Below, in pieces: positions 1 to 64,000 of a stretch of 64,000 nucleotides of DNA (positions within the stretch are counted from its first letter, which is position 1; each line of letters opens with the position of its first letter). The DNA is taken from assembly GCA_014192065.1 (NCBI GenBank), contig BJHH01000001.1:1-64000 (forward strand), given 5' to 3'. The position numbers and the translations under genes are program-made. The stretch is from Gemmatimonadota bacterium. GTDB taxonomy: Bacteria > Gemmatimonadota > Gemmatimonadetes > Gemmatimonadales > Gemmatimonadaceae. The notes under the pieces were generated by a model that saw nothing but the letters and a program-made list of their open reading frames with translations, had not been told where the DNA came from and ran no database searches.

Positions 1-1533
1 CTAGTCATCAACCGTGAATAGCCGAGCCACTTCGGCGCGGTAGGCTTCCACTTGCCGCGCGCATTCTCGCGCGTCCCAGCCCATGTGGTGTGCGACGACG
101 GCGGCCACGCGCGGAGCGGCCGGGATGCCGTGGTCGCGTGACGAAAATGCCACCTTTGTGCGGCGCACGAGGATATCGGTGAGCGTGCAGGCGAGTTCGT
201 GTTCGACGGCGCGGGTCGCGTCGCTCAGCGTCCACTGCTGTCCCTCGACGATTGGCTCGAAAAGCTGGCCGAACACGGGCGTCCGTTCTGCCCCGCGGAG
301 CGTGGTCGTCGCGGTCACGCAGGGGCTGACCGACCGCTTCAGCTGGCGCACGGCGAGGTCGACCGCTTGCTCGGCGATCTTGCGATACGTGGTGAGTTTC
401 CCGCCAGAGATTGCGATGACGCCGCGTGGTCCCAGCGTGATCGAGTGCTCGCGCGACGCCGACGCGGGATCGCCCGTGTGGCCGCCGGAGACGAGCGGCC
501 GGATGCCCGCCCACGCCGCAATCACGTCGCGTGGACCGAGCCGCGCCGCAGGGAAAAACCGGTTCGCCGATTCGAGCAGGTAGCGGACATCGTCGCGGTT
601 CGCGCGGACGCGGTCAGGCAATGCGGTGGTGGTCGTGTCGGTCGTGCCGATGATCGTCTGCGCGTGGCCGGGCAGGCAGAACATCACGCGGCCATCGACC
701 GGCGAGAGCATCGTCACTGCAGCGCGGTTGCCGATTCTGTCTGCGGGTACGGCAATGTGCACGCCCTTGGTGCCGAGCACGGCGGGTCCCGCCGATGGAT
801 CCTCCATGCGCCGCATCGTGTCTGTCCAAGGGCCCGTGGCGTTGACGACAACGCGGGCGGCGATCCGGATCGTGTCGCCCGCCAGTTCGTCACGCACCAC
901 CGCGCCCGTGATCCGGTCACCATCGGTCATGACGGATTGGAGCGTCGCGTGATTGAGCACCACCGCGCCGGCGGCGCGGGCGTCGAGCACGTTGGCCAGC
1001 GTGATCGCCGCGTCGTCCGTGGCGGCGTCCCAATAGCTCGCGCCACCCGTCAGGCCATCGCGAGCCAGCGCCGGTTCGGCCGCGAGGACGGCGGCGGCGG
1101 AGAGGCCGTGATGTCGCCCGACGTTGCCAAACCGTGCCAGTACGTCGTAGAGGGCGAGGCCCGCCCGCAGTTCCCATCGCCCGATCCGCGCGCCTCGATA
1201 CACCGGCCAAGTGAACTGCAGGGGGCGCACCAGGTGCGGCGCGGTTCGGAGCAGCGTTTGGCGTTCGCGGCTCGCTTCGGACACGAGACGGAAGTACCCA
1301 TGTTCGAGGTAGCGCACGCCGCCGTGAATGAGTCGCGACGACCGGCTCGATGTCCCGCCGGCGAAATCGTCCCGCTCCACGAGGGCGACGGAGAGCCCGC
1401 GGAGGGCGGCGTCGCGGGCGATGCTGGCGCCCGTGATTCCGCCGCCTACGATCAGCAGGTCAAACGTGCCGCCGCCAAGCTGCTCGCGGGCGCGATGGCG
1501 CCAGAGAATGGCCGGCTGGACGTTCGAGGTAAT
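1..1533 (-). CDS. glpD: glycerol-3-phosphate dehydrogenase (FAD-dependent)
   Basis: Oxidises sn-glycerol 3-phosphate to dihydroxyacetone phosphate at the inner face of the membrane, passing electrons to quinone. The protein reads GTFDLLIVGGGITGA (FAD-binding Rossmann motif, about residues 22-36), then ERDDFAGGTSSRSSRLIHGG and GGKLTTYRKIAEQA, all typical of the GlpD family, and ends at the TAG at the window edge. No ATG, GTG or TTG lies in frame between the upstream stop near 1641 and the FAD motif. The first canonical start (GTG at 1380) would delete the Rossmann fold. I place the start at ATT (1533-1531) because GGAG lies 7 nt upstream of it, giving 510 residues, a normal length. The family call is firm; the start is uncertain. 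It is divergent from the thiolase operon. Confidence 0.9.
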   Translation of the reverse strand: MTSNVQPAILWRHRAREQLGGGTFDLLIVGGGITGASIARDAALRGLSVALVERDDFAGGTSSRSSRLIHGGVRYLEHGYFRLVSEASRERQTLLRTAPHLVRPLQFTWPVYRGARIGRWELRAGLALYDVLARFGNVGRHHGLSAAAVLAAEPALARDGLTGGASYWDAATDDAAITLANVLDARAAGAVVLNHATLQSVMTDGDRITGAVVRDELAGDTIRIAARVVVNATGPWTDTMRRMEDPSAGPAVLGTKGVHIAVPADRIGNRAAVTMLSPVDGRVMFCLPGHAQTIIGTTDTTTTALPDRVRANRDDVRYLLESANRFFPAARLGPRDVIAAWAGIRPLVSGGHTGDPASASREHSITLGPRGVIAISGGKLTTYRKIAEQAVDLAVRQLKRSVSPCVTATTTLRGAERTPVFGQLFEPIVEGQQWTLSDATRAVEHELACTLTDILVRRTKVAFSSRDHGIPAAPRVAAVVAHHMGWDARECARQVEAYRAEVARLFTVDD

Positions 1534-1647
1534 TGCGGAGCTCCGATCGCAGGGACCCGTCGAATATCGGCGGATGACGTGCTTGCAGGCAACGCACGAA
1601 CCGTGCTCTATCGTAGCAATGCTCTGTGCGGGGGCGCAAATTCAGGG

Positions 1648-2943
1648 ATGCCGTCATTCGGGGCCCCACGTCGCGTTGCCATCGTCGGCGGAGTGCGCAC
1701 GCCGTTCGCCAAGGCTGGCACAACGCTCAAGGAGTTCAGCGCGATCGAGCTGGGCAAGTTGGCCGTGCGCGAACTCCTGCATCGGACGAACGTCGAGCCA
1801 GCGATGGTCGAGCTGCTCGTCTTTGGAACGGTGATTCCATCGGTCGTTGCGCCGAACATCGCGCGCGAAGTCGCGCTGATGCCGCAGCTGCCGAAGGGCG
1901 TGCAGGCGTGGACCGTGGGGCGCGCCTGCGCGTCGGCAAACCAGGCTATCACCGACGCCGCCGACCAGATCGCACTCGGTCACGCCGATATCGCGATTGC
2001 CGGTGGCGCCGAGTCCCTGTCGAACGTGCCGATCCTGCACTCGCGCGGTTTTTCGGACGCGCTGGTGGCCGCCTCCAAAGCGAAGACATTGGGCGCACGC
2101 CTTGGCGCGCTCGCGAAGATCCGTCCACGCGATCTGATCCCGATCACACCCGCGATCGCCGAGCTAACGACCGGCGAGTCGATGGGCCAGTCAGCCGACA
2201 AGATGGCGAAGATCAACGCGATCCCGCGCGCGGAGCAGGACGCGCTGGCGCTTGCATCGCACCAGCATGCCGCGGCCGGCACGGCCGATGGGCGGCTGAT
2301 CGCCGAGATCGCGCCGGTGTACCTGCCGCCGCGTTACGAGTCGGCGTTGACTAGCGACAACGGCGTGCGGGCCGACTCCTCGATGGAGCAACTGGCGGCG
2401 TTGCGTCCGGTGTTCGATCGCCAGTACGGCACGGTGACTGCAGGCAACGCGTCGCCGCTCACAGATGGTGGTGCCGCGGTCCTCCTGATGAGCGAGGAAC
2501 GGGCGAAGGCGCTCGGTTTCACGCCCATCGCATACATCAGGAGCTACGCCTATGCGGCGCTGGATCCGGGGGAACAGCTACTGCAGGCGCCGGTGCTCGC
2601 GGCGCCCGTCGCGCTCAAGCGCGCAGGGCTAACGCTTCAGGACATGGATCTCATCGACATGCACGAGGCGTTCGCGGCGCAGGTGCTGTCGAACTTGCGC
2701 GGGTTCGAGTCGCAGGCGTGGGCTGAGCGTGCGGGATTCTCGTCGCCGGTTGGCACGGTCGATCGTGCCAAGCTGAACGTGCTCGGCGGATCGATCTCGA
2801 TCGGTCATCCGTTCGGCGCGACGGGTGCGCGCATCACCATGACGCTGGTGAACGAACTCGCGCGCCGCGGTGGCCAGTTCGGCCTGATGACGGTGTGCGC
2901 GGCTGGCGGGATGGGATTTGCGATGGTCGTGGAGCGGGCATGA
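1648..2943 (+). CDS. fadI: acetyl-CoA acyltransferase (FadI-like thiolase)
   Basis: Thiolytic cleavage of 3-ketoacyl-CoA, the last step of fatty acid beta-oxidation, in the cytoplasm; 431 residues. The nucleophilic cysteine lies in GRACASANQA (near residue 92), the catalytic histidine in GHPFGATGAR, and the second cysteine in CAAGGMGFA near the C-terminus. The N-terminal VAIVGGVRTPFAKAG is typical of thiolases. The start ATG at 1648 follows TTCAGGG; the open frame extends upstream but only as antisense of glpD. The stop overlaps the next start (ATGA), so the gene is translationally coupled to the FadJ-like enzyme, as in fadIJ operons. The FadI rather than FadA assignment rests on this neighbour and the 431-residue length. 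Confidence 0.92.
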   Translation: MPSFGAPRRVAIVGGVRTPFAKAGTTLKEFSAIELGKLAVRELLHRTNVEPAMVELLVFGTVIPSVVAPNIAREVALMPQLPKGVQAWTVGRACASANQAITDAADQIALGHADIAIAGGAESLSNVPILHSRGFSDALVAASKAKTLGARLGALAKIRPRDLIPITPAIAELTTGESMGQSADKMAKINAIPRAEQDALALASHQHAAAGTADGRLIAEIAPVYLPPRYESALTSDNGVRADSSMEQLAALRPVFDRQYGTVTAGNASPLTDGGAAVLLMSEERAKALGFTPIAYIRSYAYAALDPGEQLLQAPVLAAPVALKRAGLTLQDMDLIDMHEAFAAQVLSNLRGFESQAWAERAGFSSPVGTVDRAKLNVLGGSISIGHPFGATGARITMTLVNELARRGGQFGLMTVCAAGGMGFAMVVERA

Positions 2944-5108
2944 GCACGCCGCCACGCACGTTTCGCATCGAGCGTGACGGCGACGTCGCGGTGGTGGTCT
3001 TCGACCTCGCCGGCGAATCGGTCAACAAGTTCTCGCAATCGGTGATCGCGGAGTTCGACGGGCTGTTCGACGCGCTCGAGCACGACGCGTCGGTGAAGGG
3101 CGTCGTCATCATCAGCGGCAAAGCCGATGGGTTCATCGCCGGCGCGGACATCGATGAGTTCCTCACCTACACGACGGCCGCGATGGCGAGCCACGCGAGT
3201 GCCGAAGGCCAGCGGCGCTTTGCCCGCGTCGAGACGTTTCGGGTGCCCGTGGTGGCAGCGATTCACGGTGCGTGCATGGGCGGCGGACTCGAGTTGGCGC
3301 TCGCGTGTCGATACCGAATCGCGACCGACCATCCCAAGACGGTGCTCGCGCTTCCAGAGACGCAGCTCGGACTGATTCCGGGACTCGGTGGAACTCAGCG
3401 TTTGCCGAGGCAGGTCGGGCTACGGATGGCACTCGACATGATCCTCACCGGGAAGAAGATCCGAGCGAAGAAGGCGCTGCAGGTCGGACTCGTCGAAGAG
3501 ATGGTGCATCCGAGCATCCTGCGCAGCATCGCGGTGCAGCGGGCGCGTGCGATCGCGGCTGCGGATACCGCGCTGGCGGGTCGCGCCGGTCGGCGCACAC
3601 CGGCCGGGCGCGCGAAGGGACTCGCCGGATTCCTGCTGGACGGCACTGCCGTTGGGCGGTCCATCGTGCTGCGTCAGGCGCGCGCGATGGCGGCGAAGAA
3701 AACCGGCGGCAACTATCCCGCGCTTCCGGCGGCCATCACCGCGATTGCGGCGGGGTACCGATTCCCTGGTGGCGACTTCGATTTCGAGTCCCAGCTCTTC
3801 GGCGAGATGGCGATGACGCCAGTGTCGCGGCAACTGATCTCGATCTTTTTTGCGACGACGGCGCTCAAGAAGGACCACGGTGTCGCGGGCGCCGCGCCGC
3901 CGCCGCGTGACGTGTCGTCCATCGTCGTGCTTGGCACGGGGTTCATGGGCGCTGGTATTGCCGCGATCTCGGCACAGCAGGGCGTGCCGGTGCGTTTCAA
4001 GGACATTCGGGACGTCCAGGTCGGCAAGGGAATCGCCGCCGTGCGCGACGTACTGAAGGAGCGTCTGAAGAAACGGCAGGTCACGAAGCAGCAGTTCACC
4101 GATCAGCTCTCGCTCGTGTCGGGCACCTCGACCTACACCGGGTTCGGGAACGTGCCGCTCGTCATTGAGGCCGTGTTCGAGGAGCTGCAGGTCAAGCATC
4201 AGGTGCTCCGGGATGTCGAGCCGCTGCTCACGCCGGATGCGATCTTCGCGACGAACACGAGTACGATCCCGATCGCCGACGTGGCGCACGCTGCGATGCG
4301 ACCGGAGCGCGTCATCGGGATGCATTTCTTCTCGCCCGTGCACAAGATGCCGCTGCTCGAGGTCATCGTGACGCCAACGACCGCGCCGGATGCGATCACC
4401 ACGGTCGTGGCATTCGGGCGAAAGCTCGGCAAGACGGTAATCGTCGTGAACGACAGCCCCGGCTTTTACGTGAACCGAATTCTGGCGCCCTATCTCAATG
4501 AGGCGGGACGCCTGCTCGATGAAGGCGTGGCGATCGGCGCGATTGACCGCGCCATGCTTGCCTGGGGTTTCCCGGTCGGGCCGATGACGTTGCTCGACGA
4601 GGTCGGACTCGACATCGCGGGCAAGTCGGGCGCGATCCTTGCTGCCGCGTTCGGTGACCGGCTCGCCGCGTCTGCCTCGATGGCACGGGTGATCGAGTCG
4701 GGCCGGCTCGGCCGCAAGAACAAGCAGGGGTTTTACAGGTACGACGAGCGTGGCAAGCGGCAGGGCGTGGACGAAACGGTGTATCAGCTCTTGCCGGCCG
4801 GCACGGCGCGCAGGGAGATGTCGTCCGCCGAGATCCAGGAGCGGTTATCGCTTGCCATGATCAACGAGGCGATGCGCTGCCTTGAGCAAGGAGTGGTTCG
4901 ACAGGCGCGGGACGGCGACATCGGTGCGATCTTCGGTATCGGGTTCCCGCCATTCAGGGGCGGACCGTTCCGTTGCGTCGATACGGTGGGCGCTGCGGAC
5001 ATCGTGCAGCGCCTTCAGGCGCTCGACCTCCGCCATCAGGGCAGGTTCAAGCCATGCGCGCTGCTGATTCGCTTGGCCGTCGAGAACCGCACTGTGTATG
5101 ATCGCTGA
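2940..5108 (+). CDS. fadJ: multifunctional enoyl-CoA hydratase / 3-hydroxyacyl-CoA dehydrogenase (FadJ-like)
   Basis: Hydrates 2-enoyl-CoA and oxidises the 3-hydroxyacyl-CoA with NAD, handing 3-ketoacyl-CoA to the thiolase encoded just upstream. 722 residues. The N-terminal crotonase domain shows GFIAGADIDEF, GACMGGGLELALA (catalytic Glu) and PETQLGLIPGLGGTQRLPR (second Glu). The dehydrogenase part starts near residue 320 with VLGTGFMGAGIA (NAD-binding) and continues with HFFSPVHKMPLLEVI (catalytic His). A C-terminal dehydrogenase domain contains GIGFPPFRGGPFRC. The ATG overlaps the thiolase TGA by 4 nt. The order thiolase then FadJ on one transcript matches known anaerobic/secondary beta-oxidation operons, although this organism is probably aerobic and it may be the main system. 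Confidence 0.93.
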   Translation: MSTPPRTFRIERDGDVAVVVFDLAGESVNKFSQSVIAEFDGLFDALEHDASVKGVVIISGKADGFIAGADIDEFLTYTTAAMASHASAEGQRRFARVETFRVPVVAAIHGACMGGGLELALACRYRIATDHPKTVLALPETQLGLIPGLGGTQRLPRQVGLRMALDMILTGKKIRAKKALQVGLVEEMVHPSILRSIAVQRARAIAAADTALAGRAGRRTPAGRAKGLAGFLLDGTAVGRSIVLRQARAMAAKKTGGNYPALPAAITAIAAGYRFPGGDFDFESQLFGEMAMTPVSRQLISIFFATTALKKDHGVAGAAPPPRDVSSIVVLGTGFMGAGIAAISAQQGVPVRFKDIRDVQVGKGIAAVRDVLKERLKKRQVTKQQFTDQLSLVSGTSTYTGFGNVPLVIEAVFEELQVKHQVLRDVEPLLTPDAIFATNTSTIPIADVAHAAMRPERVIGMHFFSPVHKMPLLEVIVTPTTAPDAITTVVAFGRKLGKTVIVVNDSPGFYVNRILAPYLNEAGRLLDEGVAIGAIDRAMLAWGFPVGPMTLLDEVGLDIAGKSGAILAAAFGDRLAASASMARVIESGRLGRKNKQGFYRYDERGKRQGVDETVYQLLPAGTARREMSSAEIQERLSLAMINEAMRCLEQGVVRQARDGDIGAIFGIGFPPFRGGPFRCVDTVGAADIVQRLQALDLRHQGRFKPCALLIRLAVENRTVYDR

Positions 5109-5151
5109 GTACCACCGTTCAATCTGCTGGGCACTTTCACCGGACTACGTG

Positions 5152-6918
5152 ATGCGAATGATCCGTCAGCTTTCGCTCGTCCTCCCCGTCGTGGCGCTCC
5201 TCGCCGGCCCACTTGCCGGCCCACTTGCCGCACAGCAGACACGCGCTGAGCGCACCGGCTTCAAGGAGACGTCTACGCATGCTGATGTCGTGGCCTTCGT
5301 CGACTCACTGCAGTCCCGCGGAGCGAAGGTCCATGTCGGCATGATCGGCAGGACAACGCAGGGGCGCGAACTGCCGTATGTGATCGCGTCACGGCCGCTG
5401 GTGACCACGCCGCTCGAGGCCAAGCGACTTGGCCGGCCGATCGTGTACATCCAGGGCAACATCCACGCGGGTGAGGTCGAGGGCAAAGAGGCGATGCAGG
5501 CGGTGCTGCGTGATCTGCTGTTCGATCCGAAACCGAACGTACTCGACTCTGTGGTGCTCATCGTCGTGCCGATCTACAACGCAGACGGCAACGAGATGTT
5601 TCGTCCGCAGGCGCAGCAGCGCGGCGCGCAGAACGGTCCAGAATTGGTGGGCCAGCGTCCGAACGCCGCGGGGCTCGACCTGAATCGCGACTATATGAAA
5701 GCCGAGGCACCGGAGACGCGCGCATCGCTGGCGATGTTCAATGCGTGGGACCCGGACCTCTATGTAGACCTGCACACCACCAACGGCAGCTATCACGGAT
5801 ACGCGCTGACCTACTCGCCGTCGTTACATCCGGCAGCGAGAATCGCCGGCGGCACGTTTGGCGGCGCGTTCGTGGCCGATTCGATGTTGCCGGGCATCCG
5901 CGCACGGATGCGCACGCGGCACAAGTTCGAATCGTTCGACTATGGCAACTTCTCGGGCGACGAAGGTCCGTCGGCTCAGGGAGAGGCGCGGGGGTGGTCG
6001 TCGTACGAGCACCTGCTGCGGTATGGCACCAACTACTACGGAGTGCGTGGTCGGCTCTCGATCCTGAGCGAGGCCTACTCGCACGATCCGTTCGAGCGTC
6101 GCGTGAAGAGCACCGAAGCATTCGTGCGCGAACTCCTCTCGATGACGGCGCAAAAGGCCAAGTCGGTGCTGGCGATCACACGCGGTGCCGACGCCGCGCT
6201 GGCGGCTGGGACGATCAGATCGATTCCGATTCGTGCGGCACTTACAAAGCGTCCGGTGATGCTGCCGGTCATCGAAGAACCGCTCGACACGCTGCCTGAA
6301 GCCAAGGGTCAGATTCAAGCGGGCCGTGGCGGTCGCGGTGCAGGTGGCGGTGCAGGTGGCGGACGTGGCGGTTGCCAGTGGCCGCTCAGCGAGCCCGGTG
6401 TTCGCTGCGGATTCAAGCGCAGCGGCCGGATGATCACGGTGAAGATGCCCGTGAAGGTGACCTTCGACGCGACGCTCTCTATCGTGCCGCCGGTGGCATA
6501 CATCATCCCGAAAAACGTGATGCCCGACTCGGTACTGCACCGGCTGCGCCTACACGGCGTCGTCGTTGAGGAGGCGAAGGCCCCGGCGACACTCGACGGT
6601 GTGCAGGTATTCTCGATCGACTCCATGATTAAACGCGGCAATCCGTTCCAGGGCCACAGCGAAGTGCGGCTCGAGGGCACCTGGCGCGCTGAATCTCCAG
6701 CTAGCGCGCTCGGCGACATCTACGTGGTGCGCACCACGCAGCCGCTCGGCGTGCTCGTTGTGGAACTGCTCGAGGCGCAGTCGGACGACGGGCTCGTTAC
6801 CTGGAACTTCTTCGATGGCGTGCTCGACGCGGCGATGAAGAACCCGACGGGCCAGCGGACGTTTCCGGTACTGCGCGCGACGAAACTGATCGCGTTCCCC
6901 ACCCGAATCATCCAGTAG
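5152..6918 (+). CDS. secreted M14-family zinc carboxypeptidase
   Basis: 588 residues with an N-terminal signal peptide (LSLVLPVVALLAGPLAG, cleavage near AAQQ). Zinc ligands of the M14 fold are visible: HxxE in GNIHAGEVEGKEA and the later His in YVDLHTTNGSYH; LSEAYSHDPFERR probably supplies the catalytic Glu. Predicted to trim peptides or cell-wall stems outside the cytoplasm; the substrate is unknown. A Gly/Arg-rich stretch (about residues 395-412) separates the peptidase domain from a C-terminal domain of unknown role. ATG 5152 was chosen over upstream codons because it begins the signal peptide. The signal peptide carries a 12-bp tandem DNA repeat coding GPLAGPLA. Confidence 0.85.
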   Translation: MRMIRQLSLVLPVVALLAGPLAGPLAAQQTRAERTGFKETSTHADVVAFVDSLQSRGAKVHVGMIGRTTQGRELPYVIASRPLVTTPLEAKRLGRPIVYIQGNIHAGEVEGKEAMQAVLRDLLFDPKPNVLDSVVLIVVPIYNADGNEMFRPQAQQRGAQNGPELVGQRPNAAGLDLNRDYMKAEAPETRASLAMFNAWDPDLYVDLHTTNGSYHGYALTYSPSLHPAARIAGGTFGGAFVADSMLPGIRARMRTRHKFESFDYGNFSGDEGPSAQGEARGWSSYEHLLRYGTNYYGVRGRLSILSEAYSHDPFERRVKSTEAFVRELLSMTAQKAKSVLAITRGADAALAAGTIRSIPIRAALTKRPVMLPVIEEPLDTLPEAKGQIQAGRGGRGAGGGAGGGRGGCQWPLSEPGVRCGFKRSGRMITVKMPVKVTFDATLSIVPPVAYIIPKNVMPDSVLHRLRLHGVVVEEAKAPATLDGVQVFSIDSMIKRGNPFQGHSEVRLEGTWRAESPASALGDIYVVRTTQPLGVLVVELLEAQSDDGLVTWNFFDGVLDAAMKNPTGQRTFPVLRATKLIAFPTRIIQ

Positions 6919-6925
6919 CGCGCGC

Positions 6926-7342
6926 GTGGCACACGGGCAGTACCTCCCACCAGACCTGTCCAAGGGCGATGCATCCACGATTGCCGGGTACGCCGCCGTA
7001 CACGCACGTCCCGCGGCCCTTGAGGGCCGCGACGGATTCTCGTACTCGATCGAAATCCTCAGCGATTCGACGGGCGATCCCGCCGAACCGTTCGGTGCCT
7101 ACCTGATGTTCGTACAGTGGTCGCGGCTCGGCGCGCAGAAAGTCGAAGGGCACCTCGAGTCGGATTTCATTGCGTGGGGCGCGACGGTGGACGAGGCGGA
7201 ATCCCATGTCGGCGGCATGGCCCTCGTGGCTGCGCAGGCCGAACTGGATGGGCTCATCCGCGCGCGGGACGGTGCGAGTACCCGAAGGTGGTGGACGGCG
7301 ACTGCAGCCGATCCCGACACCGAACACAACGGATCCCATTGA
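6926..7342 (+). CDS. conserved small protein of unknown function
   Basis: 138 residues, GTG start 7 nt after the peptidase stop. No recognisable family. The sequence is soluble and acidic, without signal peptide or membrane segment. It has features such as EPFGAYLMFVQWSRLGAQ and a central DEAESHVGGMALVAAQAE helix. Its TGA overlaps the TTG start of rsgA (TTGA), so it is probably co-translated with the ribosome-assembly GTPase. That context suggests a housekeeping role but does not define one. The overlapping arrangement and lack of frame errors support a real gene. Confidence 0.6.
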   Translation: MAHGQYLPPDLSKGDASTIAGYAAVHARPAALEGRDGFSYSIEILSDSTGDPAEPFGAYLMFVQWSRLGAQKVEGHLESDFIAWGATVDEAESHVGGMALVAAQAELDGLIRARDGASTRRWWTATAADPDTEHNGSH

Positions 7343-8268
7343 GCGAAGTTGACGCGGTCGTACTGAACGGAACCGGAGGCGTGTGGAACGTGCACACCGT
7401 CGCCGGAGAAACACACGCCGCGTCTCTGCGCGGGCGCCTCAAGCAGGACGGCAACCAGAAACTGGCAGTGGGCGATCGCGTCGCGGTCGAACGCGACGAC
7501 TCGGGCGCGGCCTGGGCGATCACCGCGATCCATCCGCGACGCTCCAAGCTGGCCCGGCGTGCGCCGAGTGGCGCGCGCGGCGAACGGATTGTTGCCGCGA
7601 ACGTCGACCAGGTCGTGGTGGTGCTCGCCGCCGCCAAGCCAGAGCCACATGTGCGGATGCTCGATCGGTTCCTGGTGATTGCCGAGGGTAACGACATCGC
7701 CGCGTGCATCGTGATCAATAAGGTCGAACTCGTGGAACCGGCGTTCGTGGAGGCGCTGGTCGCGCCGTATGAGCGCGCGGGCTACGCCGTGCACCGGACG
7801 AGCGTCAAACAACGTGTCGGCCTCGAGGGGCTCCACGCCGCCGTGGCCGGGAAGACGTCGGCTTTTACCGGGCCGTCTGGGGTGGGCAAGTCGTCGCTCC
7901 TGAACGCGCTCTACCCTCAGCTTACCCTGCGCATTGGTGAAATCAGCGAGTCGGTGAACAAGGGACGGCACACGACCGTCGGCGCGCTGTTCATTCCGTT
8001 GACCGACCCGAGCGGTGGCTACGTGGTGGACACGCCCGGTCTGCGAGAAGTCGGACTCTGGGGCATGCCGCCCGAAAATCTCGACCACTGTTTTCCCGAG
8101 TTTCGGCCATTCCTCGGCAGCTGCAAGTTCCAGGATTGTTCGCACGTGCACGAACCACACTGTGCCGTGCGCGGGGCTGTCGAATCGGGTGAAATCACGG
8201 CAGCGCGCCACGAGAGCTACCTCAAGCTCCACGGCGACCTGCCCGATCCGGACAACACGTGGGACTGA
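7339..8268 (+). CDS. rsgA: small ribosomal subunit biogenesis GTPase RsgA
   Basis: Circularly permuted GTPase that checks the decoding centre of the maturing 30S subunit. 309 residues. Motif order is permuted as expected: NKVEL (G4) comes before GPSGVGKSSLLNAL (P-loop, G1) and DTPGLREVGLW (G3). An N-terminal OB-like domain (VAVERDDSG region) precedes the GTPase. A zinc knuckle follows: CKFQDCSHVHEPHC (Cys-Cys-His-Cys). The TTG start overlapping the previous stop is the only one that preserves the OB domain. The 3' end overlaps the next gene by 10 nt. Confidence 0.95.
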   Translation: MSEVDAVVLNGTGGVWNVHTVAGETHAASLRGRLKQDGNQKLAVGDRVAVERDDSGAAWAITAIHPRRSKLARRAPSGARGERIVAANVDQVVVVLAAAKPEPHVRMLDRFLVIAEGNDIAACIVINKVELVEPAFVEALVAPYERAGYAVHRTSVKQRVGLEGLHAAVAGKTSAFTGPSGVGKSSLLNALYPQLTLRIGEISESVNKGRHTTVGALFIPLTDPSGGYVVDTPGLREVGLWGMPPENLDHCFPEFRPFLGSCKFQDCSHVHEPHCAVRGAVESGEITAARHESYLKLHGDLPDPDNTWD

Positions 8269-9209
8269 CATGGAACCACCGCTATCTCGCGCTGGCTATT
8301 GCCCTGGTCATCGCGCTCACCATCGCGCCGACCATTGCACCGACCGCGCTTCACGCCCAGTCGCTCGACGACCTCCTACGCACCGGTCGCGCGCAGGCCG
8401 ATTCCGGCAAGGCAGACGAAGCGGTGAAGACGTTCGAACGGGCGGTGAAGCTGAATCCGCAGAGTGCCGAAGCGCACATGCGGCTTGGCAGCGCGCTCGG
8501 CAGCGTCGCCCAGAAGGTCAGCGTGATTCGCCAGCCATTCGTGGCGAAGCGGATCAAGGCGGAGTTTGAACGCGCGGTCGAACTCGATCCAACCCTGCTC
8601 GCCCCACGGGAAGGATTGCTGCAGTTCTACCTTCGTGCGCCTGGCGTCATGGGCGGCAGCGAGGCCAAGGCGCGTGAACAGGCGGCTGCGATCGCGAAGC
8701 TCAATCGGCTGCGTGGCCATTTTGCTGCCGCCACCATCGCGAACGTGACGAAAGACGCCTCCGGCGCCGACAAGGCGTACCGCGCCGCGGCGTCCGAGTT
8801 TCCCGACAGCCTCAACGCTGTCACGACCTATGCGAACTACCTGCTCAACAACGATCGCGCCGAGGAAGCCTTCCCGGTGCTCGACCGCTACCTAGCGAAG
8901 CATGCCGACGACCGGGTCGCGCTGTTCTGGTTTGGCCGCACGGCCGCGGTCACAGGCAAGCAACTCGACCGCGGCGAGCAGGCGCTGAAATCGGTACTCG
9001 CGTCGCAGGGATCGGCGTCGCAGGGATCAGCGTCGCAGGGATCAGCGTCGGCGAACGGACCGCGAGTGACCACAGAGGCAGTCCATCTGAGGCTGGGTGA
9101 AATCGCGGCGAAGCGCGGCGACAAGGCGAAGGCGCGCGCCGCGTTTGAGGAGGCGCTGCGTATCAATCCGAAGTTCGAGCCGGCCCGAAAGGCGCTAGCC
9201 GCGCTCTAG
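8259..9209 (+). CDS. exported tetratricopeptide-repeat protein
   Basis: 316 residues, GTG start overlapping the end of rsgA. The N-terminus is a hydrophobic signal sequence (LALAIALVIALTIAPTIAPTAL) ending at HAQ. TPR-like helices include AVKTFERAVKLNPQSAEAHM, EFERAVELDPTLLAPREGLL and a last repeat ending EEALRINPKFEPARKAL. TPR proteins hold other proteins together; no partner is indicated. Near residue 250 there are three tandem copies of ASQGS, from a 15-bp DNA repeat at about 9000-9045, likely a flexible linker. It is the last gene of the M14-to-TPR run and converges with pdxH. Confidence 0.8.
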   Translation: MGLTWNHRYLALAIALVIALTIAPTIAPTALHAQSLDDLLRTGRAQADSGKADEAVKTFERAVKLNPQSAEAHMRLGSALGSVAQKVSVIRQPFVAKRIKAEFERAVELDPTLLAPREGLLQFYLRAPGVMGGSEAKAREQAAAIAKLNRLRGHFAAATIANVTKDASGADKAYRAAASEFPDSLNAVTTYANYLLNNDRAEEAFPVLDRYLAKHADDRVALFWFGRTAAVTGKQLDRGEQALKSVLASQGSASQGSASQGSASANGPRVTTEAVHLRLGEIAAKRGDKAKARAAFEEALRINPKFEPARKALAAL

Positions 9210-9249
9210 TCTGACTCTGTTCGCGCGCTAGCCGCGGCGGGTCAGTCGT

Positions 9250-9888
9250 TCAGGGCGAGAGCCGCCCAATCGTCCACGCGTCGCCGGCGCGGCTGTACAC
9301 GATCCGGTCGTGCAGGCGGCTCGGCCGCCCCTGCCAGAACTCGATCGACTCGGGCGTGAGTCGGTAGCCGCCCCAGTGATGCGGGAGCGGGACCTCGGTG
9401 CCTTCCGGGTACTTCTCGAAGTACTTCGCGACCTCACGTTCGAGCAGGTCGCGCGCGATCAATACGCTGCTCTGCAGTGAAGCCCACGCCCCCACCTGGC
9501 TGCCGTATGGGCGCGTGCTGAAATACGTCAGCGACTCGGCGGGCGAGATCCGTTCGATCGTCCCCTCGATGCGCACCTGCCGCTGGAGCACGTCCCACCA
9601 CATACAGAGCGCCGCACGCGGATTGTCGGTGAGCTCAAGCCCCTTCCGGCTCCGGTAGTCGGTAAAGAAGACGAAGCCTGCGGCGTCGGCGCCCTTGAGC
9701 AGCACCATCCGGACCGAAGGGCGGCCATCGCTCGTCGACGTGGCGAGCGCCATCGCGTTCGGCTCAACGAGACCGGCGTTCTTCGCCTGCGCGAACCAGC
9801 GGTCGAACTGCCGGATCGGGTTGGCGTCCACGTCGCGCTCAGAAAGCGATTCGCGGCTGTATTCTTGGCGGAGGTCGGCGAGTGACAT
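9250..9888 (-). CDS. pdxH: pyridoxamine/pyridoxine 5'-phosphate oxidase
   Basis: FMN-dependent oxidation of pyridoxamine or pyridoxine 5'-phosphate to pyridoxal 5'-phosphate, the last step of vitamin B6 synthesis and salvage. 212 residues, the usual family length. Family signatures: NPIRQFDRWFAQA, RMVLLKGADAAGFVFFTDY (FMN contacts), SRKGLELTDNPRAALCMWWD, RIEGTIERISPAES, and a C-terminal FWQGRPSRLHDRIVY. The ATG at 9888 was preferred over the TTG one codon upstream. It stands alone on this strand between two forward genes. Confidence 0.96.
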   Translation of the reverse strand: MSLADLRQEYSRESLSERDVDANPIRQFDRWFAQAKNAGLVEPNAMALATSTSDGRPSVRMVLLKGADAAGFVFFTDYRSRKGLELTDNPRAALCMWWDVLQRQVRIEGTIERISPAESLTYFSTRPYGSQVGAWASLQSSVLIARDLLEREVAKYFEKYPEGTEVPLPHHWGGYRLTPESIEFWQGRPSRLHDRIVYSRAGDAWTIGRLSP

Positions 9889-9967
9889 CAAAGGGAATAT
9901 CTCCGCTTGAAGCGGGCTGCGCGAGCGTCCACGTTACTTGGGTAGCATTTCTCCAGCCCTCCGACCC

Positions 9968-10498
9968 GTGACCAGCTCCGCACCAGAAGGCACCCGCTCG
10001 CATCGCGCCGAGGGCGACAAGCTCGCCGCGCTCGGCTGCGCCGTCGTGACGGTGAGTGATTCGCGCACCGAAGCCAACGACGAATCGGGCGCGCTGATCC
10101 AGCAGCTGGTCTTGGCGGCCGGGCATCGCGTGGCCGACTATGCGTTGTTCAAGAACGATGAGTCCGCGGTCCGTGAGCATGTGCGCGTCCTGCTCGCGCG
10201 CGAAGACGTCGATGCGATCCTGCTCACTGGCGGCACCGGGCTTAGCAGTCGTGACCGGACCGTCGAGGCCGTGCGACCACTGATCGAGAAAGAGCTCCCC
10301 GGTTTCGGAGAGCTCTTTCGCGTGGTCTCGTTTCAGGAGCAGGCCGGTACCGCGGCCATTCTCTCGCGAGCGTTCGCCGGCGCATCACGCGGCACATTGA
10401 TCGTGTCGATGCCTGGCTCGAAGGCCGCGGTCGAACTGGCGCTTACGCAGATTCTCCTTCCGGAGCTGCGGCACGCGATTCGCGAGTTGCGTCGCTAA
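9968..10498 (+). CDS. moaB: molybdenum cofactor biosynthesis protein MoaB/MogA
   Basis: MogA/MoaB-fold protein that adenylates molybdopterin before molybdate insertion. 176 residues from GTG 9968; a TTG at 9938 would add ten residues without conserved content. Core motifs: VVTVSDSRTEANDESG, LLTGGTGLSSRDRTVEA (the GGTG loop) and VSMPGSKAAVELAL. MoaB and MogA cannot be separated from sequence alone here. No other Mo-cofactor gene is in the window. The 3' end overlaps the convergent osmC-like gene by 56 nt. Confidence 0.9.
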   Translation: MTSSAPEGTRSHRAEGDKLAALGCAVVTVSDSRTEANDESGALIQQLVLAAGHRVADYALFKNDESAVREHVRVLLAREDVDAILLTGGTGLSSRDRTVEAVRPLIEKELPGFGELFRVVSFQEQAGTAAILSRAFAGASRGTLIVSMPGSKAAVELALTQILLPELRHAIRELRR

Positions 10499-10940
10499 GG
10501 TCAAGCGACCAGGTCACAGGCATGTCGGGGCAGAGGGAGTCGCGCACGGTGCAGTATTTCGTGACCCCCAGTTCGATCGCCCGCATGGCTTTGGCGTGTT
10601 CGATGCCGTGGCCGCTGATCGTGTAGTGCAGGTGGGCCTTGATGATGCGACGCGACGTGCCCTGCTCGCGTTCGACTCGTTCGGCCGTCACCTCACACGA
10701 CACCGATGCCGGCGGAGTGCGCTGTTTGTTCAGGATCAGCACCACGTCCACCGTGACGCAGCCGACGAGCGCGTTCAGGAGGAGTTCGGGTGGACTGTGG
10801 CCGGCCTTGCTGTCACCGTCGACTAAGATTGGCGCGCGGTCGGCCGGACCAACGTCGAACTTCAGGTCGCCCTTCCAGACGAGCCCGACGCGCAGGTCGG
10901 GCTTAACGCCGGAGGAGTCGCTGGGTCGATCGTTCTTCAT
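10443..10940 (-). CDS. OsmC/Ohr-family peroxide-detoxifying protein
   Basis: 165 residues. The OsmC fold is indicated by SPPELLLNALVGCVTVDVVLIL and TKYCTVRDSL, which hold the two redox cysteines; such proteins reduce organic hydroperoxides with thiols. The central sheet region GTSRRIIKAHLHYTISGHGI and a mid-protein helix EHAKAMRAIELGVTKYC fit the family. It is the YhfA-like group rather than Ohr, judged from the spacing of the cysteines; this is a guess. The ATG overlaps the TGA of the csaA-like gene (ATGA), so the two are co-translated. Confidence 0.88.
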   Translation of the reverse strand: MKNDRPSDSSGVKPDLRVGLVWKGDLKFDVGPADRAPILVDGDSKAGHSPPELLLNALVGCVTVDVVLILNKQRTPPASVSCEVTAERVEREQGTSRRIIKAHLHYTISGHGIEHAKAMRAIELGVTKYCTVRDSLCPDMPVTWSLDLSDATRESRAAAPEGESA

Positions 10941-11269
10941 CCGATCCTCGTGCCGTTGGCGACAGCGCGGTCGGGGCTAAGCAGTACGACCTCGGCGGGG
11001 TCGGGCATGGCCCCCAGCACGAGGCACTGGCTCACGAACCCTGCGATGCGGCGTTCGCCGATGTTTACGACGGCCACGACCCGTCGGCCAACGAGTTGTT
11101 CGGGGGTGTAGTGCATCGTCACCTGCGCGCTCGAGCGACGCACACCAAGTTCCGGCCCGAAGTCGATTTCCATCGTAAGCGACGGTTTTCGCGCTTCGGG
11201 AAAGGCGGCGGCGGTGAGCACGGTGCCCACGCGCATGTCGATCGCGAAGAAGTCGGTCGGTGTCGGCAT
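10937..11269 (-). CDS. csaA: CsaA-like tRNA-binding-domain protein
   Basis: 110 residues forming a single OB-fold EMAP-II/tRNA-binding domain: FFAIDMRVGTVLTA at the start, PEQLVGRRVVAVVNIGER and CLVLGAMPDPAEVVLLSPD at the end, the last being the classic dimer/tRNA-binding signature. CsaA binds tRNA and acts as a secretion-related chaperone in Bacillus. The length matches CsaA (about 110). It is upstream of and coupled to the OsmC-like gene. It follows the M16 peptidase gene on the same strand with only 9 nt between them. Confidence 0.88.
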   Translation of the reverse strand: MPTPTDFFAIDMRVGTVLTAAAFPEARKPSLTMEIDFGPELGVRRSSAQVTMHYTPEQLVGRRVVAVVNIGERRIAGFVSQCLVLGAMPDPAEVVLLSPDRAVANGTRIG

Positions 11270-11278
11270 CTGCTCAAT

Positions 11279-14164
11279 TTACCGGTCGGGCACAGGCTTG
11301 GGCGGCGTCGTGGCTTCCGGGAGGAGCGTGAAGCGCATGAGTGAATCGCGCCGCAGGTAGAGGCGCGCGGCGTCGCGCAGCTGTTCGCGCGAGACCTTTG
11401 CGGTCATGGCGGGGCTCCGGAGCCAATCGCGTTGGTCCCGACCATCCTCGTCGGCATCCTGCATGGCGTCGAGCCAAGCCCCGTTTTCCTTGAGCGCCGT
11501 TTCGTGGCCGCGGACCGCGATCTCGCGGATCTTCACGAGATTCGAGTCCGACACGACGCCAGCCTTGATTGAGTCAATCACCGACCACATCGCGGCAGTG
11601 AGTTCGGCGCTCCGTTCGGGCGCGCTGCCCCACGAGACGGTGACGCGATAGCGGTCGTAGGGAATGTGACTGCAACTCGCGCCGACGCCGACGCCGTACG
11701 TGCCGCTCTTGTCTTCGCGGAGCACTTCGCGCAGTCGGATGTCGAGCAACTCGCGCAGCGCGCTGAGCACGATCCGATTGTCGTAGCTGTAACGGCAGCT
11801 GCCGTGAAAGACGAATTGGTTCGAGGCTTTAGGCTCGATGCCTTTGCGGACAACTTTGTCGACGTTGCCGGGTGGCATGCGCACATTGAGATCGCGGGCC
11901 TTCTCTTTCTTTCCCGCCGCCGGCAGCGAGGCGATGTAGCGCTCGGTGAGAGTGCGCACCGAATCGAGGTGAAAGCTGCCAACGAGAAAAAAGGTAAAGT
12001 CATCGGCGCCCGCGAAACGTTCCCGGTAGAGCGCCAGCGCGCGCCCGACGTCCACCGAGTCGAGCGATGCCGCCCGGAAGAGGCGCTGGCGGGTGTGGTG
12101 CTGCGTCATCGTCATGGTGATCGTGTCGCCAAACACCGACTCGGGATCGTTGTCCTGATTGGCCTGCACCGAGCGGACGAGGTTCGCGAATGCTTTGAAC
12201 GACGCCGTGTCCACGCGCGGCTGGGTAAAACGCAGCCACGCGAGCTGGAACATCGTCTCGAGGTCCTTGCGAGACGCGCCGCCGCCGAGGTGTTCACCCC
12301 AGAGCGAGACCGACGGCGTCACCGACGCGCGCTTGCCGGTGAGCTTCTTGCGGAGTGATGTCGGGTTGAAACTGCCGATGCCGCCGTCCGACACGGCGTA
12401 GGCGCCGAACGACGCATCGAGATCATCGCGATCGGACACCAGGGACGAGCCGCCGGGGCTCTGCGCGGCGAACAGCACTTCGTCGGCCTTGAAGTCGGTC
12501 TGCTTGACGAGCATCCGCGCGCCATTCGAGAGCGTCCATTCGAGAATGCCGGTCTCCGGTAAGGTGCGTTCTGCGGTGATGCGGCCCGGTGTGGGCAGTG
12601 TGGAGACGAGCGGTTCGTTGCTCGTCGAATCGACATAGGCTGCGAGCGTTACCGTGCGCGCCGCCGTGAAGATCGCGAGCAGCTCCGCCTGCGTCGGCAA
12701 CGTGACGTTTGGCGCCGCTGGCCCCGCCACCATGATGACACGGTTGGAATCGCTCAGCGTCGTGCGCGCGACGGTGTTGATTTCGTCGAGCGTGATCGTG
12801 GGCGTGAGTGCGTTGCCGAGGTCGACTTCACGCGTGATACCAACGACCGGCTCGCCGGTGAGCGCCATGTTCACATAGGCATCGGCCAGGCCGGGCGATT
12901 CCATCTTGTCGCGCTCGGCGAACGCTTGCTCCAGCGAACGCAGGTAGTTGGTGCGTAGCCGGTCGAGTTCGCCGGCGGTAAATCCAAACCGCCGCGCGCG
13001 CTCGGTTTCGGCCAGCAGCGCCTGCGCCGCGGACGCAAAGCCATTGTCCTTGACGCCCGCGGAGAGCTGGTACGCACCCTTGGTGCGTACGAACGCACCG
13101 CGGCCGCCGCCCGCGTATGCGAATGGCGCATCGGGGCTCTGCGTGATTTCCTCGAACCGCTGGTTGAGCATGCTGTCGTGAAAGCGGTACACGAGGCCGC
13201 GACGCAGGTCGCCGACCGTCTTCGCTTCGGTGCGGGGCTTGAGCCAGAGCAGCGATACGTCCTTGCCGGGATACTCGGGGTCGGACTCGATCGAGACGAG
13301 TGTCTCGGCGTGATCGGGGACGGCCGCTTCGTCGCGCCGCCGAGGATTGGCGGGCATCGTGAGCCGGGAAAAGCGTTCCTCAATGAGCGTCACCATCGCG
13401 GCGGGGTCGAAATCGCCGACCGCAATGACGGACATCAGGTCCGGCCGGTACCAGTCACGATAGAACGTCGCGACCACGCTGTCGGCAAAGGTCTCGAGAC
13501 TCTCCTTCGTGCCGATCGGCAAGCGGTCCGCATACTTCGACTGGTTCAGCATCACTGGGAACTGCCGGTTGGATACGCGCGTTGTGGCGTCACGGCCCGT
13601 ACGCCATTCCTCGATCACGACGCCGCGTTCCTTTTTCAGCTCAGCCGCGTCGAACGAAATGCCATGCGCCCAGTCTTCGAGAATGTCGAGCCCGGTCATG
13701 ACAAGCCGTGCGGTGTCGGTGGGGACCTGGAGCATGTAGATCGTTTCGTCGAACGACGTGGACGCGTTCACATCGGCGCCAAACCGCATGCCGATGCGTT
13801 CGAGGAAGTTGACGATGTCGGCTTTCGGGAAACGGCGCGTCCCGTTGAACGCCATGTGTTCCACGAAATGGGCGACGCCGCGCTGGTCGTCGTTCTCGAG
13901 GATCGACCCGGCGTTCACGACGAGTCGAAGCTCTGCGCGCTTTTCGGGTCGGCCATTTGTCCGCACGAAATAGCGCAGCCCGTTGGGTAGTACGCCGGAG
14001 CGGACCGCCGGGTCGAGTACGAGCGGTGCGGCGAGGTCCACCGGTTGGGCGGGCGCCGCCTGCGCGCCCGCGACGCCGGTAACGGCTGTGGAAAACAGGA
14101 GCATGACAGCGACCGCGGCGATGGCCGCGGTTCGTGGCGTGGTCTGTGGCGTGGTCGGTGGCAT
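11279..14164 (-). CDS. secreted M16-family zinc metallopeptidase (PqqL-like)
   Basis: 961 residues with a signal peptide (AAIAAVAVMLLFSTAVTGVAGAQA). The inverted zinc motif HxxEH is seen in GVAHFVEHMAFNGTRRFP, and the distal Glu lies in KKERGVVIEEW. A second M16-like half follows after about residue 520, giving the two-lobed chamber of insulinase-type enzymes that degrade short peptides in the periplasm. A start 6 codons upstream (14182) exists. I prefer ATG 14164 because GGAGGA sits 10 nt before it, and that SD actually lies inside the longer reading. Divergent from the ferredoxin gene with under 50 nt between starts. Confidence 0.9.
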   Translation of the reverse strand: MPPTTPQTTPRTAAIAAVAVMLLFSTAVTGVAGAQAAPAQPVDLAAPLVLDPAVRSGVLPNGLRYFVRTNGRPEKRAELRLVVNAGSILENDDQRGVAHFVEHMAFNGTRRFPKADIVNFLERIGMRFGADVNASTSFDETIYMLQVPTDTARLVMTGLDILEDWAHGISFDAAELKKERGVVIEEWRTGRDATTRVSNRQFPVMLNQSKYADRLPIGTKESLETFADSVVATFYRDWYRPDLMSVIAVGDFDPAAMVTLIEERFSRLTMPANPRRRDEAAVPDHAETLVSIESDPEYPGKDVSLLWLKPRTEAKTVGDLRRGLVYRFHDSMLNQRFEEITQSPDAPFAYAGGGRGAFVRTKGAYQLSAGVKDNGFASAAQALLAETERARRFGFTAGELDRLRTNYLRSLEQAFAERDKMESPGLADAYVNMALTGEPVVGITREVDLGNALTPTITLDEINTVARTTLSDSNRVIMVAGPAAPNVTLPTQAELLAIFTAARTVTLAAYVDSTSNEPLVSTLPTPGRITAERTLPETGILEWTLSNGARMLVKQTDFKADEVLFAAQSPGGSSLVSDRDDLDASFGAYAVSDGGIGSFNPTSLRKKLTGKRASVTPSVSLWGEHLGGGASRKDLETMFQLAWLRFTQPRVDTASFKAFANLVRSVQANQDNDPESVFGDTITMTMTQHHTRQRLFRAASLDSVDVGRALALYRERFAGADDFTFFLVGSFHLDSVRTLTERYIASLPAAGKKEKARDLNVRMPPGNVDKVVRKGIEPKASNQFVFHGSCRYSYDNRIVLSALRELLDIRLREVLREDKSGTYGVGVGASCSHIPYDRYRVTVSWGSAPERSAELTAAMWSVIDSIKAGVVSDSNLVKIREIAVRGHETALKENGAWLDAMQDADEDGRDQRDWLRSPAMTAKVSREQLRDAARLYLRRDSLMRFTLLPEATTPPKPVPDR

Positions 14165-14207
14165 TGGGATCGGTTCCTCCATGATGACTAACTTTACTGC
14201 ACCACCG

Positions 14208-14555
14208 ATGTCCGCATCACGCCCGCAGTCGCCGCTCCCTGAGATGGAGGCCTACAGCCGCCACGTGCTCGTCTGCACGGGCGGGTTTTGCTCGGTTGAG
14301 CGACGCGGACGTCCTCTTTACAGCCAGTTGGCGGCGCTGTTGGAACGCGAAGAGCTGCTCTTCGGTCCCACGCGCGTGAAGCGGTCCGAAGCGCCCTGCC
14401 TGGGTGTCTGTGGTGGCGGCCCCATTGTGGTGGTGTACCCTGAAGGCGTTTGGTACGCGGGGGTGACCCTGGAGTTGCTTGAGCGCATCGTGGTCGAGCA
14501 TCTCAAGGGCGGGCGGGTGGTCGACGAGGCGGTGTTTCACCGACTTGGCGGCTGA
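14208..14555 (+). CDS. thioredoxin-fold [2Fe-2S] ferredoxin
   Basis: 115 residues. The four cluster cysteines are visible as CTGGFC near the N-terminus and CLGVC later, in the order HVLVCTGGFCS ... APCLGVCGGGPIVVVYPEGVWY, typical of thioredoxin-like ferredoxins related to NuoE and cobalamin-associated CbiW-type proteins. It is a small soluble electron carrier; its partner is not evident here. ATG codons at 14181 and 14184 are also in frame; none has a clear SD, so the start is uncertain. A hairpin at 14618-14634 may end its transcript. Confidence 0.82.
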   Translation: MSASRPQSPLPEMEAYSRHVLVCTGGFCSVERRGRPLYSQLAALLEREELLFGPTRVKRSEAPCLGVCGGGPIVVVYPEGVWYAGVTLELLERIVVEHLKGGRVVDEAVFHRLGG

Positions 14556-14617
14556 CCCAACGCACGAGGCTTGGCGCGCCGTTGGCCGTCCCTGTCTTGC
14601 GTACCGGGTGGCGCGGC

Positions 14618-14634
14618 GAGAGGTTCTACCTCTC
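14618..14634 (+). terminator. short hairpin after ferredoxin gene
   Basis: GAGAGG-TTCTA-CCTCTC gives a perfect 6-bp stem with a 5-nt loop, followed by TTC. It lies 63 nt after the ferredoxin stop in a stretch with no other gene (14556-14849). It could be an intrinsic terminator or a small RNA structure. The U-tract is weak. Confidence 0.4.
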
Positions 14635-14849
14635 TTCACGACTATCCACGGCGCGAAGCTTGCGGCATCGCGTTTCGGCGCTCGCTTGCCGCCTCTTTTG
14701 ATCCCGACTGCATGAACGACACCTTCAACCCCAGGCGCATGATGCTCAGCGCAGCGAAAAAGCTGCTGCTTGAGCCGACGAAGGCGCCGCCACCGCCGGC
14801 GCCGATGTCTCCGCCGCGGCTTACATCAAACCTATTGGAGAAACCCCCC

Positions 14850-15029
14850 ATGTCGCGTTCCCGTTCCGCCATTCTGGACAATCTCGAAGAGATGTACCGC
14901 GAGGCGTTCGACCGTGCGAAGACGTCGGGCGACGAGACGCAGCTTCCGGCGCTCGACTTTGCGTACCGCCGCGAGCAGCTCTACTTCGAAATCCTGCTTG
15001 ATGTCCGGGACGCCGCGGAACGGCGGTAG
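14850..15029 (+). CDS. small soluble protein of unknown function (59 aa)
   Basis: Begins MSRSRSAILDNLEEMYREAF and continues as a charged amphipathic helix-rich peptide ending LYFEILLDVRDAAERR. The ATG is preceded by GGAG 9 nt upstream. An in-frame ATG at 14712 would add 46 low-complexity, Pro-rich residues. I prefer the shorter form because composition changes sharply at 14850. No known family recognised. It is followed directly by a strong hairpin, which supports an expressed unit. Confidence 0.55.
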   Translation: MSRSRSAILDNLEEMYREAFDRAKTSGDETQLPALDFAYRREQLYFEILLDVRDAAERR

Positions 15030-15043
15030 AGCCGGGAAACGAG

Positions 15044-15076
15044 TCGGGCGAACCCTCTTCGCGAGGATTCGCCCGA
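15044..15076. terminator. bidirectional hairpin terminator
   Basis: TCGGGCGAA (15044-15052) pairs perfectly with TTCGCCCGA (15068-15076), and inside it CCTC pairs with GAGG around a TTCGC loop. It lies between the end of the forward 59-aa gene and the stop of the reverse E1 gene. It can end transcription from both sides. Confidence 0.75.
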
Positions 15077-15101
15077 TGCATGACCGCGAACCCATCGGTC
15101 G

Positions 15102-17219
15102 CTAGTACGTGACGATCTCCTCGTACGCCTTGATGAACGTGCTCACCTGCGGCAGGATCGCGTCCTCGAGCTGTGGTGCGTACCCGACAAAGGTGTCCGT
15201 ACTCGCCACGCGGCGGACCGGCGCGTCGAGCCAGGCAAAGCACTCGTCGGCGATGCGCGCGGAGATTTCGGCGCCGTAGCCCCACGACTCCGAATCTTCG
15301 TACGCGACGATCACGCGGCCTGTCTTCTTGACCGAGGCAAACACGGTCTCCTTGTCCCAGGGTGACAGGGTGCGCAGATCAATCACCTCGACGTTGATGC
15401 CGCGCTCGGCGACGTCGCGAGCGGCACTAAATGCCCGCTGCACCGTGGCGCCGTAGGTCACGACCGTAAGGTCCGTGCCCTCGCGGACGACACGGGCTTT
15501 CCCGAACGGCACCATGTAATTCGCGCCGGGATACTGGCCCTTGTTGTAGGTCTGCCGGTAGAGGTGCTTGTGTTCGAGGAAGATCACGGGATCGTCACAC
15601 CGGATTGCCGTGCGGAGTAGCCCATTCGCGTCGAGCGCATTGCTCGGACAGACGACGCGCAGCCCTGGGCAGTGTGTGAAGAGCGACGCGCCGGTCTGGG
15701 AGTGATAGACGCCGCCGCGGATGTACCCGCCGTACGTGGTGCGGATCACGACGGGCGCACTGAAATGATTGTTGGACCGCCAGCGCATGGTCGCCAATTC
15801 GTTCCGGATCTGCATGTACGCAGGCCAGATGTAATCGAAGAATTGGATCTCAACGACCGGCTTGAACCCGCGGTGTGCGAGCCCGATCGCGCGGCCAATG
15901 ATGTTGGCTTCGGCGAGCGGCGAGTTGTATACGCGGTTGCTGCCGAACTCCTTTTGCAGCCCCCACGTCACCTTGAAGACGCCGCCCTTGCCCTTGACCT
16001 TGCCGAGATGCTGGTCGCGCGAGACGTCCGCGACGTCTTCGCCGAACATGAGGATGCGCGGGTCGCGGCGCATCTCATCCTTCATGCAGGCGTTCAGGAG
16101 GTCGACCATGGTGGTCGGGTCGCCGGAGAACTGCGGATCGTCCTCGGTGTCGAACTGTTCGCCAGTCGGGTCCACCTCAGGCGAGAAGACCGCGAAGTGA
16201 ATCGTGTCACCGCCCGGCTGCGGCTGCGCGAGCGCGTCATCGGCGGCGGCTGTGACTTCGACTTCGACTTCGGCCTGGATCCGCTTGATCTCTGCGTCGC
16301 TGGCATGCCCTTGCGCGACCAGCCACTCAGGGAAGCGTGCGACCGGATCACGGGCCGCGTCCGCGTCGCGCTCCTCTTTCGGACGGTAGAGCACTTCGTC
16401 GTCCGACAGCGAGTGCGAGTACGGTCGGATCACGCGGGCATGGACGAGCGCCGGGCCGCGGCGTTCACGGGCATACTGGACGGCGCGCTGCATCACCTCG
16501 TATGACGCCATGAAATCGCAACCGTCCACCTGCTGTACGTACAGGCCGGGATACGACTTCACGATCTCCGAAATCGAGCCGCCGGGGGTGTTGACTTCGA
16601 CCGGAACCGAAATCGCGTAGCCGTTGTCCTCGACGAGGTACACGATCGGCAGGCCGAGGTTGCTGGCGGTGCTGAGCGACTCGAAGAACTCGCCTTCGCT
16701 CGTCTGGCCTTCGCCGGTGGTCACGAGGACCACTTCGTCGCCGTGGAAGCCGTGGTCGGTCGTGCCGGCAGCTTCCGCGCGGATGGCGGCTTCGGCGGCA
16801 CCAACGGCCTGGAGGAACTGCGTCCCCGTCGGTGAGGACACCGACGCGATGTTCGTCTTCTTGTGGCCCCAGTGCGACGGCATCTGCCGTCCGCCGGAGT
16901 TGGGGTCGGCGGCCGCGCCGACCGCGGAATAGAGCATTTCCGCGGGCTTCATGCCCAGCGTCAGGCAGATTGCGCGGTCACGGTAGTAGAGGTAGAACCA
17001 GTCATAGGCCGGCTTGAGCACCATCGCGGCGGCCGTCGTGACCGCTTCATGCCCAGCACTCGAGATCTGGAAGAAGATCTTGTTCTGGCGCTTGAGCGCG
17101 ATCTCCTTGTCGTCCAGGCGACGCGACAGGAGCATGGTTTTGTAGACCGCGACGAGTTGGTCGCGGGAGAGCGCAGGCGCGGCAGCGGTGACCCGCTTCG
17201 CCTTGGACGAAGTTGCCAT
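15102..17219 (-). CDS. 2-oxoacid (branched-chain type) dehydrogenase E1, fused alpha and beta subunits
   Basis: Thiamine-diphosphate-dependent decarboxylation of a 2-oxoacid and acyl transfer to lipoyl-E2. 705 residues in one chain. The alpha-like half has [15 protein letters not shown], the TPP motif [10 protein letters not shown] and [11 protein letters not shown]. The beta-like half starts near residue 365 with [14 protein letters not shown] and has [39 protein letters not shown] and [13 protein letters not shown]. Most organisms encode alpha and beta separately. The sequence resembles branched-chain oxoacid E1 more than pyruvate E1. No E2 or E3 gene is adjacent. The start MATSSKAKR at 17219 was chosen; upstream in-frame ATG 17282 adds 21 unlikely residues. 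Confidence 0.9.
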
Positions 17220-17538
17220 CCGCGAAAAGTAGTTGGGCAGTGGCGCAGGTGCGACGGCGTTGCAATTCGCCGCGCATGGCATCCGGGGAGGCCTCTTGCG
17301 CGTGGGCTGTTACTGTCCAACATTTTCATGCGTCAATTCGGAGAACGAGCGCTCTGTCACGCACGGCGCTCCACCGGAGGCTCATGGAACGTTCGCGAGG
17401 ACGACCACCCGAGCAGCAACCGCCCCAGTCGCCACCGCCGACTGCTGGCTGGAGTCTCTGCCCCATATCCGCCACCCCGTACGGGAATTCCTCCCCGTCG
17501 CGGGGTGTCGTCGTTCTGGCCCTCTCTGGCGAGGTGTC
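17220..17538. other. intergenic stretch between divergent E1 and HNH genes
   Basis: 319 nt without a convincing gene; open frames here lack SD signals and family features. It must hold the promoters of both neighbours. It contains the palindrome CCCGTACGGG (17476-17485) and a small hairpin CCCCG-TCG-CGGGG (17493-17505). These could be operator or attenuation structures, but nothing proves either. Confidence 0.4.
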
Positions 17539-17943
17539 ATGTCCCACAGGAACGTCAACCGCATTACGCTCGCCCGTTCGCCCCGTGGCTTGGCCAAGCA
17601 TAGCCGTCGAGTGCTCGCACAGCACCACAAACGGCACGTCAAGCGCGAGACTTTCCGTGATTGCAGCCGGCGCTGTGTTTACTGCAGTACGTCCCTAGGG
17701 CTCGACCATGCCACGCTGGATCATGTGTATCCGCTGTCGCGGGGCGGTGACCACGCGCCCGGCAACCTCGTGGCGGCGTGCTTGGCATGCAACCAACTGA
17801 AGGGTTCCATGCTGCCGACGGAGTTCTTCATGCGGTACCCGTGGGCCGGCGCGAACTTCGTGCGCTATGCCCGGGCGGTGCACCGCACGTTCAAGCGTGG
17901 CGCCAAGCGGGCCGTGTCGCTGCACTACGCACAGGCGGCATAG
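17539..17943 (+). CDS. HNH endonuclease
   Basis: 134 residues. The zinc/HNH core is clear: CVYCS, then LDHVYPLSRGGDHAPGNLV (His and Asn), then CLACNQLKG, i.e. two CxxC pairs flanking the ββα-metal nuclease. The N-terminus is very basic (HSRRVLAQHHKRHVKR), suited to DNA binding. ATG 17539 has GAGG four nt upstream; the frame is open further upstream but lacks a start with SD. Such stand-alone HNH proteins are common chromosomal genes of unknown target. The last 53 nt overlap the convergent Ada-like gene, which is unusual for two real genes. Confidence 0.85.
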   Translation: MSHRNVNRITLARSPRGLAKHSRRVLAQHHKRHVKRETFRDCSRRCVYCSTSLGLDHATLDHVYPLSRGGDHAPGNLVAACLACNQLKGSMLPTEFFMRYPWAGANFVRYARAVHRTFKRGAKRAVSLHYAQAA

Positions 17944-18805
17944 CCGGGACGGTGGTGAGTTCGGGGTGGTGCAGGCGCTCGAGGGTGAGCATCACGCGCT
18001 TGCGGTCCGGACCCCAGGCATAGCCGCCGAGCGCGCCGGTGCTGCGGAGCACGCGGTGGCATGGAATCAACCAGCTGATCGGATTGCGGCCCACGGCGTT
18101 GCCCACGGCTCGTGATGCGGCCGACTCGTCGATCGCCGCGGCCAGCGTACCGTACGTCGTCACGCGGCCGTCGGGCACGGTGAGGAGTGCGCGCCACACT
18201 TTCAACTGGAAGTTCGTTCCCTTCACATGGAGCGAGAGGCCGGGCACCGCGCGTGCGCCCGGTGCGGGGAAAGCGCGTGCAATGGCGTGCCTGGTACCCT
18301 GTTGATCGGGACGAAAGGTCGCGCGCTGCCAGTCCTGTTTCAGCGCCGCCAGCGAGGCAGCACTCGACACCGGACCCACGAACGCCAGATGGCAGATTCC
18401 GTTCGGCGTCGTGGCGATCAGACATTCACCAAATGGCGTACCATGGAACCCGTACGCGATGGTCAGCCCGTCGCCCGCGCGCGCCAAGTCACCCGGTGTC
18501 ACGGCCTCAGCGTTCAGGATCAGATCGTGCGCACGCGACGGCCCCGAGAGCCCGGCCGCGAGCGACGCTTCGAGTACGCTCTTGTCGCTCTGGATCAGCG
18601 ACTTGAGCAGTTCGGCAGTTTGGTGCTGGATGAACCGCTTGGGGCTGATGCCCGACCAGCGCGTGAAGAGTCGCTGAAAGTGCGATTCGCTCAGCCCCAC
18701 ATGGCGCGCGACGTCGGCGAGCGTGGGCTGGGACGCGCGCTGGGCGTCGAGAAAGCGGATGGCGCGCTCGATGCGGGCGTAGTCTAAAATCGGGTCGGTC
18801 GTCAT
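17891..18805 (-). CDS. AraC-type HTH / methylated-DNA-protein-cysteine methyltransferase fusion (Ada-like)
   Basis: 304 residues. The N-terminal two HTH motifs (TLADVARHVGLSESHFQRLF and the following SVLEASLAAGLSGPSRAHDL) are AraC-like. The C-terminal half is an O6-alkylguanine-DNA alkyltransferase: VTTYGTLAAAI, GNAVGRNPISWLIPCHRVL with the acceptor Cys in PCHRV, and TGALGGYAWG. Compared with E. coli Ada it lacks the N-terminal phosphotriester-repair/zinc domain that triggers activation. So if it regulates, it must sense methylation through the C-terminal Cys or another way. Repairs O6-methylguanine suicidally. ATG at 18805. Confidence 0.92.
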   Translation of the reverse strand: MTTDPILDYARIERAIRFLDAQRASQPTLADVARHVGLSESHFQRLFTRWSGISPKRFIQHQTAELLKSLIQSDKSVLEASLAAGLSGPSRAHDLILNAEAVTPGDLARAGDGLTIAYGFHGTPFGECLIATTPNGICHLAFVGPVSSAASLAALKQDWQRATFRPDQQGTRHAIARAFPAPGARAVPGLSLHVKGTNFQLKVWRALLTVPDGRVTTYGTLAAAIDESAASRAVGNAVGRNPISWLIPCHRVLRSTGALGGYAWGPDRKRVMLTLERLHHPELTTVPAMPPVRSAATRPAWRHA

Positions 18806-18900
18806 GGGTGCAGCATACGGGCTACCCGGGGTGCGCTCAATCCGATTCGTGCTGCATCGGATGCTTCGTGGGCGGGAGTGGGGACTGTCGACTCGCGTAC

Positions 18901-18918
18901 CGCCTCTGTGTGGAGGCG
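18901..18918. terminator. hairpin after nadE
   Basis: CGCCTC-TGTGTG-GAGGCG is a perfect 6-bp stem immediately after the nadE stop (minus strand). On the plus strand it is followed by TTT, so it is a better terminator in that direction. Confidence 0.5.
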
Positions 18919-18919
18919 T

Positions 18920-20785
18920 TTAGTAATCGACGGGGCGAAGGTAGCTCTCGCCGATGGCGGCAGCCGAGAGCAAGGCCACGGTCGCCAACTTGCGCTTCCA
19001 ATGTGTCCCATCGAGCCGCTTGCGCACGATCTCCACGTCGGCGGCCGCAAATCCGCGCGCGACGAGTTCGTGCGTCGCGTAGCCGTGCAGCAGCCAGTTC
19101 AGGATCTGGTCCGCCTTCGCGTAGCTGATGCCGAAGTCGCCTTCGTCAGTCTGGCCTTCAATCAGGTCGGCCGACGCGGGTTTGTCGACGATCTCCTTTG
19201 GCACACCGAGGTGTCGGGCGAACTCCCAGATCTGCGTCTTGAACAGGTCGCCGACGGGGTTCACCGGCGGCGAGTCGTCGGCGTGCCAGGTGAAATAGCC
19301 GAGCAACCGCTCGCTCTTGTTGCCGGTGCCAAGCGGGAGCGCGTGGTGCTTTGCGGCCAGATCGAAAAGCGCGATCATCCGCACGCGCGCCATCACATTG
19401 CCGCGGCGCGCAGGGCTCGCATCGGGTTCGGCGGCGAGGTAGCCGTCCACCGCGGCTGAGATGTCGAGGGTGCGTTCGCGAATGCCGAGCGCGTTCACGA
19501 CGAGCTTCGCGTGGGCGAGCGAATCGGGGCTAGATGTCCGGTAGGGCAGCCGAACGGCGGTCACGTGCTCGGGACCGAGTGCGCGCGCGGCCAACGTGGC
19601 TGTCACGGCGGAATCCACGCCCCCCGAGAGGCCGACGACGGCGTCTGTGAATCCGCGGCGCTTGAATTCGTCGCGCAGGAAGGCGACCAGCCAGCCTTCG
19701 ACCAGCGCGGCGTCGATGTTGAGCGGAGGCGGTTCGCCATGACTCGTGTGGCCGGTGCGAACGACCGCGATCGGCGGGCCGGCCTTCGCACCGGCGGGCG
19801 AGGGGCTCGCCGCCGTCAGAGCAGGCTGCTGTGCTGGCGCGGCCGGTGAGTCACTCTTCGTTGGCGCCATGGCCCCGCCGGCGACCCGCTCGAGCTCAGC
19901 GCGCATGGTTGGCAACGCGACACGGAGGTCGGAGAGCATTGGCGAGTCGGCGCGCGCACGCGTGATGTCGACCAGATCGACGTCGGCGGTGACGAGCGCT
20001 TCTTCCCAGAGCGGGCCTCGCGCGCGGAGGTCGCCTTGCGGACCCATCACAAGCGATGCGCCCGGGAACACCTTGCCGCCTTCGCTGCCCACGAGGTTCG
20101 CGAGCGCCACAAACACGCCATGCTCCTCGGCGATGTCGCGTATCAGTCGCTCCCAGCGGCCAACCGATGCCGGGGCGGCGCCCTCGCTACGAGGCTCTGT
20201 GCCAGCAGCGACGCCCTGCATTCCGCGCGCAGGCGCGGCGGCGCTGACAAACACCACCTGCGCGCCGTCGAGCGCGGCGATAGTTCCCGACAGCGAATGC
20301 CAGGCGTCCTCACAGACGAGGAGTGCGGTGCGGCCCCAGCGGGTGTCGAATGCCTTGATGCCGAACCCGCGCCCGACGAACCGTTCTTCGTCGAACATTC
20401 CGTATGTCGGCAGAAAGTTCTTCCGGTGGACGTGCAGAACCTGCGCGGCCCCGGACGGATCCAACGCGATGTAGACCGAACTGTTGTGGAGCGTGCCCTC
20501 GTGCTCTTCGTAGAACCCGATCACTGTGTCGATCGCCCGGCGCCCGCCGGCGGCGAAGTACGCGCCACCCAGCGCGGTGGCGAGGGTCGGTGCGGTCGTC
20601 GCCGTTTCGCGCACGGCGCCCTCGACGAAGTATCCGGAGAGGACCGTTTCTGCGAACTGCACCACCTCCGGTGCGGGATCGAGCGCGGCGGCTTGCGCGA
20701 GGATCTCGCCGATTCGCGCGATGTTGCCGGCGATATCGCCCTTCTTGGGCCGGAACTGGGCGAGCGCGAGACGCAGGACAGACAT
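18920..20785 (-). CDS. nadE: glutamine-dependent NAD+ synthetase
   Basis: ATP-dependent amidation of nicotinic acid adenine dinucleotide to NAD, with ammonia released from glutamine in a separate domain. 621 residues. The N-terminal nitrilase-type amidase has the triad Glu46 (FAETVLSG), Lys122 (HRKNFLPTYG) and Cys158 (LVCEDAW). The C-terminal synthetase has the PP-loop LSGGVDSAV (about 386-394), GTGNKSERLLGYFT and PASADLIEGQTDE. Between them, residues about 305-345 form an Ala/Pro/Ser-rich linker not found in most homologues. ATG 20785; the frame is open upstream but MSVLRLALAQF is the normal family N-terminus. Confidence 0.95.
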   Translation of the reverse strand: MSVLRLALAQFRPKKGDIAGNIARIGEILAQAAALDPAPEVVQFAETVLSGYFVEGAVRETATTAPTLATALGGAYFAAGGRRAIDTVIGFYEEHEGTLHNSSVYIALDPSGAAQVLHVHRKNFLPTYGMFDEERFVGRGFGIKAFDTRWGRTALLVCEDAWHSLSGTIAALDGAQVVFVSAAAPARGMQGVAAGTEPRSEGAAPASVGRWERLIRDIAEEHGVFVALANLVGSEGGKVFPGASLVMGPQGDLRARGPLWEEALVTADVDLVDITRARADSPMLSDLRVALPTMRAELERVAGGAMAPTKSDSPAAPAQQPALTAASPSPAGAKAGPPIAVVRTGHTSHGEPPPLNIDAALVEGWLVAFLRDEFKRRGFTDAVVGLSGGVDSAVTATLAARALGPEHVTAVRLPYRTSSPDSLAHAKLVVNALGIRERTLDISAAVDGYLAAEPDASPARRGNVMARVRMIALFDLAAKHHALPLGTGNKSERLLGYFTWHADDSPPVNPVGDLFKTQIWEFARHLGVPKEIVDKPASADLIEGQTDEGDFGISYAKADQILNWLLHGYATHELVARGFAAADVEIVRKRLDGTHWKRKLATVALLSAAAIGESYLRPVDY

Positions 20786-20880
20786 TGGATATGAAAGGTC
20801 GCACCCTCGCATCAGTAGCGCCAATGATGCCGGAACCCGTTGTGGCACAGACAGTTGCCTGCCGGGGTATCTTTCGGGTG

Positions 20881-22926
20881 ATGCGGCGCCTCGCCTTTCC
20901 GTTCGCCCTCGTGACACTGCTATTGCCCGCTGCGATCGCGGGGCAGCAGGCGGCAGCGCAGGCGGTAGCGCAGGCGCCCCTGTTGCCACAGGCGTCAGAG
21001 GCCTGGCAACTCATCACGCCGCCGCAGTCGTCGCAGGTGTACGCGCGCGATGGTTCGCTGATCGGCGAAATCGGCAAGGAGTGGCGGACAATCGTTTCGA
21101 TCAAGACGATGCCGGTCTACCTGCCCAGGGCATTCATCGCGGTCGAAGACCAGCGATTCTACGCCCACAACGGCGTGGACCTCGTGGGGATCGCGGGCGC
21201 GATCAAGGACAACCTGCTCGGGTCAAGCCGCGGCGCCAGCACGATCACGCAGCAACTCGTCGGCAACATGCATCCGGACCTCGTCGACCGGCGCGACAGG
21301 TCGCCGATGCGAAAATTGCGCGAGCAGAAGGCGGCGCTCGAGATGGAGCGGAACTACTCCAAGGCGCAGATCCTCGAGGCCTACCTGAACCAGATCAACT
21401 TTGGGCATGGCTGGTACGGCGTGGAGATGGCGGCGCGACACTATTTCGGAAAGGGTGTCGCGCAGGTGACACTCGCCGAGGCGGCCACGCTGGCGGCGAT
21501 GCCGAAGAGTCCCGTGCAGTACGATCCGGCGAGGTACCCGGACCGCGCGAAGAACCGACGCGACGCGATTCTCGACCTGATGGCGTCGCAGAAGCAGATC
21601 ACGAAGGACGAAGCGGCAGCGGCAAAGCGGGAGCGGGTGCGTACGGTGCCAACCGGCGGCATGTCGGCGCACGCGCCCTATTTCGTGGACGCCGTTCGCG
21701 TGGCGGCGGAGCGGGTGGGCATACCGGTGGCGCAGGGCGGATACCGGATCCTGACCGGACTCGATCCGGCGCTGCAGCGGGCTGCCGTATCGGCGTTGAT
21801 GGACGAGACGCAGGCGATCGAACAGCGTCCTGGCTGGACCCATCCGACGCTGGCGAACCATCCACGCGGGACCACCGACTACCTCCAGGGCGCGGTGGTG
21901 GCGATCGACCCGGCCACTGGTGACGTGCGCGCGCTGGTCGGCGGCCGCAACCATGCCGAAGCGCCGTTCAATCGTGCGACCAACGGACTGCGGCAGCCGG
22001 GTTCGAGCTTTAAGCCGTTCGTGTACGCGCGGGCGATCAACGACTCGATTCCTCCCAACGCGATTGTCCAGGACACGGCGATCCTGGTCCAGTACGACCG
22101 GCAGTCGTACCGCCCGAAAAATTCCGACGGCGAGTTCCTTGGCGCCATGACCCTGCGCGAGGCCATCGCCAAGTCGCGCAATCCGGTGGCGGTGCAGCTG
22201 TGGGAGCAACTCGGCGCTGACTCGGTCATTGCCTTCGCGAAACGCACGGGCCTGTCGACAGTGATCGCACCGTATCCCTCCAGTGCGATCGGCGCGTCCG
22301 TGGTCCGGCCACTCGATCTAGTGGCCGCGTACACGACCTTTGCGACGCTCGGCACGCCGATGGATCCGCGTCTGATCATCCGGATCGAGGACCAGGACCG
22401 GAAGCGCGTGTACGAGCGCGACGTGCAGACGTTGCCCGCGGTGCTCGCGCCAAACGCCGCCTATGTTGTGCGCGACATGATGCGCGACGTGGTGGAGCGG
22501 GGCACGGCCACGGCCGTCCGCCGCATTCTCCCTGGCGAGGTGCCGGTGGCCGGCAAGACCGGCACCACCGACGGCAACACGGACGTCTGGTTCGTTGGGA
22601 TGACGCCCGACATCGTGGCTGGCGTCTGGCTCGGGTTCGACCGACCGCAGACGATTGCTGATCGCGGTGTAGCGGGCGGTTCGCTCGCGGCACCGGTGTT
22701 TGCGCGTATGCTCGACCGGGCAGGATACGCGCGGGCGAGTGATGCCTGGGCCACGCCGCCGGCTGGCGTCGCCACGGCCGTGCTGGACCGGCAGTCGGGA
22801 AAAGTTGCGACGCCCGCTACGCCGATCGATCGTCGGTATGTCGAGTATTTTATTTCCGGCACCGAGCCAGGCGCGCTGCGAGTTCAGGTGCGCCGCCTGT
22901 TTGGCCTCGGCCCCATCGTGTTCTAA
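20881..22926 (+). CDS. bifunctional penicillin-binding protein (PBP1A/1C-type transglycosylase-transpeptidase)
   Basis: Polymerises and cross-links peptidoglycan outside the membrane. 681 residues. An N-terminal hydrophobic anchor/signal (LAFPFALVTLLLPAAIAG) is followed by the GT51 glycosyltransferase motifs VEDQRFYAHNGVD, GASTITQQLVGN and LNQINFGHGWYGVE. The transpeptidase domain shows the SxxK nucleophile in PGSSFKPF, SRN in AIAKSRNPVA and KTG in VAGKTGTTDGN. ATG 20881 is the last start before the anchor. Divergent from nadE with 95 nt between. Whether the N-terminus is cleaved or anchors the protein cannot be decided here. Confidence 0.93.
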   Translation: MRRLAFPFALVTLLLPAAIAGQQAAAQAVAQAPLLPQASEAWQLITPPQSSQVYARDGSLIGEIGKEWRTIVSIKTMPVYLPRAFIAVEDQRFYAHNGVDLVGIAGAIKDNLLGSSRGASTITQQLVGNMHPDLVDRRDRSPMRKLREQKAALEMERNYSKAQILEAYLNQINFGHGWYGVEMAARHYFGKGVAQVTLAEAATLAAMPKSPVQYDPARYPDRAKNRRDAILDLMASQKQITKDEAAAAKRERVRTVPTGGMSAHAPYFVDAVRVAAERVGIPVAQGGYRILTGLDPALQRAAVSALMDETQAIEQRPGWTHPTLANHPRGTTDYLQGAVVAIDPATGDVRALVGGRNHAEAPFNRATNGLRQPGSSFKPFVYARAINDSIPPNAIVQDTAILVQYDRQSYRPKNSDGEFLGAMTLREAIAKSRNPVAVQLWEQLGADSVIAFAKRTGLSTVIAPYPSSAIGASVVRPLDLVAAYTTFATLGTPMDPRLIIRIEDQDRKRVYERDVQTLPAVLAPNAAYVVRDMMRDVVERGTATAVRRILPGEVPVAGKTGTTDGNTDVWFVGMTPDIVAGVWLGFDRPQTIADRGVAGGSLAAPVFARMLDRAGYARASDAWATPPAGVATAVLDRQSGKVATPATPIDRRYVEYFISGTEPGALRVQVRRLFGLGPIVF

Positions 22927-22931
22927 CCCCC

Positions 22932-24521
22932 ATGGCATCCGTCATGCTTTCGTTCAACGTCCGCCTCGCGCTGGGCGCCGCGCTGCTTGCACTCGCCGCT
23001 TGTGCCAAGGACGCCACGGCGCCGATCAAGCCGGCGAGCGTGAGTGCCGCGAACAACGGCGCCAATGGTACGGTCGGCACGGTGCTGGCTACGGCGCCGA
23101 CCTTCACCGTCCTCGACCCGTCGGGCAACGCGATGGCCAATGTGTCGGTTGCGGTTGTCGTCAGCGGTGGTGGTGGGTCGATCGTTGGCGCGCCGACGAG
23201 GACCAGCGCCGGAGCGACATCCGTTGGCACGTGGACGCTTGGCAACACAGCCGGCATGAACTCGCTGACCGTCACTGTGAATGGTCTTGCCGCGCTGCTG
23301 ACCATCACCGCCACCGGCATGCCTGACGTGGCGTCGAAGATCACCGTGAACACCGGTGGCACGCAGTCGGCATTTGGCGGCGCGGCGCTCGCGTTACCGA
23401 TCAGCTTCAAAGTGGCCGACCGATTCAACAATGGCATCACGGACCAGGCGGTGACATTCGCGATCGTGGCCGGCGGAGGAAGCCTGTCGGGCCCGGCGAC
23501 CGCCACGACCGGCGCGGGTGGCCTCGTCTCCGCGCCGGAATGGACGCTCGGCAAGTCCACGGGTACGCAACAGCTTGGCGCCACGAGCGGGGCGATGGCG
23601 GCGGTGGCGTCGGCCAACGTCTCTTCCGACTTCAGTGTCGATGTGAGGTTCTTCGGTGCCGCGATGGATCCGACCATCCAGGCAGCGTTTACGGCGGCAG
23701 CGGCGAGAATCCAGGGGCTCGTCACCGGCGATCTCCAGAACTTCTCCGTGAACCAGGCACCGCTCGAGTTGGCAGGATGTGGCGTCACGGGCATCGCTGC
23801 GCTGCCAATCGGCGAGCAGATCGACGACATTCGGATCTACGCTCAGGCGAAGGTGATCGACGGCGTCGGCCTGGTCCTTGGTAGTGCCGGGCCCTGCTAT
23901 ACGCGGGACGGCGGGTCGGCGAGCGGTCTCACGCTAATTGCCGTGATGAACTTCGATGTGGCCGATCTGCAAAACCTACAGACGAGCAATCGGCTCAACA
24001 GCGTGATCCTGCACGAGATGCTGCACGCGGTCGGTGTTGGTACGCTCTGGTCGTCGAAGGCGCAGGTGAGCGGTGCAAACTCGCCGAACTCGGCGTTTAT
24101 CGGTGCGCACGCGGTGGCCGGCTGCCTCTTTCACGGCGGTGTCGCGGCCAATCAGTGCGGCAGCGGAACGGTTCCTGTGGAAACGATCGGCGGCATCGGC
24201 ACGCGCGATGTGCACTGGCGCGAGAACCCGAGCGCCACCGGCATCGGGTTCCGGACCGAACTAATGACCGGATTCCTCTCGCCAGCGGGCATCGCGAATC
24301 CGCTCAGTCGCATTACGATTGGTTCGCTCGGCGACATTGGCTATGTGGTGAACCTACTCTCCGCCGACAGCTACGCCGTGCCAAGTACGCTCGCCGCGTC
24401 GCTGTCCACGATTCGTGACGCGCAAGGGCTAGGCGAGTTCCAGCTCAATGAAACAGTGTTCCAGCCGATTGCGTCGATTGACGCATCGGGTCGCATCACG
24501 CCACTAAGGCAGAGGCCGTGA
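22932..24521 (+). CDS. Ig-like-domain lipoprotein with leishmanolysin-like (M8) metalloprotease domain
   Basis: 529 residues. The signal ends in a lipobox (ALLALAACAK), so it is probably a lipoprotein. Two Ig-like/invasin-type repeats (about residues 35-130 and 135-230; ITVNTGGTQSAFGG...) precede a protease domain with HEMLHAVGVG (HExxHxxG, zinc-binding) and a likely third ligand in RDVHWREN. LMTGFLSP resembles the Met-turn region of metzincins. Predicted surface protease. It follows the PBP gene by 5 nt. Its C-terminus SIDASGRITPLRQRP resembles the end of the next protein. Confidence 0.85.
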   Translation: MASVMLSFNVRLALGAALLALAACAKDATAPIKPASVSAANNGANGTVGTVLATAPTFTVLDPSGNAMANVSVAVVVSGGGGSIVGAPTRTSAGATSVGTWTLGNTAGMNSLTVTVNGLAALLTITATGMPDVASKITVNTGGTQSAFGGAALALPISFKVADRFNNGITDQAVTFAIVAGGGSLSGPATATTGAGGLVSAPEWTLGKSTGTQQLGATSGAMAAVASANVSSDFSVDVRFFGAAMDPTIQAAFTAAAARIQGLVTGDLQNFSVNQAPLELAGCGVTGIAALPIGEQIDDIRIYAQAKVIDGVGLVLGSAGPCYTRDGGSASGLTLIAVMNFDVADLQNLQTSNRLNSVILHEMLHAVGVGTLWSSKAQVSGANSPNSAFIGAHAVAGCLFHGGVAANQCGSGTVPVETIGGIGTRDVHWRENPSATGIGFRTELMTGFLSPAGIANPLSRITIGSLGDIGYVVNLLSADSYAVPSTLAASLSTIRDAQGLGEFQLNETVFQPIASIDASGRITPLRQRP

Positions 24522-24814
24522 TGCGCGCTGCGGTGCTGTCGGCCGTCGTGGCCATGATCGTGATTGGCTGTGGTGCCCCGAGAGAGAAGCAATCGGAGGC
24601 AACTCGCACGCTCCCATCGATCACGCCGCCGCCGGACTCTTCGACGCCTGCCATCGCCGACAGCGTGCCGGGCGACCGCGTCACGCGTGCCAGTTCGAAG
24701 GCGGGCGCGCAGGCAGAGACGGAGGCCGGCGAGAATGCACTTCGCGACAGCGCGTTTGGTCCGAAGTTCACGGTGGACCCGAACGGCAAGGTCAAGCCGA
24801 TCAAGCGGCCGTAG
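24521..24814 (+). CDS. small lipoprotein of unknown function
   Basis: 97 residues. MRAAVLSAVVAMIVIGCG is a lipoprotein signal with Cys near residue 18. The rest is Pro/Ser/Ala-rich and likely extended. It ends TVDPNGKVKPIKRP, similar to the end of the preceding metalloprotease. The ATG overlaps the previous TGA (a GTG one codon upstream, GTGA, is also possible), so the two are coupled and may form one unit. No family recognised. Confidence 0.7.
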   Translation: MRAAVLSAVVAMIVIGCGAPREKQSEATRTLPSITPPPDSSTPAIADSVPGDRVTRASSKAGAQAETEAGENALRDSAFGPKFTVDPNGKVKPIKRP

Positions 24815-24831
24815 CTGCGCGAGGCCGACGG

Positions 24832-27348
24832 CTACCGACTGGTGCCGACACAGGCCCCAGCAGTCGGCGTTCCCACGGCGGCCCGCAGGACGATGAGTGC
24901 GTCCAGTGCATCGATCCGGCCATCGCAATTGGCGTCGCCGTGTGGGGAGATCGTGAGTCCGGCCGCGAGCGGCATCCCGATGAGCGCCTGCTGAATGAGC
25001 AACACATCGGCGGCGTTCACCGCACCGTCGCGGTTGACGTCACCGCGCAGTACGGCCGTCGGGTTCGCGAGTGAATACCTGAACAGGCCGCGCCCGTGTG
25101 TGGATGCGACGAGCTGACGCGTCGTGGAATTGTACGACAGATCCGTCACGATCACGTTTGGTATTCCCGATGGCGAATTGGTCCAGGTGAGGCCGGCGTC
25201 CGTCGTCTCGTACACCCCCACATCGGTGCCGATGAAGAAATGGTTCGGCCCGTCGTCGATCATGACGATGGCGCTCGCGGGCATGTCCGGCAGGTTGCTT
25301 CCGGCGCTGGTCCAGGTCGTGCCGGCGTCGGTGGTGAGATACAGGTGGGATGTGCCCGAACCGCTGAACGACACGAGCGCGCGCGACGGCGTGGTCCGAT
25401 CGATGGCGAAGTCAGTGACTGTGCGGTTCGGCAAGCCGTTGGTACTCAGGGTCCAAGTCGTTCCACCATCCCGCGTGACCTGCACGTTGCCGTCGCTGGT
25501 GCCCACGTAAACAGTTAGCGGATCCGACTGTGCGACCGCGATGGCTTTGATGGTTCCCGTGCCCTTGGTCAGGTCGGGAGAGATCGGAGCCCAGAGCACG
25601 CCGTCATTGATCGTGCGGTAGAGCCGCATCGTGCCGAAGTAGAGTGTGGTCGGCGTGACCGGGTCCATGACCAGTGGTGGGATGAACTGCGCGCGGTCGC
25701 TCGTGGCGATTCCGGTCCGGACGTTGGGAAACGAGAAGCCAGAGCCGGCCGCAACACGCCGGTAGATGCATGGTCCCGTCGTGCTGCTCCACTGGCACGT
25801 CGTCCAGATCGTGCCTGGCGATGCGTAGCTAATCGCGCTGAAACCGCCGTCGCCACCGGTGATGGCATTGAACCACTGCGTGCCATTCGAGATCAGCGTT
25901 CCGTTGTCTTGCAGGCCGCCGAGCACAATGTTCGGGTCGGTCGGATGCTGGGAAATGCCTGGGTAGTACATCGACACGACGAGCCCCGCGTTTCGGCTCG
26001 TCCAACTGTCGCCGCCATCGGTGGAGACGAACACGCCGCCGTCGGTGCCGGCATATAGCTGGTGCGCATTTCTCGGGTCCACGACGATCGTCTGCCAATC
26101 GCAATGGATTCCGGTGCCGATCGCACTGAATGTGACGCCGCCGTCTGTGCTGCGGAACGCGCGCACGCCAGCGATGTAGATGCGGGCCGCGTTCGTGGGG
26201 TCAACCGCCAGTGCAAGGTCGTACGTTGCCTGCGACCCGAAGTGTGTCCGGCCGCTCGATGCAAAGATGATTCCACCTCCGGTCAGGGCCGTCATTGTAC
26301 CCGCGTTGTCGTCCCACTTGCTGACCGACTGAAATTTCGAGTCCTTCCCGCCTGCCAGTACCCACACCGAGTTTGGTTGAGCGGCCGACACCGCCAACTG
26401 GATGCGCCCGGTGGATGTAAAGTCGACGCTGCCGCTGGAGACCTGAGTCCAGTTGAGGCCGTTGTCGGTCGAGCGATAGAGGCCGCTGCGGGTGGAGCTG
26501 GTCGTGGTATAGTCAGCGACGCCCGCGAACACCGTGCCCGGTCGCCCCGGCAACGCCACGATCGATTTCACGGTGCCGAACAGCAGGGATTGTAGCCAGG
26601 TCGCGCCGCTGTTGGTGGAGCGATAGATCCCCGAGTTGGAATAGCTGAACATCAGTACCGTGCTCGTCGTGCTGCCCGCCGTGACCGGATCGATGAAGAA
26701 CTCATGGATGAATCCGCCGTTATAGGCGGTGAAATTCAGGTTCCCATTGTACGTGGCCCAAGTGGCGCCACCGTCGGTGGACCGAAACATGGCGCAGCCG
26801 GCCGCGCCACTTGATCGTCGGGCCGCGGCGTAGACGATGCTCGGGTTGACGGGATCGATCTTGACCGTCGACATCTGGAGGGTGCACTGCGAGTCGAAGA
26901 GTGGATTCCAACTCGCGCCGGCGTTGCTCGTGCTCCAGATCCCGCCATTGGGTGACGTCACGAACATCGTGTTGGCGAGCGTCGGGTGGAGCGTGATCGC
27001 ATCGATGCGCCCGGCATCGAGCTGCGGACCGGAATCCCAGTACCCGACGCCAAAGAAGCCGCTCGGTCCCATCGGCGACCACCCCCCCGACGACAGTCCG
27101 GCAAGTGCCGCAAACCCACGGTACCCAGTGCGGGCGAGCAACACCTGTTGGCGGACCCGCGCCATGGCCTCCCAGTCCACATCTCGACTGGGGTAGGCGC
27201 GCTGATCGTTGAACCACGCTTCACGGTGTCGTTGAAAATCCGCCCCCTCGTGCGCGTCTTGTGCGGCAAGCGACCCGCATGCCGCCAGCGTCACGAGTCC
27301 ACACACGGCGCGCGCCGCACGCAGGAATGCACCGCGCTTTCGCGTCAT
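24832..27348 (-). CDS. secreted beta-propeller (BNR/VPS10-like) protein with C-terminal dockerin
   Basis: 838 residues. Signal peptide MTRKRGAFLRAARAVCGLV...LAAQ, then many sialidase/BNR Asp-box-like repeats such as FRSTDGGATW, YRSTNSGATW, YRSTDNGLNW, VSTDGGDSW, VTRDGGTTW, TTDAGTTWT and ETTDAGLTW, forming one or two propellers as in sortilin-like glycosyl hydrolase homologues. The C-terminus is a type I dockerin: two calcium loops GDVNRDGAVNAADV and GDANCDGRIDALDA about 40 residues apart. SD AGGGAG precedes ATG 27348, which overlaps the preceding TGA (ATGA). Last gene of a four-gene coupled operon whose first two products carry cohesin-like modules. Substrate unknown. Confidence 0.88.
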   Translation of the reverse strand: MTRKRGAFLRAARAVCGLVTLAACGSLAAQDAHEGADFQRHREAWFNDQRAYPSRDVDWEAMARVRQQVLLARTGYRGFAALAGLSSGGWSPMGPSGFFGVGYWDSGPQLDAGRIDAITLHPTLANTMFVTSPNGGIWSTSNAGASWNPLFDSQCTLQMSTVKIDPVNPSIVYAAARRSSGAAGCAMFRSTDGGATWATYNGNLNFTAYNGGFIHEFFIDPVTAGSTTSTVLMFSYSNSGIYRSTNSGATWLQSLLFGTVKSIVALPGRPGTVFAGVADYTTTSSTRSGLYRSTDNGLNWTQVSSGSVDFTSTGRIQLAVSAAQPNSVWVLAGGKDSKFQSVSKWDDNAGTMTALTGGGIIFASSGRTHFGSQATYDLALAVDPTNAARIYIAGVRAFRSTDGGVTFSAIGTGIHCDWQTIVVDPRNAHQLYAGTDGGVFVSTDGGDSWTSRNAGLVVSMYYPGISQHPTDPNIVLGGLQDNGTLISNGTQWFNAITGGDGGFSAISYASPGTIWTTCQWSSTTGPCIYRRVAAGSGFSFPNVRTGIATSDRAQFIPPLVMDPVTPTTLYFGTMRLYRTINDGVLWAPISPDLTKGTGTIKAIAVAQSDPLTVYVGTSDGNVQVTRDGGTTWTLSTNGLPNRTVTDFAIDRTTPSRALVSFSGSGTSHLYLTTDAGTTWTSAGSNLPDMPASAIVMIDDGPNHFFIGTDVGVYETTDAGLTWTNSPSGIPNVIVTDLSYNSTTRQLVASTHGRGLFRYSLANPTAVLRGDVNRDGAVNAADVLLIQQALIGMPLAAGLTISPHGDANCDGRIDALDALIVLRAAVGTPTAGACVGTSR

Positions 27349-27773
27349 GGACGACTCCCTTGCGCCGCGATTGCCAGCTGAAGGGTTTCGGAGGTTCCCG
27401 CGCGCGTCGTGACCGATACGGGATAGCGACCGTCCATCCACGGCGCAGGCGGCGCTTCTCCACCGCTGGGTACCGCATCGGGGATCGCCACCCGGATCCG
27501 CGTGCCGCCGGCGCTGCTCGGCACTGACCGCAGCACGAGCGAGCCGATGCGAACGGTATTGCCGGGTTCAGTGCGACTGGTGTCGAATCTCGCGCCGCGC
27601 AGTTCCACCTCGATCACGTTGCCGGCTATCAGCCGGACCGAATCGGGTGAAAGTGACGCGAGGTGGGGTCCCGCGGAGCCTGGCGACTGCAGGGTCGGCG
27701 CACATGCGGCGATCACACACGCCACCACCGCCCAGGCGCAGGGGGCGAGTCGCATCCCGGGGATTCGGATCAC
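27345..27773 (-). CDS. small lipoprotein with IPT/TIG-like domain
   Basis: 142 residues. Signal and lipobox CAWAVVACVIAACAPT. The remainder (LASLSPDSVRLIAGNVIEVEL ... YPVSVTTRAGTSETLQLAI) resembles a single immunoglobulin-like TIG fold, as seen in surface adhesion proteins; this is a weak similarity judged by eye. GTG 27773 overlaps the upstream TGA as GTGA, which decides the start over ATG 27755, since no SD precedes the ATG. It overlaps the dockerin gene by 4 nt. Confidence 0.7.
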   Translation of the reverse strand: MIRIPGMRLAPCAWAVVACVIAACAPTLQSPGSAGPHLASLSPDSVRLIAGNVIEVELRGARFDTSRTEPGNTVRIGSLVLRSVPSSAGGTRIRVAIPDAVPSGGEAPPAPWMDGRYPVSVTTRAGTSETLQLAIAAQGSRP

Positions 27774-28267
27774 TTAAGCGGCCTCGCCGCTGCGCTGCGC
27801 ACAATGGGCTGGAGGTCGGCGTGCGAGAGTTCGTGCAGTTCCTCAATTGCGAATATGATACGGCGGAGCGCGGCGGTGTCGGTCGCGACGAACCGGAACG
27901 ATGCGAGCACGGCGGCGTTGATTCCCGAGGCTGAGGCTCCCGCCACACGAATCTCGCCGGTGCCGGGGTTGGACACCCGCAGGGTGCCGTCGTCAATTCC
28001 GATTTCGCCGACGTACGTCATGGCCGCGGGATCGAATCGAAGCCGGCCGGTGAAACTGCCGATCTTCCCGACGTCGCCTCGCAGGTCGAGCACGAGCGTC
28101 ACGATGGCGTTCGACCCGCTGAGTGCGACGCTCGTGACCGGCGTGACGGATTTCGGTACCGGCTGACCGAGCGCTTGCACGACGTTTCCGGCGTCGCGGC
28201 ACCCAACGCCAGTCAGGCTGACGGCCAGTGCGACGAGCACAGGGACGCGCTGAGCGAAGTGCATCAT
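27770..28267 (-). CDS. cohesin-like domain lipoprotein
   Basis: 165 residues. Lipobox in LVALAVSLTGVGC. The mature part is almost only a cohesin-type jelly-roll: AIVTLVLDLRGDVGKIGSF, RLRFDPAAMTYVG, GEIRVAGASASGINAAVLAS and FRFVATDTAAL, the usual order of cohesin strands. Cohesins bind dockerins; a dockerin protein is encoded two genes downstream on the same mRNA. ATG 28267 overlaps the preceding TGA. Expected in the outer membrane or surface, depending on sorting. Confidence 0.82.
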   Translation of the reverse strand: MMHFAQRVPVLVALAVSLTGVGCRDAGNVVQALGQPVPKSVTPVTSVALSGSNAIVTLVLDLRGDVGKIGSFTGRLRFDPAAMTYVGEIGIDDGTLRVSNPGTGEIRVAGASASGINAAVLASFRFVATDTAALRRIIFAIEELHELSHADLQPIVRSAAARPLK

Positions 28268-30267
28268 GGGACGATGACCGGGTATTGGGTGAACGTGGCA
28301 GTGGGCAGCAGGTTGGTGAAGTCGGCGCCGAGCAGTTCCGACGCGTTCAGGTACACGCCGGTCAGTCCACGGCGCGCCACGCGCAAGCGCACGGTCGCCA
28401 GCAATACCGTGCCGGTGACACCAGCGGCCGACGCACCATGGATACGGATGACGTTTACCGTTTGATCGACCGTCGTGACCGGCGCCATCGGGCTTCCGGT
28501 CGTCGTGATATCGACAAAGGTCATTGAACCGGAGACTCCGGTCGATCCCGTCCAGACTGGCCAGGTGGCGGTGGCAGTGACCGCGCCCACACTGAGACCG
28601 CGCGTGTCGAGCTGCACACGAATGGTGATCGTGTCGCCGACGGCGTAGCTGAGCTTTGTGAGGTCGGACTTGAGCACGGGGCCAGTGGCGTAGGGAACGA
28701 TCACAAGAACCGAGTCGGCGTTGGCTTGCGTACTCAGCGCCGCGACCCACGCCTGGCCTGCCGAGACCGCCGTGATACGGCCCGCCGCATTCACAGTAGC
28801 AAGCGCCGGGCTTCGCGCGCTAAAGGTGACGGTCGGGTCCGTCGTTGAGACCGCGCCGTCGGTAGTCGTGACGAGCCCAGGCGATATCGACGCGCCGATA
28901 TTGACAACGCTCACCTTGCTGGCCGTGGTGCCGTAGGTGTTGGTTACCGTCGGAGCTACGGTGAGTGTTACGGTGAGCGTTGCCGTGGTCGCGGCGCCGT
29001 CGCCGGCGATGACCACGCTGGCGGTGTAGGTCCCGATGGCGAATGCAGCTGAAGTCGCGGTCAGGCGAATCGTCGCTGGCGCGTCGCTGCCCGATAGAAA
29101 GGTCGTGGCCAGCCAGCCAGCGGGCGCGATCGGCGAGTAGCTGATCGATTGCACCCGAAGATTCGTGAGTGGAAATACGCCGGTATTACTGATGGCCACG
29201 TTTACTGCCGCAGGGTTCTGCCCCGTGACGGTGCTGATCGTCGCTGGCGACGGCGAGAGACCGATAATGGCCGGTGGCGCCGTCGTCACATTGAAGCTCG
29301 CGCTCGTCACTGGCGTGAGGCCGCTGCTGCTGAACGTCAGCGTGCGGGGGCCAGCCGTTCCGTTGACGGTGAGCGTCGAGAACATGGCGGCGCCGGCGAC
29401 GGCATTGACGGTTGCGGCTCCGCCGAGCGTGCCGCCGCCGAACGCTATGGCCACGGTCACGCTGGCCGTCGAGGGCGCGGTATTGCCCGACGCGTCACGA
29501 AACTGCACGACCGCTGGCGTCGTGAACGCCGCGTACGCCGTGCCGGCCACTGGCTGCGTTGCGATCACCAGTTGAGACACAACGCCCGCGCCGAGGTTGA
29601 ACGTCGCCGACGTCCCGGACGTGAGGCCGAGTGCGCTAAATGTCAGGGTACGTGCGCCGATCGTGCCGGTGATCGTCAGTCCGCTGAACATTGCGACGCC
29701 TGACACCACCGTCGCGGTGACGGGCCCAGAGAGTGTGCCGCCCCCGGATGCGAGCGCAGCCGTGATCGTCGCGGTCGCCGTCGCAATGACGTTGCCTGCC
29801 GCGTCGCGGACCTCCACGGCCGGTTGCGTCGCGAGCGCCGCGCCGCTGGTCGCGCCGGCGGGCTGCGTCCGAAGCGCCAACTGTGCTGCCGCGCCCGCGG
29901 TGACAGTGACGCTCACTCCCGCCGAGGACACGCTGCCGCTCGTGGCGGTGATGACTGCCGTGCCGACGAGCTTCGCGGTCACGGTTCCAGCGCTCACCGA
30001 CGCTACGGCTTCGTTGGATGACGCCCACGCTACGCTGGCCGTACCAAGCGAACGGTTGTCTTTGGTAAACGCGGTCGCGCTAAGTGTCGTTGTTGTGCCG
30101 GAGACGAGCGTCGCTGGCGAGGCGGGCGACAGATCAATGCGGCCCACGCTGTTATCGACTGGCGCGGTTGGCGTTCTGCCGCCGTCGCCTCCACCGCCGC
30201 ATGATGCTAGGGCGATGACGACGAACCCGATCGACGCGGCGTAGTTGATCCGGCGGGTAAGACGCAC
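28264..30267 (-). CDS. Ig-like (Big_2-type) multidomain lipoprotein with C-terminal cohesin-like module
   Basis: 667 residues, GTG start with GGAG 7 nt upstream. Lipobox VIALASCGGG. A Big_2-like domain (about 43-125; SVAWASSNEAVASVSAGTVTA) is followed by two similar repeats (about 130-230 and 235-335; each has GGGTL and ARTLTFS-like strands), a DUF-like sandwich, another Big_2-type domain near 440-530, and a C-terminal cohesin-like module (GDTITIRVQLDTRGLSVG ... IRIHGASAAGVTGTVLLATV). Such a long rod may project the cohesin away from the cell. First gene of the four-gene operon. Confidence 0.82.
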   Translation of the reverse strand: MRLTRRINYAASIGFVVIALASCGGGGDGGRTPTAPVDNSVGRIDLSPASPATLVSGTTTTLSATAFTKDNRSLGTASVAWASSNEAVASVSAGTVTAKLVGTAVITATSGSVSSAGVSVTVTAGAAAQLALRTQPAGATSGAALATQPAVEVRDAAGNVIATATATITAALASGGGTLSGPVTATVVSGVAMFSGLTITGTIGARTLTFSALGLTSGTSATFNLGAGVVSQLVIATQPVAGTAYAAFTTPAVVQFRDASGNTAPSTASVTVAIAFGGGTLGGAATVNAVAGAAMFSTLTVNGTAGPRTLTFSSSGLTPVTSASFNVTTAPPAIIGLSPSPATISTVTGQNPAAVNVAISNTGVFPLTNLRVQSISYSPIAPAGWLATTFLSGSDAPATIRLTATSAAFAIGTYTASVVIAGDGAATTATLTVTLTVAPTVTNTYGTTASKVSVVNIGASISPGLVTTTDGAVSTTDPTVTFSARSPALATVNAAGRITAVSAGQAWVAALSTQANADSVLVIVPYATGPVLKSDLTKLSYAVGDTITIRVQLDTRGLSVGAVTATATWPVWTGSTGVSGSMTFVDITTTGSPMAPVTTVDQTVNVIRIHGASAAGVTGTVLLATVRLRVARRGLTGVYLNASELLGADFTNLLPTATFTQYPVIVP

Positions 30268-30367
30268 GCGCGCGCTCCGTGGACGCGATGAGACCGAGCG
30301 ACCATTCCGAATGGCGGCAATTTATGCTGACGCCGGACGAAATAGCGAAGCGACCGCAGTTCCGGCG

Positions 30368-32908
30368 CTACACCACCTGCAACTTGCTCGGCGCAGCGAT
30401 CTCGTCCACCAGCGCGAGCTTGAGCACGTCCTCAAGCGTCTCGACTGTGTGGAAGGTGAGCTTCTGCTTTGCTTCCGCGGGCACGTCCTCGAGGTCGGCT
30501 TCGTTCTCCTTCGGAATCACGATCGTCGTCATGCCCGCGCGCAGCGCGCCGAGCACTTTTTCCTTGACGCCGCCGATCGGCAGCACGCGACCGCGCAGCG
30601 TGATTTCGCCTGTCATAGCGAGGTCGCGCCGCACTGGGCGGCCCGAGAGTTCACTTGCCAGCGCCGTGGCAATCGCCACGCCGGCCGACGGGCCGTCCTT
30701 CGGGATAGCGCCCTGTGGCACGTGGATGTGCGTTTCCACTGAACCGAGCCGCGACTTTGGAATGCCGAGCTTCTCGGCGTTCTTCGTCACGTATGAAAAT
30801 GCGGCGCGCGCCGATTCTTTCATCACGTCGCCAAGCTGGCCGGTGAGCACGAGAGTCACTGGCGCGCCACCACCGGGTTCGTTGGCCGGGATCTGCGAGA
30901 GCGAGCGCGTCGACGCTTCGACGAACATGATGTCGCCACCCATCGGTGTGTAGTACATCCCCGTGGCGACGCCGATCTCATGGAATTCGTTCGCCTTTTC
31001 GGGGCGCACCTTGGGCCGGCCGAGCAGATCGCGGACTTCGGATGCGGAGATGACGCCGTCGTCCAGGATGGTCTGTTCCTCACCAGCGGCGATGCGACGC
31101 GCGACCTTGCGTGCCACGGCGCCGATCTCGCGCTCGAGCTGACGGACGCCGCTTTCGCGCGTGTACTTCGAGATGAGCGACGCGACGGCGTCCTCGCTGA
31201 AACTCACCGGCTTGCCGGCGAGTCCATTCTCTTCGATCTGCCGCGGGATGAGGTACTTCTTGGCGATCTCCGCTTTTTCGCGCTCGGTGTAACCCGCAAA
31301 CTCGACCACTTCCATGCGGTCAAGGAGCGGCCCGGGGATGTTCTGCACGAAATTCGCGGTCGCGATGAAGAGCACCTCGGACAGATCAAACGGAACGCCG
31401 AGGTAGTGATCGGTGAAGGTGTCATTCTGGGCGGGGTCGAGCACTTCGAGTAGCGCGCTCGATGGATCGCCCTGGAACGAAACGCCGAGCTTGTCGATTT
31501 CGTCGAGCAGGAACACGGGGTTCTTCGTACCGGCCTGTTTCATCCCCTGCACGATCCGCCCCGGCATCGCGCCGACGTACGTGCGGCGATGACCGCGGAT
31601 GTCGGCCTCGTCGCGCGCGCCGCCAAGGGCCACCCGGACATACTCGCGACCGAGTGAGCGCGCGATGGACTTGGCGATGCTCGTCTTGCCCACACCAGGC
31701 GGGCCGGTGAAAAGCAGGATCGGCCCCTTGGCCATGGCCCGTGCCTTCGCTTCCTTCTCGTTCGTGATCGAACGGCCCACCGCGTCCTCGCCCTTCTTCA
31801 GCGACGGCGTCACGGTGTCCTTGGCGGTTTGCGGCTTGGGCGCAGGGAACTCCCCGGTCGTCCGGATTTCCTCGGACATCTGGTGCGCGCGGAGCTGGCG
31901 CACCGCGAGAAATTCGAGAATGCGGTCCTTCACATCCTTGAGGCCGTAGTGGTCGTCTTCGAGTACACGAATGGCATGGGGCAGGTCGAGCTGGTCGTCC
32001 GAGCGCTTGTTCCACGGCAACTCGGCGATCCATTCGAGGTAGGTGCGGATCACTTGCGCTTCCATCGACTCGCGGCCAGAACGCTCGAGGCGTCCGAGTT
32101 CGCGCGCTACTTCGGCGCGCGCCTCCTTGGGGAGCTCGAGTTTGGTCAGCTTTTCGCGAAGTTCTTCGATCTCCTTGGCCTGGTCGTCGTCGCCAAGCTC
32201 CTTCTGGATGGCCTTCATCTGCTCGCGCAGGAACATTTCGCGCTGGCGCTCGCCGAGCTCTTCCTGTACCTGCGACTTAATCTCTTCTTGGGCTTCGAGG
32301 AGAGAAATCTGTCGCTGCACCTGCACGAGGACGCGGCGGAGCCGCTCCTCCACCGACAGCGTTTCGAGTAGACCCTGCTTTTCGGGAACGGGCAGTTCGA
32401 GGTAGCCGGCAACGAGGTCGGCAAACTTGCCCGGCTCGGTGACCGCATCGAGCACCTGGTGCACGACTTCCTCTGGCAGACCGCGCTTTTCACCCAGCTC
32501 GGCGGCGCGCTCGCGGATTTCCTTGTGCAACGCCTCGAATGCCGGCTCCTTTTCGTCGAGCGGAAGCAGGTCCTCGGTCTTCGTGACGACCACGGAGAGG
32601 TAGCCATCCGTTTCGGAGTACTGGAGCGCCGTTGCCCGTTCTTCGCCCTGGAGCAGCAGCTGGACGCCGCCCAGGCCACGGTTCACCTGTCCGATACGCG
32701 CAATAACGCCCATCGAATAGAGGATGTCGGGCGTCGGTTCGTCAGCATTGTCGCGCTGGGCGACGGCAAAAACGACGCGATCGCCTTTGAGGGCGGCTTC
32801 AATGGCGCGCAGGGTCCCCGGGCGACCGGCGGCGATTGGGGCCGCGAGGCCAGGGAAAATGACCGTCCCGCGAAGCGGAAGGACGGGGAGGGTTAGGCGT
32901 GTGGTCAT
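30368..32908 (-). CDS. lon: ATP-dependent protease Lon
   Basis: Cytoplasmic AAA+ serine protease that removes misfolded and regulatory proteins. 846 residues. An N-terminal LonN domain (LTLPVLPLRGTVIFPG) and coiled coil precede Walker A GPPGVGKT (402-409), Walker B region VFLLDEIDKLG, and the Ser-Lys dyad in KDGPSAGVAIA and GGVKEKVLGALRAG. Relative to E. coli Lon there is an extra charged stretch of roughly 45 residues (about 343-392) just before Walker A. ATG 32908 begins MTTRLTLPVL; the frame is open upstream without conserved sequence. Confidence 0.96.
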   Translation of the reverse strand: MTTRLTLPVLPLRGTVIFPGLAAPIAAGRPGTLRAIEAALKGDRVVFAVAQRDNADEPTPDILYSMGVIARIGQVNRGLGGVQLLLQGEERATALQYSETDGYLSVVVTKTEDLLPLDEKEPAFEALHKEIRERAAELGEKRGLPEEVVHQVLDAVTEPGKFADLVAGYLELPVPEKQGLLETLSVEERLRRVLVQVQRQISLLEAQEEIKSQVQEELGERQREMFLREQMKAIQKELGDDDQAKEIEELREKLTKLELPKEARAEVARELGRLERSGRESMEAQVIRTYLEWIAELPWNKRSDDQLDLPHAIRVLEDDHYGLKDVKDRILEFLAVRQLRAHQMSEEIRTTGEFPAPKPQTAKDTVTPSLKKGEDAVGRSITNEKEAKARAMAKGPILLFTGPPGVGKTSIAKSIARSLGREYVRVALGGARDEADIRGHRRTYVGAMPGRIVQGMKQAGTKNPVFLLDEIDKLGVSFQGDPSSALLEVLDPAQNDTFTDHYLGVPFDLSEVLFIATANFVQNIPGPLLDRMEVVEFAGYTEREKAEIAKKYLIPRQIEENGLAGKPVSFSEDAVASLISKYTRESGVRQLEREIGAVARKVARRIAAGEEQTILDDGVISASEVRDLLGRPKVRPEKANEFHEIGVATGMYYTPMGGDIMFVEASTRSLSQIPANEPGGGAPVTLVLTGQLGDVMKESARAAFSYVTKNAEKLGIPKSRLGSVETHIHVPQGAIPKDGPSAGVAIATALASELSGRPVRRDLAMTGEITLRGRVLPIGGVKEKVLGALRAGMTTIVIPKENEADLEDVPAEAKQKLTFHTVETLEDVLKLALVDEIAAPSKLQVV

Positions 32909-33210
32909 GAGCCATCCAGTTGCAAGTGCCGTTCCACTCTGACATACGACAGTTCGGCGGGCTTTGCAACATCCACCCGCCTCTCTGACGTAGTGTCTGA
33001 CAGAATCGACAAGAGCCGTCGCGGGTAGCGCGTGAAGGTGCTCACGGACTCGCCAGGGGCGGTAGAAGGCGGCGAACGAAGTGCGAAAGCAGTAGGCGCC
33101 AAGTCGGGCCCAAAACACCCTAGCGTTTCGGCGGGAAAGCTGTATGCTTCACGGCGCGATGATTTGGCCGAGCGGCCAGCTTCGTAACATGTTGGTAATC
33201 AACGGGTTAT
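32909..33210. other. intergenic region between divergent lon and an unknown gene
   Basis: 302 nt without a gene. The lon side has a plausible promoter (annotated separately). Near the forward gene is a short inverted repeat TGGCCG-AG-CGGCCA (33165-33178), then AT-rich TTGGTAATCAACGGGTTATATG running into the start of the unknown gene. Two copies of TCTGAC occur near 32984-33002. No regulator-specific site such as CIRCE is visible. Confidence 0.4.
32941..32969 (-). promoter_or_regulatory. putative lon promoter
   Basis: Reading the minus strand, TTGCAA (32969-32964) is followed by exactly 17 nt and TATGTC (32946-32941), about 32 nt before the lon ATG. It fits a sigma-70-type promoter moderately (4 of 6 matches at -35, 4 of 6 at -10). 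No heat-shock consensus was found. Confidence 0.4.
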
Positions 33211-34377
33211 ATGTTTGATAAGCCAGATGTGACAATTGCACCGGCGCCAACTGTCGCCAGTTTCCGGCCACCGCAGCCACCGCCGCCCCTCGCGGCGATG
33301 GTCTTTCCGCTGGGCTGGTTGCTTGACCACGCGGCAGCGCCGATCAAGTATCGCGCGGCCGTGGAGGTGGCGCGGCTTTCGGCTGGGCCTAGCACTGCCC
33401 TGTCACACCTTCCGTACTCGTTCGCGCCTGCCATACGGCTCGCGGTGATGCAGTCGGCTGAGGGTATCTGGAACAACTCCATGCTCACGGTACCGCCGCA
33501 GCGCGGCGACGATTTCGAGCATATCGGTACCATGCACGCGATTCGGCGGTTGATCGAATACGGCTGGGACAAGGAGTCGCCGCCGGTGTACCACGCGCGC
33601 CGGATTCTCTTCCGGTTGCTCGCCGAAGACAACGACCCGTCGCTGCTGTTTGAGTTGACGCCGCCTGAAGGAAAAAAAGTCGATCGCGCCACGGTCGCGG
33701 GTTACCGGCTGCACCTCCGCGAGGCGGCGGCGGCAACACTCGCGCAGGCGGGCTTCGAATCCGATCTGCGCCTCCGCGGTGCGGCGAGCCGGATCCTCGA
33801 AAAGATCTACGGTTTTCTGCGTTCGCCACTCGCCGAAAAGCCGTGGATTCGCGTGGGCAACCAGCAGGTGTTGGCGGCTGATGTGCATCCGCCAACAGTG
33901 GCCGCGCTGCACATGCTGGCCCACATGCCGCTGTTCCGGAACGAGCACCACGAGGAAATGGAGGCGCTCTACCGCTGGCTCATCCGTCCCCTGCCGCGCC
34001 AAGAGCAGGTGCAGGTCGTGGGTAAGCGGCTCGTACCGGTTCCCCTCTACGTACTTGGTGACAAGCTGCCGCACCGAAACGCCGTGGAAGAAGACGTGCC
34101 GGCGGCGCTGGCGTGGCTGGAACTTGTCGCGCGGCTCGGATATCTGCGGCGGAACGAAAACTGGATGAAGATGCACGAGCGGTTTATCGACGATTGTGGC
34201 CGCGACGGTGTGTGGCATCCGCATAAGGGCATGTCGCAGCCGCGCAGCTCGAATCCGTGGGTCTGGGCGACCTACCCGCTCGAGGCATCGCACGCCGGTG
34301 ACGATCGATGGACAGACGTCACCTTCCGTACGGGACTGATCGCCCGGCTGTCGGGGCGTCCCATCACCATTCGCTAA
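33211..34377 (+). CDS. conserved protein of unknown function (388 aa)
   Basis: 388 residues, soluble, no signal peptide despite a Pro-rich N-terminus (RPPQPPPPLAAM). The body is helical with AAAPIKYRAAVEVARLSAG, EHIGTMHAIRRLIEYGWDKE and LRLRGAASRILEKIYGFL, then SSNPWVWATYPLEA near the end. The alternating helical pattern with aromatic-rich repeats could be an alpha/alpha-toroid, like prenyltransferase or squalene-cyclase-type folds, but no catalytic motif is seen, so I do not assign one. ATG 33211. It starts a run with the hydrolase and DEAD-box genes. Confidence 0.6.
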   Translation: MFDKPDVTIAPAPTVASFRPPQPPPPLAAMVFPLGWLLDHAAAPIKYRAAVEVARLSAGPSTALSHLPYSFAPAIRLAVMQSAEGIWNNSMLTVPPQRGDDFEHIGTMHAIRRLIEYGWDKESPPVYHARRILFRLLAEDNDPSLLFELTPPEGKKVDRATVAGYRLHLREAAAATLAQAGFESDLRLRGAASRILEKIYGFLRSPLAEKPWIRVGNQQVLAADVHPPTVAALHMLAHMPLFRNEHHEEMEALYRWLIRPLPRQEQVQVVGKRLVPVPLYVLGDKLPHRNAVEEDVPAALAWLELVARLGYLRRNENWMKMHERFIDDCGRDGVWHPHKGMSQPRSSNPWVWATYPLEASHAGDDRWTDVTFRTGLIARLSGRPITIR

Positions 34378-34396
34378 ACGCACCACGAGTCCGGCA

Positions 34397-35275
34397 ATGT
34401 CGTCGCAACGGCTGGCGCCATCGGAGTGGTTTCCTGCCGGGTGGGACGGCCTGACTGCGCGGCGTGTTGCGGTGGCCGACGGTACGACGCTGCGGGTGGT
34501 TGAGGCGGGTCCGGCCGATGGCGTTCCGGTGGTATTGCTGCACGGCTGGGCCGTGTCAGCGTATTTATGGCGTCACACGCTTGGCGCGCTCGCGGCGGCC
34601 GGCTACCGCGCGTATGCGCCCGACCTGCCTGGACACGGGCTATCCGATGCTCCGCTCGCCAAGGGCGACTACACGCTCGACGCGTTCACTCGTCGGGCCG
34701 AACTGCTGTTCGACGCGCTCGGACTCGTCCGGCCGCTGGTCGTGGCGCAATCGATGGGCGGACGCGTGGCGGTGGCGCTGGCGATGCGTGGACGCGCGGC
34801 GCGGCTCGCGCTATTCGGGTCCGTGGGATTCGGGGAGGTGTCGCCTGCCACGGCCTTTGCGCCGCGCATTCCCGAGGGGCTGGGCCAGCTCGCCACCGCG
34901 CTGGTCACTCGGCGGATAGTGGAGATCACGCAACGACGCGTCCATGGCACGCTGGGGTGCTTCACTGATCGTGACGTCGACGAGTACTGGGCGCCGACGC
35001 AGTTCGCGGCGGTGGTGCGGGCACAGGCGCAAATGTTGCGCGAGTTTTCGTGGAAACCGCTGGCCGCCGCTGAGCTGGCGGCAGTCGACGTCGCAACCCT
35101 CGTGGTATTCGGGACGACCGACCGAACCGTTCGGTCCATGCGAACGGCGGAACTTGTTGGCGCCCTGCCACACGGCCGGCTCGAGTGGATCGAGGGGGGC
35201 GGCCACGTGGTAATGGAGGAGATTCCCGGACGAATTAACCCGCTGCTCGTAGAGTTCCTGGGCCGCTCTGGGTAG
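34397..35275 (+). CDS. alpha/beta-fold hydrolase
   Basis: 292 residues. PVVLLHGWAVSAYLWR (oxyanion region), the nucleophile elbow AQSMGG, Asp in VVFGTTDRTVR and His in GGGHVVMEE complete the triad of the alpha/beta hydrolase family. It is cytoplasmic (no signal). Substrate not predictable; the lid region is short. It lies 19 nt after the unknown gene and ends just before the DEAD-box helicase, so these three may be one transcript. Confidence 0.85.
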   Translation: MSSQRLAPSEWFPAGWDGLTARRVAVADGTTLRVVEAGPADGVPVVLLHGWAVSAYLWRHTLGALAAAGYRAYAPDLPGHGLSDAPLAKGDYTLDAFTRRAELLFDALGLVRPLVVAQSMGGRVAVALAMRGRAARLALFGSVGFGEVSPATAFAPRIPEGLGQLATALVTRRIVEITQRRVHGTLGCFTDRDVDEYWAPTQFAAVVRAQAQMLREFSWKPLAAAELAAVDVATLVVFGTTDRTVRSMRTAELVGALPHGRLEWIEGGGHVVMEEIPGRINPLLVEFLGRSG

Positions 35276-35353
35276 CTTCAATGGGTGCTCAAAAGACGAA
35301 GTGGACGCGGCGTGCGCCGCGCGGTGCCGCCGAAGGACGGCGAAGAGGCAGGG

Positions 35354-36622
35354 ATGCCTGAAAACGAGGTGGTGGCCGAGCCGGTAAACGACGCGATCGT
35401 TGACGTGGACAGCCCCGAAGCGGTCGAATCACAGGACGAAATCGGCGAGATCAGCAGTTCAGGCGCGCTGGCCGCGGCTGAGGCGGCCACCGTCGGCATC
35501 ACCTTTGCCGAGCTGGGACTGAGTGAGCAGATGTTGCATGCCCTCACCGATGCCGGCTACAAGCATCCGACGCCGATCCAGGCGCAGGCGGTTCCGCTCG
35601 CCCTCAAGGGCCGCGATCTGATGGGGCTCGCGATGACCGGAACCGGCAAGACCGCCGCGTTCACGATCCCGATTATCGAACGACTGATCGGCGGGCCACG
35701 GCGGACGCGCGCGCTCATCCTTACGCCGACGCGCGAACTCTGTGTGCAGGTTGAGGAGAGCTTCACGAAGTATGGCCGGCACAGCGGGCTGCAGGTGATC
35801 AGCGTGTACGGTGGTGTCGGCTACGATCCGCAGGTGAAGGCGCTGCGCGGCGGTGTCGACGTCGTCGTGGCGACGCCGGGCCGGCTCATCGACCACCTCG
35901 AGAAGCAGAACGTGGCGTTCGACGAGATCGAAGTGCTGGTGCTCGACGAAGCCGATCGGATGCTCGACATGGGTTTCGCGCCGCAGATCAACAAGATCGT
36001 GGCGCAGCTCGACAAGTACCGGCAGACGCTGCTCTTCAGTGCGACGATGCCGCCTGAAGTCGAGGCGCTCGCCCGGAAGTACCTGCGCAAGCCGGTGGTG
36101 GTGCAGGTGGGCCGTCGTTCCGCAGCGGCGAATACGGTCACGCACTACGTCTATCCTTGCCCGAAGGAAAAGAAGACGGTGCTCCTGGCGAAGCTGATCA
36201 AGGAGCACAACATGGACACGGTGCTGGTGTTCACACGCACGAAACATGGCGCGGACCGGGTGGTGAAACACTTGGAGAAGGAGGGCATCGAGTCCGACGC
36301 GATGCATGCCGACAAGACGCAGGGACAGCGCACGAAGGCGTTGGCCGACTTCAAGAAGGGCAAGACGAAGGTGCTCGTGGCGACGGACATCGCGCAGCGC
36401 GGCCTCGACATTTCGCACATCACCCACGTGGTGAACTACGACGTGCCGCAGCAGGCCGAGGATTACATCCACCGCATTGGCCGCACGGGGCGCGCGGCGA
36501 AGACGGGTGATGCGTTCACCCTGATGTCGGCTGACGAGATCGGGATGGTGCGGACGATCGAGCGGATGATGGGGAAGCCGATTCCACGGGTGTCGGTGCA
36601 GGGGTTCGACTTCGGGACCTAG
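35354..36622 (+). CDS. DEAD-box RNA helicase
   Basis: ATP-dependent RNA unwinding, probably in ribosome assembly or mRNA turnover. 422 residues. Q motif region FAELGLSEQMLHALTDAGY and PTPIQAQAVP, Walker A AMTGTGKT, PTREL, VLDEADRMLDMGF, SATMP, and ARGxD/HRIGRTGR near the end are all present. The acidic N-terminal ~55 residues are extra. It lacks the long basic C-terminal tail of RhlE or CsdA types. ATG 35354 has GAGG 5 nt upstream; GTG 35285 would add 23 basic residues. Confidence 0.93.
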   Translation: MPENEVVAEPVNDAIVDVDSPEAVESQDEIGEISSSGALAAAEAATVGITFAELGLSEQMLHALTDAGYKHPTPIQAQAVPLALKGRDLMGLAMTGTGKTAAFTIPIIERLIGGPRRTRALILTPTRELCVQVEESFTKYGRHSGLQVISVYGGVGYDPQVKALRGGVDVVVATPGRLIDHLEKQNVAFDEIEVLVLDEADRMLDMGFAPQINKIVAQLDKYRQTLLFSATMPPEVEALARKYLRKPVVVQVGRRSAAANTVTHYVYPCPKEKKTVLLAKLIKEHNMDTVLVFTRTKHGADRVVKHLEKEGIESDAMHADKTQGQRTKALADFKKGKTKVLVATDIAQRGLDISHITHVVNYDVPQQAEDYIHRIGRTGRAAKTGDAFTLMSADEIGMVRTIERMMGKPIPRVSVQGFDFGT

Positions 36623-36634
36623 GGGGAGCGGGAA

Positions 36635-36670
36635 GTCGGTCGTGCGTCACGGCAGCGACGCACGACCGAC
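36635..36670. terminator. 14-bp inverted-repeat terminator
   Basis: GTCGGTCGTGCGTC (36635-36648) and GACGCACGACCGAC (36657-36670) are perfect inverted repeats around an 8-nt loop, between the convergent DEAD-box and pseudopilin genes. No U-tract follows on either strand; the stem is very stable, so a bidirectional terminator is likely. Confidence 0.75.
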
Positions 36671-36698
36671 CAGGCACAATGGTCGCGCTGTCTGCGGC

Positions 36699-37142
36699 TC
36701 AAAACGAGACGCGACCGAGGCGTGAGGTCGTGATGGTGTCGGCGCGTTGCCCGCGTGAGACGACAATCCGCGTGTTGGCCGCGCCGTAGCCCATCCCGGT
36801 GGGCCCGTACGTGATCGATGCACGGCTGACATCGACTTTCACGCCACGGGTTGCCGTCAGATCCCGAGCGAACAGCGTGTCGCCGCCGCTCACCACCCGC
36901 ACGCGGCCGCTCTTCGAGTCCACGACGAAACTGGCATAGGCGCCGCGCATGATGGCGGCGTTCCGCGCGGCCCAGAGGCCGAGCACCACGTCGTGGGTCG
37001 CGCCCTTCACGCTCATGCGCTCGATCATCGCTTGCAGGCTGGGGACCGCCACGGTCATCACGATGCCCAGCAGCGTCATGGTCAGAATGAGCTCGAGCAG
37101 CAGCGCGCCGGTGCGCGTATTCCAAGTGCTGGCAGACCGCAT
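36699..37142 (-). CDS. type IV pilin-like / pseudopilin protein
   Basis: 147 residues. Prepilin-type N-terminus TGALLLELILTMTLLGIVMT, with cleavage expected after the Gly and Glu at +5, then a hydrophobic helix and a globular domain of GspH type. ATG 37142 has GGGAGG 5 nt upstream, which decides against ATG 37166. No pilus assembly gene is adjacent, so it would be a minor pilin or pseudopilin acting with a distant machine. Confidence 0.8.
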   Translation of the reverse strand: MRSASTWNTRTGALLLELILTMTLLGIVMTVAVPSLQAMIERMSVKGATHDVVLGLWAARNAAIMRGAYASFVVDSKSGRVRVVSGGDTLFARDLTATRGVKVDVSRASITYGPTGMGYGAANTRIVVSRGQRADTITTSRLGRVSF

Positions 37143-37252
37143 TGTCGCCTCCCGAAGGGGATGCAACTGATGTACGTTCGACCGCGACGGGAATCGTCAT
37201 CTTGGTGTTGCCATCACCATCACATTCGCCGCATGCCCGATCCGGAGACACC

Positions 37253-37507
37253 ATGCCCGCTGCCCACCACGTCCGCCGCGCATTTATCTATTTCGCCGTC
37301 CTCGCTGCCGCTGCCGGCTGCACGAATCCGCGCGAGATCGCCTACCTCAACGAACAGATGAATCAGGCCGCCGACGCCATTGCCGATGTGCGCACGACGA
37401 TGAGCAACATGCAGTCGAGTATCGACTCGCTGACGTTGGTCGTGGCGAAGCAGGACTCGACAATCGGCAGGATCGCCATCGCGACCAACGTGCAGATAAT
37501 CAAATGA
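37253..37507 (+). CDS. small coiled-coil lipoprotein
   Basis: 84 residues. Signal with lipobox AVLAAAAGCTN. The mature part (EIAYLNEQMNQAADAIADVRTTMSNMQSSIDSL...) is a continuous heptad-type helix, reminiscent of murein-lipoprotein-like rods, though no family is recognised. GGAG lies 5 nt before ATG 37253. Its TGA overlaps the next start (ATGA), coupling it to the SGNH hydrolase. Confidence 0.75.
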   Translation: MPAAHHVRRAFIYFAVLAAAAGCTNPREIAYLNEQMNQAADAIADVRTTMSNMQSSIDSLTLVVAKQDSTIGRIAIATNVQIIK

Positions 37508-38139
37508 GCTTGCTGGTTGGCGCGGCGCTCCTAAACAACACCTTCACCTTTCTCGCCTTGGGCGACAGCTACATGATTGGCGAGGCCGTGGATGCTGCTT
37601 CGCGCTGGCCTGTGCAATTGGCGCGGTCGCTGCGCGCGGCCGGGTTGGCGGTGAACGATCCGCGGATCGTCGCGCGCACCGGATGGACCACGGACGAGTT
37701 GAGTGCTGGCATCGACGAGGCCGTCGTGGTCGGAACGCATTCGCTCGTGTCGTTGCTGATCGGTGTGAACAACCAGTATCGTGGGCGACCGCTCGAGGAA
37801 TACCGTGTGCAGTTCCGCCGACTGCTCGATCGGGCAATCGGCTACGCGGGTGGCGATGCGGCGCGCGTTCTCGTGCTCTCGATTCCCGACTGGGGCGTGA
37901 TGCCGTTCGCCGAGGGCCGGGATCGTGCCAAGATCGGCCACGAGATCGATCAGTTCAATGCCACCGCGAGGGCGGAAGTGGAACACTCGGGCGGGCAGTG
38001 GGTGGATATCACGTCGACGTCGCGCGAAAAGCACCCGGACTGGGCGGCGGCGGACGGGCTCCACCCATCCGGCGCCCAGTACTCGGCGTGGGCGGCGTTG
38101 GCGTTCGCGCCGGCGAAGCGCGTGCTCTCAGCTCAGTAG
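37504..38139 (+). CDS. SGNH/GDSL-family hydrolase
   Basis: 211 residues. Block I LALGDSYMIGE (Ser nucleophile), block III GVNNQYR (Asn) and block V DGLHPSGAQY (Asp-His) are present. Block II Gly is less obvious. Family members are esterases, lipases or deacetylases; here no signal peptide is seen at the chosen start, so it is probably cytoplasmic unless the overlapping start is wrong. Coupled to the lipoprotein gene; converges with the M20 gene 9 nt later. Confidence 0.85.
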   Translation: MSLLVGAALLNNTFTFLALGDSYMIGEAVDAASRWPVQLARSLRAAGLAVNDPRIVARTGWTTDELSAGIDEAVVVGTHSLVSLLIGVNNQYRGRPLEEYRVQFRRLLDRAIGYAGGDAARVLVLSIPDWGVMPFAEGRDRAKIGHEIDQFNATARAEVEHSGGQWVDITSTSREKHPDWAAADGLHPSGAQYSAWAALAFAPAKRVLSAQ

Positions 38140-38148
38140 GGCGATGCT

Positions 38149-39477
38149 TTACTGCGTGCGGCCGAACCGCAGGTAGTCCGCCGCCAGGCTCGACATGATG
38201 CGTACGCCGATCGGCAATGCCTTGTCGTCGCCCACGAAGAGCGGTGAGTGGTTTGATGCGGCGGTCCGCCAGTCCTTGTCTTGCGGCGTCACGCCCAAGT
38301 TCACGAACGCACCAGGCGCTAGGGCTGCAAATCGCGAAAAGTCTTCGCCGGCGAGGCCTGCAGGGTTCACGCGAAACTTCGCGGCGCCTGCAACCCGCTG
38401 CAGCGTTGGCACCATGCGCTGTGTGAGCAGCGAATCATTCAGCGTCACGTCGTAGCCGCGTGTGATCGTGACCTCCGCGGTTGCGCCGCCCGATTGGGCG
38501 ATCCCCTCGGCCGTGCGCTTCACGCGCTCGTGGATGAGGGTGCGCATCGGTTCGTCGTAGGTGCGAATCGTGCCAATCATCCAGACGGTGTCCGGGATAA
38601 TGTTCTCGCGGAGGCCGCCTTGAAACGCGCCGATGGTGACGACCGCCGGAGCCGTCGTGAGGTTGATCTGGCGGCTGACGATTGTCTGCAGTCCGAGTAC
38701 GATCTGCGAACCGATCACGATCGGGTCCACACCATTGGACGGGAATGCGCCGTGGGTCTGCCGGCCACGCACGACGATTCGCAATCCATCGGCGGCGGCA
38801 GAGGTCGGGCCCGGGCGTACCGAGACCGTACCGAACTCGCCGCTGCCGACGTGGAGCCCGAACACCGCATCGACTTTTGGATTGTCCATCGCCCCTGCGG
38901 CAATCATCGGCCCCGCGCCGCCGGTCGGCGGAGCCTCCTCTGCGGGCTGGAACAGAAAGACGACGGTTCCCGTGAGTTGCGACTTGAGTCCGGCGAGCAC
39001 CTCGGCCGTTCCCATCAGCATGGCCGTATGCATGTCGTGGCCGCAGGCGTGCATGACGCCGGTCTCTACACCGTTGTACGTGGTGCGAACCGTCGACTTA
39101 TATGGCACATCGGCAAGTTCCATGACTGGCAAGGCGTCCATGTCGGCGCGGAGCGCGACCACCCGGCCCGGCTTGTCGCCCTTCAAGACGCCGACGACGC
39201 CATTGCCGCCGACGCCGGTGCGCACCTGCATACCGAGGGCACGCAGGTGGTCAGCGACCAGCTTGGCCGTCCGCACTTCTTGGTTCGACAGTTCAGGATG
39301 CTGATGGATGTCGCGGCGCCATGCCGTCACCTTGTCGGCGATGGCTATTGCACGCCGGTCAATCTCGGCGGCCAGCGCGTCTTGGCCGCCTGATACCGGA
39401 CCCTGTGCGATCGCGGCACGGGGTGCGATGAACAGGGCAGCGGCGATGCAGGCGGACAACAGTGAGCGGCTCGGCAC
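38149..39477 (-). CDS. secreted M20-family amidohydrolase
   Basis: 442 residues, GTG start with GGAG 5 nt upstream. Signal peptide LLSACIAAALFIAPRAAIAQ. Metal-site motifs HACGHDMHTA, FQPAEEAP and AGEDFSRFA match the amidohydrolase/aminoacylase (hippurate hydrolase-like) branch, whose members remove acyl groups from N-acyl amino acids or related amides. The dimerisation domain (about residues 215-330) is intact. The stop is 9 nt from the SGNH hydrolase stop. Confidence 0.92.
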   Translation of the reverse strand: MPSRSLLSACIAAALFIAPRAAIAQGPVSGGQDALAAEIDRRAIAIADKVTAWRRDIHQHPELSNQEVRTAKLVADHLRALGMQVRTGVGGNGVVGVLKGDKPGRVVALRADMDALPVMELADVPYKSTVRTTYNGVETGVMHACGHDMHTAMLMGTAEVLAGLKSQLTGTVVFLFQPAEEAPPTGGAGPMIAAGAMDNPKVDAVFGLHVGSGEFGTVSVRPGPTSAAADGLRIVVRGRQTHGAFPSNGVDPIVIGSQIVLGLQTIVSRQINLTTAPAVVTIGAFQGGLRENIIPDTVWMIGTIRTYDEPMRTLIHERVKRTAEGIAQSGGATAEVTITRGYDVTLNDSLLTQRMVPTLQRVAGAAKFRVNPAGLAGEDFSRFAALAPGAFVNLGVTPQDKDWRTAASNHSPLFVGDDKALPIGVRIMSSLAADYLRFGRTQ

Positions 39478-39612
39478 AGGTGCTCCACGTCGGATGAAAT
39501 GGTGGACTGCGGTGATGCTGAACGGTACGTGGTCGAATTCGCTGGCGCCACCGGCCGCTTTGGGTCGATATTCATTCAGTCACGTAGGTCATCCACTCCC
39601 GGGCCAAACGCC

Positions 39613-39849
39613 ATGCGCGTCACGATCGAATACTGCGCTGCTTGAAACTACGAACCCCGTGCCGTCGGTCTGGCGGCAGCCGTTCGTGACACGTATCCCG
39701 ATGCCGAAATCGAGATGATGTCGTCCGGTGGCGGACGATTCGAGGTGTCCGTCGACGGTACGCCAGTATTTCAGAAATCCAATTTGGGGCGGCACGCGAG
39801 GCCTGGTGAATTGCTCGCCCTGATTACCGCGGTCGCGCCGCGCAACTAG
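39613..39849 (+). CDS. SelW/Rdx-family selenoprotein (in-frame TGA read as selenocysteine)
   Basis: 78 residues if TGA at 39643-39645 is read as selenocysteine (residue 11). The N-terminus MRVTIEYCAAU gives the family Cys-x-x-Sec redox motif right after the first beta strand, followed by NYEPRAVGLAAAVRDTYPD (helix), GRFEVSVDGTPVFQKSNLG and a C-terminal helix ending at TAG 39847. This is the thioredoxin-like Rdx fold of SelW/SelT/SelH, which has a CxxU or CxxC. Sequence downstream of the TGA is open and family-like, so TGA is not a simple stop. A GGUCU-loop hairpin lies 21 nt after it. Function of the family is thought to be thiol-based redox; partner unknown. No SD seen. Confidence 0.85.
39660..39678 (+). 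promoter_or_regulatory. putative bacterial SECIS element
   Basis: TGCCGTC-GGTCT-GGCGGCA folds as a 7-bp stem (one U-G pair) with a GGUCU apical loop. The loop starts 21 nt after the TGA of the selenoprotein gene. The E. coli fdhF SECIS also presents GGUCU in its loop at a similar distance, and SelB recognises the loop G and U. It lies inside the coding region, as expected for bacteria. Confidence 0.75.
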
Positions 39850-40030
39850 CGCGCCGCCAAGTTGGTTCACGAATCAGAGGCCGCCGCGCATGCGCACGGC
39901 GAGTTCGACTGGACCGGGATCCGTTTTGGCGACTGCGGGGTAATAGCCGGGTGAGGTTGCATGCGGTAGAATTGTGTCTGTTCCTCGCCGTCGCTCGTCA
40001 AATTGTTGATCGGCACGGAAGCGTCTGGAG

Positions 40031-40531
40031 GTGGCGGTGGTCGCGTGGGGTCGGTGGAGCGTCGGGGCGGCATTGACCGCCATGAACCTTGCGGTGCCGG
40101 TGGGTAATTCTCTCGCGGCACAGGCTGGGGCAAAGGACACAAAGACCGCACTGGTGCCTGCGTCAGCGATGCCGCCGGCCGGTATGTGTCGTGTATGGCT
40201 TCGTGACGTCCCCGAGCACCAGCAACCGGCTCCAACCGACTGCACCACGGCCATCAAGACCATGCCGCGCGACGCGCAGGTGCTCTTTGGCGACCTGCAG
40301 CGGGCTGCGACCGTTGCCGCTCCCGGCACTGTGTCGGCCTTTCGCGGCACCGGCGGTAACAACGGAGAGGTGCGGTCAGCGGCGCAGGCTGCCGCTGCGG
40401 CGCGCGCCGTCGGTGGCCGGCAGGGAATCGTCGGCGGCCGGCAGGGGATCGTCGGCGTTTCATCGAGCGCGCCCGTCGCGGCAAAAGCACCCGAAGCCAA
40501 GGCTGTGATCAAGCCGGAGAAGCCGCAGTAA
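40031..40531 (+). CDS. exported protein with conserved Cys pair, unknown function
   Basis: 166 residues from GTG 40031 (GTG 40037, with GGAGG 5 nt before it, is equally plausible). Signal sequence VGAALTAMNLAVPVGNSLAAQ. The mature part has GMCRVWLRDVPEHQQPAPTDC, with two Cys 17 residues apart, then DAQVLFGD. Near the C-terminus a 21-bp DNA tandem repeat encodes GGRQGIV twice. The final 20 residues are Ala/Lys/Pro-rich. Its TAA overlaps the proposed GTA start of the helicase. Function unknown. Confidence 0.65.
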   Translation: MAVVAWGRWSVGAALTAMNLAVPVGNSLAAQAGAKDTKTALVPASAMPPAGMCRVWLRDVPEHQQPAPTDCTTAIKTMPRDAQVLFGDLQRAATVAAPGTVSAFRGTGGNNGEVRSAAQAAAAARAVGGRQGIVGGRQGIVGVSSSAPVAAKAPEAKAVIKPEKPQ

Positions 40532-43335
40532 CGCAGTACTCTGCTTCCTCGGATCCGCTGCTTCGCAGCGTCCGCGATCCCTACCTCCCGCCGGACCATG
40601 ACGCGTTTGTCGCGTCTGGTGCGACGCGCCGGGTCATCGTAATCGCGCCCACACGCGCGGCGTGTGAGACGATCGAACTCGCCTTCTCGCTCGACATCGA
40701 CACGCTGCTCTGGCGCGAGCATGGGCCGGAGCTCGCGGCGCTCGCAGAGAAGTTCCGTGCCGAGGACCTCTCGATCGCGCCGGGGGGCGCGCGTCGCGGT
40801 TTCGGGATCGTCGCAGGCACGGGCACCGGCAAGACCCTCTCGATCCGGCCAATCGCGCAGACGCTGCTGGGGGTCGATGGGGTGAGCGGTCTCCGCGTGG
40901 GCGTGATCAACCGAGAGCGCGAAGCGACACCCGACTCGCCGACGTGGAACGTCGTGATCGTGACGACCGGCATTGCGCGGCGGTGGTTCCAGGCCGGCGA
41001 GATCCGCGTGCAGGACACGATCGTCGTCGATGAAATTCACCAGACGAGCGCCGAGCTCGAACTCTGCCTCGCGCTTGGCAAGCGCGTCGGGTGCCGGTTC
41101 ATCTGGCTCTCGGCGACGGTGGATCCGCGATTCTATGCGCGGTATCTCGATTCCGACGCCGTGGTGGAAAGCACGGCGTTCGACCCGACGAAGGCCGCCG
41201 ATGTGCAGGTGATTCATGTGTCGCCGCTCCATTTTCTCGACGACCGTTTTTTGCAGCGAGTGCACAAGGAGGCGCGCGGCGTTGGCGTCTTTCTGCCCAC
41301 TCGCGCCGCGGTTGAGGCCGCGGCGGCCGGAGTGAGTGCGCGCTTCCCGCGAATCACGGCGCAGTTCTACCACGGCGGCGAACCGATCCGCGTGATCCGG
41401 CCCTTCCTCGACGGCACCATCCAGAAACCGTATCTGCTCGCGATGACGGCGGCTGGGCAGAGCGCGCTGAACGTGCAGGGGCTCGACACGGTGGTGATCG
41501 ACGACACGCGTTTCGCGAACCTCGTGGAGAACGGCCGCAACGTGCTCACCAAAGTGCACCTCGGCTCGAACGAGATTCTGCAGATGGCGGGGCGGGTGCA
41601 TGGCCGCGTGGCGGGCGGGCGGGTGTTCATTCTTTCGGACCGCAACATCGCGTTCGGGATGCTCCGGCCCACCGAACCCGAGTTTCAGCTCGCAGGCGAC
41701 AGTCAGCGCGTTGCACTCACCTGCGCCGCACTCGGCGTGCGCGCGGATGCCCTCGAACTCCCTGTGCCGCTCGACCGGCCGAGTTACCAGAAGGCGCTGG
41801 ACAAACTGGAGTCGCGCGGGATTGTTGAGCACGGCAAGCTCACACGGTACGGCAGGTCGGTCGAGGCCATGCCAGTGGACCGGCCGTGGGCCGAGCTGTT
41901 GGTGCACTGCGACGATGCGTTGCTGCCGTACGTGGCGGTGATGGCGGGCATCGAGTCGCTGCACCGGATGACGCGTGAGGACCGTGACCTCGCTGGGCTG
42001 CTCGTGCGCGGGAGCGACAATCTCACTGCGTACAACGTGTACGCCGACGCGTTCTCGCACTGCGGATATGCGGGCGAGGTGTACGGGTTGCCGCGGCACC
42101 TCTTCGACGACAGCGTCGAACGGTGGGCCGAGCGGCGGGGCGTGCTGGTGAAGTCCATGGAAGATGCGGCGCTCGCGATGGCGAGCATCTACCGCGCCGT
42201 CGGGATCGCGCTCCCGTCGGCGATGCCGCGTGTGTCGGAAGCCATCGAGCGAAAATTCATCGACCTCCTCGCCAAGGTGAATCCGTTCGACCTCGTGATC
42301 GACGAACGCACGGCGGATGGCCACGATGCGCGCGTCTCGAAGACGAGCGTCGCTGGCAGCTGGGGGCCGATCTGCGGCACGTTGCGCTACTTCGCTGACA
42401 AGTTCGGGATTCCGCGCGCAGCGATCGAAGGGACAAATATTCCGATCGCCCTCGTGAAGCGATTCGCGACCGCGAGCGCGCCGACGCTGGTGTTCGACGC
42501 GCGGCACAAACAGTCGCCGCTCGCGATCGAGCGGCGGGTGACCTACTTCGGGTTCGAGCTGGAGCGTGAGCGCGAGGCGGTGCACGAGTTTCCGCTTGGG
42601 CTCGAGCAGCAGGCTCGTGCGGTCCTCGCGGGCGCGCTCGCACGAGGCGAGGCCAAGCACGCGGCCGTGCCGCGTAATCAGCAGGCGATTGAGCAGGTGC
42701 GCGAGGCGTGGCGACGGTCGGGTGGGCGGACGACGAAGCTCGGGCTACATGAACTCACGCTCTGGTACGAGCAGCAGCTCGCGGGCATTCGGTCGCTCCA
42801 CGATTATCGTGCCCTGCCGCTCCGAATCAGCGCCGACGATTTTGTCTCGCGCGAGGAGCGGGAAGAGCTGGCGCAGTTGCCGGGCGCAGTGGAAATCCGC
42901 GGACGGAACTGCGCGATTCACTATGAAGTCGAAGACGATTCGCCGAGTGGCAGTTGCGGTGTGCTCCGCATCGTGATGCACGAGAAAGTGGCGCGGGGGC
43001 TCGCGGCTGAGGAATTGCCGCCGCTCGACCGGCCGCTGCGATTCACCGTGACGCGCGGTGCGCGGGGGTCGGTCAAGGCGAACTCAGTGGCCGAATTGGA
43101 CGAGGCGCTCAACCGGCCGTTCACCGATGACGAGCTCGTGCGGGACTCTGGTCGCGACCAACGGCGCGGCGCCGGCACTGGCGACCGTGGCCGTGGGGGC
43201 CGTGATGCGCGCGGCGGTGGTCGCGGTGATCGTGGTGGGCCCGGCGGGTTCAGTGGCGATCGGCGCGGCGGAAAGGGTCCGCACAAGCCTGGTTCGCCGT
43301 CCGGGCGAGGGAAGCGGCGAGGCAGCGACCGGTAG
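40528..43335 (+). CDS. DEAH-type ATP-dependent RNA helicase with C-terminal RGG tail
   Basis: 935 residues if started at GTA 40528. Walker A GTGTGKT (97-103), the DEIH box (168-171), LSATVDP and QMAGRVHGR (arginine finger region) are present, as in HrpA/HrpB-type helicases. The first canonical start in frame is GTG 40882, which would delete Walker A. The upstream frame from about 40531 is family-like (DPYLPPDHDAF, VIVIAPTRAACETIEL). GGAG lies about 8 nt before GTA, which overlaps the previous TAA. The last ~50 residues are Arg/Gly-rich (RGRGGRDARGGGRGDRGG), a probable RNA-binding tail. Start is uncertain; family is firm. Confidence 0.88.
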   Translation, partial: VTQYSASSDPLLRSVRDPYLPPDHDAFVASGATRRVIVIAPTRAACETIELAFSLDIDTLLWREHGPELAALAEKFRAEDLSIAPGGARRGFGIVAGTGTGKTLSIRPIAQTLLGVDGVSGLRVGVINREREATPDSPTWNVVIVTTGIARRWFQAGEIRVQDTIVVDEIHQTSAELELCLALGKRVGCRFIWLSATVDPRFYARYLDSDAVVESTAFDPTKAADVQVIHVSPLHFLDDRFLQRVHKEARGVGVFLPTRAAVEAAAAGVSARFPRITAQFYHGGEPIRVIRPFLDGTIQKPYLLAMTAAGQSALNVQGLDTVVIDDTRFANLVENGRNVLTKVHLGSNEILQMAGRVHGRVAGGRVFILSDRNIAFGMLRPTEPEFQLAGDSQRVALTCAALGVRADALELPVPLDRPSYQKALDKLESRGIVEHGKLTRYGRSVEAMPVDRPWAELLVHCDDALLPYVAVMAGIESLHRMTREDRDLAGLLVRGSDNLTAYNVYADAFSHCGYAGEVYGLPRHLFDDSVERWAERRGVLVKSMEDAALAMASIYRAVGIALPSAMPRVSEAIERKFIDLLAKVNPFDLVIDERTADGHDARVSKTSVAGSWGPICGTLRYFADKFGIPRAAIEGTNIPIALVKRFATASAPTLVFDARHKQSPLAIERRVTYFGFELEREREAVHEFPLGLEQQARAVLAGALARGEAKHAAVPRNQQAIEQVREAWRRSGGRTTKLGLHELTLWYEQQLAGIRSLHDYRALPLRISADDFVSREEREELAQLPGAVEIRGRNCAIHYEVEDDSPSGSCGVLRIVMHEKVARGLAAEELPPLDRPLRFTVTRGARGSVKANSVAELDEALNRPFTDDELVRDSGRDQRRGAGTGDRGRGGRDARGGGRGDRGGPGGFSGDRRGGKGPHKPGSPSGRGKRRGSDR

Positions 43336-43367
43336 TTCAGCCGGTTGCGGAGAGGAGCATCACCGCG

Positions 43368-44750
43368 TCAGGCGAATCTGAACACGACTGGGAAGGCGAT
43401 CGCGACGATCGCCGCCCAGACCGAATAGACTGGCAGGTACGTCGTTTGCCAGCGTTCGAGGCTGCTGATGGATCCGCGCCCTCGCAGAAAGCGAATGTAG
43501 ACGACGGCGGACCACGAAAGGTTGACCAACAGAATCATGTTCATGCCCAGTACGGCCACGCGGTTCGGGCTGAAGCCGAACTCGGTGATGCGCGTGCCGA
43601 TGGCCCAGAGCGCCACCACGTCGGCCACCAGCGCGCTGACCAACAGCACGACCTGAACCAGGTCGAACGGACCGGCGGGGGTTCGCGGGTCCCGCGCGGA
43701 AATCGAGTAAAGCAGGAGGGCGAGGACGAGCACCAGCAGTAGGTCAAAGGCGAGGAGTATGTTCCGATCGCTGCCGATGGCTCGTCCCGTGAACAACATC
43801 GTGGCGAGAAACGCGACCAGCAACGCAGCGAACAGCGGCGTGAAGAGGCGCGTCAACACCGGCGCCATGTTCTCGATCACGCTTTGCTTGGCCTCCACCA
43901 GCCAGGAGGCAACCACGACGGCTCCGGCCGCACCGCAGGGAATCAGCCAGAGCTGAGCGAACGATTCGGCGTTGATGCCGATGGCCTCAAAGAGCGCGAT
44001 CAGGATTCCCGTGAAGACGCCGCCACCGAGCGCGATCAACGCATAATAGATGAACAGCTCGCCAGAGAATCGGATGAAGTCCATGCGGCCCGCGACCTGC
44101 TTGCTCCCCCAGCGGTCTGCGGCGTATGCGACGCCGACCGCCAGCCAGAGCGCGATGGGCAAGTGCAGCGTACTGAGCGCCATCGTGGATCCGTTCTCCA
44201 CGAACGGATAGACATTGATAAACACACCCGCCGCGACGAACGCGGCGACCAGCCAGCCCAGAGTGCTCGTTGCGAGTTTCCGTTTCCACGCGAAATAGCC
44301 GGTCAGTAGCGGTAACACGAAGAGACTCGCGTTGCGGATGTAAAAACTCTCGTTGGCGTCCACCATCTGCAGCCCGAAAACCGCCGGAGCCTTGATGGCC
44401 AGGCCAGCCGCGGCCGCAAAGGAGAAGGCGATAACGGCATCGGTTCGTGCGCGTAGCGGTGTGGGGTCACTGGAATCCGAAGGCACCACGACGAGCTGCT
44501 TCCAGAGGCGGTCCGAATGCTCGCGCGCGAACTCGCGTGAGAGCGAGTCGATGTCGCCGAGGCGTTTTACCGCCACGAGGAATGCTTCGTCGGTGGCGAG
44601 CCCTGCGTTGACCAGGACGGCGACCTGCTCGCGCAGGTGATCTTCCAGTTCCGCTACGTCGACGGACTGGATCGCCTGCCGGCGGCGGAGGTAGTTCCGC
44701 CATTGGTCGATCTGCTCCTCGAGCGAATATGCCTGCGCTGGCGTGGGCAT
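43368..44750 (-). CDS. polytopic membrane protein with N-terminal HAAS-type domain (DUF4153-like)
   Basis: 460 residues. The first ~75 residues (QIDQWRNYLRRRQAIQSVDV ... AVKRLGDIDSLSREFA) form the soluble helical HAAS/permease-prefix domain typical of proteins paired with PadR regulators. Thereafter about 11-12 hydrophobic segments. The membrane part resembles DUF4153. Its job is unknown. GGGAG lies 7 nt before ATG 44750; ATG 44756 overlaps the padR stop. Expected to be repressed by the PadR protein encoded upstream. Confidence 0.75.
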   Translation of the reverse strand: MPTPAQAYSLEEQIDQWRNYLRRRQAIQSVDVAELEDHLREQVAVLVNAGLATDEAFLVAVKRLGDIDSLSREFAREHSDRLWKQLVVVPSDSSDPTPLRARTDAVIAFSFAAAAGLAIKAPAVFGLQMVDANESFYIRNASLFVLPLLTGYFAWKRKLATSTLGWLVAAFVAAGVFINVYPFVENGSTMALSTLHLPIALWLAVGVAYAADRWGSKQVAGRMDFIRFSGELFIYYALIALGGGVFTGILIALFEAIGINAESFAQLWLIPCGAAGAVVVASWLVEAKQSVIENMAPVLTRLFTPLFAALLVAFLATMLFTGRAIGSDRNILLAFDLLLVLVLALLLYSISARDPRTPAGPFDLVQVVLLVSALVADVVALWAIGTRITEFGFSPNRVAVLGMNMILLVNLSWSAVVYIRFLRGRGSISSLERWQTTYLPVYSVWAAIVAIAFPVVFRFA

Positions 44751-44752
44751 CG

Positions 44753-45151
44753 TCATGCTCCCTGTGGAAGTGGCGCGGCCGATGCCGCGTAGCTGGCCGG
44801 AATGGAAATGGACAGCGAGGACCAGATGCCCCGCAGCGTTGCGTTCACCGCCTGCCACTGCCGCTGCTCATCGGCGAGTTGCGCACGGCCCTCGGCCGAG
44901 ATCCGATAGTACTTGCGACGGCGGCCGTTCTCAGCGCTTTCCCACCGCGCGGTGACGTAGCCCAGCCGCTCGAGCCGATGCAGCACCGGGTAGAGCATCC
45001 CGTCCGTCCACTCCATGCGCCCGCCGGACAACTCCCGAACTCGCAGCAGGATCGCGTAACCGTAGCTGTCCGCTTCGGTCAGGATGGCGAGGACGATCGG
45101 CGTCGAGGAGGCGGCGACAAGGTCCTTGTTGATTTCCATGGTGTCAGGCAT
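44753..45151 (-). CDS. PadR-family transcriptional regulator
   Basis: 132 residues. Winged-helix core: LVAASSTPIVLAILTEADSYGYAILLRVRELSGG, MEWTDGMLYPVLHRLERLGYV, RRRKYYRISAEGRAQL, the standard PadR pattern. Cytoplasmic dimeric repressor. It precedes the membrane protein on one mRNA with overlapping ends, and a perfect inverted repeat sits at its promoter, so autoregulation is likely. Ligand unknown. ATG 45151 (MPDTMEINKD); ATG 45139 is also possible. Confidence 0.92.
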   Translation of the reverse strand: MPDTMEINKDLVAASSTPIVLAILTEADSYGYAILLRVRELSGGRMEWTDGMLYPVLHRLERLGYVTARWESAENGRRRKYYRISAEGRAQLADEQRQWQAVNATLRGIWSSLSISIPASYAASAAPLPQGA

Positions 45152-45181
45152 CGCGCGGCGCTAACAGCGTTGAGTCGGTGT

Positions 45182-45217
45182 ATACATAGCAGCATTATAC
45201 ATAGGTGTGCTATGTAT
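45182..45217 (-). promoter_or_regulatory. padR operator/promoter
   Basis: ATACATAGCA (45182-45191) and TGCTATGTAT (45208-45217) are perfect 10-bp inverted repeats. Between them on the minus strand is TATAAT (45199-45194), a perfect -10 box about 43 nt before the padR ATG, in a region with a further ATACAT copy. A repressor bound here would cover the -10. The -35 is weak. Confidence 0.8.
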
Positions 45218-45319
45218 GGCTAGGGCGGCGGGTTTCGGCATGCGGCGGGCGCGGAGTCTGTCGCCGGACGGAGAGTTTGTACGTGAGGGGCGCCGTGTCC
45301 GGCGCGGAGGCATCGCGGG

Positions 45320-45985
45320 CTAGATCACCGCAGGGGTCCGGATTTTCTGGCGGTGCCGCGCCGCCTTGGCGCGATTGCCGCAGGTCGCCATGTCGCACCA
45401 GCGGCGCTTGCCGTTGCGGCTCGCGTCAAAAAACACGCGATTGCAATGCGGGTTGGCGCAGCGGTGGATGCGCGGCAGGTCGCCCTGGACGAGCGCGTCG
45501 GCCGCCGACTCAATGACCGGCACGAGCAGGCCGGCGAAGACGTCACCCACGGTCACGAAGCTGCGAACGAATCCACCGTCGGAACCGCTTTCCACCCGAC
45601 GACTGCCGGCGCTGCGGCCGAGGATCCGGTTGATCTCCGAGATGGCGGTCTCTTCGGCGCGGCCGTGCGGAATGCCGCTCTGTTCGGCGAGCGAGCGGAG
45701 TACGTTGCGCAGCCGGCGCGCCTCGTGCAGGGCCGCGCTTGCCGCCGTGGGCTGCTGCTGCGCACGGCGCAGCATCGCCTCGGCACGCTCCGCGTCGAGC
45801 ACGCGGGCGGCGCTCAGCCAGCTCACGTACGAATCGAAGGCGTTCATGGCATCGCCAAGCTGCCCGCGGTCGCGAACGGAACGGTCGCTGTTCACGAAGT
45901 CGAGCCAAGGCCGCTCGCCGATGAAGCGGGTGAAGTCGAAGGACGTGGTGCGTTCGTCGAAATCAGGCAAGAGTGCGGTCGGCAT
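45320..45985 (-). CDS. CGNR zinc-finger (ABATE-domain) regulator
   Basis: 221 residues. The N-terminal ABATE-type domain (DFTRFIGERPWLDFVNSDRS) is followed by the C-terminal CGNR zinc finger CANPHCNRVFFDASRNG ... RRWCDMATCGNRAKAARHR. Such proteins are thought to be DNA-binding stress regulators. Start MPTALLPDF at 45985; the frame is open upstream but no motif is there. Divergent from ispH. Confidence 0.9.
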   Translation of the reverse strand: MPTALLPDFDERTTSFDFTRFIGERPWLDFVNSDRSVRDRGQLGDAMNAFDSYVSWLSAARVLDAERAEAMLRRAQQQPTAASAALHEARRLRNVLRSLAEQSGIPHGRAEETAISEINRILGRSAGSRRVESGSDGGFVRSFVTVGDVFAGLLVPVIESAADALVQGDLPRIHRCANPHCNRVFFDASRNGKRRWCDMATCGNRAKAARHRQKIRTPAVI

Positions 45986-46143
45986 TGGAGAGGTCGTCCA
46001 TAGGAAGGAAGAATGAGCGGGCCGATGGGTAACTGGACGCCCGGCTGATGGATGACGGTATGCCGCCGGGCTCAAGCGCAGGCGCGCGCACGGTGGTGGT
46101 GGTGCGGGCAGGGCTTAGCTTTCGGGAGAGCCATGAAGACACC

Positions 46144-47358
46144 GTGACCGAAGATTCGGGCAACTACTTTCGTAAGGGCTTCGGCCTCGGGCCTGAAGTA
46201 CAGGAGACGCTCGCCACCGACTACGACGGGCGGCTGGTCGACTTGCTCCGTGAGCGCGATTACACGCTTGAGGCCGGCGGTATCACGGTGCGGCTCGCGC
46301 GCGAATTCGGATTCTGCTACGGCGTCGAACGGGCGGTGGACTACGCCTACCAGACCCGCAAGCGGTACCCAGACCGGACGCTCTTCCTCGCCGGCGAGAT
46401 CATCCACAATCCGCACGTCAACGCGAAGCTGCGGGACATGGGGATCGTCTTCCTCGAGTCGGGCGACACGGGGTTCGACTACTCCCGGGTACGTCCAGAG
46501 GATGTGGTCATCCTCCCGGCGTTCGGCGTAACGATCGACGACGTGAAGACATTGCGGGGCATCGGTTGCATCGTGGTCGATACGACCTGCGGATCGGTGC
46601 TGAATGTCTGGAAGCGAGTCGAGAAGTACGCCAAGGACGGCTTGACCTGCCTGATTCACGGCAAGTACTACCATGAGGAGACGCGCGCGACGGCCTCGCA
46701 GGTGCAGAAGTATCCCGGCGGCACCTATCTCGTAGTACGCAACATGGAGCAGGGTCACGAGGTCTGCGATTACATCGAGGGCAAGGGGCTTTCGCGCGAC
46801 GCGTTCCTCGAGAAGTACCGCGAGCAGGCGAGTCCGCACTTCGATCCCGACTTGCACCTGCTGCGCGTCGGCGTGGCGAACCAGACCACGATGCTGGCGC
46901 GGGAATCACTGGCGATCGGTGCCGAAGTGGGCTTCGCGATGGAACGCCGCCACGGCGCGAGTCACCGGGACGAGCACTTCCGCACCTTCGACACGATCTG
47001 CAGTGCGACGCAGGACCGGCAAGATGCCGTGAATGCGTTACTCGAAGAGCCACTCGACGTGATGCTGGTCATCGGCGGCTACAACTCGAGCAACACGATG
47101 TCGCTCGCGGCGCTCTGCGCCGACACCGTACGGACCTACCACATCGCCGACGCCTCGTGCATCGACACGGCAGGTGGCACGATCCGGCACCTCCCGGTCG
47201 GTGCGCACGATGAGGTGGAGGCGCCGATCTGGCTGCCGGCGGACCGGCCGTTGCGTGTCGGACTGACGGCCGGAGCGAGCACGCCGAACAACAAGATTGG
47301 CGAGGCCGTGGCGCGGATTTTCCTCACGCGCGGCGTCGAACCCTCCGTGATCGGCTGA
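46144..47358 (+). CDS. ispH: 4-hydroxy-3-methylbut-2-enyl diphosphate reductase
   Basis: Last step of the MEP isoprenoid pathway: [4Fe-4S] reduction of HMBPP to IPP and DMAPP. 404 residues, the long form (E. coli is about 316). The three cluster cysteines are in GFCYGVERAV, DTTCGSVLNVW and DTICSATQDRQDA. The first ~50 residues (NYFRKGFGLGPEVQETL) are the extension seen in long IspH. GTG 46144 starts MTEDSGNYFRKG; upstream codons lack conservation. Followed at 47385 by a mutarotase-like gene. Confidence 0.96.
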   Translation: MTEDSGNYFRKGFGLGPEVQETLATDYDGRLVDLLRERDYTLEAGGITVRLAREFGFCYGVERAVDYAYQTRKRYPDRTLFLAGEIIHNPHVNAKLRDMGIVFLESGDTGFDYSRVRPEDVVILPAFGVTIDDVKTLRGIGCIVVDTTCGSVLNVWKRVEKYAKDGLTCLIHGKYYHEETRATASQVQKYPGGTYLVVRNMEQGHEVCDYIEGKGLSRDAFLEKYREQASPHFDPDLHLLRVGVANQTTMLARESLAIGAEVGFAMERRHGASHRDEHFRTFDTICSATQDRQDAVNALLEEPLDVMLVIGGYNSSNTMSLAALCADTVRTYHIADASCIDTAGGTIRHLPVGAHDEVEAPIWLPADRPLRVGLTAGASTPNNKIGEAVARIFLTRGVEPSVIG

Positions 47359-47384
47359 GTTGGAAACCGGCACGTGACCAACGC

Positions 47385-48416
47385 GTGAACGCCTCCATCG
47401 GCGCCACCACCGTGCTACGGTCACCTTCATCGCCATCGGGTCCGGGCTTCGCGACGCTCACGTCAGGCGCGACGAGCCTCACGCTCCTCCCGTCGCTCGG
47501 GGGCCGCGTGCGCGACGTCACCATTGGCGGCCGGCAATGGCTCTGGCATCACCCGGATGCCGCGTTCACCGTGGAGAGCGAAGATGCATCCCTCGGCGAA
47601 GCGGTGGGCTCGGGGGGATTAGACGAATGCTTCCCGACGGTCGCGGCGTGCAAGATCCCAACCTGGGTCGAAGGTGCTGCTGGTGCCAGGATAGCCGAAC
47701 GCGGCGCGCTCTGGCAGCAGGAGTGTGACACCGAAGTCGGCACGGGAGAGTTTGGCAATTTTGCAAACTGCACGTGGACGATTCAGCCGCTAACATTCGA
47801 GTTTTCGCGGTGCGTCACGGTCAGACCAGGCGGGCTGATCGAGTTTGCGTACACCGCAAAGAACACCGGAACGCGCCGCGCGCCATTCCTCTGGGCTGCG
47901 CACCCGGTGTTTCCGCTCACCGACGCGACGCAGATCATCCTGCCGCAGGGAGCGAAGGCGCGTGTCTGGAAGGCTGACGGAGTGGCATTGGCTGGCGGAG
48001 ACACGTTGCACGCCTGGCCCAAGGTTCGGTCCGGTGGCACACTCGTGGATCTTTCGCGGCCGGCGGCGCTCGGCGAGCAGTTTGCCTGCACGCTGTCGGT
48101 CGAACTGCCGAAGACTGCGACGGAGATCGTGCTGCAGGAGGGGAGCGTGCGGCTCGAGATGCGCGTGCATGGCGGCGAAATGGCACACGCGGCCATTCGG
48201 ATCAATCGTGGCGTCCTTGCGCCGACCGATCGCAACCGATCGCTCATGCCGTGGCGTCGTCCGCGAACGTACTCGACCTTGACGGTCGGTCCGTGCGTCG
48301 GTGCGCCCGAGTCGTTGGCCGACGCGCTCGGCGCGCGGGATTCGGTGCGATGGGTTGAACCGGGCGCCACAGCGCGCTGGGGAATGACGTGGCAGGCGGG
48401 CGAGGTCGAAGCGTGA
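47385..48416 (+). CDS. aldose 1-epimerase-like (galactose mutarotase superfamily) protein
   Basis: 343 residues. Beta-sandwich features such as LTLLPSLGGRVRDVTIGGRQWLW, LDECFPTVAACKI, WAAHPVFPL, and a C-terminal FSRCVTVRPGG fit the mutarotase superfamily. The catalytic His/Glu pair of true GalM is not obvious, so the substrate may be another sugar or it may be non-catalytic. GTG start, stop overlapping the next gene (GTGA). Confidence 0.7.
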   Translation: MNASIGATTVLRSPSSPSGPGFATLTSGATSLTLLPSLGGRVRDVTIGGRQWLWHHPDAAFTVESEDASLGEAVGSGGLDECFPTVAACKIPTWVEGAAGARIAERGALWQQECDTEVGTGEFGNFANCTWTIQPLTFEFSRCVTVRPGGLIEFAYTAKNTGTRRAPFLWAAHPVFPLTDATQIILPQGAKARVWKADGVALAGGDTLHAWPKVRSGGTLVDLSRPAALGEQFACTLSVELPKTATEIVLQEGSVRLEMRVHGGEMAHAAIRINRGVLAPTDRNRSLMPWRRPRTYSTLTVGPCVGAPESLADALGARDSVRWVEPGATARWGMTWQAGEVEA

Positions 48417-49324
48417 GTCCGAATGCCGCGGTGCGCACGCTGATGTCAGGTGCGATCGACTATGCCGGACTGTTCCCGCCAGCTGGACTCGCCATGTCAG
48501 ACGCCGTCGCGCGGTACGCCTCGTATCGCGGCGGGCGGCATGCGTGGATGCTCGGGCGATTCATCGTGCCCGCGGCTCGGCTCGAAGAGTGTATCACGGC
48601 GTTTTCGGCGCTTCTTTCTGCCGCCGAGGGGAAGACAGCTGCTGCATCGCCTTGGCGGCTTGCGGTCATCGCGAAACCGGCCGATGCTGGAACACTCGCC
48701 GCATTCAACGCACGGTACGCGAGTCGCCTGGTGATCGATACGGTCGAGACGCCGGTCGTGCGGGCGGACGATCCCGAGGCGCTCGCTGGGCTCGGCGTGC
48801 TTGCGCAGACGTATACGGTGTTTGCCGAAGTCGGTTGGGCGACTGATCCCGCGGCGACAATCTCCGCTCTTGCCGCAGTTCGGGTGCGCGCCAAGATCCG
48901 TACCGGCGGCGTGACCGCCGCTGAGATTCCCGACGCGGCTGCAGTGGCGCGATTCATTCTCGCGTGCCGCCATGCGCGCGTACCGTTCAAGGCGACGGCC
49001 GGACTGCATCACGCGTGGCGCGCGGAGTATCCGCTGACGTACGCACCAGACTGCCCGCGCGCGACGATGTACGGTTTTCTCAACCTGCTGCTCGCGAGCG
49101 CTGCCGCGGTGTCTGGCGCGGACGCCGCCGAGGTCGAGCAGACGTTGACGGCCGGACTCGGCACGGCGTTCGAGGATCGCGGCTGCGTGCTCCCGTCGGG
49201 CCGCGCACTGCCGACCGAACTGCTGGCTGCCGCGCGCACCGCTGCGGTGACATCCTTCGGATCGTGTTCGTTCGAGGAACCGGTGGCTGAGCTCACCGAA
49301 CGAGGTCTGTTGTGGTCGACCTGA
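48413..49324 (+). CDS. unknown protein paired with fumarylacetoacetase
   Basis: 303 residues, GTG start coupled to the mutarotase gene, end overlapping fumarylacetoacetase by 13 nt. Features: SGAIDYAGLFPPAGLAM, GGRHAWMLGRFIVPAARLEE, FKATAGLHHAW and YGFLNLLLASA; alternating beta/alpha character suggests a TIM-barrel-like fold (inference). The tight linkage to fumarylacetoacetase suggests a role in aromatic amino-acid breakdown, perhaps on a related substrate. No known family recognised. Confidence 0.6.
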   Translation: MSPNAAVRTLMSGAIDYAGLFPPAGLAMSDAVARYASYRGGRHAWMLGRFIVPAARLEECITAFSALLSAAEGKTAAASPWRLAVIAKPADAGTLAAFNARYASRLVIDTVETPVVRADDPEALAGLGVLAQTYTVFAEVGWATDPAATISALAAVRVRAKIRTGGVTAAEIPDAAAVARFILACRHARVPFKATAGLHHAWRAEYPLTYAPDCPRATMYGFLNLLLASAAAVSGADAAEVEQTLTAGLGTAFEDRGCVLPSGRALPTELLAAARTAAVTSFGSCSFEEPVAELTERGLLWST

Positions 49325-50655
49325 CGCGTCCGGACGACACACACGATCCAGCGCTGCGCTCCTGGGTGGAGTCGGCGCACGACGCGGCGACGGATTTTCC
49401 GCTGCAGAATCTTCCGTTCGGGACCTTTCGGCACGAAGGCGAGGCACAGCCCCGTGTCGGGATCGCGATCGGCGACCAGGTATTCGACTGCCTCTTCGCG
49501 GCGAGAGAAGGGTTGCTCGATGGCGTCGACCCGTCGGTCCGTGACGCGCTGCAGGGCCGGGCCCTCAATGGCCTGATGGCGCTCGGTCGCGCCGATGCGC
49601 GCGCGGTGCGGGCGTTGGTGAGTCGCATGCTTCGCGCCGACACCGTTGAAGGCGCCGCGGCACGCACGTATCGCGACCGGCTCCTCGTGCCGATGACGAG
49701 CGTCTCGCTGCTCGTGCCGGCGGAGGTTGGCGACTACACCGATTTCTATGCGTCGATCCATCACGCGCGGCGTGTGGGCGCGCTGTTCCGGCCCGACAAT
49801 CCGCTGCTGCCCAATTACCAGTGGATTCCGATCGGGTACCACGGGCGCGCTTCGTCGATCGTGGCGAGTGGCGGCGCAGTCAGGCGGCCGATGGGGCAGA
49901 CGCGAACAGGCAACGATGCGGGGCCGTCGTTCGGCCCCTGCGCCAACCTCGACTACGAAGTCGAGCTCGCGCTCTGGGTCTGCGGTGAAAATGCGATCGG
50001 CGAAGCGGTGCCGATCGCGCGCGCCGAGGAGCGCCTGTTTGGGCTCGGTCTGCTCAATGACTGGTCGGCGCGCGACATCCAGGCCTGGGAATACCAGCCG
50101 CTCGGTCCGTTCCTTTCCAAGAACTTCGTGACGACGGTATCACCATGGGTCGTGACGCTCGACGCGCTCACGCCGTTTCGCGTGCCGGCCGTTGTGCGTG
50201 ACGCCGGTGATCCGCAGCCGCTGCCGTACCTCGACGACACGAACGACCGCGCCCGCGGTGGCTTCGGTGTGATGCTCGACGCCTCATTGCTGACGGCGAA
50301 GATGCGCGTCGCTGGACTGCCGCCGCATCGGCTCTCGCGCTCAGAAGCAAAGGCGCTCTACTGGACGCCGGCGCAGCTGATTGCGCATCACGCGAGCAAC
50401 GGCTGTACCCTGCGGCCGGGCGACCTGCTCGGCACCGGAACGATTTCTGGCCCCACCGACGACGCGCGCGCCTGTCTGCTCGAGCTCACGCGCCGCGGGG
50501 CGGACCCGGTGGAATTGCCTCATGGTGAGGTCCGCACGTTCCTTGCTGACGGTGACGAGGTGATTGTGCGTGGCTGGTGCGAACGGAGCGGCTATGCGCG
50601 AATCGGATTTGGAGAATGCCGCGGAGTCGTCCAACCGGCGCATCCAGCAGGCTGA
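49312..50655 (+). CDS. fahA: fumarylacetoacetase
   Basis: Hydrolyses 4-fumarylacetoacetate to fumarate and acetoacetate, ending tyrosine catabolism. 447 residues. The N-terminal FAH_N domain (FGTFRHEGEAQPRVGIAIGD) precedes the catalytic C-terminal domain with DFYASIHHARRVGALFRPD, IGYHGRASSIV, NLDYEVELALWV (metal ligands Asp/Glu) and GLLNDWSARDIQAWE. GTG start within the end of the previous gene. Length matches family (about 420-450). Confidence 0.95.
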   Translation: MVDLTRPDDTHDPALRSWVESAHDAATDFPLQNLPFGTFRHEGEAQPRVGIAIGDQVFDCLFAAREGLLDGVDPSVRDALQGRALNGLMALGRADARAVRALVSRMLRADTVEGAAARTYRDRLLVPMTSVSLLVPAEVGDYTDFYASIHHARRVGALFRPDNPLLPNYQWIPIGYHGRASSIVASGGAVRRPMGQTRTGNDAGPSFGPCANLDYEVELALWVCGENAIGEAVPIARAEERLFGLGLLNDWSARDIQAWEYQPLGPFLSKNFVTTVSPWVVTLDALTPFRVPAVVRDAGDPQPLPYLDDTNDRARGGFGVMLDASLLTAKMRVAGLPPHRLSRSEAKALYWTPAQLIAHHASNGCTLRPGDLLGTGTISGPTDDARACLLELTRRGADPVELPHGEVRTFLADGDEVIVRGWCERSGYARIGFGECRGVVQPAHPAG

Positions 50656-50695
50656 TCGACACGACGGCACACGCTGGTCACAACGGAGGACGCGC

Positions 50696-51649
50696 ATGAA
50701 GGGCATCTGGCAGAATCTGAAGGTGGTGGGGGTGGCAGTTGCGAAGCGGCTCCCTGCGGCAGTCGCAGGGCTGCTCTGCGTCGTCCTGCCGTCATTCGTC
50801 GCACGTAGTGCGCTTCCGGCACAGGCCGCGCCATCGACCGACGTCTGGGTTGTGTCGATGCGGCAGTCGGGCGGCATGGTCCACTTCGGCGAACCGAAGA
50901 ACGTCACTCAGCGCACCGGCTATGACAACCAGCCGGGGTTCACGGCGGACGGAAAATCCGTGATGTACACGGTGACGGAAAACAATGGTCCGGCCGAGAT
51001 CTGGCAGTTCACGGTGCCATCGGGCAAGCCGAAGCCGCTGACGAATACGCGCCAAAGCGAATACTCAGCTACGGCGGCGCCCGATGGACGATCGTTTTCG
51101 GTGATACGTGTTGAACTCCCCGACTCGACACAACGGCTCTGGCGATTTCCTCTTGACGGTCAGGGTGCGCCGTCGTTGGTACTCGAGAAGGTGCAGCCGG
51201 TCGGTTACCACGTCTGGGCCGCCGATCATCGGCTGGTGCTGTTCGTGCTCGGTAGCCCGGCGACGCTCCAACTCGCCGACGACCGAACGGGCACGTCGGA
51301 AGTCGTCGCGCGGAACATCGGACGTGGGCTGGCCAAGGTCCCGGGGCGGGACGTCGTGACATACACGCAGCAGGTGCGTGACAGCGCGGCCTGGATTGCC
51401 GAACTGAACGTGCTCACGAAGGAGACGAAACGGCTCGTGCAGCCGCCCAAGGGCGCTGACTATCACGCGTGGACGCCGCAGGGATTGCTGATCGTCGGAA
51501 CCGGTTCAAAGCTCTTCGTGCTGGCGGAAGGCCGTTGGGAGCAGGTCGCCGACTTTGCCAGCGGGGGCGTGCGAGGTATCAGCCGGCTCGCGATCAGCCC
51601 CACGGGCGATTGGCTCGCCTTTGTCGCCGAGGATCGCCCGCCCAACTGA
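50696..51649 (+). CDS. exported beta-propeller (TolB/PD40-like) protein
   Basis: 317 residues. A hydrophobic signal/anchor (AVAGLLCVVLPSFVARSALPAQA) precedes TolB/PD40-type repeats: GYDNQPGFTADGKSVMYTV, SEYSATAAPDGRSFSVIRV, LAISPTGDWLAFVAED. A propeller acting in the periplasm is likely; partner unknown. GGAGGA at 5 nt before ATG 50696 decides the start. Confidence 0.8.
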   Translation: MKGIWQNLKVVGVAVAKRLPAAVAGLLCVVLPSFVARSALPAQAAPSTDVWVVSMRQSGGMVHFGEPKNVTQRTGYDNQPGFTADGKSVMYTVTENNGPAEIWQFTVPSGKPKPLTNTRQSEYSATAAPDGRSFSVIRVELPDSTQRLWRFPLDGQGAPSLVLEKVQPVGYHVWAADHRLVLFVLGSPATLQLADDRTGTSEVVARNIGRGLAKVPGRDVVTYTQQVRDSAAWIAELNVLTKETKRLVQPPKGADYHAWTPQGLLIVGTGSKLFVLAEGRWEQVADFASGGVRGISRLAISPTGDWLAFVAEDRPPN

Positions 51650-51656
51650 CCAAGCC

Positions 51657-51671
51657 CTGACGGCGCGTCAG
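51657..51671 (+). terminator. short terminator hairpin
   Basis: CTGACG-GCG-CGTCAG is a perfect 6-bp stem with a 3-nt loop, 7 nt after the PD40 gene stop, followed by CACGAATGCATTTT. It is a plausible weak terminator. Confidence 0.5.
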
Positions 51672-51754
51672 CACGAATGCATTTTCCCGCTCGGACCTTG
51701 TTCTGACGCGCGGGTGCAGTAATTGTTCGGCTTCCCACAGCCCGTGTGATCGTT

Positions 51755-52228
51755 ATGCCGTCGGCCAAGTCCACGCCCGCCCGCGACAGTGCCGGAACCC
51801 TCGTGCCGCTCGATGCGGCATCCGATGCGCTCCTCCGCAGCGCTATCGAAGCGGTTCGCCAGCACGAGCGCGTCGCCAAGCTGAACGAGCGTAGTGCGCA
51901 CCACACGGAGCTGACGGAAGCCACCGAGCTCTGCGAGTTGTGCCACCGCCACCTGCACGAGCGCGCCGAGCTGTACGAGGCGTCGGCGGCGGTGGGCAAG
52001 GGCGGGCATGACGACGCGTTCTGGCATGCGACGAACACGATGTGGCACGCCGCGCGCGATTATGCGCGTCGCCACGCCGAGTGTGATGCATCGTCGGCCA
52101 AGCTGGCGAAGCACTCGTCCGAGAAACTCGGTGAACTGACGCTCGAGTACGAACTCGAGGCGTCGGCGTTACTCGGGCTCAAGCACGCGATCGCAGCCTA
52201 CAAGAAGCTCAGGCCCAACGCGGCATAA
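51755..52228 (+). CDS. conserved helical protein of unknown function
   Basis: 157 residues from ATG 51755 (GTG 51746 gives three more). Highly helical, rich in His and Glu (ELCELCHRHLHERAELYEA, FWHATNTMWHAARDYARRHAE), no signal. The His/Cys spacing CELCHRHLH could bind metal, but this is speculative. No family recognised. Alone on its transcript, with the acyl-CoA dehydrogenase gene converging on it. Confidence 0.6.
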   Translation: MPSAKSTPARDSAGTLVPLDAASDALLRSAIEAVRQHERVAKLNERSAHHTELTEATELCELCHRHLHERAELYEASAAVGKGGHDDAFWHATNTMWHAARDYARRHAECDASSAKLAKHSSEKLGELTLEYELEASALLGLKHAIAAYKKLRPNAA

Positions 52229-52287
52229 TTCGGCTTCCAACACCCCACCGGTCGCATGAGCGGCCGGCGGTTCTGTTTAAAGCGGAG

Positions 52288-54048
52288 TTACGCGTCCGTC
52301 GGCAGCTTCACGGTAAGCACGCCAGACGCCAACGCACGTTCGGCAATACCCTTGAGCCGGGCGTCCTGATTGCGATCCATCGCGCGGACGGCGCGGCGCG
52401 CGCGACGACTGGCCGCCGGAACAAAGAGCTTGGCATGGTCGAGATCTGCTGGCGCCTTCTCGGGCCCTCCGGCCTGCTCGATGGCCCACGATGCCCGAAC
52501 GAGAGTGCAGGCGGCGAGATAGATGTCGATCGCGGCGTTGGCCATCCGTTCCTGATCGAACTGGCGCTCGATGATCTCCTTGCCGTGACGCAGCAGTGCG
52601 CGTTCCACGGCGAGCGCGAGATCGTGAATGTTTTCGGCGATCATCGCCGCCTCGTCGGCCAGTGACGCGTGGACCTGCTCAAACTCCGGCTTGACGAGTT
52701 TTTTCTTGACCCGTTCACTGAGGAAGCTGCCGATTGCACCGATGGAACGGAGCGGATCCTTGAATGCCTTGCCGATCGCCTTGAGTTCTTCGCCAGGCTG
52801 CTGCAGGCCGGAGAGCGCGATGAGGGCGCGCTGGATTTCGTTGGTGCCCTCGAAGATCATATTGATGCGCGAGTCACGCAGCGCCTGTTCGTACGGGTAT
52901 TCCTTGGAATAGCCGATGCCGCCCGCGATCTGCAGCGCTTCGCTGGCCGCGCGGAACACGAGTTCCGAACCGAACACCTTGCAGGCTGCGGTCTCCAGCG
53001 AAAAGTCGATGCCGCCGCGGTCGACCATGCCCGCGGTCACCATCCAGGCGGCGTCGGACGCGTACACGTCCACCGCGAGCGATGCGAATTTGCGCTGGAT
53101 CATCTCGAACGAGCCGATGGAGCGGCCGAACTGTTCGCGCTGCTTGGCGTGGGCGAGGGCCACCTCGAGGATCGCCTGCGCGCCGCGCGTTGACGCCGCC
53201 GCGAGTCCGAGCCGTCCGGCGTTGAGCACTTCAAGCGCAATCTTGAACCCCTGACCGACATCGCCAAGTCGGTCGGCGACCGGCACCTGCACATTGTCGA
53301 ATGAGACTGAGCGCGTGTCGCTCGCCTTGATGCCCATCTTCTCTTCGATCTTGCCGAGTGAAACGCCCGGCGCGTGCGCGTCGACGATGAAGGCGGTGAC
53401 CCGTTCCTTTGCCTTGCCGTCTACGACGGTCGGCACTTTCGCGAAGACGGTAAAGACGCCCGCGTAGCCGGCGTTGGAGATCCAGATCTTTTGGCCGTTG
53501 AGCAGGTAGTGTGAGCCGTCGGCGCTGGGCACCGCGCTCGTGCGCATGGCTTGGGCGTCGGAGCCGGAGCCGGCCTCGGTGAGGCAGAACCCGGCGATGC
53601 GTGCGCCGCTGGCGCATGACGTGAGCCAGCGCTGTTTCTGGTCTTCGGTGCCGAACAGTGTGATGCCCTTGCAACCGATGGACTGGTGCGCGCCGAAGTA
53701 GACGGCGAGCGCCGCGTCCGTCGCGCCGATTTCACCGAAGACGCGATTGGTGACAATGGCGCCCGCACCGAAACCGCCATAGGCCTCGGGAATGTTGAGG
53801 CCCATTAGCCCGAGTTCGGCCATGCCCGCGAGGACTGCGTCGGAGAACTTGCCGTCGTGGTCCTGCTTTCGGGTGTCGAGATGCGCCTTGGCGAACGCGC
53901 GATAAGAGTCGAGAATCGCGGTCAGGCTCTCGAGCCCTTCCTTGTCTGGTGCGGGGAACGGAAGCAGGAGGTCTTCACGGAGGTCGCCGAGAAAGAGGCC
54001 CCGCGTGAACGAGAGGTTGTGGTCGGGGTCTGCGAGGTGCGAAGGCAT
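52288..54048 (-). CDS. acyl-CoA dehydrogenase
   Basis: FAD-dependent first step of fatty acid beta-oxidation, alpha,beta-dehydrogenation of acyl-CoA. 586 residues, long like the mitochondrial VLCAD/ACAD9 group because of a C-terminal ~180-residue extension. Motifs: CLTEAGSGSDAQAMRT, KIWISNAGYA, ALAHAKQREQFGRSIGSF, and the catalytic Glu in INMIFEGTNEIQR. ATG 54048. It complements the fadI/fadJ-like pair near the other end of the window. Confidence 0.94.
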   Translation of the reverse strand: MPSHLADPDHNLSFTRGLFLGDLREDLLLPFPAPDKEGLESLTAILDSYRAFAKAHLDTRKQDHDGKFSDAVLAGMAELGLMGLNIPEAYGGFGAGAIVTNRVFGEIGATDAALAVYFGAHQSIGCKGITLFGTEDQKQRWLTSCASGARIAGFCLTEAGSGSDAQAMRTSAVPSADGSHYLLNGQKIWISNAGYAGVFTVFAKVPTVVDGKAKERVTAFIVDAHAPGVSLGKIEEKMGIKASDTRSVSFDNVQVPVADRLGDVGQGFKIALEVLNAGRLGLAAASTRGAQAILEVALAHAKQREQFGRSIGSFEMIQRKFASLAVDVYASDAAWMVTAGMVDRGGIDFSLETAACKVFGSELVFRAASEALQIAGGIGYSKEYPYEQALRDSRINMIFEGTNEIQRALIALSGLQQPGEELKAIGKAFKDPLRSIGAIGSFLSERVKKKLVKPEFEQVHASLADEAAMIAENIHDLALAVERALLRHGKEIIERQFDQERMANAAIDIYLAACTLVRASWAIEQAGGPEKAPADLDHAKLFVPAASRRARRAVRAMDRNQDARLKGIAERALASGVLTVKLPTDA

Positions 54049-54114
54049 GTAAAGGTCCGGCAGAGGTGCTCACCACAGAACAGACCGGTCAGCGACTACC
54101 CAACGCGTTCCGGA

Positions 54115-55800
54115 TCAACGTTCGAGCTGGAATCCCGGGTCAATTGTTGGACGGTCCTTGGAATTCGCTACGATCCATCCGGTCAGGTACATCCACTGTG
54201 TCATGCGCGTGAGTTTTGGAAAATTGATGCGGTCCGGGTTGTCGCGAGCGGTGTGGTAATCCTGATGCAGGTTGGTCGTATACATCAGCGCGGGCACGCC
54301 GGCGCGGGCATAGGGCAGGTGGTCGCTGCGGAAGTACCAGCCCTCCGTGTGCGTCGGGCGGTCCCAGAGAGAATCGAGCACGAACTTGCCCGTGCGCGTG
54401 TTGGCCTCGATGGCCATGCTCACGAGCGACTGGGAGTTGCGGTGTGGCGGCTGCACCCCAAGGATCGATGCCGTGTCGGGATGGTTGCGGCCGATCATGT
54501 CGCCATTGAGGACGGCCGCCATGCTGGACAGCGGGACCACCGGGTGCGCGGCGTGCCAGAGCGAACCGAGTAGGCCACGTTCTTCCGACCCGTGGAAAAT
54601 GAACAGGGCGGAGCGCTTCGAAGGCTGTTTGACCCAGGCGCGGGCGATCGCGAGAAGCGCGACGCTCGTGCTGGCGTTGTCGTCGGCACCGTTCCAGGTC
54701 GAGTCATCGCCCATGTTGAAACGCACGCCGTCGTGATCCTGATGCGAACTAAACACGACGTATTCGTCGCGGAGCTTCGGGTCGGTGCCGCGCACGACGC
54801 CGATGATGTTCATCGACGGGTAATCAAACACCTCTGACTTGATGTGGATTTCGACGCCCTGACCGTCCTGACGCAACTGGGCGAGCATCGCGCGGTGCAC
54901 GAGGATGACGGGCACCGCAGCCGGCGCGCCGGGACCGCGACCGCCACCGCCAACAACTGCCGGCGCCCCGGCGCCGCCTTGGCCGCCACCGCGCCCGCCG
55001 CGACCACCAGCCCCGGCGGCTGCAGCGGCTGCGCCAGCGCCAGAGGGGTTCGTGGGCGTGGCAAAGCGGTTCGCTCCGCCAGGCACGGTATAGCTGCCGC
55101 GCGATTGCAGGATGGCAACGGCGTCGAAGTTCGCCTCGCCGAGCTCATCTGCCACGATGATCACGGCGGAGGCACCGCGGCGCGTCAGCGCGGCGCCCTG
55201 TACCGTGATCCCCTGCCGGACCGCGCGGTACTCCGGAGTGTTGATCGTCGTCCGCGTGCCTTCGGCGGTGGGCTTCAGCGTGACGACGGCCACCTTCCCC
55301 CGCACATCGATCGTGGAATCACTGCCGTCGCCCGCGAACACCGTGGTGCCAATCACGTCGCCATCGGTGTTCGATGTTGGCGTGGCTTCGGTCCAGAACG
55401 CAAACGGTTTGCCGGCGATGCGAATCGAACTGGACGTCGTCGAGACGCGCGACCGACGCATGTTGAACCACTGGTACCAGCTGCCATTGTCCCCCATCGG
55501 CTTGAGGCCGATCTTAGCATACTGGTCGCCGACCCACATCGACGCGCGCATCTCATCGAGTGTGCCACCCTCGCGGCCACGCATCGCATCGCCAGCCATG
55601 GCGAACATGTCGGCCGTGATCTCTGCCTCCTTGATGGTCGCGTAGGCCGGAGGCGTGGGGATGCGGGATTGCGCCTCGGCGGGCGATGCGAACGCCGACC
55701 ACGCAGAGAAGACAGCGATGCAGGCCGTCGCGGTAACGGCGACTGACTGGGGGAATGGCGAGCGCAAGCGAGGCATCAGTGTGGTGGGCAAGAAGGTCAT
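54115..55800 (-). CDS. secreted M28-family aminopeptidase (paralogue A)
   Basis: 561 residues with signal peptide (ATACIAVFSAWSAFASPAEAQ). Zinc ligands in order: FSSHQDHDGV (His), NGADDNASTS (Asp), HGSEERGLLGS (Glu-Glu), LNGDMIGRN (Asp) and HQDYHTARDN (His), all as in M28 enzymes. A PA-like inserted domain (VRGKVAVVTLKPTAEGTRT) precedes the catalytic part. Between residues about 250-290 is a Gly/Ala-rich stretch (GAGGRGGRGGGQGGAGA). Lies 4 nt after paralogue B, about 60% identical by eye. Confidence 0.92.
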   Translation of the reverse strand: MTFLPTTLMPRLRSPFPQSVAVTATACIAVFSAWSAFASPAEAQSRIPTPPAYATIKEAEITADMFAMAGDAMRGREGGTLDEMRASMWVGDQYAKIGLKPMGDNGSWYQWFNMRRSRVSTTSSSIRIAGKPFAFWTEATPTSNTDGDVIGTTVFAGDGSDSTIDVRGKVAVVTLKPTAEGTRTTINTPEYRAVRQGITVQGAALTRRGASAVIIVADELGEANFDAVAILQSRGSYTVPGGANRFATPTNPSGAGAAAAAAGAGGRGGRGGGQGGAGAPAVVGGGGRGPGAPAAVPVILVHRAMLAQLRQDGQGVEIHIKSEVFDYPSMNIIGVVRGTDPKLRDEYVVFSSHQDHDGVRFNMGDDSTWNGADDNASTSVALLAIARAWVKQPSKRSALFIFHGSEERGLLGSLWHAAHPVVPLSSMAAVLNGDMIGRNHPDTASILGVQPPHRNSQSLVSMAIEANTRTGKFVLDSLWDRPTHTEGWYFRSDHLPYARAGVPALMYTTNLHQDYHTARDNPDRINFPKLTRMTQWMYLTGWIVANSKDRPTIDPGFQLER

Positions 55801-55804
55801 GGGA

Positions 55805-57418
55805 TCAGGGTACCGGCTTGAATCCAGGGTCGATGCTCGGGCGATCCTTGGCGTTCGCCACGATCCAGCCGGTCATGAACATCCACTGCGTCATGCGTGT
55901 GAGTTTCGGGTAATTGATCCGCGAGGCATCGTCACGCGGCGTGTGGTAGTCGGGGTGCAACTTCGTTGTGAAGAAGATCGAAGGAACGTTAAACTGGGCG
56001 TACGATGCGTGGTCGCTGCGGAAGTAGAAACCTTCTGGGTGCGACGGACGGTCCCAGGTGGAATCGATGACGAACTTGCCGGTCCGGTTGTTTGCCTCGA
56101 AGGCCATCTGCACAAGCGCGGTCGAGTTCTGGTGTGGCGGCTGCGAGCCGAGAAGCGATGCCGTATCGGCGTGATTCTGGCCGATCATGTCGCCGTTGAG
56201 TACCGCGACCATGCTGCCGAGGGGCACGACAGGGTGTGCGGCGTGCCACCGGGAGCCGAGTAGGCCGCGTTCTTCCGCGCCGTGGAATACGAAGAGCGCC
56301 GAGCGCTTCGCGGGCTGTTTGGCCCACGCGCGCGCAATCGCAAAGAGCGCCACGCTGGTGCTCGCGTTGTCGTCCGCGCCATTCCAGATGGAGTCGCCAT
56401 CGATGGCGAACCGCACGCCGTCGTGGTCCTGGTGCGAGCTGAAGACCACGTATTCATCACGCAGCGTGGGATCGGTGCCGCGCACCATGCCGATGATGTT
56501 CACCGACGGGGTGTCGAACGCTTCGGACTTGAGGTGAATCTCGACGCCTTGGCCGTCCTGGCGGAGCTGCGCCAGCATCGCGCGATGGACGAAAAGCACT
56601 GGGACGGCGGCCGGTGCAGCCAGCTGGCCGCGGCCGCCGGCCCCAGCCGGTGCACCGCGCCCGCCGCCGCGACCGCTGAGCATGGCTTCGGAAAAGCGCG
56701 GAGCCCCGCCCGGAACGTTGTACGTGCCTCGCGACTGCAGGATCCCAACCGCGTCATAGTTCGCCTCACCGAGTGCATCGGCGACGATGATCACAGCGGA
56801 GGCGCCGCGTCGGGTCAGCGCCGCGCCCTGCGCGGTGAGGCCCTGCCGAACCGCACGGTACTCGGGCGTGTTGATTGTGGAGCGCGTCCCTTCGGCCGTC
56901 GGTTTGAGCGTAATGACGGCGACGCGCCCGCGAACATCAATCGTCGAATCCGTGCCGTCGCCGGCGAAAACCGTCGTGCCGACAACATCGCCGTCGGTGT
57001 TCGACGTCGGCGTCACCTCGGTCCAGAGTGCGAATGACCGACCGGCAATGCGGACCGAGCTCGATGTCGTCGCGATTCGCGTGCGGCGCATATTGAACCA
57101 CTGAAACCAGCCGCCGTCCTCACCGAACGGCTTCACGCCCGCCTTGGCGAGCTGGTCGGCGGTCCAGATGGACGCGCGCATCTCGTCGAGCGTCCCCGAC
57201 TCGCGGCCGCGCATCGCGTCGCCGGCCATCACGAGCATGTCGGCCCGGATCTCCGGTTCCTTGATCAGCGCGTAGGCAGGCGGCGTGGGGATCGACTGCG
57301 ACTGCAGTGCTGATGACACCGCACACAGAGACAGAAAGACACCAACGGTTGTTGCCGCGGAGAACGGCCATCGGCGTTCGTGATTGTGCGATAGGTCGTG
57401 TGCGTCAAGCGTTGTCAT
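55805..57418 (-). CDS. secreted M28-family aminopeptidase (paralogue B)
   Basis: 537 residues, signal peptide (TTVGVFLSLCAVSSALQSQ). Same ligand set as paralogue A: SSHQDHDGVRFAI, NGADDNASTS, HGAEERGLLGS, LNGDMIGQN and HPDYHTPRDD. The Gly-rich spacer is shorter (GGGRGAPAGAGGRG). The order FAD oxidoreductase, PH-like protein, B, A with gaps of under 5 nt indicates one operon, and A and B look like a tandem duplication. Confidence 0.92.
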   Translation of the reverse strand: MTTLDAHDLSHNHERRWPFSAATTVGVFLSLCAVSSALQSQSIPTPPAYALIKEPEIRADMLVMAGDAMRGRESGTLDEMRASIWTADQLAKAGVKPFGEDGGWFQWFNMRRTRIATTSSSVRIAGRSFALWTEVTPTSNTDGDVVGTTVFAGDGTDSTIDVRGRVAVITLKPTAEGTRSTINTPEYRAVRQGLTAQGAALTRRGASAVIIVADALGEANYDAVGILQSRGTYNVPGGAPRFSEAMLSGRGGGRGAPAGAGGRGQLAAPAAVPVLFVHRAMLAQLRQDGQGVEIHLKSEAFDTPSVNIIGMVRGTDPTLRDEYVVFSSHQDHDGVRFAIDGDSIWNGADDNASTSVALFAIARAWAKQPAKRSALFVFHGAEERGLLGSRWHAAHPVVPLGSMVAVLNGDMIGQNHADTASLLGSQPPHQNSTALVQMAFEANNRTGKFVIDSTWDRPSHPEGFYFRSDHASYAQFNVPSIFFTTKLHPDYHTPRDDASRINYPKLTRMTQWMFMTGWIVANAKDRPSIDPGFKPVP

Positions 57419-57421
57419 CGG

Positions 57422-57784
57422 TCAGGCCCTGTTGGAGATTGCTTCGGTGATGCTGCGCACCGCGGCTTGCGGGTCGCGCACCTGAAGAACGAGCTGGTCG
57501 TAGTGTTCGTGTTCAAGATCTACCACAATCGTGTTCTCGGGCTTGTGTGTGTCGAAAAACACGAGCCGACCCTTTCGATAAAATGTGCCGGCCGTGATCA
57601 CGCCGGGAAGGTTGGCGCCGCCGAGCCTCACGCCGTGCCACCAGCCCTTGGCGGCGTCATCGTCCGCACGCGCGCTCTTGATATGCCCGAGGGGGATCTC
57701 GAGGCGGCTCTTGAGCGCCAATATTTTGTCCCAGCCTTCGACCTCAAACACCATGCGATCACCGTCCAGTCGTACGTCGACCAT
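57422..57784 (-). CDS. PH-like domain protein of unknown function
   Basis: 120 residues. VEGWDKILALKSRLEIPLGHI, GWWHGVRLGGANLPGVITAG, and the WxxxHxPENTIVVDLEHEHYD-like C-terminal half define a conserved family seen in many bacteria, with a PH-type barrel inferred from the beta pattern. It is soluble, no signal. ATG 57784 shares its A with the TGA of the FAD oxidoreductase (TGATG), so it is coupled to it. Function unknown. Confidence 0.75.
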   Translation of the reverse strand: MVDVRLDGDRMVFEVEGWDKILALKSRLEIPLGHIKSARADDDAAKGWWHGVRLGGANLPGVITAGTFYRKGRLVFFDTHKPENTIVVDLEHEHYDQLVLQVRDPQAAVRSITEAISNRA

Positions 57785-58932
57785 CAGTTCCGTCTTGCTG
57801 GAGTGTGGAGTAGCGAGAAGAATTCCGTCTCCTCGCCAAATGCCCGGCGGGCGACTGCCCGCCCCGCCAGCGCGCCCATCAGGTTCCCGGTGCCGCTGTA
57901 TCCGCCGGCTGCCCAGACTCCCGGCCGTACCTCGCCAAGCACCGGAAGCCCGGTGGAATTGTACGACACCAGCGCCGCCCAGCGGTGGAGAATTGGCGCT
58001 TGCACCTTGAGCCTGTCGCGCAACACCGACGTCAGATAATCCTGAATCATCGCCGTCGGCGCGCCGTCGTGGGTCCATTCTGTTTCCAGCGCTTTGTCTC
58101 GGCCGCCGCCAAGTACGACGGAGCCATCGGGCAGTTGCTGGAAATAGTCGTAACCGTAACGGGTCGACACGGGGCAGGGGATCGTGACCTCGTGGGCCGG
58201 GGCCGTGCCGAGCATCTGCAGCCGTGCGGTACGAACGGTCGTGTTGAGTTCGGGGAAGAGGCGTTCGAGGGTGCCGTCCACGGCGACGATCACCTGCTCG
58301 CACGAGATGCGTGCCCGGTCGGTCCGCACGAACCCCTGGCCGAACTCGATGGCCGTCGTGTGCGAGCAGAGTCGGGCGTGGTGCGCGCGCAGCGTGGCCG
58401 AGAGTTTCCGGCAGCGCATCAACGGGTTGAACGCCGCGTCGGCCGCGATGGAAATGCCGCGACCAAGTGGACCGTCGTAGTCGTCGGCTGTGAATCCATC
58501 GGCGCGCATGGCGTCGCGTTGCCGCACGCAGTCGGTGAGTTCTTCGTCGGACTCCGCAATGCGCAGTGATCCAGTCATCCGCACGACGCCCGGCGTATGC
58601 GTGGCGATCCGATGCAGTTCTTCGATCGTGAGTTGCGTGATGCGCACCGCGCGCTCGCGACCGAGCCGGGCGACAGCGTCGTGATGGAAATCGGACGTGC
58701 CGCTAACGAGCAGCCCGCCGTTCCGTCCTGCCGCGCCGGCGCCGACGTCGTGCGCGTCGATGCCGATGACGCTGCGACCCATCGCCAGCAGTTCTTCGAT
58801 GGCCGTAAGCCCGGAGCCGCCGAGTCCGATGACGCAGGCGTCGGCGGCCTGGTCGCAGTCGAGCGCCGGCAGCCCAGGCCACTGGCCGTCGTCCCACGCG
58901 GGGGAGTTGCTGCGGTAGTCGGAAGTGGGCAA
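57784..58932 (-). CDS. FAD-dependent oxidoreductase (DAO family)
   Basis: 382 residues. The FAD motif ACVIGLGGSGLTAIEELLAMG (about 32-52) and the FAD-domain end GVWAAGGYSGTGN characterise the D-amino-acid/glycine oxidase superfamily. Substrate unclear: it resembles glycine oxidase/sarcosine oxidase-like enzymes. Start TTG 58932 gives MPTSDYRSN; upstream codons in frame are not starts. It heads the operon with the PH-like protein and the M28 pair. Confidence 0.85.
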   Translation of the reverse strand: MPTSDYRSNSPAWDDGQWPGLPALDCDQAADACVIGLGGSGLTAIEELLAMGRSVIGIDAHDVGAGAAGRNGGLLVSGTSDFHHDAVARLGRERAVRITQLTIEELHRIATHTPGVVRMTGSLRIAESDEELTDCVRQRDAMRADGFTADDYDGPLGRGISIAADAAFNPLMRCRKLSATLRAHHARLCSHTTAIEFGQGFVRTDRARISCEQVIVAVDGTLERLFPELNTTVRTARLQMLGTAPAHEVTIPCPVSTRYGYDYFQQLPDGSVVLGGGRDKALETEWTHDGAPTAMIQDYLTSVLRDRLKVQAPILHRWAALVSYNSTGLPVLGEVRPGVWAAGGYSGTGNLMGALAGRAVARRAFGEETEFFSLLHTPARRN

Positions 58933-59104
58933 CGGCGCGTCAGTAGTAGGCGGTCTACGGTAGCTGAAACCCTACCTCTTCAATATGGTGGCGGCGAACG
59001 GGCGGAATGCTACCGATCGGGGACGCCGCCGATGTGTGGTGTTGTGACTCACGACGGTGCGCACCCATTTCGGTACCTTTGCACGGCACCCAACCAAGAG
59101 CCCA

Positions 59105-60157
59105 ATGCGCACCATCGTCTTGCTCGCCTGTCTCGCTGCCACCGCCTCCGCACAGGGCAGGCAGGGCGACTACGTCGCGAAGAACTTCCGCTTCACCACC
59201 GGTGAAACGCTGCCCGAGATCAAGATCCACTACACCACGGTCGGCACGCCGCGGCAAGACGCGCGTGGAGTCACCCGGAATGCGGTGATGATCCTGCACG
59301 GCACCGGTGGCACTGGCCGCGGCACATTTCTCGGTCGTGGTTGGGCCGGCGAGCTTTACGGGCCGGGACAGGCGCTCGACACGACGAAGTTCTTCATCGT
59401 CCTGCCAGACAACCTCGGCCACGGTGAGTCGTCGAAGCCGAGCGATGGACTGAAGGCGAAGTTCCCGAAGTACACCTACGACGACATGGTGAAGTTGCAG
59501 TACCAGCTGCTCACCGAGGGACTCGGTGTGAACCACATGCGCCTCGTGATGGGCACGTCGATGGGCTGTATGCACTCGTGGGCCTGGCTCTACACCTATC
59601 CTGATTTCATGGATGGGTCCGTGCCGCTCGCCTGCGCGCCGACGCCGATCGTTGGGCGCAACCGGATGATCCGCACGGCGATCATGGACGCGCTGCGCAA
59701 CGATCCGCACTACGCGAACGGCGACTACACCGGCCCACTCGAGGGCATGAAGGCGGCGCAGGGGTTTCTCTGGGTGATGGGCGCGGCGCCGCTGAACAAC
59801 CATCGCCAGGCGCCGACACGGCCGGTCGCTGATTCGATGATGCGCGCGACCGTGGCGCGCGGCACCGCCTCGACCGACCCGAACAATATGATCTGGTATT
59901 TCGACGCGTCACGCGACTACGATCCGTCCAAGTTCCTCGACCAGATCAAGGCCCCATTGCTGCACATCAACTCAGCGGATGACTTCGTGAACCCGCCGGA
60001 GTTGGGCAACGTCGCGCCGTACGTGGCGAAACTGAAGCATGCGAAGTTCGTGTTGATCCCGATCTCAGAGCAGACGAGGGGACACGGGACGCATTCGCTC
60101 CCCGCGGTGTGGGGGAACCATTTCCGCGAGTTCCTGAACGGGCTACCAGAGCGGTGA
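59105..60157 (+). CDS. exported alpha/beta hydrolase of the homoserine O-acetyltransferase (MetX) superfamily
   Basis: 350 residues. Signal peptide TIVLLACLAATASAQ, so the enzyme acts outside the cytoplasm, unlike the amino-acid biosynthetic MetX. MetX-like features: ETLPEIKIHYTTVGTP, LHGTGGTGRGTFLG, nucleophile Ser in GTSMGCMHSWAW, Asp in LHINSADDFVNP and His in RGHGTHSLP. Hence an esterase-like hydrolase is more likely than acetyltransferase. ATG 59105; divergent from the FAD oxidoreductase. Confidence 0.82.
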   Translation: MRTIVLLACLAATASAQGRQGDYVAKNFRFTTGETLPEIKIHYTTVGTPRQDARGVTRNAVMILHGTGGTGRGTFLGRGWAGELYGPGQALDTTKFFIVLPDNLGHGESSKPSDGLKAKFPKYTYDDMVKLQYQLLTEGLGVNHMRLVMGTSMGCMHSWAWLYTYPDFMDGSVPLACAPTPIVGRNRMIRTAIMDALRNDPHYANGDYTGPLEGMKAAQGFLWVMGAAPLNNHRQAPTRPVADSMMRATVARGTASTDPNNMIWYFDASRDYDPSKFLDQIKAPLLHINSADDFVNPPELGNVAPYVAKLKHAKFVLIPISEQTRGHGTHSLPAVWGNHFREFLNGLPER

Positions 60158-60158
60158 A

Positions 60159-60181
60159 CGGTGCCGTTGGTCACGGCACCG
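60159..60181. terminator. bidirectional hairpin terminator
   Basis: CGGTGCCGT-TGGTC-ACGGCACCG, a perfect 9-bp stem between the stops of the convergent hydrolase and amidohydrolase genes. No U-tract is present. Confidence 0.7.
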
Positions 60182-60193
60182 CACTTCTCACCG

Positions 60194-61423
60194 CTACCGA
60201 TTGCCGTCGTTGCGGTACACCCGTCCGCCTTTCATCACGAAGCTCACCCGGCGCATGGTGGTGATGTCCGCCAGCGGGTCGCCGTCGACCGCGATGATGT
60301 CCGCTTCATAGCCCGAAGCGAGTGAGCCGATCCGACTCCCGAGTCCGAGCGCTTCGGCGTTCACAGACGTCGCCGCGACGATGACGTGCATCGGCGTCTC
60401 GCCAGATTTCTGTACGCGGCAGACCATGTCCTCGGCGTTCCGGCCGTGCGCGCCGGCCACGGCGTCTGTGCCGTAGGTGATCTTGAGGCCCTTCGTCGCG
60501 AGTGCGCGCGTGATCGCGTCGGCGGCGAGCGGGAGCGCTCGCTCCATGGCCGCGAAGCCCTCGGCGTTGTAGTTGCCGATGCCATCGTACTTGGCGCGGT
60601 TGTCGAGATAGTTGCTAAACACGAGCGAGCACTGCGGCTGGAAGTAGGTGCCCTTGGCGGCCATCAGGTCGAGCGCTTCCTGATCGACGAACACGCCGTG
60701 CGTGACTTCCCAGCAACCGCCGTTCGCACTCGCCTTGACCGACTCTTTCGAGTGCGCGTGGATCATGGTGCGCATTCCCTGCGCTTTGGCTTCGCCGCAG
60801 ACTGCGGCGATCTGCTCATCGGTGAGCGTCTGCGCGCCGCCGTCGCGAATGCTCGCCGAGGCGAACAGCTTGATCATGTCAGCGCCAAGCTCCTTCCGCT
60901 GCCGCACGAGCATGCGGAGCGTGTCGGGGCTGCCGCGCTGCAACGCGTTGAGCGATGTGATGATGCGCGGGCCCGGCAAACCCTGCGTTTCGATCCAGTC
61001 GCGAAGGTCCTTGTCCTCTGGCGACCCGGGGCTCTGGATCGTCGTGAACCCGGCCATGAGTGTCGCCGCGCCATTCGCGGCTGCGGCCAGCATGGACTGG
61101 ATGGGCGTATCACCATCGCGGGCGGTGTGATACCGACCCTGACGGTTGAAATACCAGGTGAGGTGCGAGTGTCCGTCGATCAGGCCCGGCATCACCGTGC
61201 GATTCCCCAAGTCGATCACTCGTGCGCCCGTGGGCACCGCACCGCGCGCGCCCACCCGCGTGATGCGCGAGCCGGTCACGACGATATCACCATTGGCGAT
61301 GGTCTGCCCGCGGCCATCGATCACCTTGGCGGCGCGGATGACCGTTGTGACGTCCTGCGCCTGTGCTGCCGCGGCGAGTGCAGTGAGCGCCGATACGGCG
61401 AGCACGAAGTGGATCGATTTCAT
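60194..61423 (-). CDS. secreted amidohydrolase
   Basis: 409 residues. Signal peptide HFVLAVSALTALAAAAQAQ. The metal-binding start of the barrel, GLIDGHSHLTWYF, then MIHAHSKES, and a late TYGTDAVAGAHGRN (Asp ligand) place it in the amidohydrolase superfamily (imidazolonepropionase/Xaa-Pro dipeptidase-like). Hydrolyses an amide or cyclic amide outside the cytoplasm. Stop faces the MetX-like gene. Confidence 0.9.
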   Translation of the reverse strand: MKSIHFVLAVSALTALAAAAQAQDVTTVIRAAKVIDGRGQTIANGDIVVTGSRITRVGARGAVPTGARVIDLGNRTVMPGLIDGHSHLTWYFNRQGRYHTARDGDTPIQSMLAAAANGAATLMAGFTTIQSPGSPEDKDLRDWIETQGLPGPRIITSLNALQRGSPDTLRMLVRQRKELGADMIKLFASASIRDGGAQTLTDEQIAAVCGEAKAQGMRTMIHAHSKESVKASANGGCWEVTHGVFVDQEALDLMAAKGTYFQPQCSLVFSNYLDNRAKYDGIGNYNAEGFAAMERALPLAADAITRALATKGLKITYGTDAVAGAHGRNAEDMVCRVQKSGETPMHVIVAATSVNAEALGLGSRIGSLASGYEADIIAVDGDPLADITTMRRVSFVMKGGRVYRNDGNR

Positions 61424-61526
61424 GTCTACTCCTGAGGGCCGGGGAAACGCCCGACAATAGTACGCGGTTTCAATGCGCGTCGCTCTCGACGCGGGTTCCG
61501 CGGATGCCGCGGGATCTGTGGCGGAG

Positions 61527-62024
61527 CTATCGGTCGGCGAGCGCTGCTGCCGCGATACCGCCGACCGAGGTGTTCATGCCGGTCACGATGCGCCGGTGAT
61601 AGTCCATCTGTCCGAGGTGATAGGCGAGGTGCGTGGCCAGATGGCCGATGAACCGGCTGGTGGGGAGTCGCACGCCGCCGACTTCGACGGGGAACGGCTC
61701 GTCGAGCTGCGAATCGTCGAGCGTCGCGAGTGCGCGGGTCACCTCGTCCGCCGCCGCCTCGATCTGTCGCACGAGATCGTCGCGCTCCACCCCGCGCAGA
61801 CTGAACTCGGCGTCACGATCGCGGACGTATCCGCTGCCGCCGAGCTTGCCCCCGATAAAGAAGCGAAGATTACCGGCGATGTGCAGTGCCAGCGTGCCGG
61901 CCGAATTCGGCAGGCCAGTCGGCACGGCCCAGATCGACGCGGTGTCGGGATATGCCAGGAGTTGGTCGCGGACTGTCGCGAGCTCGCGGCCGATGCAGCG
62001 TGCATAATCGCCCTGAACGGTCAT
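61527..62024 (-). CDS. DinB-family metal-binding protein
   Basis: 165 residues. Four-helix DinB/YfiT fold with the histidine triad suggested by LALHIAGNL (first His) and HLATHLAYHLGQMDYHRR (others). Such proteins are metal-dependent thiol transferases or hydrolases. ATG 62024; the frame continues upstream but the sequence there is not DinB-like. The stop is 103 nt from the amidohydrolase start. Confidence 0.85.
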   Translation of the reverse strand: MTVQGDYARCIGRELATVRDQLLAYPDTASIWAVPTGLPNSAGTLALHIAGNLRFFIGGKLGGSGYVRDRDAEFSLRGVERDDLVRQIEAAADEVTRALATLDDSQLDEPFPVEVGGVRLPTSRFIGHLATHLAYHLGQMDYHRRIVTGMNTSVGGIAAAALADR

Positions 62025-62120
62025 TTCTCTAGCTCCGGTTGATGCACTGCCAAGATACCGTACGGCTGGCGGCTGAGTGCGGTCGGGAATAACGTACCGC
62101 CTCAACCGAGGACTCCATCG

Positions 62121-64000
62121 ATGACGCGAACGATTCGTCTTGCCGCCGTTTCCCTTGTCGCCATCCCGCTGATCGCGGCGACGCTCGAAGATCCGCCGCT
62201 GCGCGGCTATTCCGCCGACGCGAGCAAAGTGCAACGCGAGTGGGAGGCGAAGTTTCGCGCCATTCCGGAACCATCGCGCATTCGCGAAAACCTGCGGCTG
62301 CTCTCCGCGCGCCCCAACCACCTGGGTTCAGCCTACCAGAAAGAGAACGCGACTCGGGTGCGCGACCTGTTCCGTTCGTATGGCTGGCAGGCGGAGATCG
62401 AGGAATACTCGGTGCTCTTCCCGACGCCGAAAGAGCGCGTGCTCGAGATGGTGGCCCCGACAAAGTTCGTGGCGCGCATCGACGAGCCCGTGCTGAAGGA
62501 AGACCCGACGTCGGGCCAGAAGGCCGAGCAGCTGCCGACGTACAACTCGTACTCGGGTGACGGCGACGTCACCGCGCCGTTGGTCTACGTGAACTACGGT
62601 ACACCGGCGGATTACGACGAACTCGACAAGCGCGGCATCTCCGTTCGTGGCGCCATCGTGATCGCGCGGTATGGCGGGAGCTGGCGCGGTATCAAGCCGA
62701 AGGTCGCGTACGAGCATGGCGCGGTGGGCTGCCTGATCTACTCGGACCCGAAGGACGACGGGTACGCGCAAGGCGAAGTGTATCCCGCTGGCCCGTGGCG
62801 TCCGAAGGACGGCGTGCAGCGTGGCAGCGTGATGGACATGCCGGTGTATCCGGGTGATCCGCTCACGCCTGGTGTCGGCGCGACGAAGGATGCCAAGCGT
62901 CTCGACATCAAGGATGCCGTGACGATCATGAAGATCCCCGTGATGCCGATCTCGTACGCCGACGCGCAGCCGTTGCTCGCGGCCATGACGGGGCCGGTGG
63001 CTCCAGAGAGTTGGCGCGGCGGACTGCCGCTGACGTACCGGATTGGCCCCGGCGCGGCACGTGTGCACCTCAAGCTCTCATTCAACTGGAACCAGACGCC
63101 GCTCTACAACGTGATCGCCAAGCTCCCCGGCTCGACCTGGGCCGACGAGTGGGTCATGCGTGGCAACCATATGGACGGTTGGGTGAATGGCGCGTCGGAT
63201 CCGCTTTCGGGTCTGGTGGCCGAGCTCGAAGAAGCGCGGGCGTTGGGAGAGATCTACAAGCAGGGCTGGCGCCCGAAGCGGACCATCGTCTACATGGCGT
63301 GGGATGGCGAGGAGCACGGCCTCATCGGTTCGACCGAGTGGGCCGAGCATCATGGCGACGAACTGCAGCAGAAGGCCGTGATGTACCTCAACACCGACGG
63401 CAACGGCCGCGGGTTCCTCAGCGCCGAGGGGTCGCACTACCTCGAAAATCTGGTGAACGCCGTCGCGCGCGACGTCACAGATCCGGAGACTGGCGGCACG
63501 GTCTGGAAGCGCTGGCAGGCAGCGGTGATCGCACGCGGCGACGCGAAGGCAAAGGGCGAAGCGCGTGGCGGGCGCGCCGATCTGCGCATCGCTGCGCTCG
63601 GCTCCGGTTCCGACTACACCCCGTTCATCCAGCACCTTGGGATCCCGACGCTGAACCTCGGATTCGGTGGCGAGGGCGGCGGCGGCGTGTACCACTCGAT
63701 CTATGATTCGTTCACCTGGTACTCGCGGTTCGCCGACACCACGTTCACCTACGGTCGCGCGCTGGCGCAGACCGTGGGCACAGTCATTATGCGCACGGCG
63801 AACGCTGACGTGCTGCCCTATCAGTTCGACAATCTGGCGGAGACGGCGCGCGGGTATGCGGCGGAACTCAAGGCCCTCCGTGATGCGGAGGCCGCAAAGA
63901 TCGCCGAGGTCAATCGTCAGCATGATGAAGGGGTGTTCACCGCGATGAACGATCCGTGGAATCCGTTACAGCCACCACAACGCGAGGTGAACGCGCCGAT
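62121..64000 (+). CDS. secreted M28B glutamate-carboxypeptidase-II-like peptidase (3' end beyond window)
   Basis: At least 626 residues; the frame is still open at the window edge, so it is partial. The start ATG 62121 has GAGGA 8 nt upstream, and an N-terminal hydrophobic segment (LAAVSLVAIPLIAA) suggests export or anchoring. A PA-like domain (TAPLVYVNYGTPADYDEL, RGAIVIARYGG, YEHGAVGCLIYSD) precedes the catalytic domain: RGNHMDGWVNGASDPLSG (His, Asp), WDGEEHGLIGSTEW (Glu-Glu), LNTDGNGRG (Asp) and HSIYDSFTWY (His). This matches the N-acetylated-alpha-linked acidic dipeptidase family. The C-terminal dimerisation domain has begun near residue 570. Confidence 0.92.
   Translation, partial: MTRTIRLAAVSLVAIPLIAATLEDPPLRGYSADASKVQREWEAKFRAIPEPSRIRENLRLLSARPNHLGSAYQKENATRVRDLFRSYGWQAEIEEYSVLFPTPKERVLEMVAPTKFVARIDEPVLKEDPTSGQKAEQLPTYNSYSGDGDVTAPLVYVNYGTPADYDELDKRGISVRGAIVIARYGGSWRGIKPKVAYEHGAVGCLIYSDPKDDGYAQGEVYPAGPWRPKDGVQRGSVMDMPVYPGDPLTPGVGATKDAKRLDIKDAVTIMKIPVMPISYADAQPLLAAMTGPVAPESWRGGLPLTYRIGPGAARVHLKLSFNWNQTPLYNVIAKLPGSTWADEWVMRGNHMDGWVNGASDPLSGLVAELEEARALGEIYKQGWRPKRTIVYMAWDGEEHGLIGSTEWAEHHGDELQQKAVMYLNTDGNGRGFLSAEGSHYLENLVNAVARDVTDPETGGTVWKRWQAAVIARGDAKAKGEARGGRADLRIAALGSGSDYTPFIQHLGIPTLNLGFGGEGGGGVYHSIYDSFTWYSRFADTTFTYGRALAQTVGTVIMRTANADVLPYQFDNLAETARGYAAELKALRDAEAAKIAEVNRQHDEGVFTAMNDPWNPLQPPQREVNAP

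Follow-up and report, generated by a model that had tools for sequence, protein, structure and literature searches.

Whether an in-frame TGA ends a short reading frame or encodes selenocysteine (Sec) is the question raised by a locus in the 64,000-nucleotide stretch of Gemmatimonadota DNA analysed here in full (the window). Reading the sequence from ATG 39613, we found a TGC codon for Cys8 at 39634 and TGA as codon 11, followed by 67 open codons and a TAG at 39847-39849. A first-pass annotation had described this frame, with the TGA at the second position of a CxxU redox motif, as a hidden selenoprotein gene; its coordinates proved exact and the peptides that it quoted correct. Our analysis indicates that the locus is almost certainly a gene for a SelW-like selenoprotein of the Rdx family, in which UGA codon 11 would be recoded through SelB and a downstream hairpin (Table 1).

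Table 1. Coordinates of the predicted selW-like gene, its elements, its neighbours and two further TGA-containing genes of the same genome.
Feature	Position	Strand	Basis or remark
DEAD-box helicase	35285-36622	+	Upstream of selW
GDSL lipase	37504-38139	+	Upstream of selW
M20 peptidase	38149-39477	-	Upstream of selW
selW-like CDS, 78 aa with Sec11 (MRVTIEYCAAU NYEPRAVGLAAAV...), stop TAG	39613..39849	+	Sequence, homology, conservation, fold
CxxU redox motif Cys8-Ala-Ala-Sec11	39634..39645	+	No variation at Cys8 or position 11 among 25 relatives
Predicted Sec-UGA codon	39643..39645	+	TGA here in 54/54 loci examined at base level, counting the window copy (L016-L069, chosen by a TGA-requiring pattern, which none of them failed)
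Predicted bacterial SECIS hairpin, lower and upper stem	39649..39688	+	Folding
SECIS upper stem, 7 bp (39660-39666 with 39672-39678), and loop GGUCU (39667-39671)	39660..39678	+	Covariation, loop codon constraint
ORF without Pfam or NCBIfam match	40031-40531	+	Downstream of selW
AhpC-TSA/Prx-type protein with in-frame TGA (...FFPKARTRG-U-TAQM...)	L079 / G000:C2:74281-74667	+	Outside the window
fdhA with one in-frame TGA and SECIS	L080 / G000:C1:159186-161054	-	Outside the window

The gene is absent from the table-11 open reading frame (ORF) list of the window (50-amino-acid minimum), which instead gives overlapping ORFs in other frames (39308-39718 on the + strand and 39589-39870 on the - strand), in line with the earlier claim that a standard gene caller would miss or split it. 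No clear Shine-Dalgarno sequence was seen upstream of ATG 39613. The window has 373 frames that are broken by a TGA and then stay open for more than 60 codons, and 12 of these have Cys at -3; therefore, a CxxU motif alone is not significant. Homology, for which the family-match search covered the selW frame alone among these 12, and conservation set the selW frame apart from chance TGA-interrupted frames. A chance frame is ruled out by the family match through the TGA (E 3e-18) and by the dozens of relatives that share this TGA.

For all program searches, the TGA-encoded residue was written as Cys. Comparing the 78-residue translation with SelW, SelT and SelH proteins, the check proposed in the first-pass annotation, gave a match to the Pfam family Rdx (PF10262) that covers residues 2-72 and runs through the TGA (66.2 bits, cut-off 22.6, E 3.1e-18). 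TIGR02174 (SelT/SelW/SelH) was also matched above its cut-off (60.3 bits versus 34.2), and the score against NF041051, the Campylobacter-type SelTWH equivalog, was 87.5 bits versus a curated cut-off of 88. PDB sequence matches comprised MIEN1/C17orf37 and an Agrobacterium SelW-related protein, with alignments that cross the TGA position. An AlphaFold model (pLDDT 93), generated from an input alignment of 25 own-locus relatives, had the SelW fold, with a predicted first strand at residues 2-8, at whose end the CxxU motif lies. Among the PDB structures that matched this model, ranks 1-22 were all taken by chains of SelW-related proteins, Rdx proteins or MIEN1, and mouse SelW came 23rd; TM values were 0.85-0.87 for SelW-related proteins and 0.84-0.88 for the solved Rdx structures from Agrobacterium, Pseudomonas and Vibrio. 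The part encoded after the TGA, whose homology had been named as a test, matches Rdx along its whole length and folds as SelW.

Relatives keep the TGA at the same codon, and neither a frameshift nor an additional stop recurs consistently among them. Homologues carrying one or more in-frame TGA codons were found in 91 of 198 class genomes; TGA was absent from two further weak matches (G010 and G029) and from a second fragment in G057. TGA-containing relatives with an intact downstream frame were also present in Planctomycetota, SAR324, Krumholzibacteriia and Lambdaproteobacteria. Using an Rdx profile search of the 198 class genomes, we identified just two Rdx genes that clearly lack the TGA, one in G029 and the other a second copy in G136. 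These genes (G029:C55:36143-36364 and G136:C57:143837-144055) scored higher in the profile search and apparently belong to a different subfamily. SelA was present in 87 of the 91 genomes with a TGA-containing selW versus 70 of the 107 others (Fisher p 5e-8, not corrected for phylogeny). The four TGA-selW genomes with no SelA above the cut-off or at all (G087, G131, G134 and G188) are all draft assemblies, two of them only 65% and 81% complete.

Recoding of the TGA implied SelA, SelB, SelD and tRNA-Sec elsewhere in the genome, and targeted family searches of the assembly (2.45 Mb, 97.8% complete) recovered all four above curated cut-offs: selA (531 bits versus 268), selB (365 bits versus 242), selD (380 bits) and, directly adjoining selD, a tRNA-Sec gene (selC) with a TCA anticodon (82.6 bits versus 47). 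No tRNA genes were found within the 64-kb window itself. The genome also carries a formate dehydrogenase alpha gene, fdhA (653 bits), with one in-frame TGA (...IDSCNRT-U-HAPSVVGL...), and a TGA-containing AhpC-TSA/Prx-type gene in which TRG-U equals the TxxU of Prx selenoproteins. As both are TGA-interrupted and belong to known selenoprotein families, this genome has three or more genes for apparent selenoproteins, selW included. The CMD/AhpD gene of the same genome has no TGA.

No obvious selenium operon surrounds selW. The ORF directly downstream is kept in that position in many Gemmatimonadota (~40-60% identity over 47-96 amino acids), and because the neighbours listed in Table 1 recur near selW in relatives, its neighbourhood is conserved though variable. 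Further along, an 817-amino-acid ORF (40882-43335, + strand) is weakly HrpB-like (TIGR01970, 44.9 bits versus 546; no Pfam match at 1e-3); it may be an HrpB-like helicase that has diverged or lost its 5' end.

The hairpin that had been noted downstream of the TGA is present. A gathering-threshold Rfam scan of the window gave no matches, so the SECIS was tested directly. The predicted element folds at -20.2 kcal/mol (z -2.3 versus dinucleotide shuffles); its lower stem is specific to the window sequence and not clearly conserved in relatives. It agrees with the published bSECIS model (PMC13188914) in all four of its constraints, and has a GGUCU loop, a distance of 21 nt from the UGA to the start of this apical loop, a 7-bp upper stem and a folding energy of ~-18 kcal/mol. 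Across 36 distinct sequences, 94% of the upper-stem cells were paired and 17 were double-changed, the outermost pair supplying most of these (12/17). The covariation score was reached by none of 500 shuffles and was destroyed by sliding the partner strand. Codon choice in the loop was also constrained: loop glycine was encoded by GGT in 41/41 cases versus 39/287 glycines elsewhere in the gene, and the serine variant by AGT in 12/12 versus 3/194; because these counts come from related sequences, p-values should not be taken literally. In locus L034, alone among the 54, this codon is AGG (Arg). This constraint points to selection on the RNA rather than on the protein. Folding after synonymous reshuffling gave a mean z of -1.1, negative in 45 of 50 sequences, which is moderate evidence, weaker than that from loop codons and covariation. 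In fdhA of the same genome, GUC-GGUCU-GGC lies 18 nt past its own TGA and its apical motif equals that of selW; two unrelated genes thus share the element. The SECIS of Escherichia coli fdhF also has a GGUCU loop, and mammalian SelW uses a SECIS in the 3'-UTR.

These data bear on three other accounts of the TGA. A real gene could yield most of its full-length protein by basal readthrough with a near-cognate tRNA and not by Sec insertion; given the SelB-type hairpin with its invariant loop and covarying stem, and the co-occurrence with selA, we consider this very improbable. That the locus is a decayed Rdx pseudogene, in which a nonsense mutation turned a Cys codon into TGA, would draw on the single base that separates TGA from TGC or TGT and on the existence of non-TGA Rdx genes. 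The same TGA is, however, kept across many genera and in the relatives from other lineages with the downstream frame intact, the hairpin is under strong synonymous constraint and the Sec machinery is present; the pseudogene reading was rejected, being refuted by conservation, and its probability is slighter still.

A frame left open past the TGA would also be seen if TGA were a sense codon genome-wide, for example for Trp or Gly. Here the codon occupies the conserved Cys/Sec column of the CxxC/CxxU motif, selA, selB, selC and selD are all present, and a conserved SECIS would be unnecessary; an alternative genetic code was rejected on these grounds and is vanishingly unlikely. Selenocysteine, the reading favoured from the outset, is upheld by the machinery, the conserved UGA and the Rdx homology, and none of the three tests put forward with it, on the Sec genes, the relatives and the downstream half, refuted it.

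The selenoprotein reading is directly supported by the sequence, the homology, the machinery, the conserved UGA, and the conserved hairpin and loop. Mechanistically, SelB carrying Sec-tRNA-Sec would recognize the hairpin with its apical GGUCU loop just downstream, and Sec would be inserted at UGA codon 11. The product would be a small oxidoreductase of thioredoxin fold whose CxxU centre, formed by Cys8 and Sec11, is probably redox active and most likely cycles between selenenylsulfide and thiol/selenol forms with a small thiol or a protein as putative partner. The function of SelW-like proteins has been called unclear, with the CxxU motif suggesting a redox role and an interaction with glutathione reported (PMC1088965).

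Bacterial SelW-like selenoproteins from the Sargasso Sea, GOS and complete genomes (PMC1088965, PMC2398784, PMC1794560) similarly belong to the Rdx family and have CxxU, an in-frame UGA with a bSECIS and few Cys forms among Sec-using bacteria; the gene described here differs in its Gemmatimonadota host, and carries a C-terminal GRHAxPGE in place of the GGFP-like stretch of other SelW relatives. In Campylobacter jejuni, full-length translation of selW through the UGA was shown by Ribo-seq and peptides (PMC11955535). That protein (NF041051 family) is likewise ~80 amino acids long, and its gene is similarly small, unannotated and decoded with Sec at a UGA, whereas our protein, with Sec as Cys, falls just under the NF041051 equivalog cut-off and comes from another phylum. 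Mouse SelW (2npb) and human MIEN1/C17orf37 (2ljk) have the thioredoxin-like Rdx fold in common with it but are remote; SelW has CxxU, whereas MIEN1 has Cys. The solved Rdx proteins of Agrobacterium (2fa8), Pseudomonas (2obk) and Vibrio (2p0g) share the fold but are not selenoproteins, 2fa8 having CxxC in the alignment.

The SelW-like family is a well-known, textbook family of bacterial selenoproteins, to which the Gemmatimonadota lineage adds a member; the gene therefore matters mainly as one overlooked by ordinary gene callers. Omission of selW genes from annotation is already known (PMC4607533), and we found no report of SelW in Gemmatimonadota in the open papers searched, nor anything relevant in a broader search by titles and abstracts. 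We tentatively propose, as a possibility somewhat short of an even chance, a SelW clade that consists of Sec forms only and occurs in Gemmatimonadota and, more sporadically, in Planctomycetota, SAR324 and other lineages. Its members would have in common the apical loop GUC[G/A]GUYUGGC, which SelB would bind and which fdhA uses too, and would be marked by a distinctive C terminus, in Gemmatimonadota GRHAxPGE; loss of the Sec machinery would have been accompanied by loss of this gene and not by replacement of Sec with Cys. Listing ORFs under table 11 overlooks a conserved redox gene in roughly half of the class genomes sampled, and these bacteria probably use selenocysteine, with several apparent selenoproteins. 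Constraint on the loop codon gives an exceptionally clear in silico signature of SelB recognition, with which further selenoproteins of the phylum could be sought.
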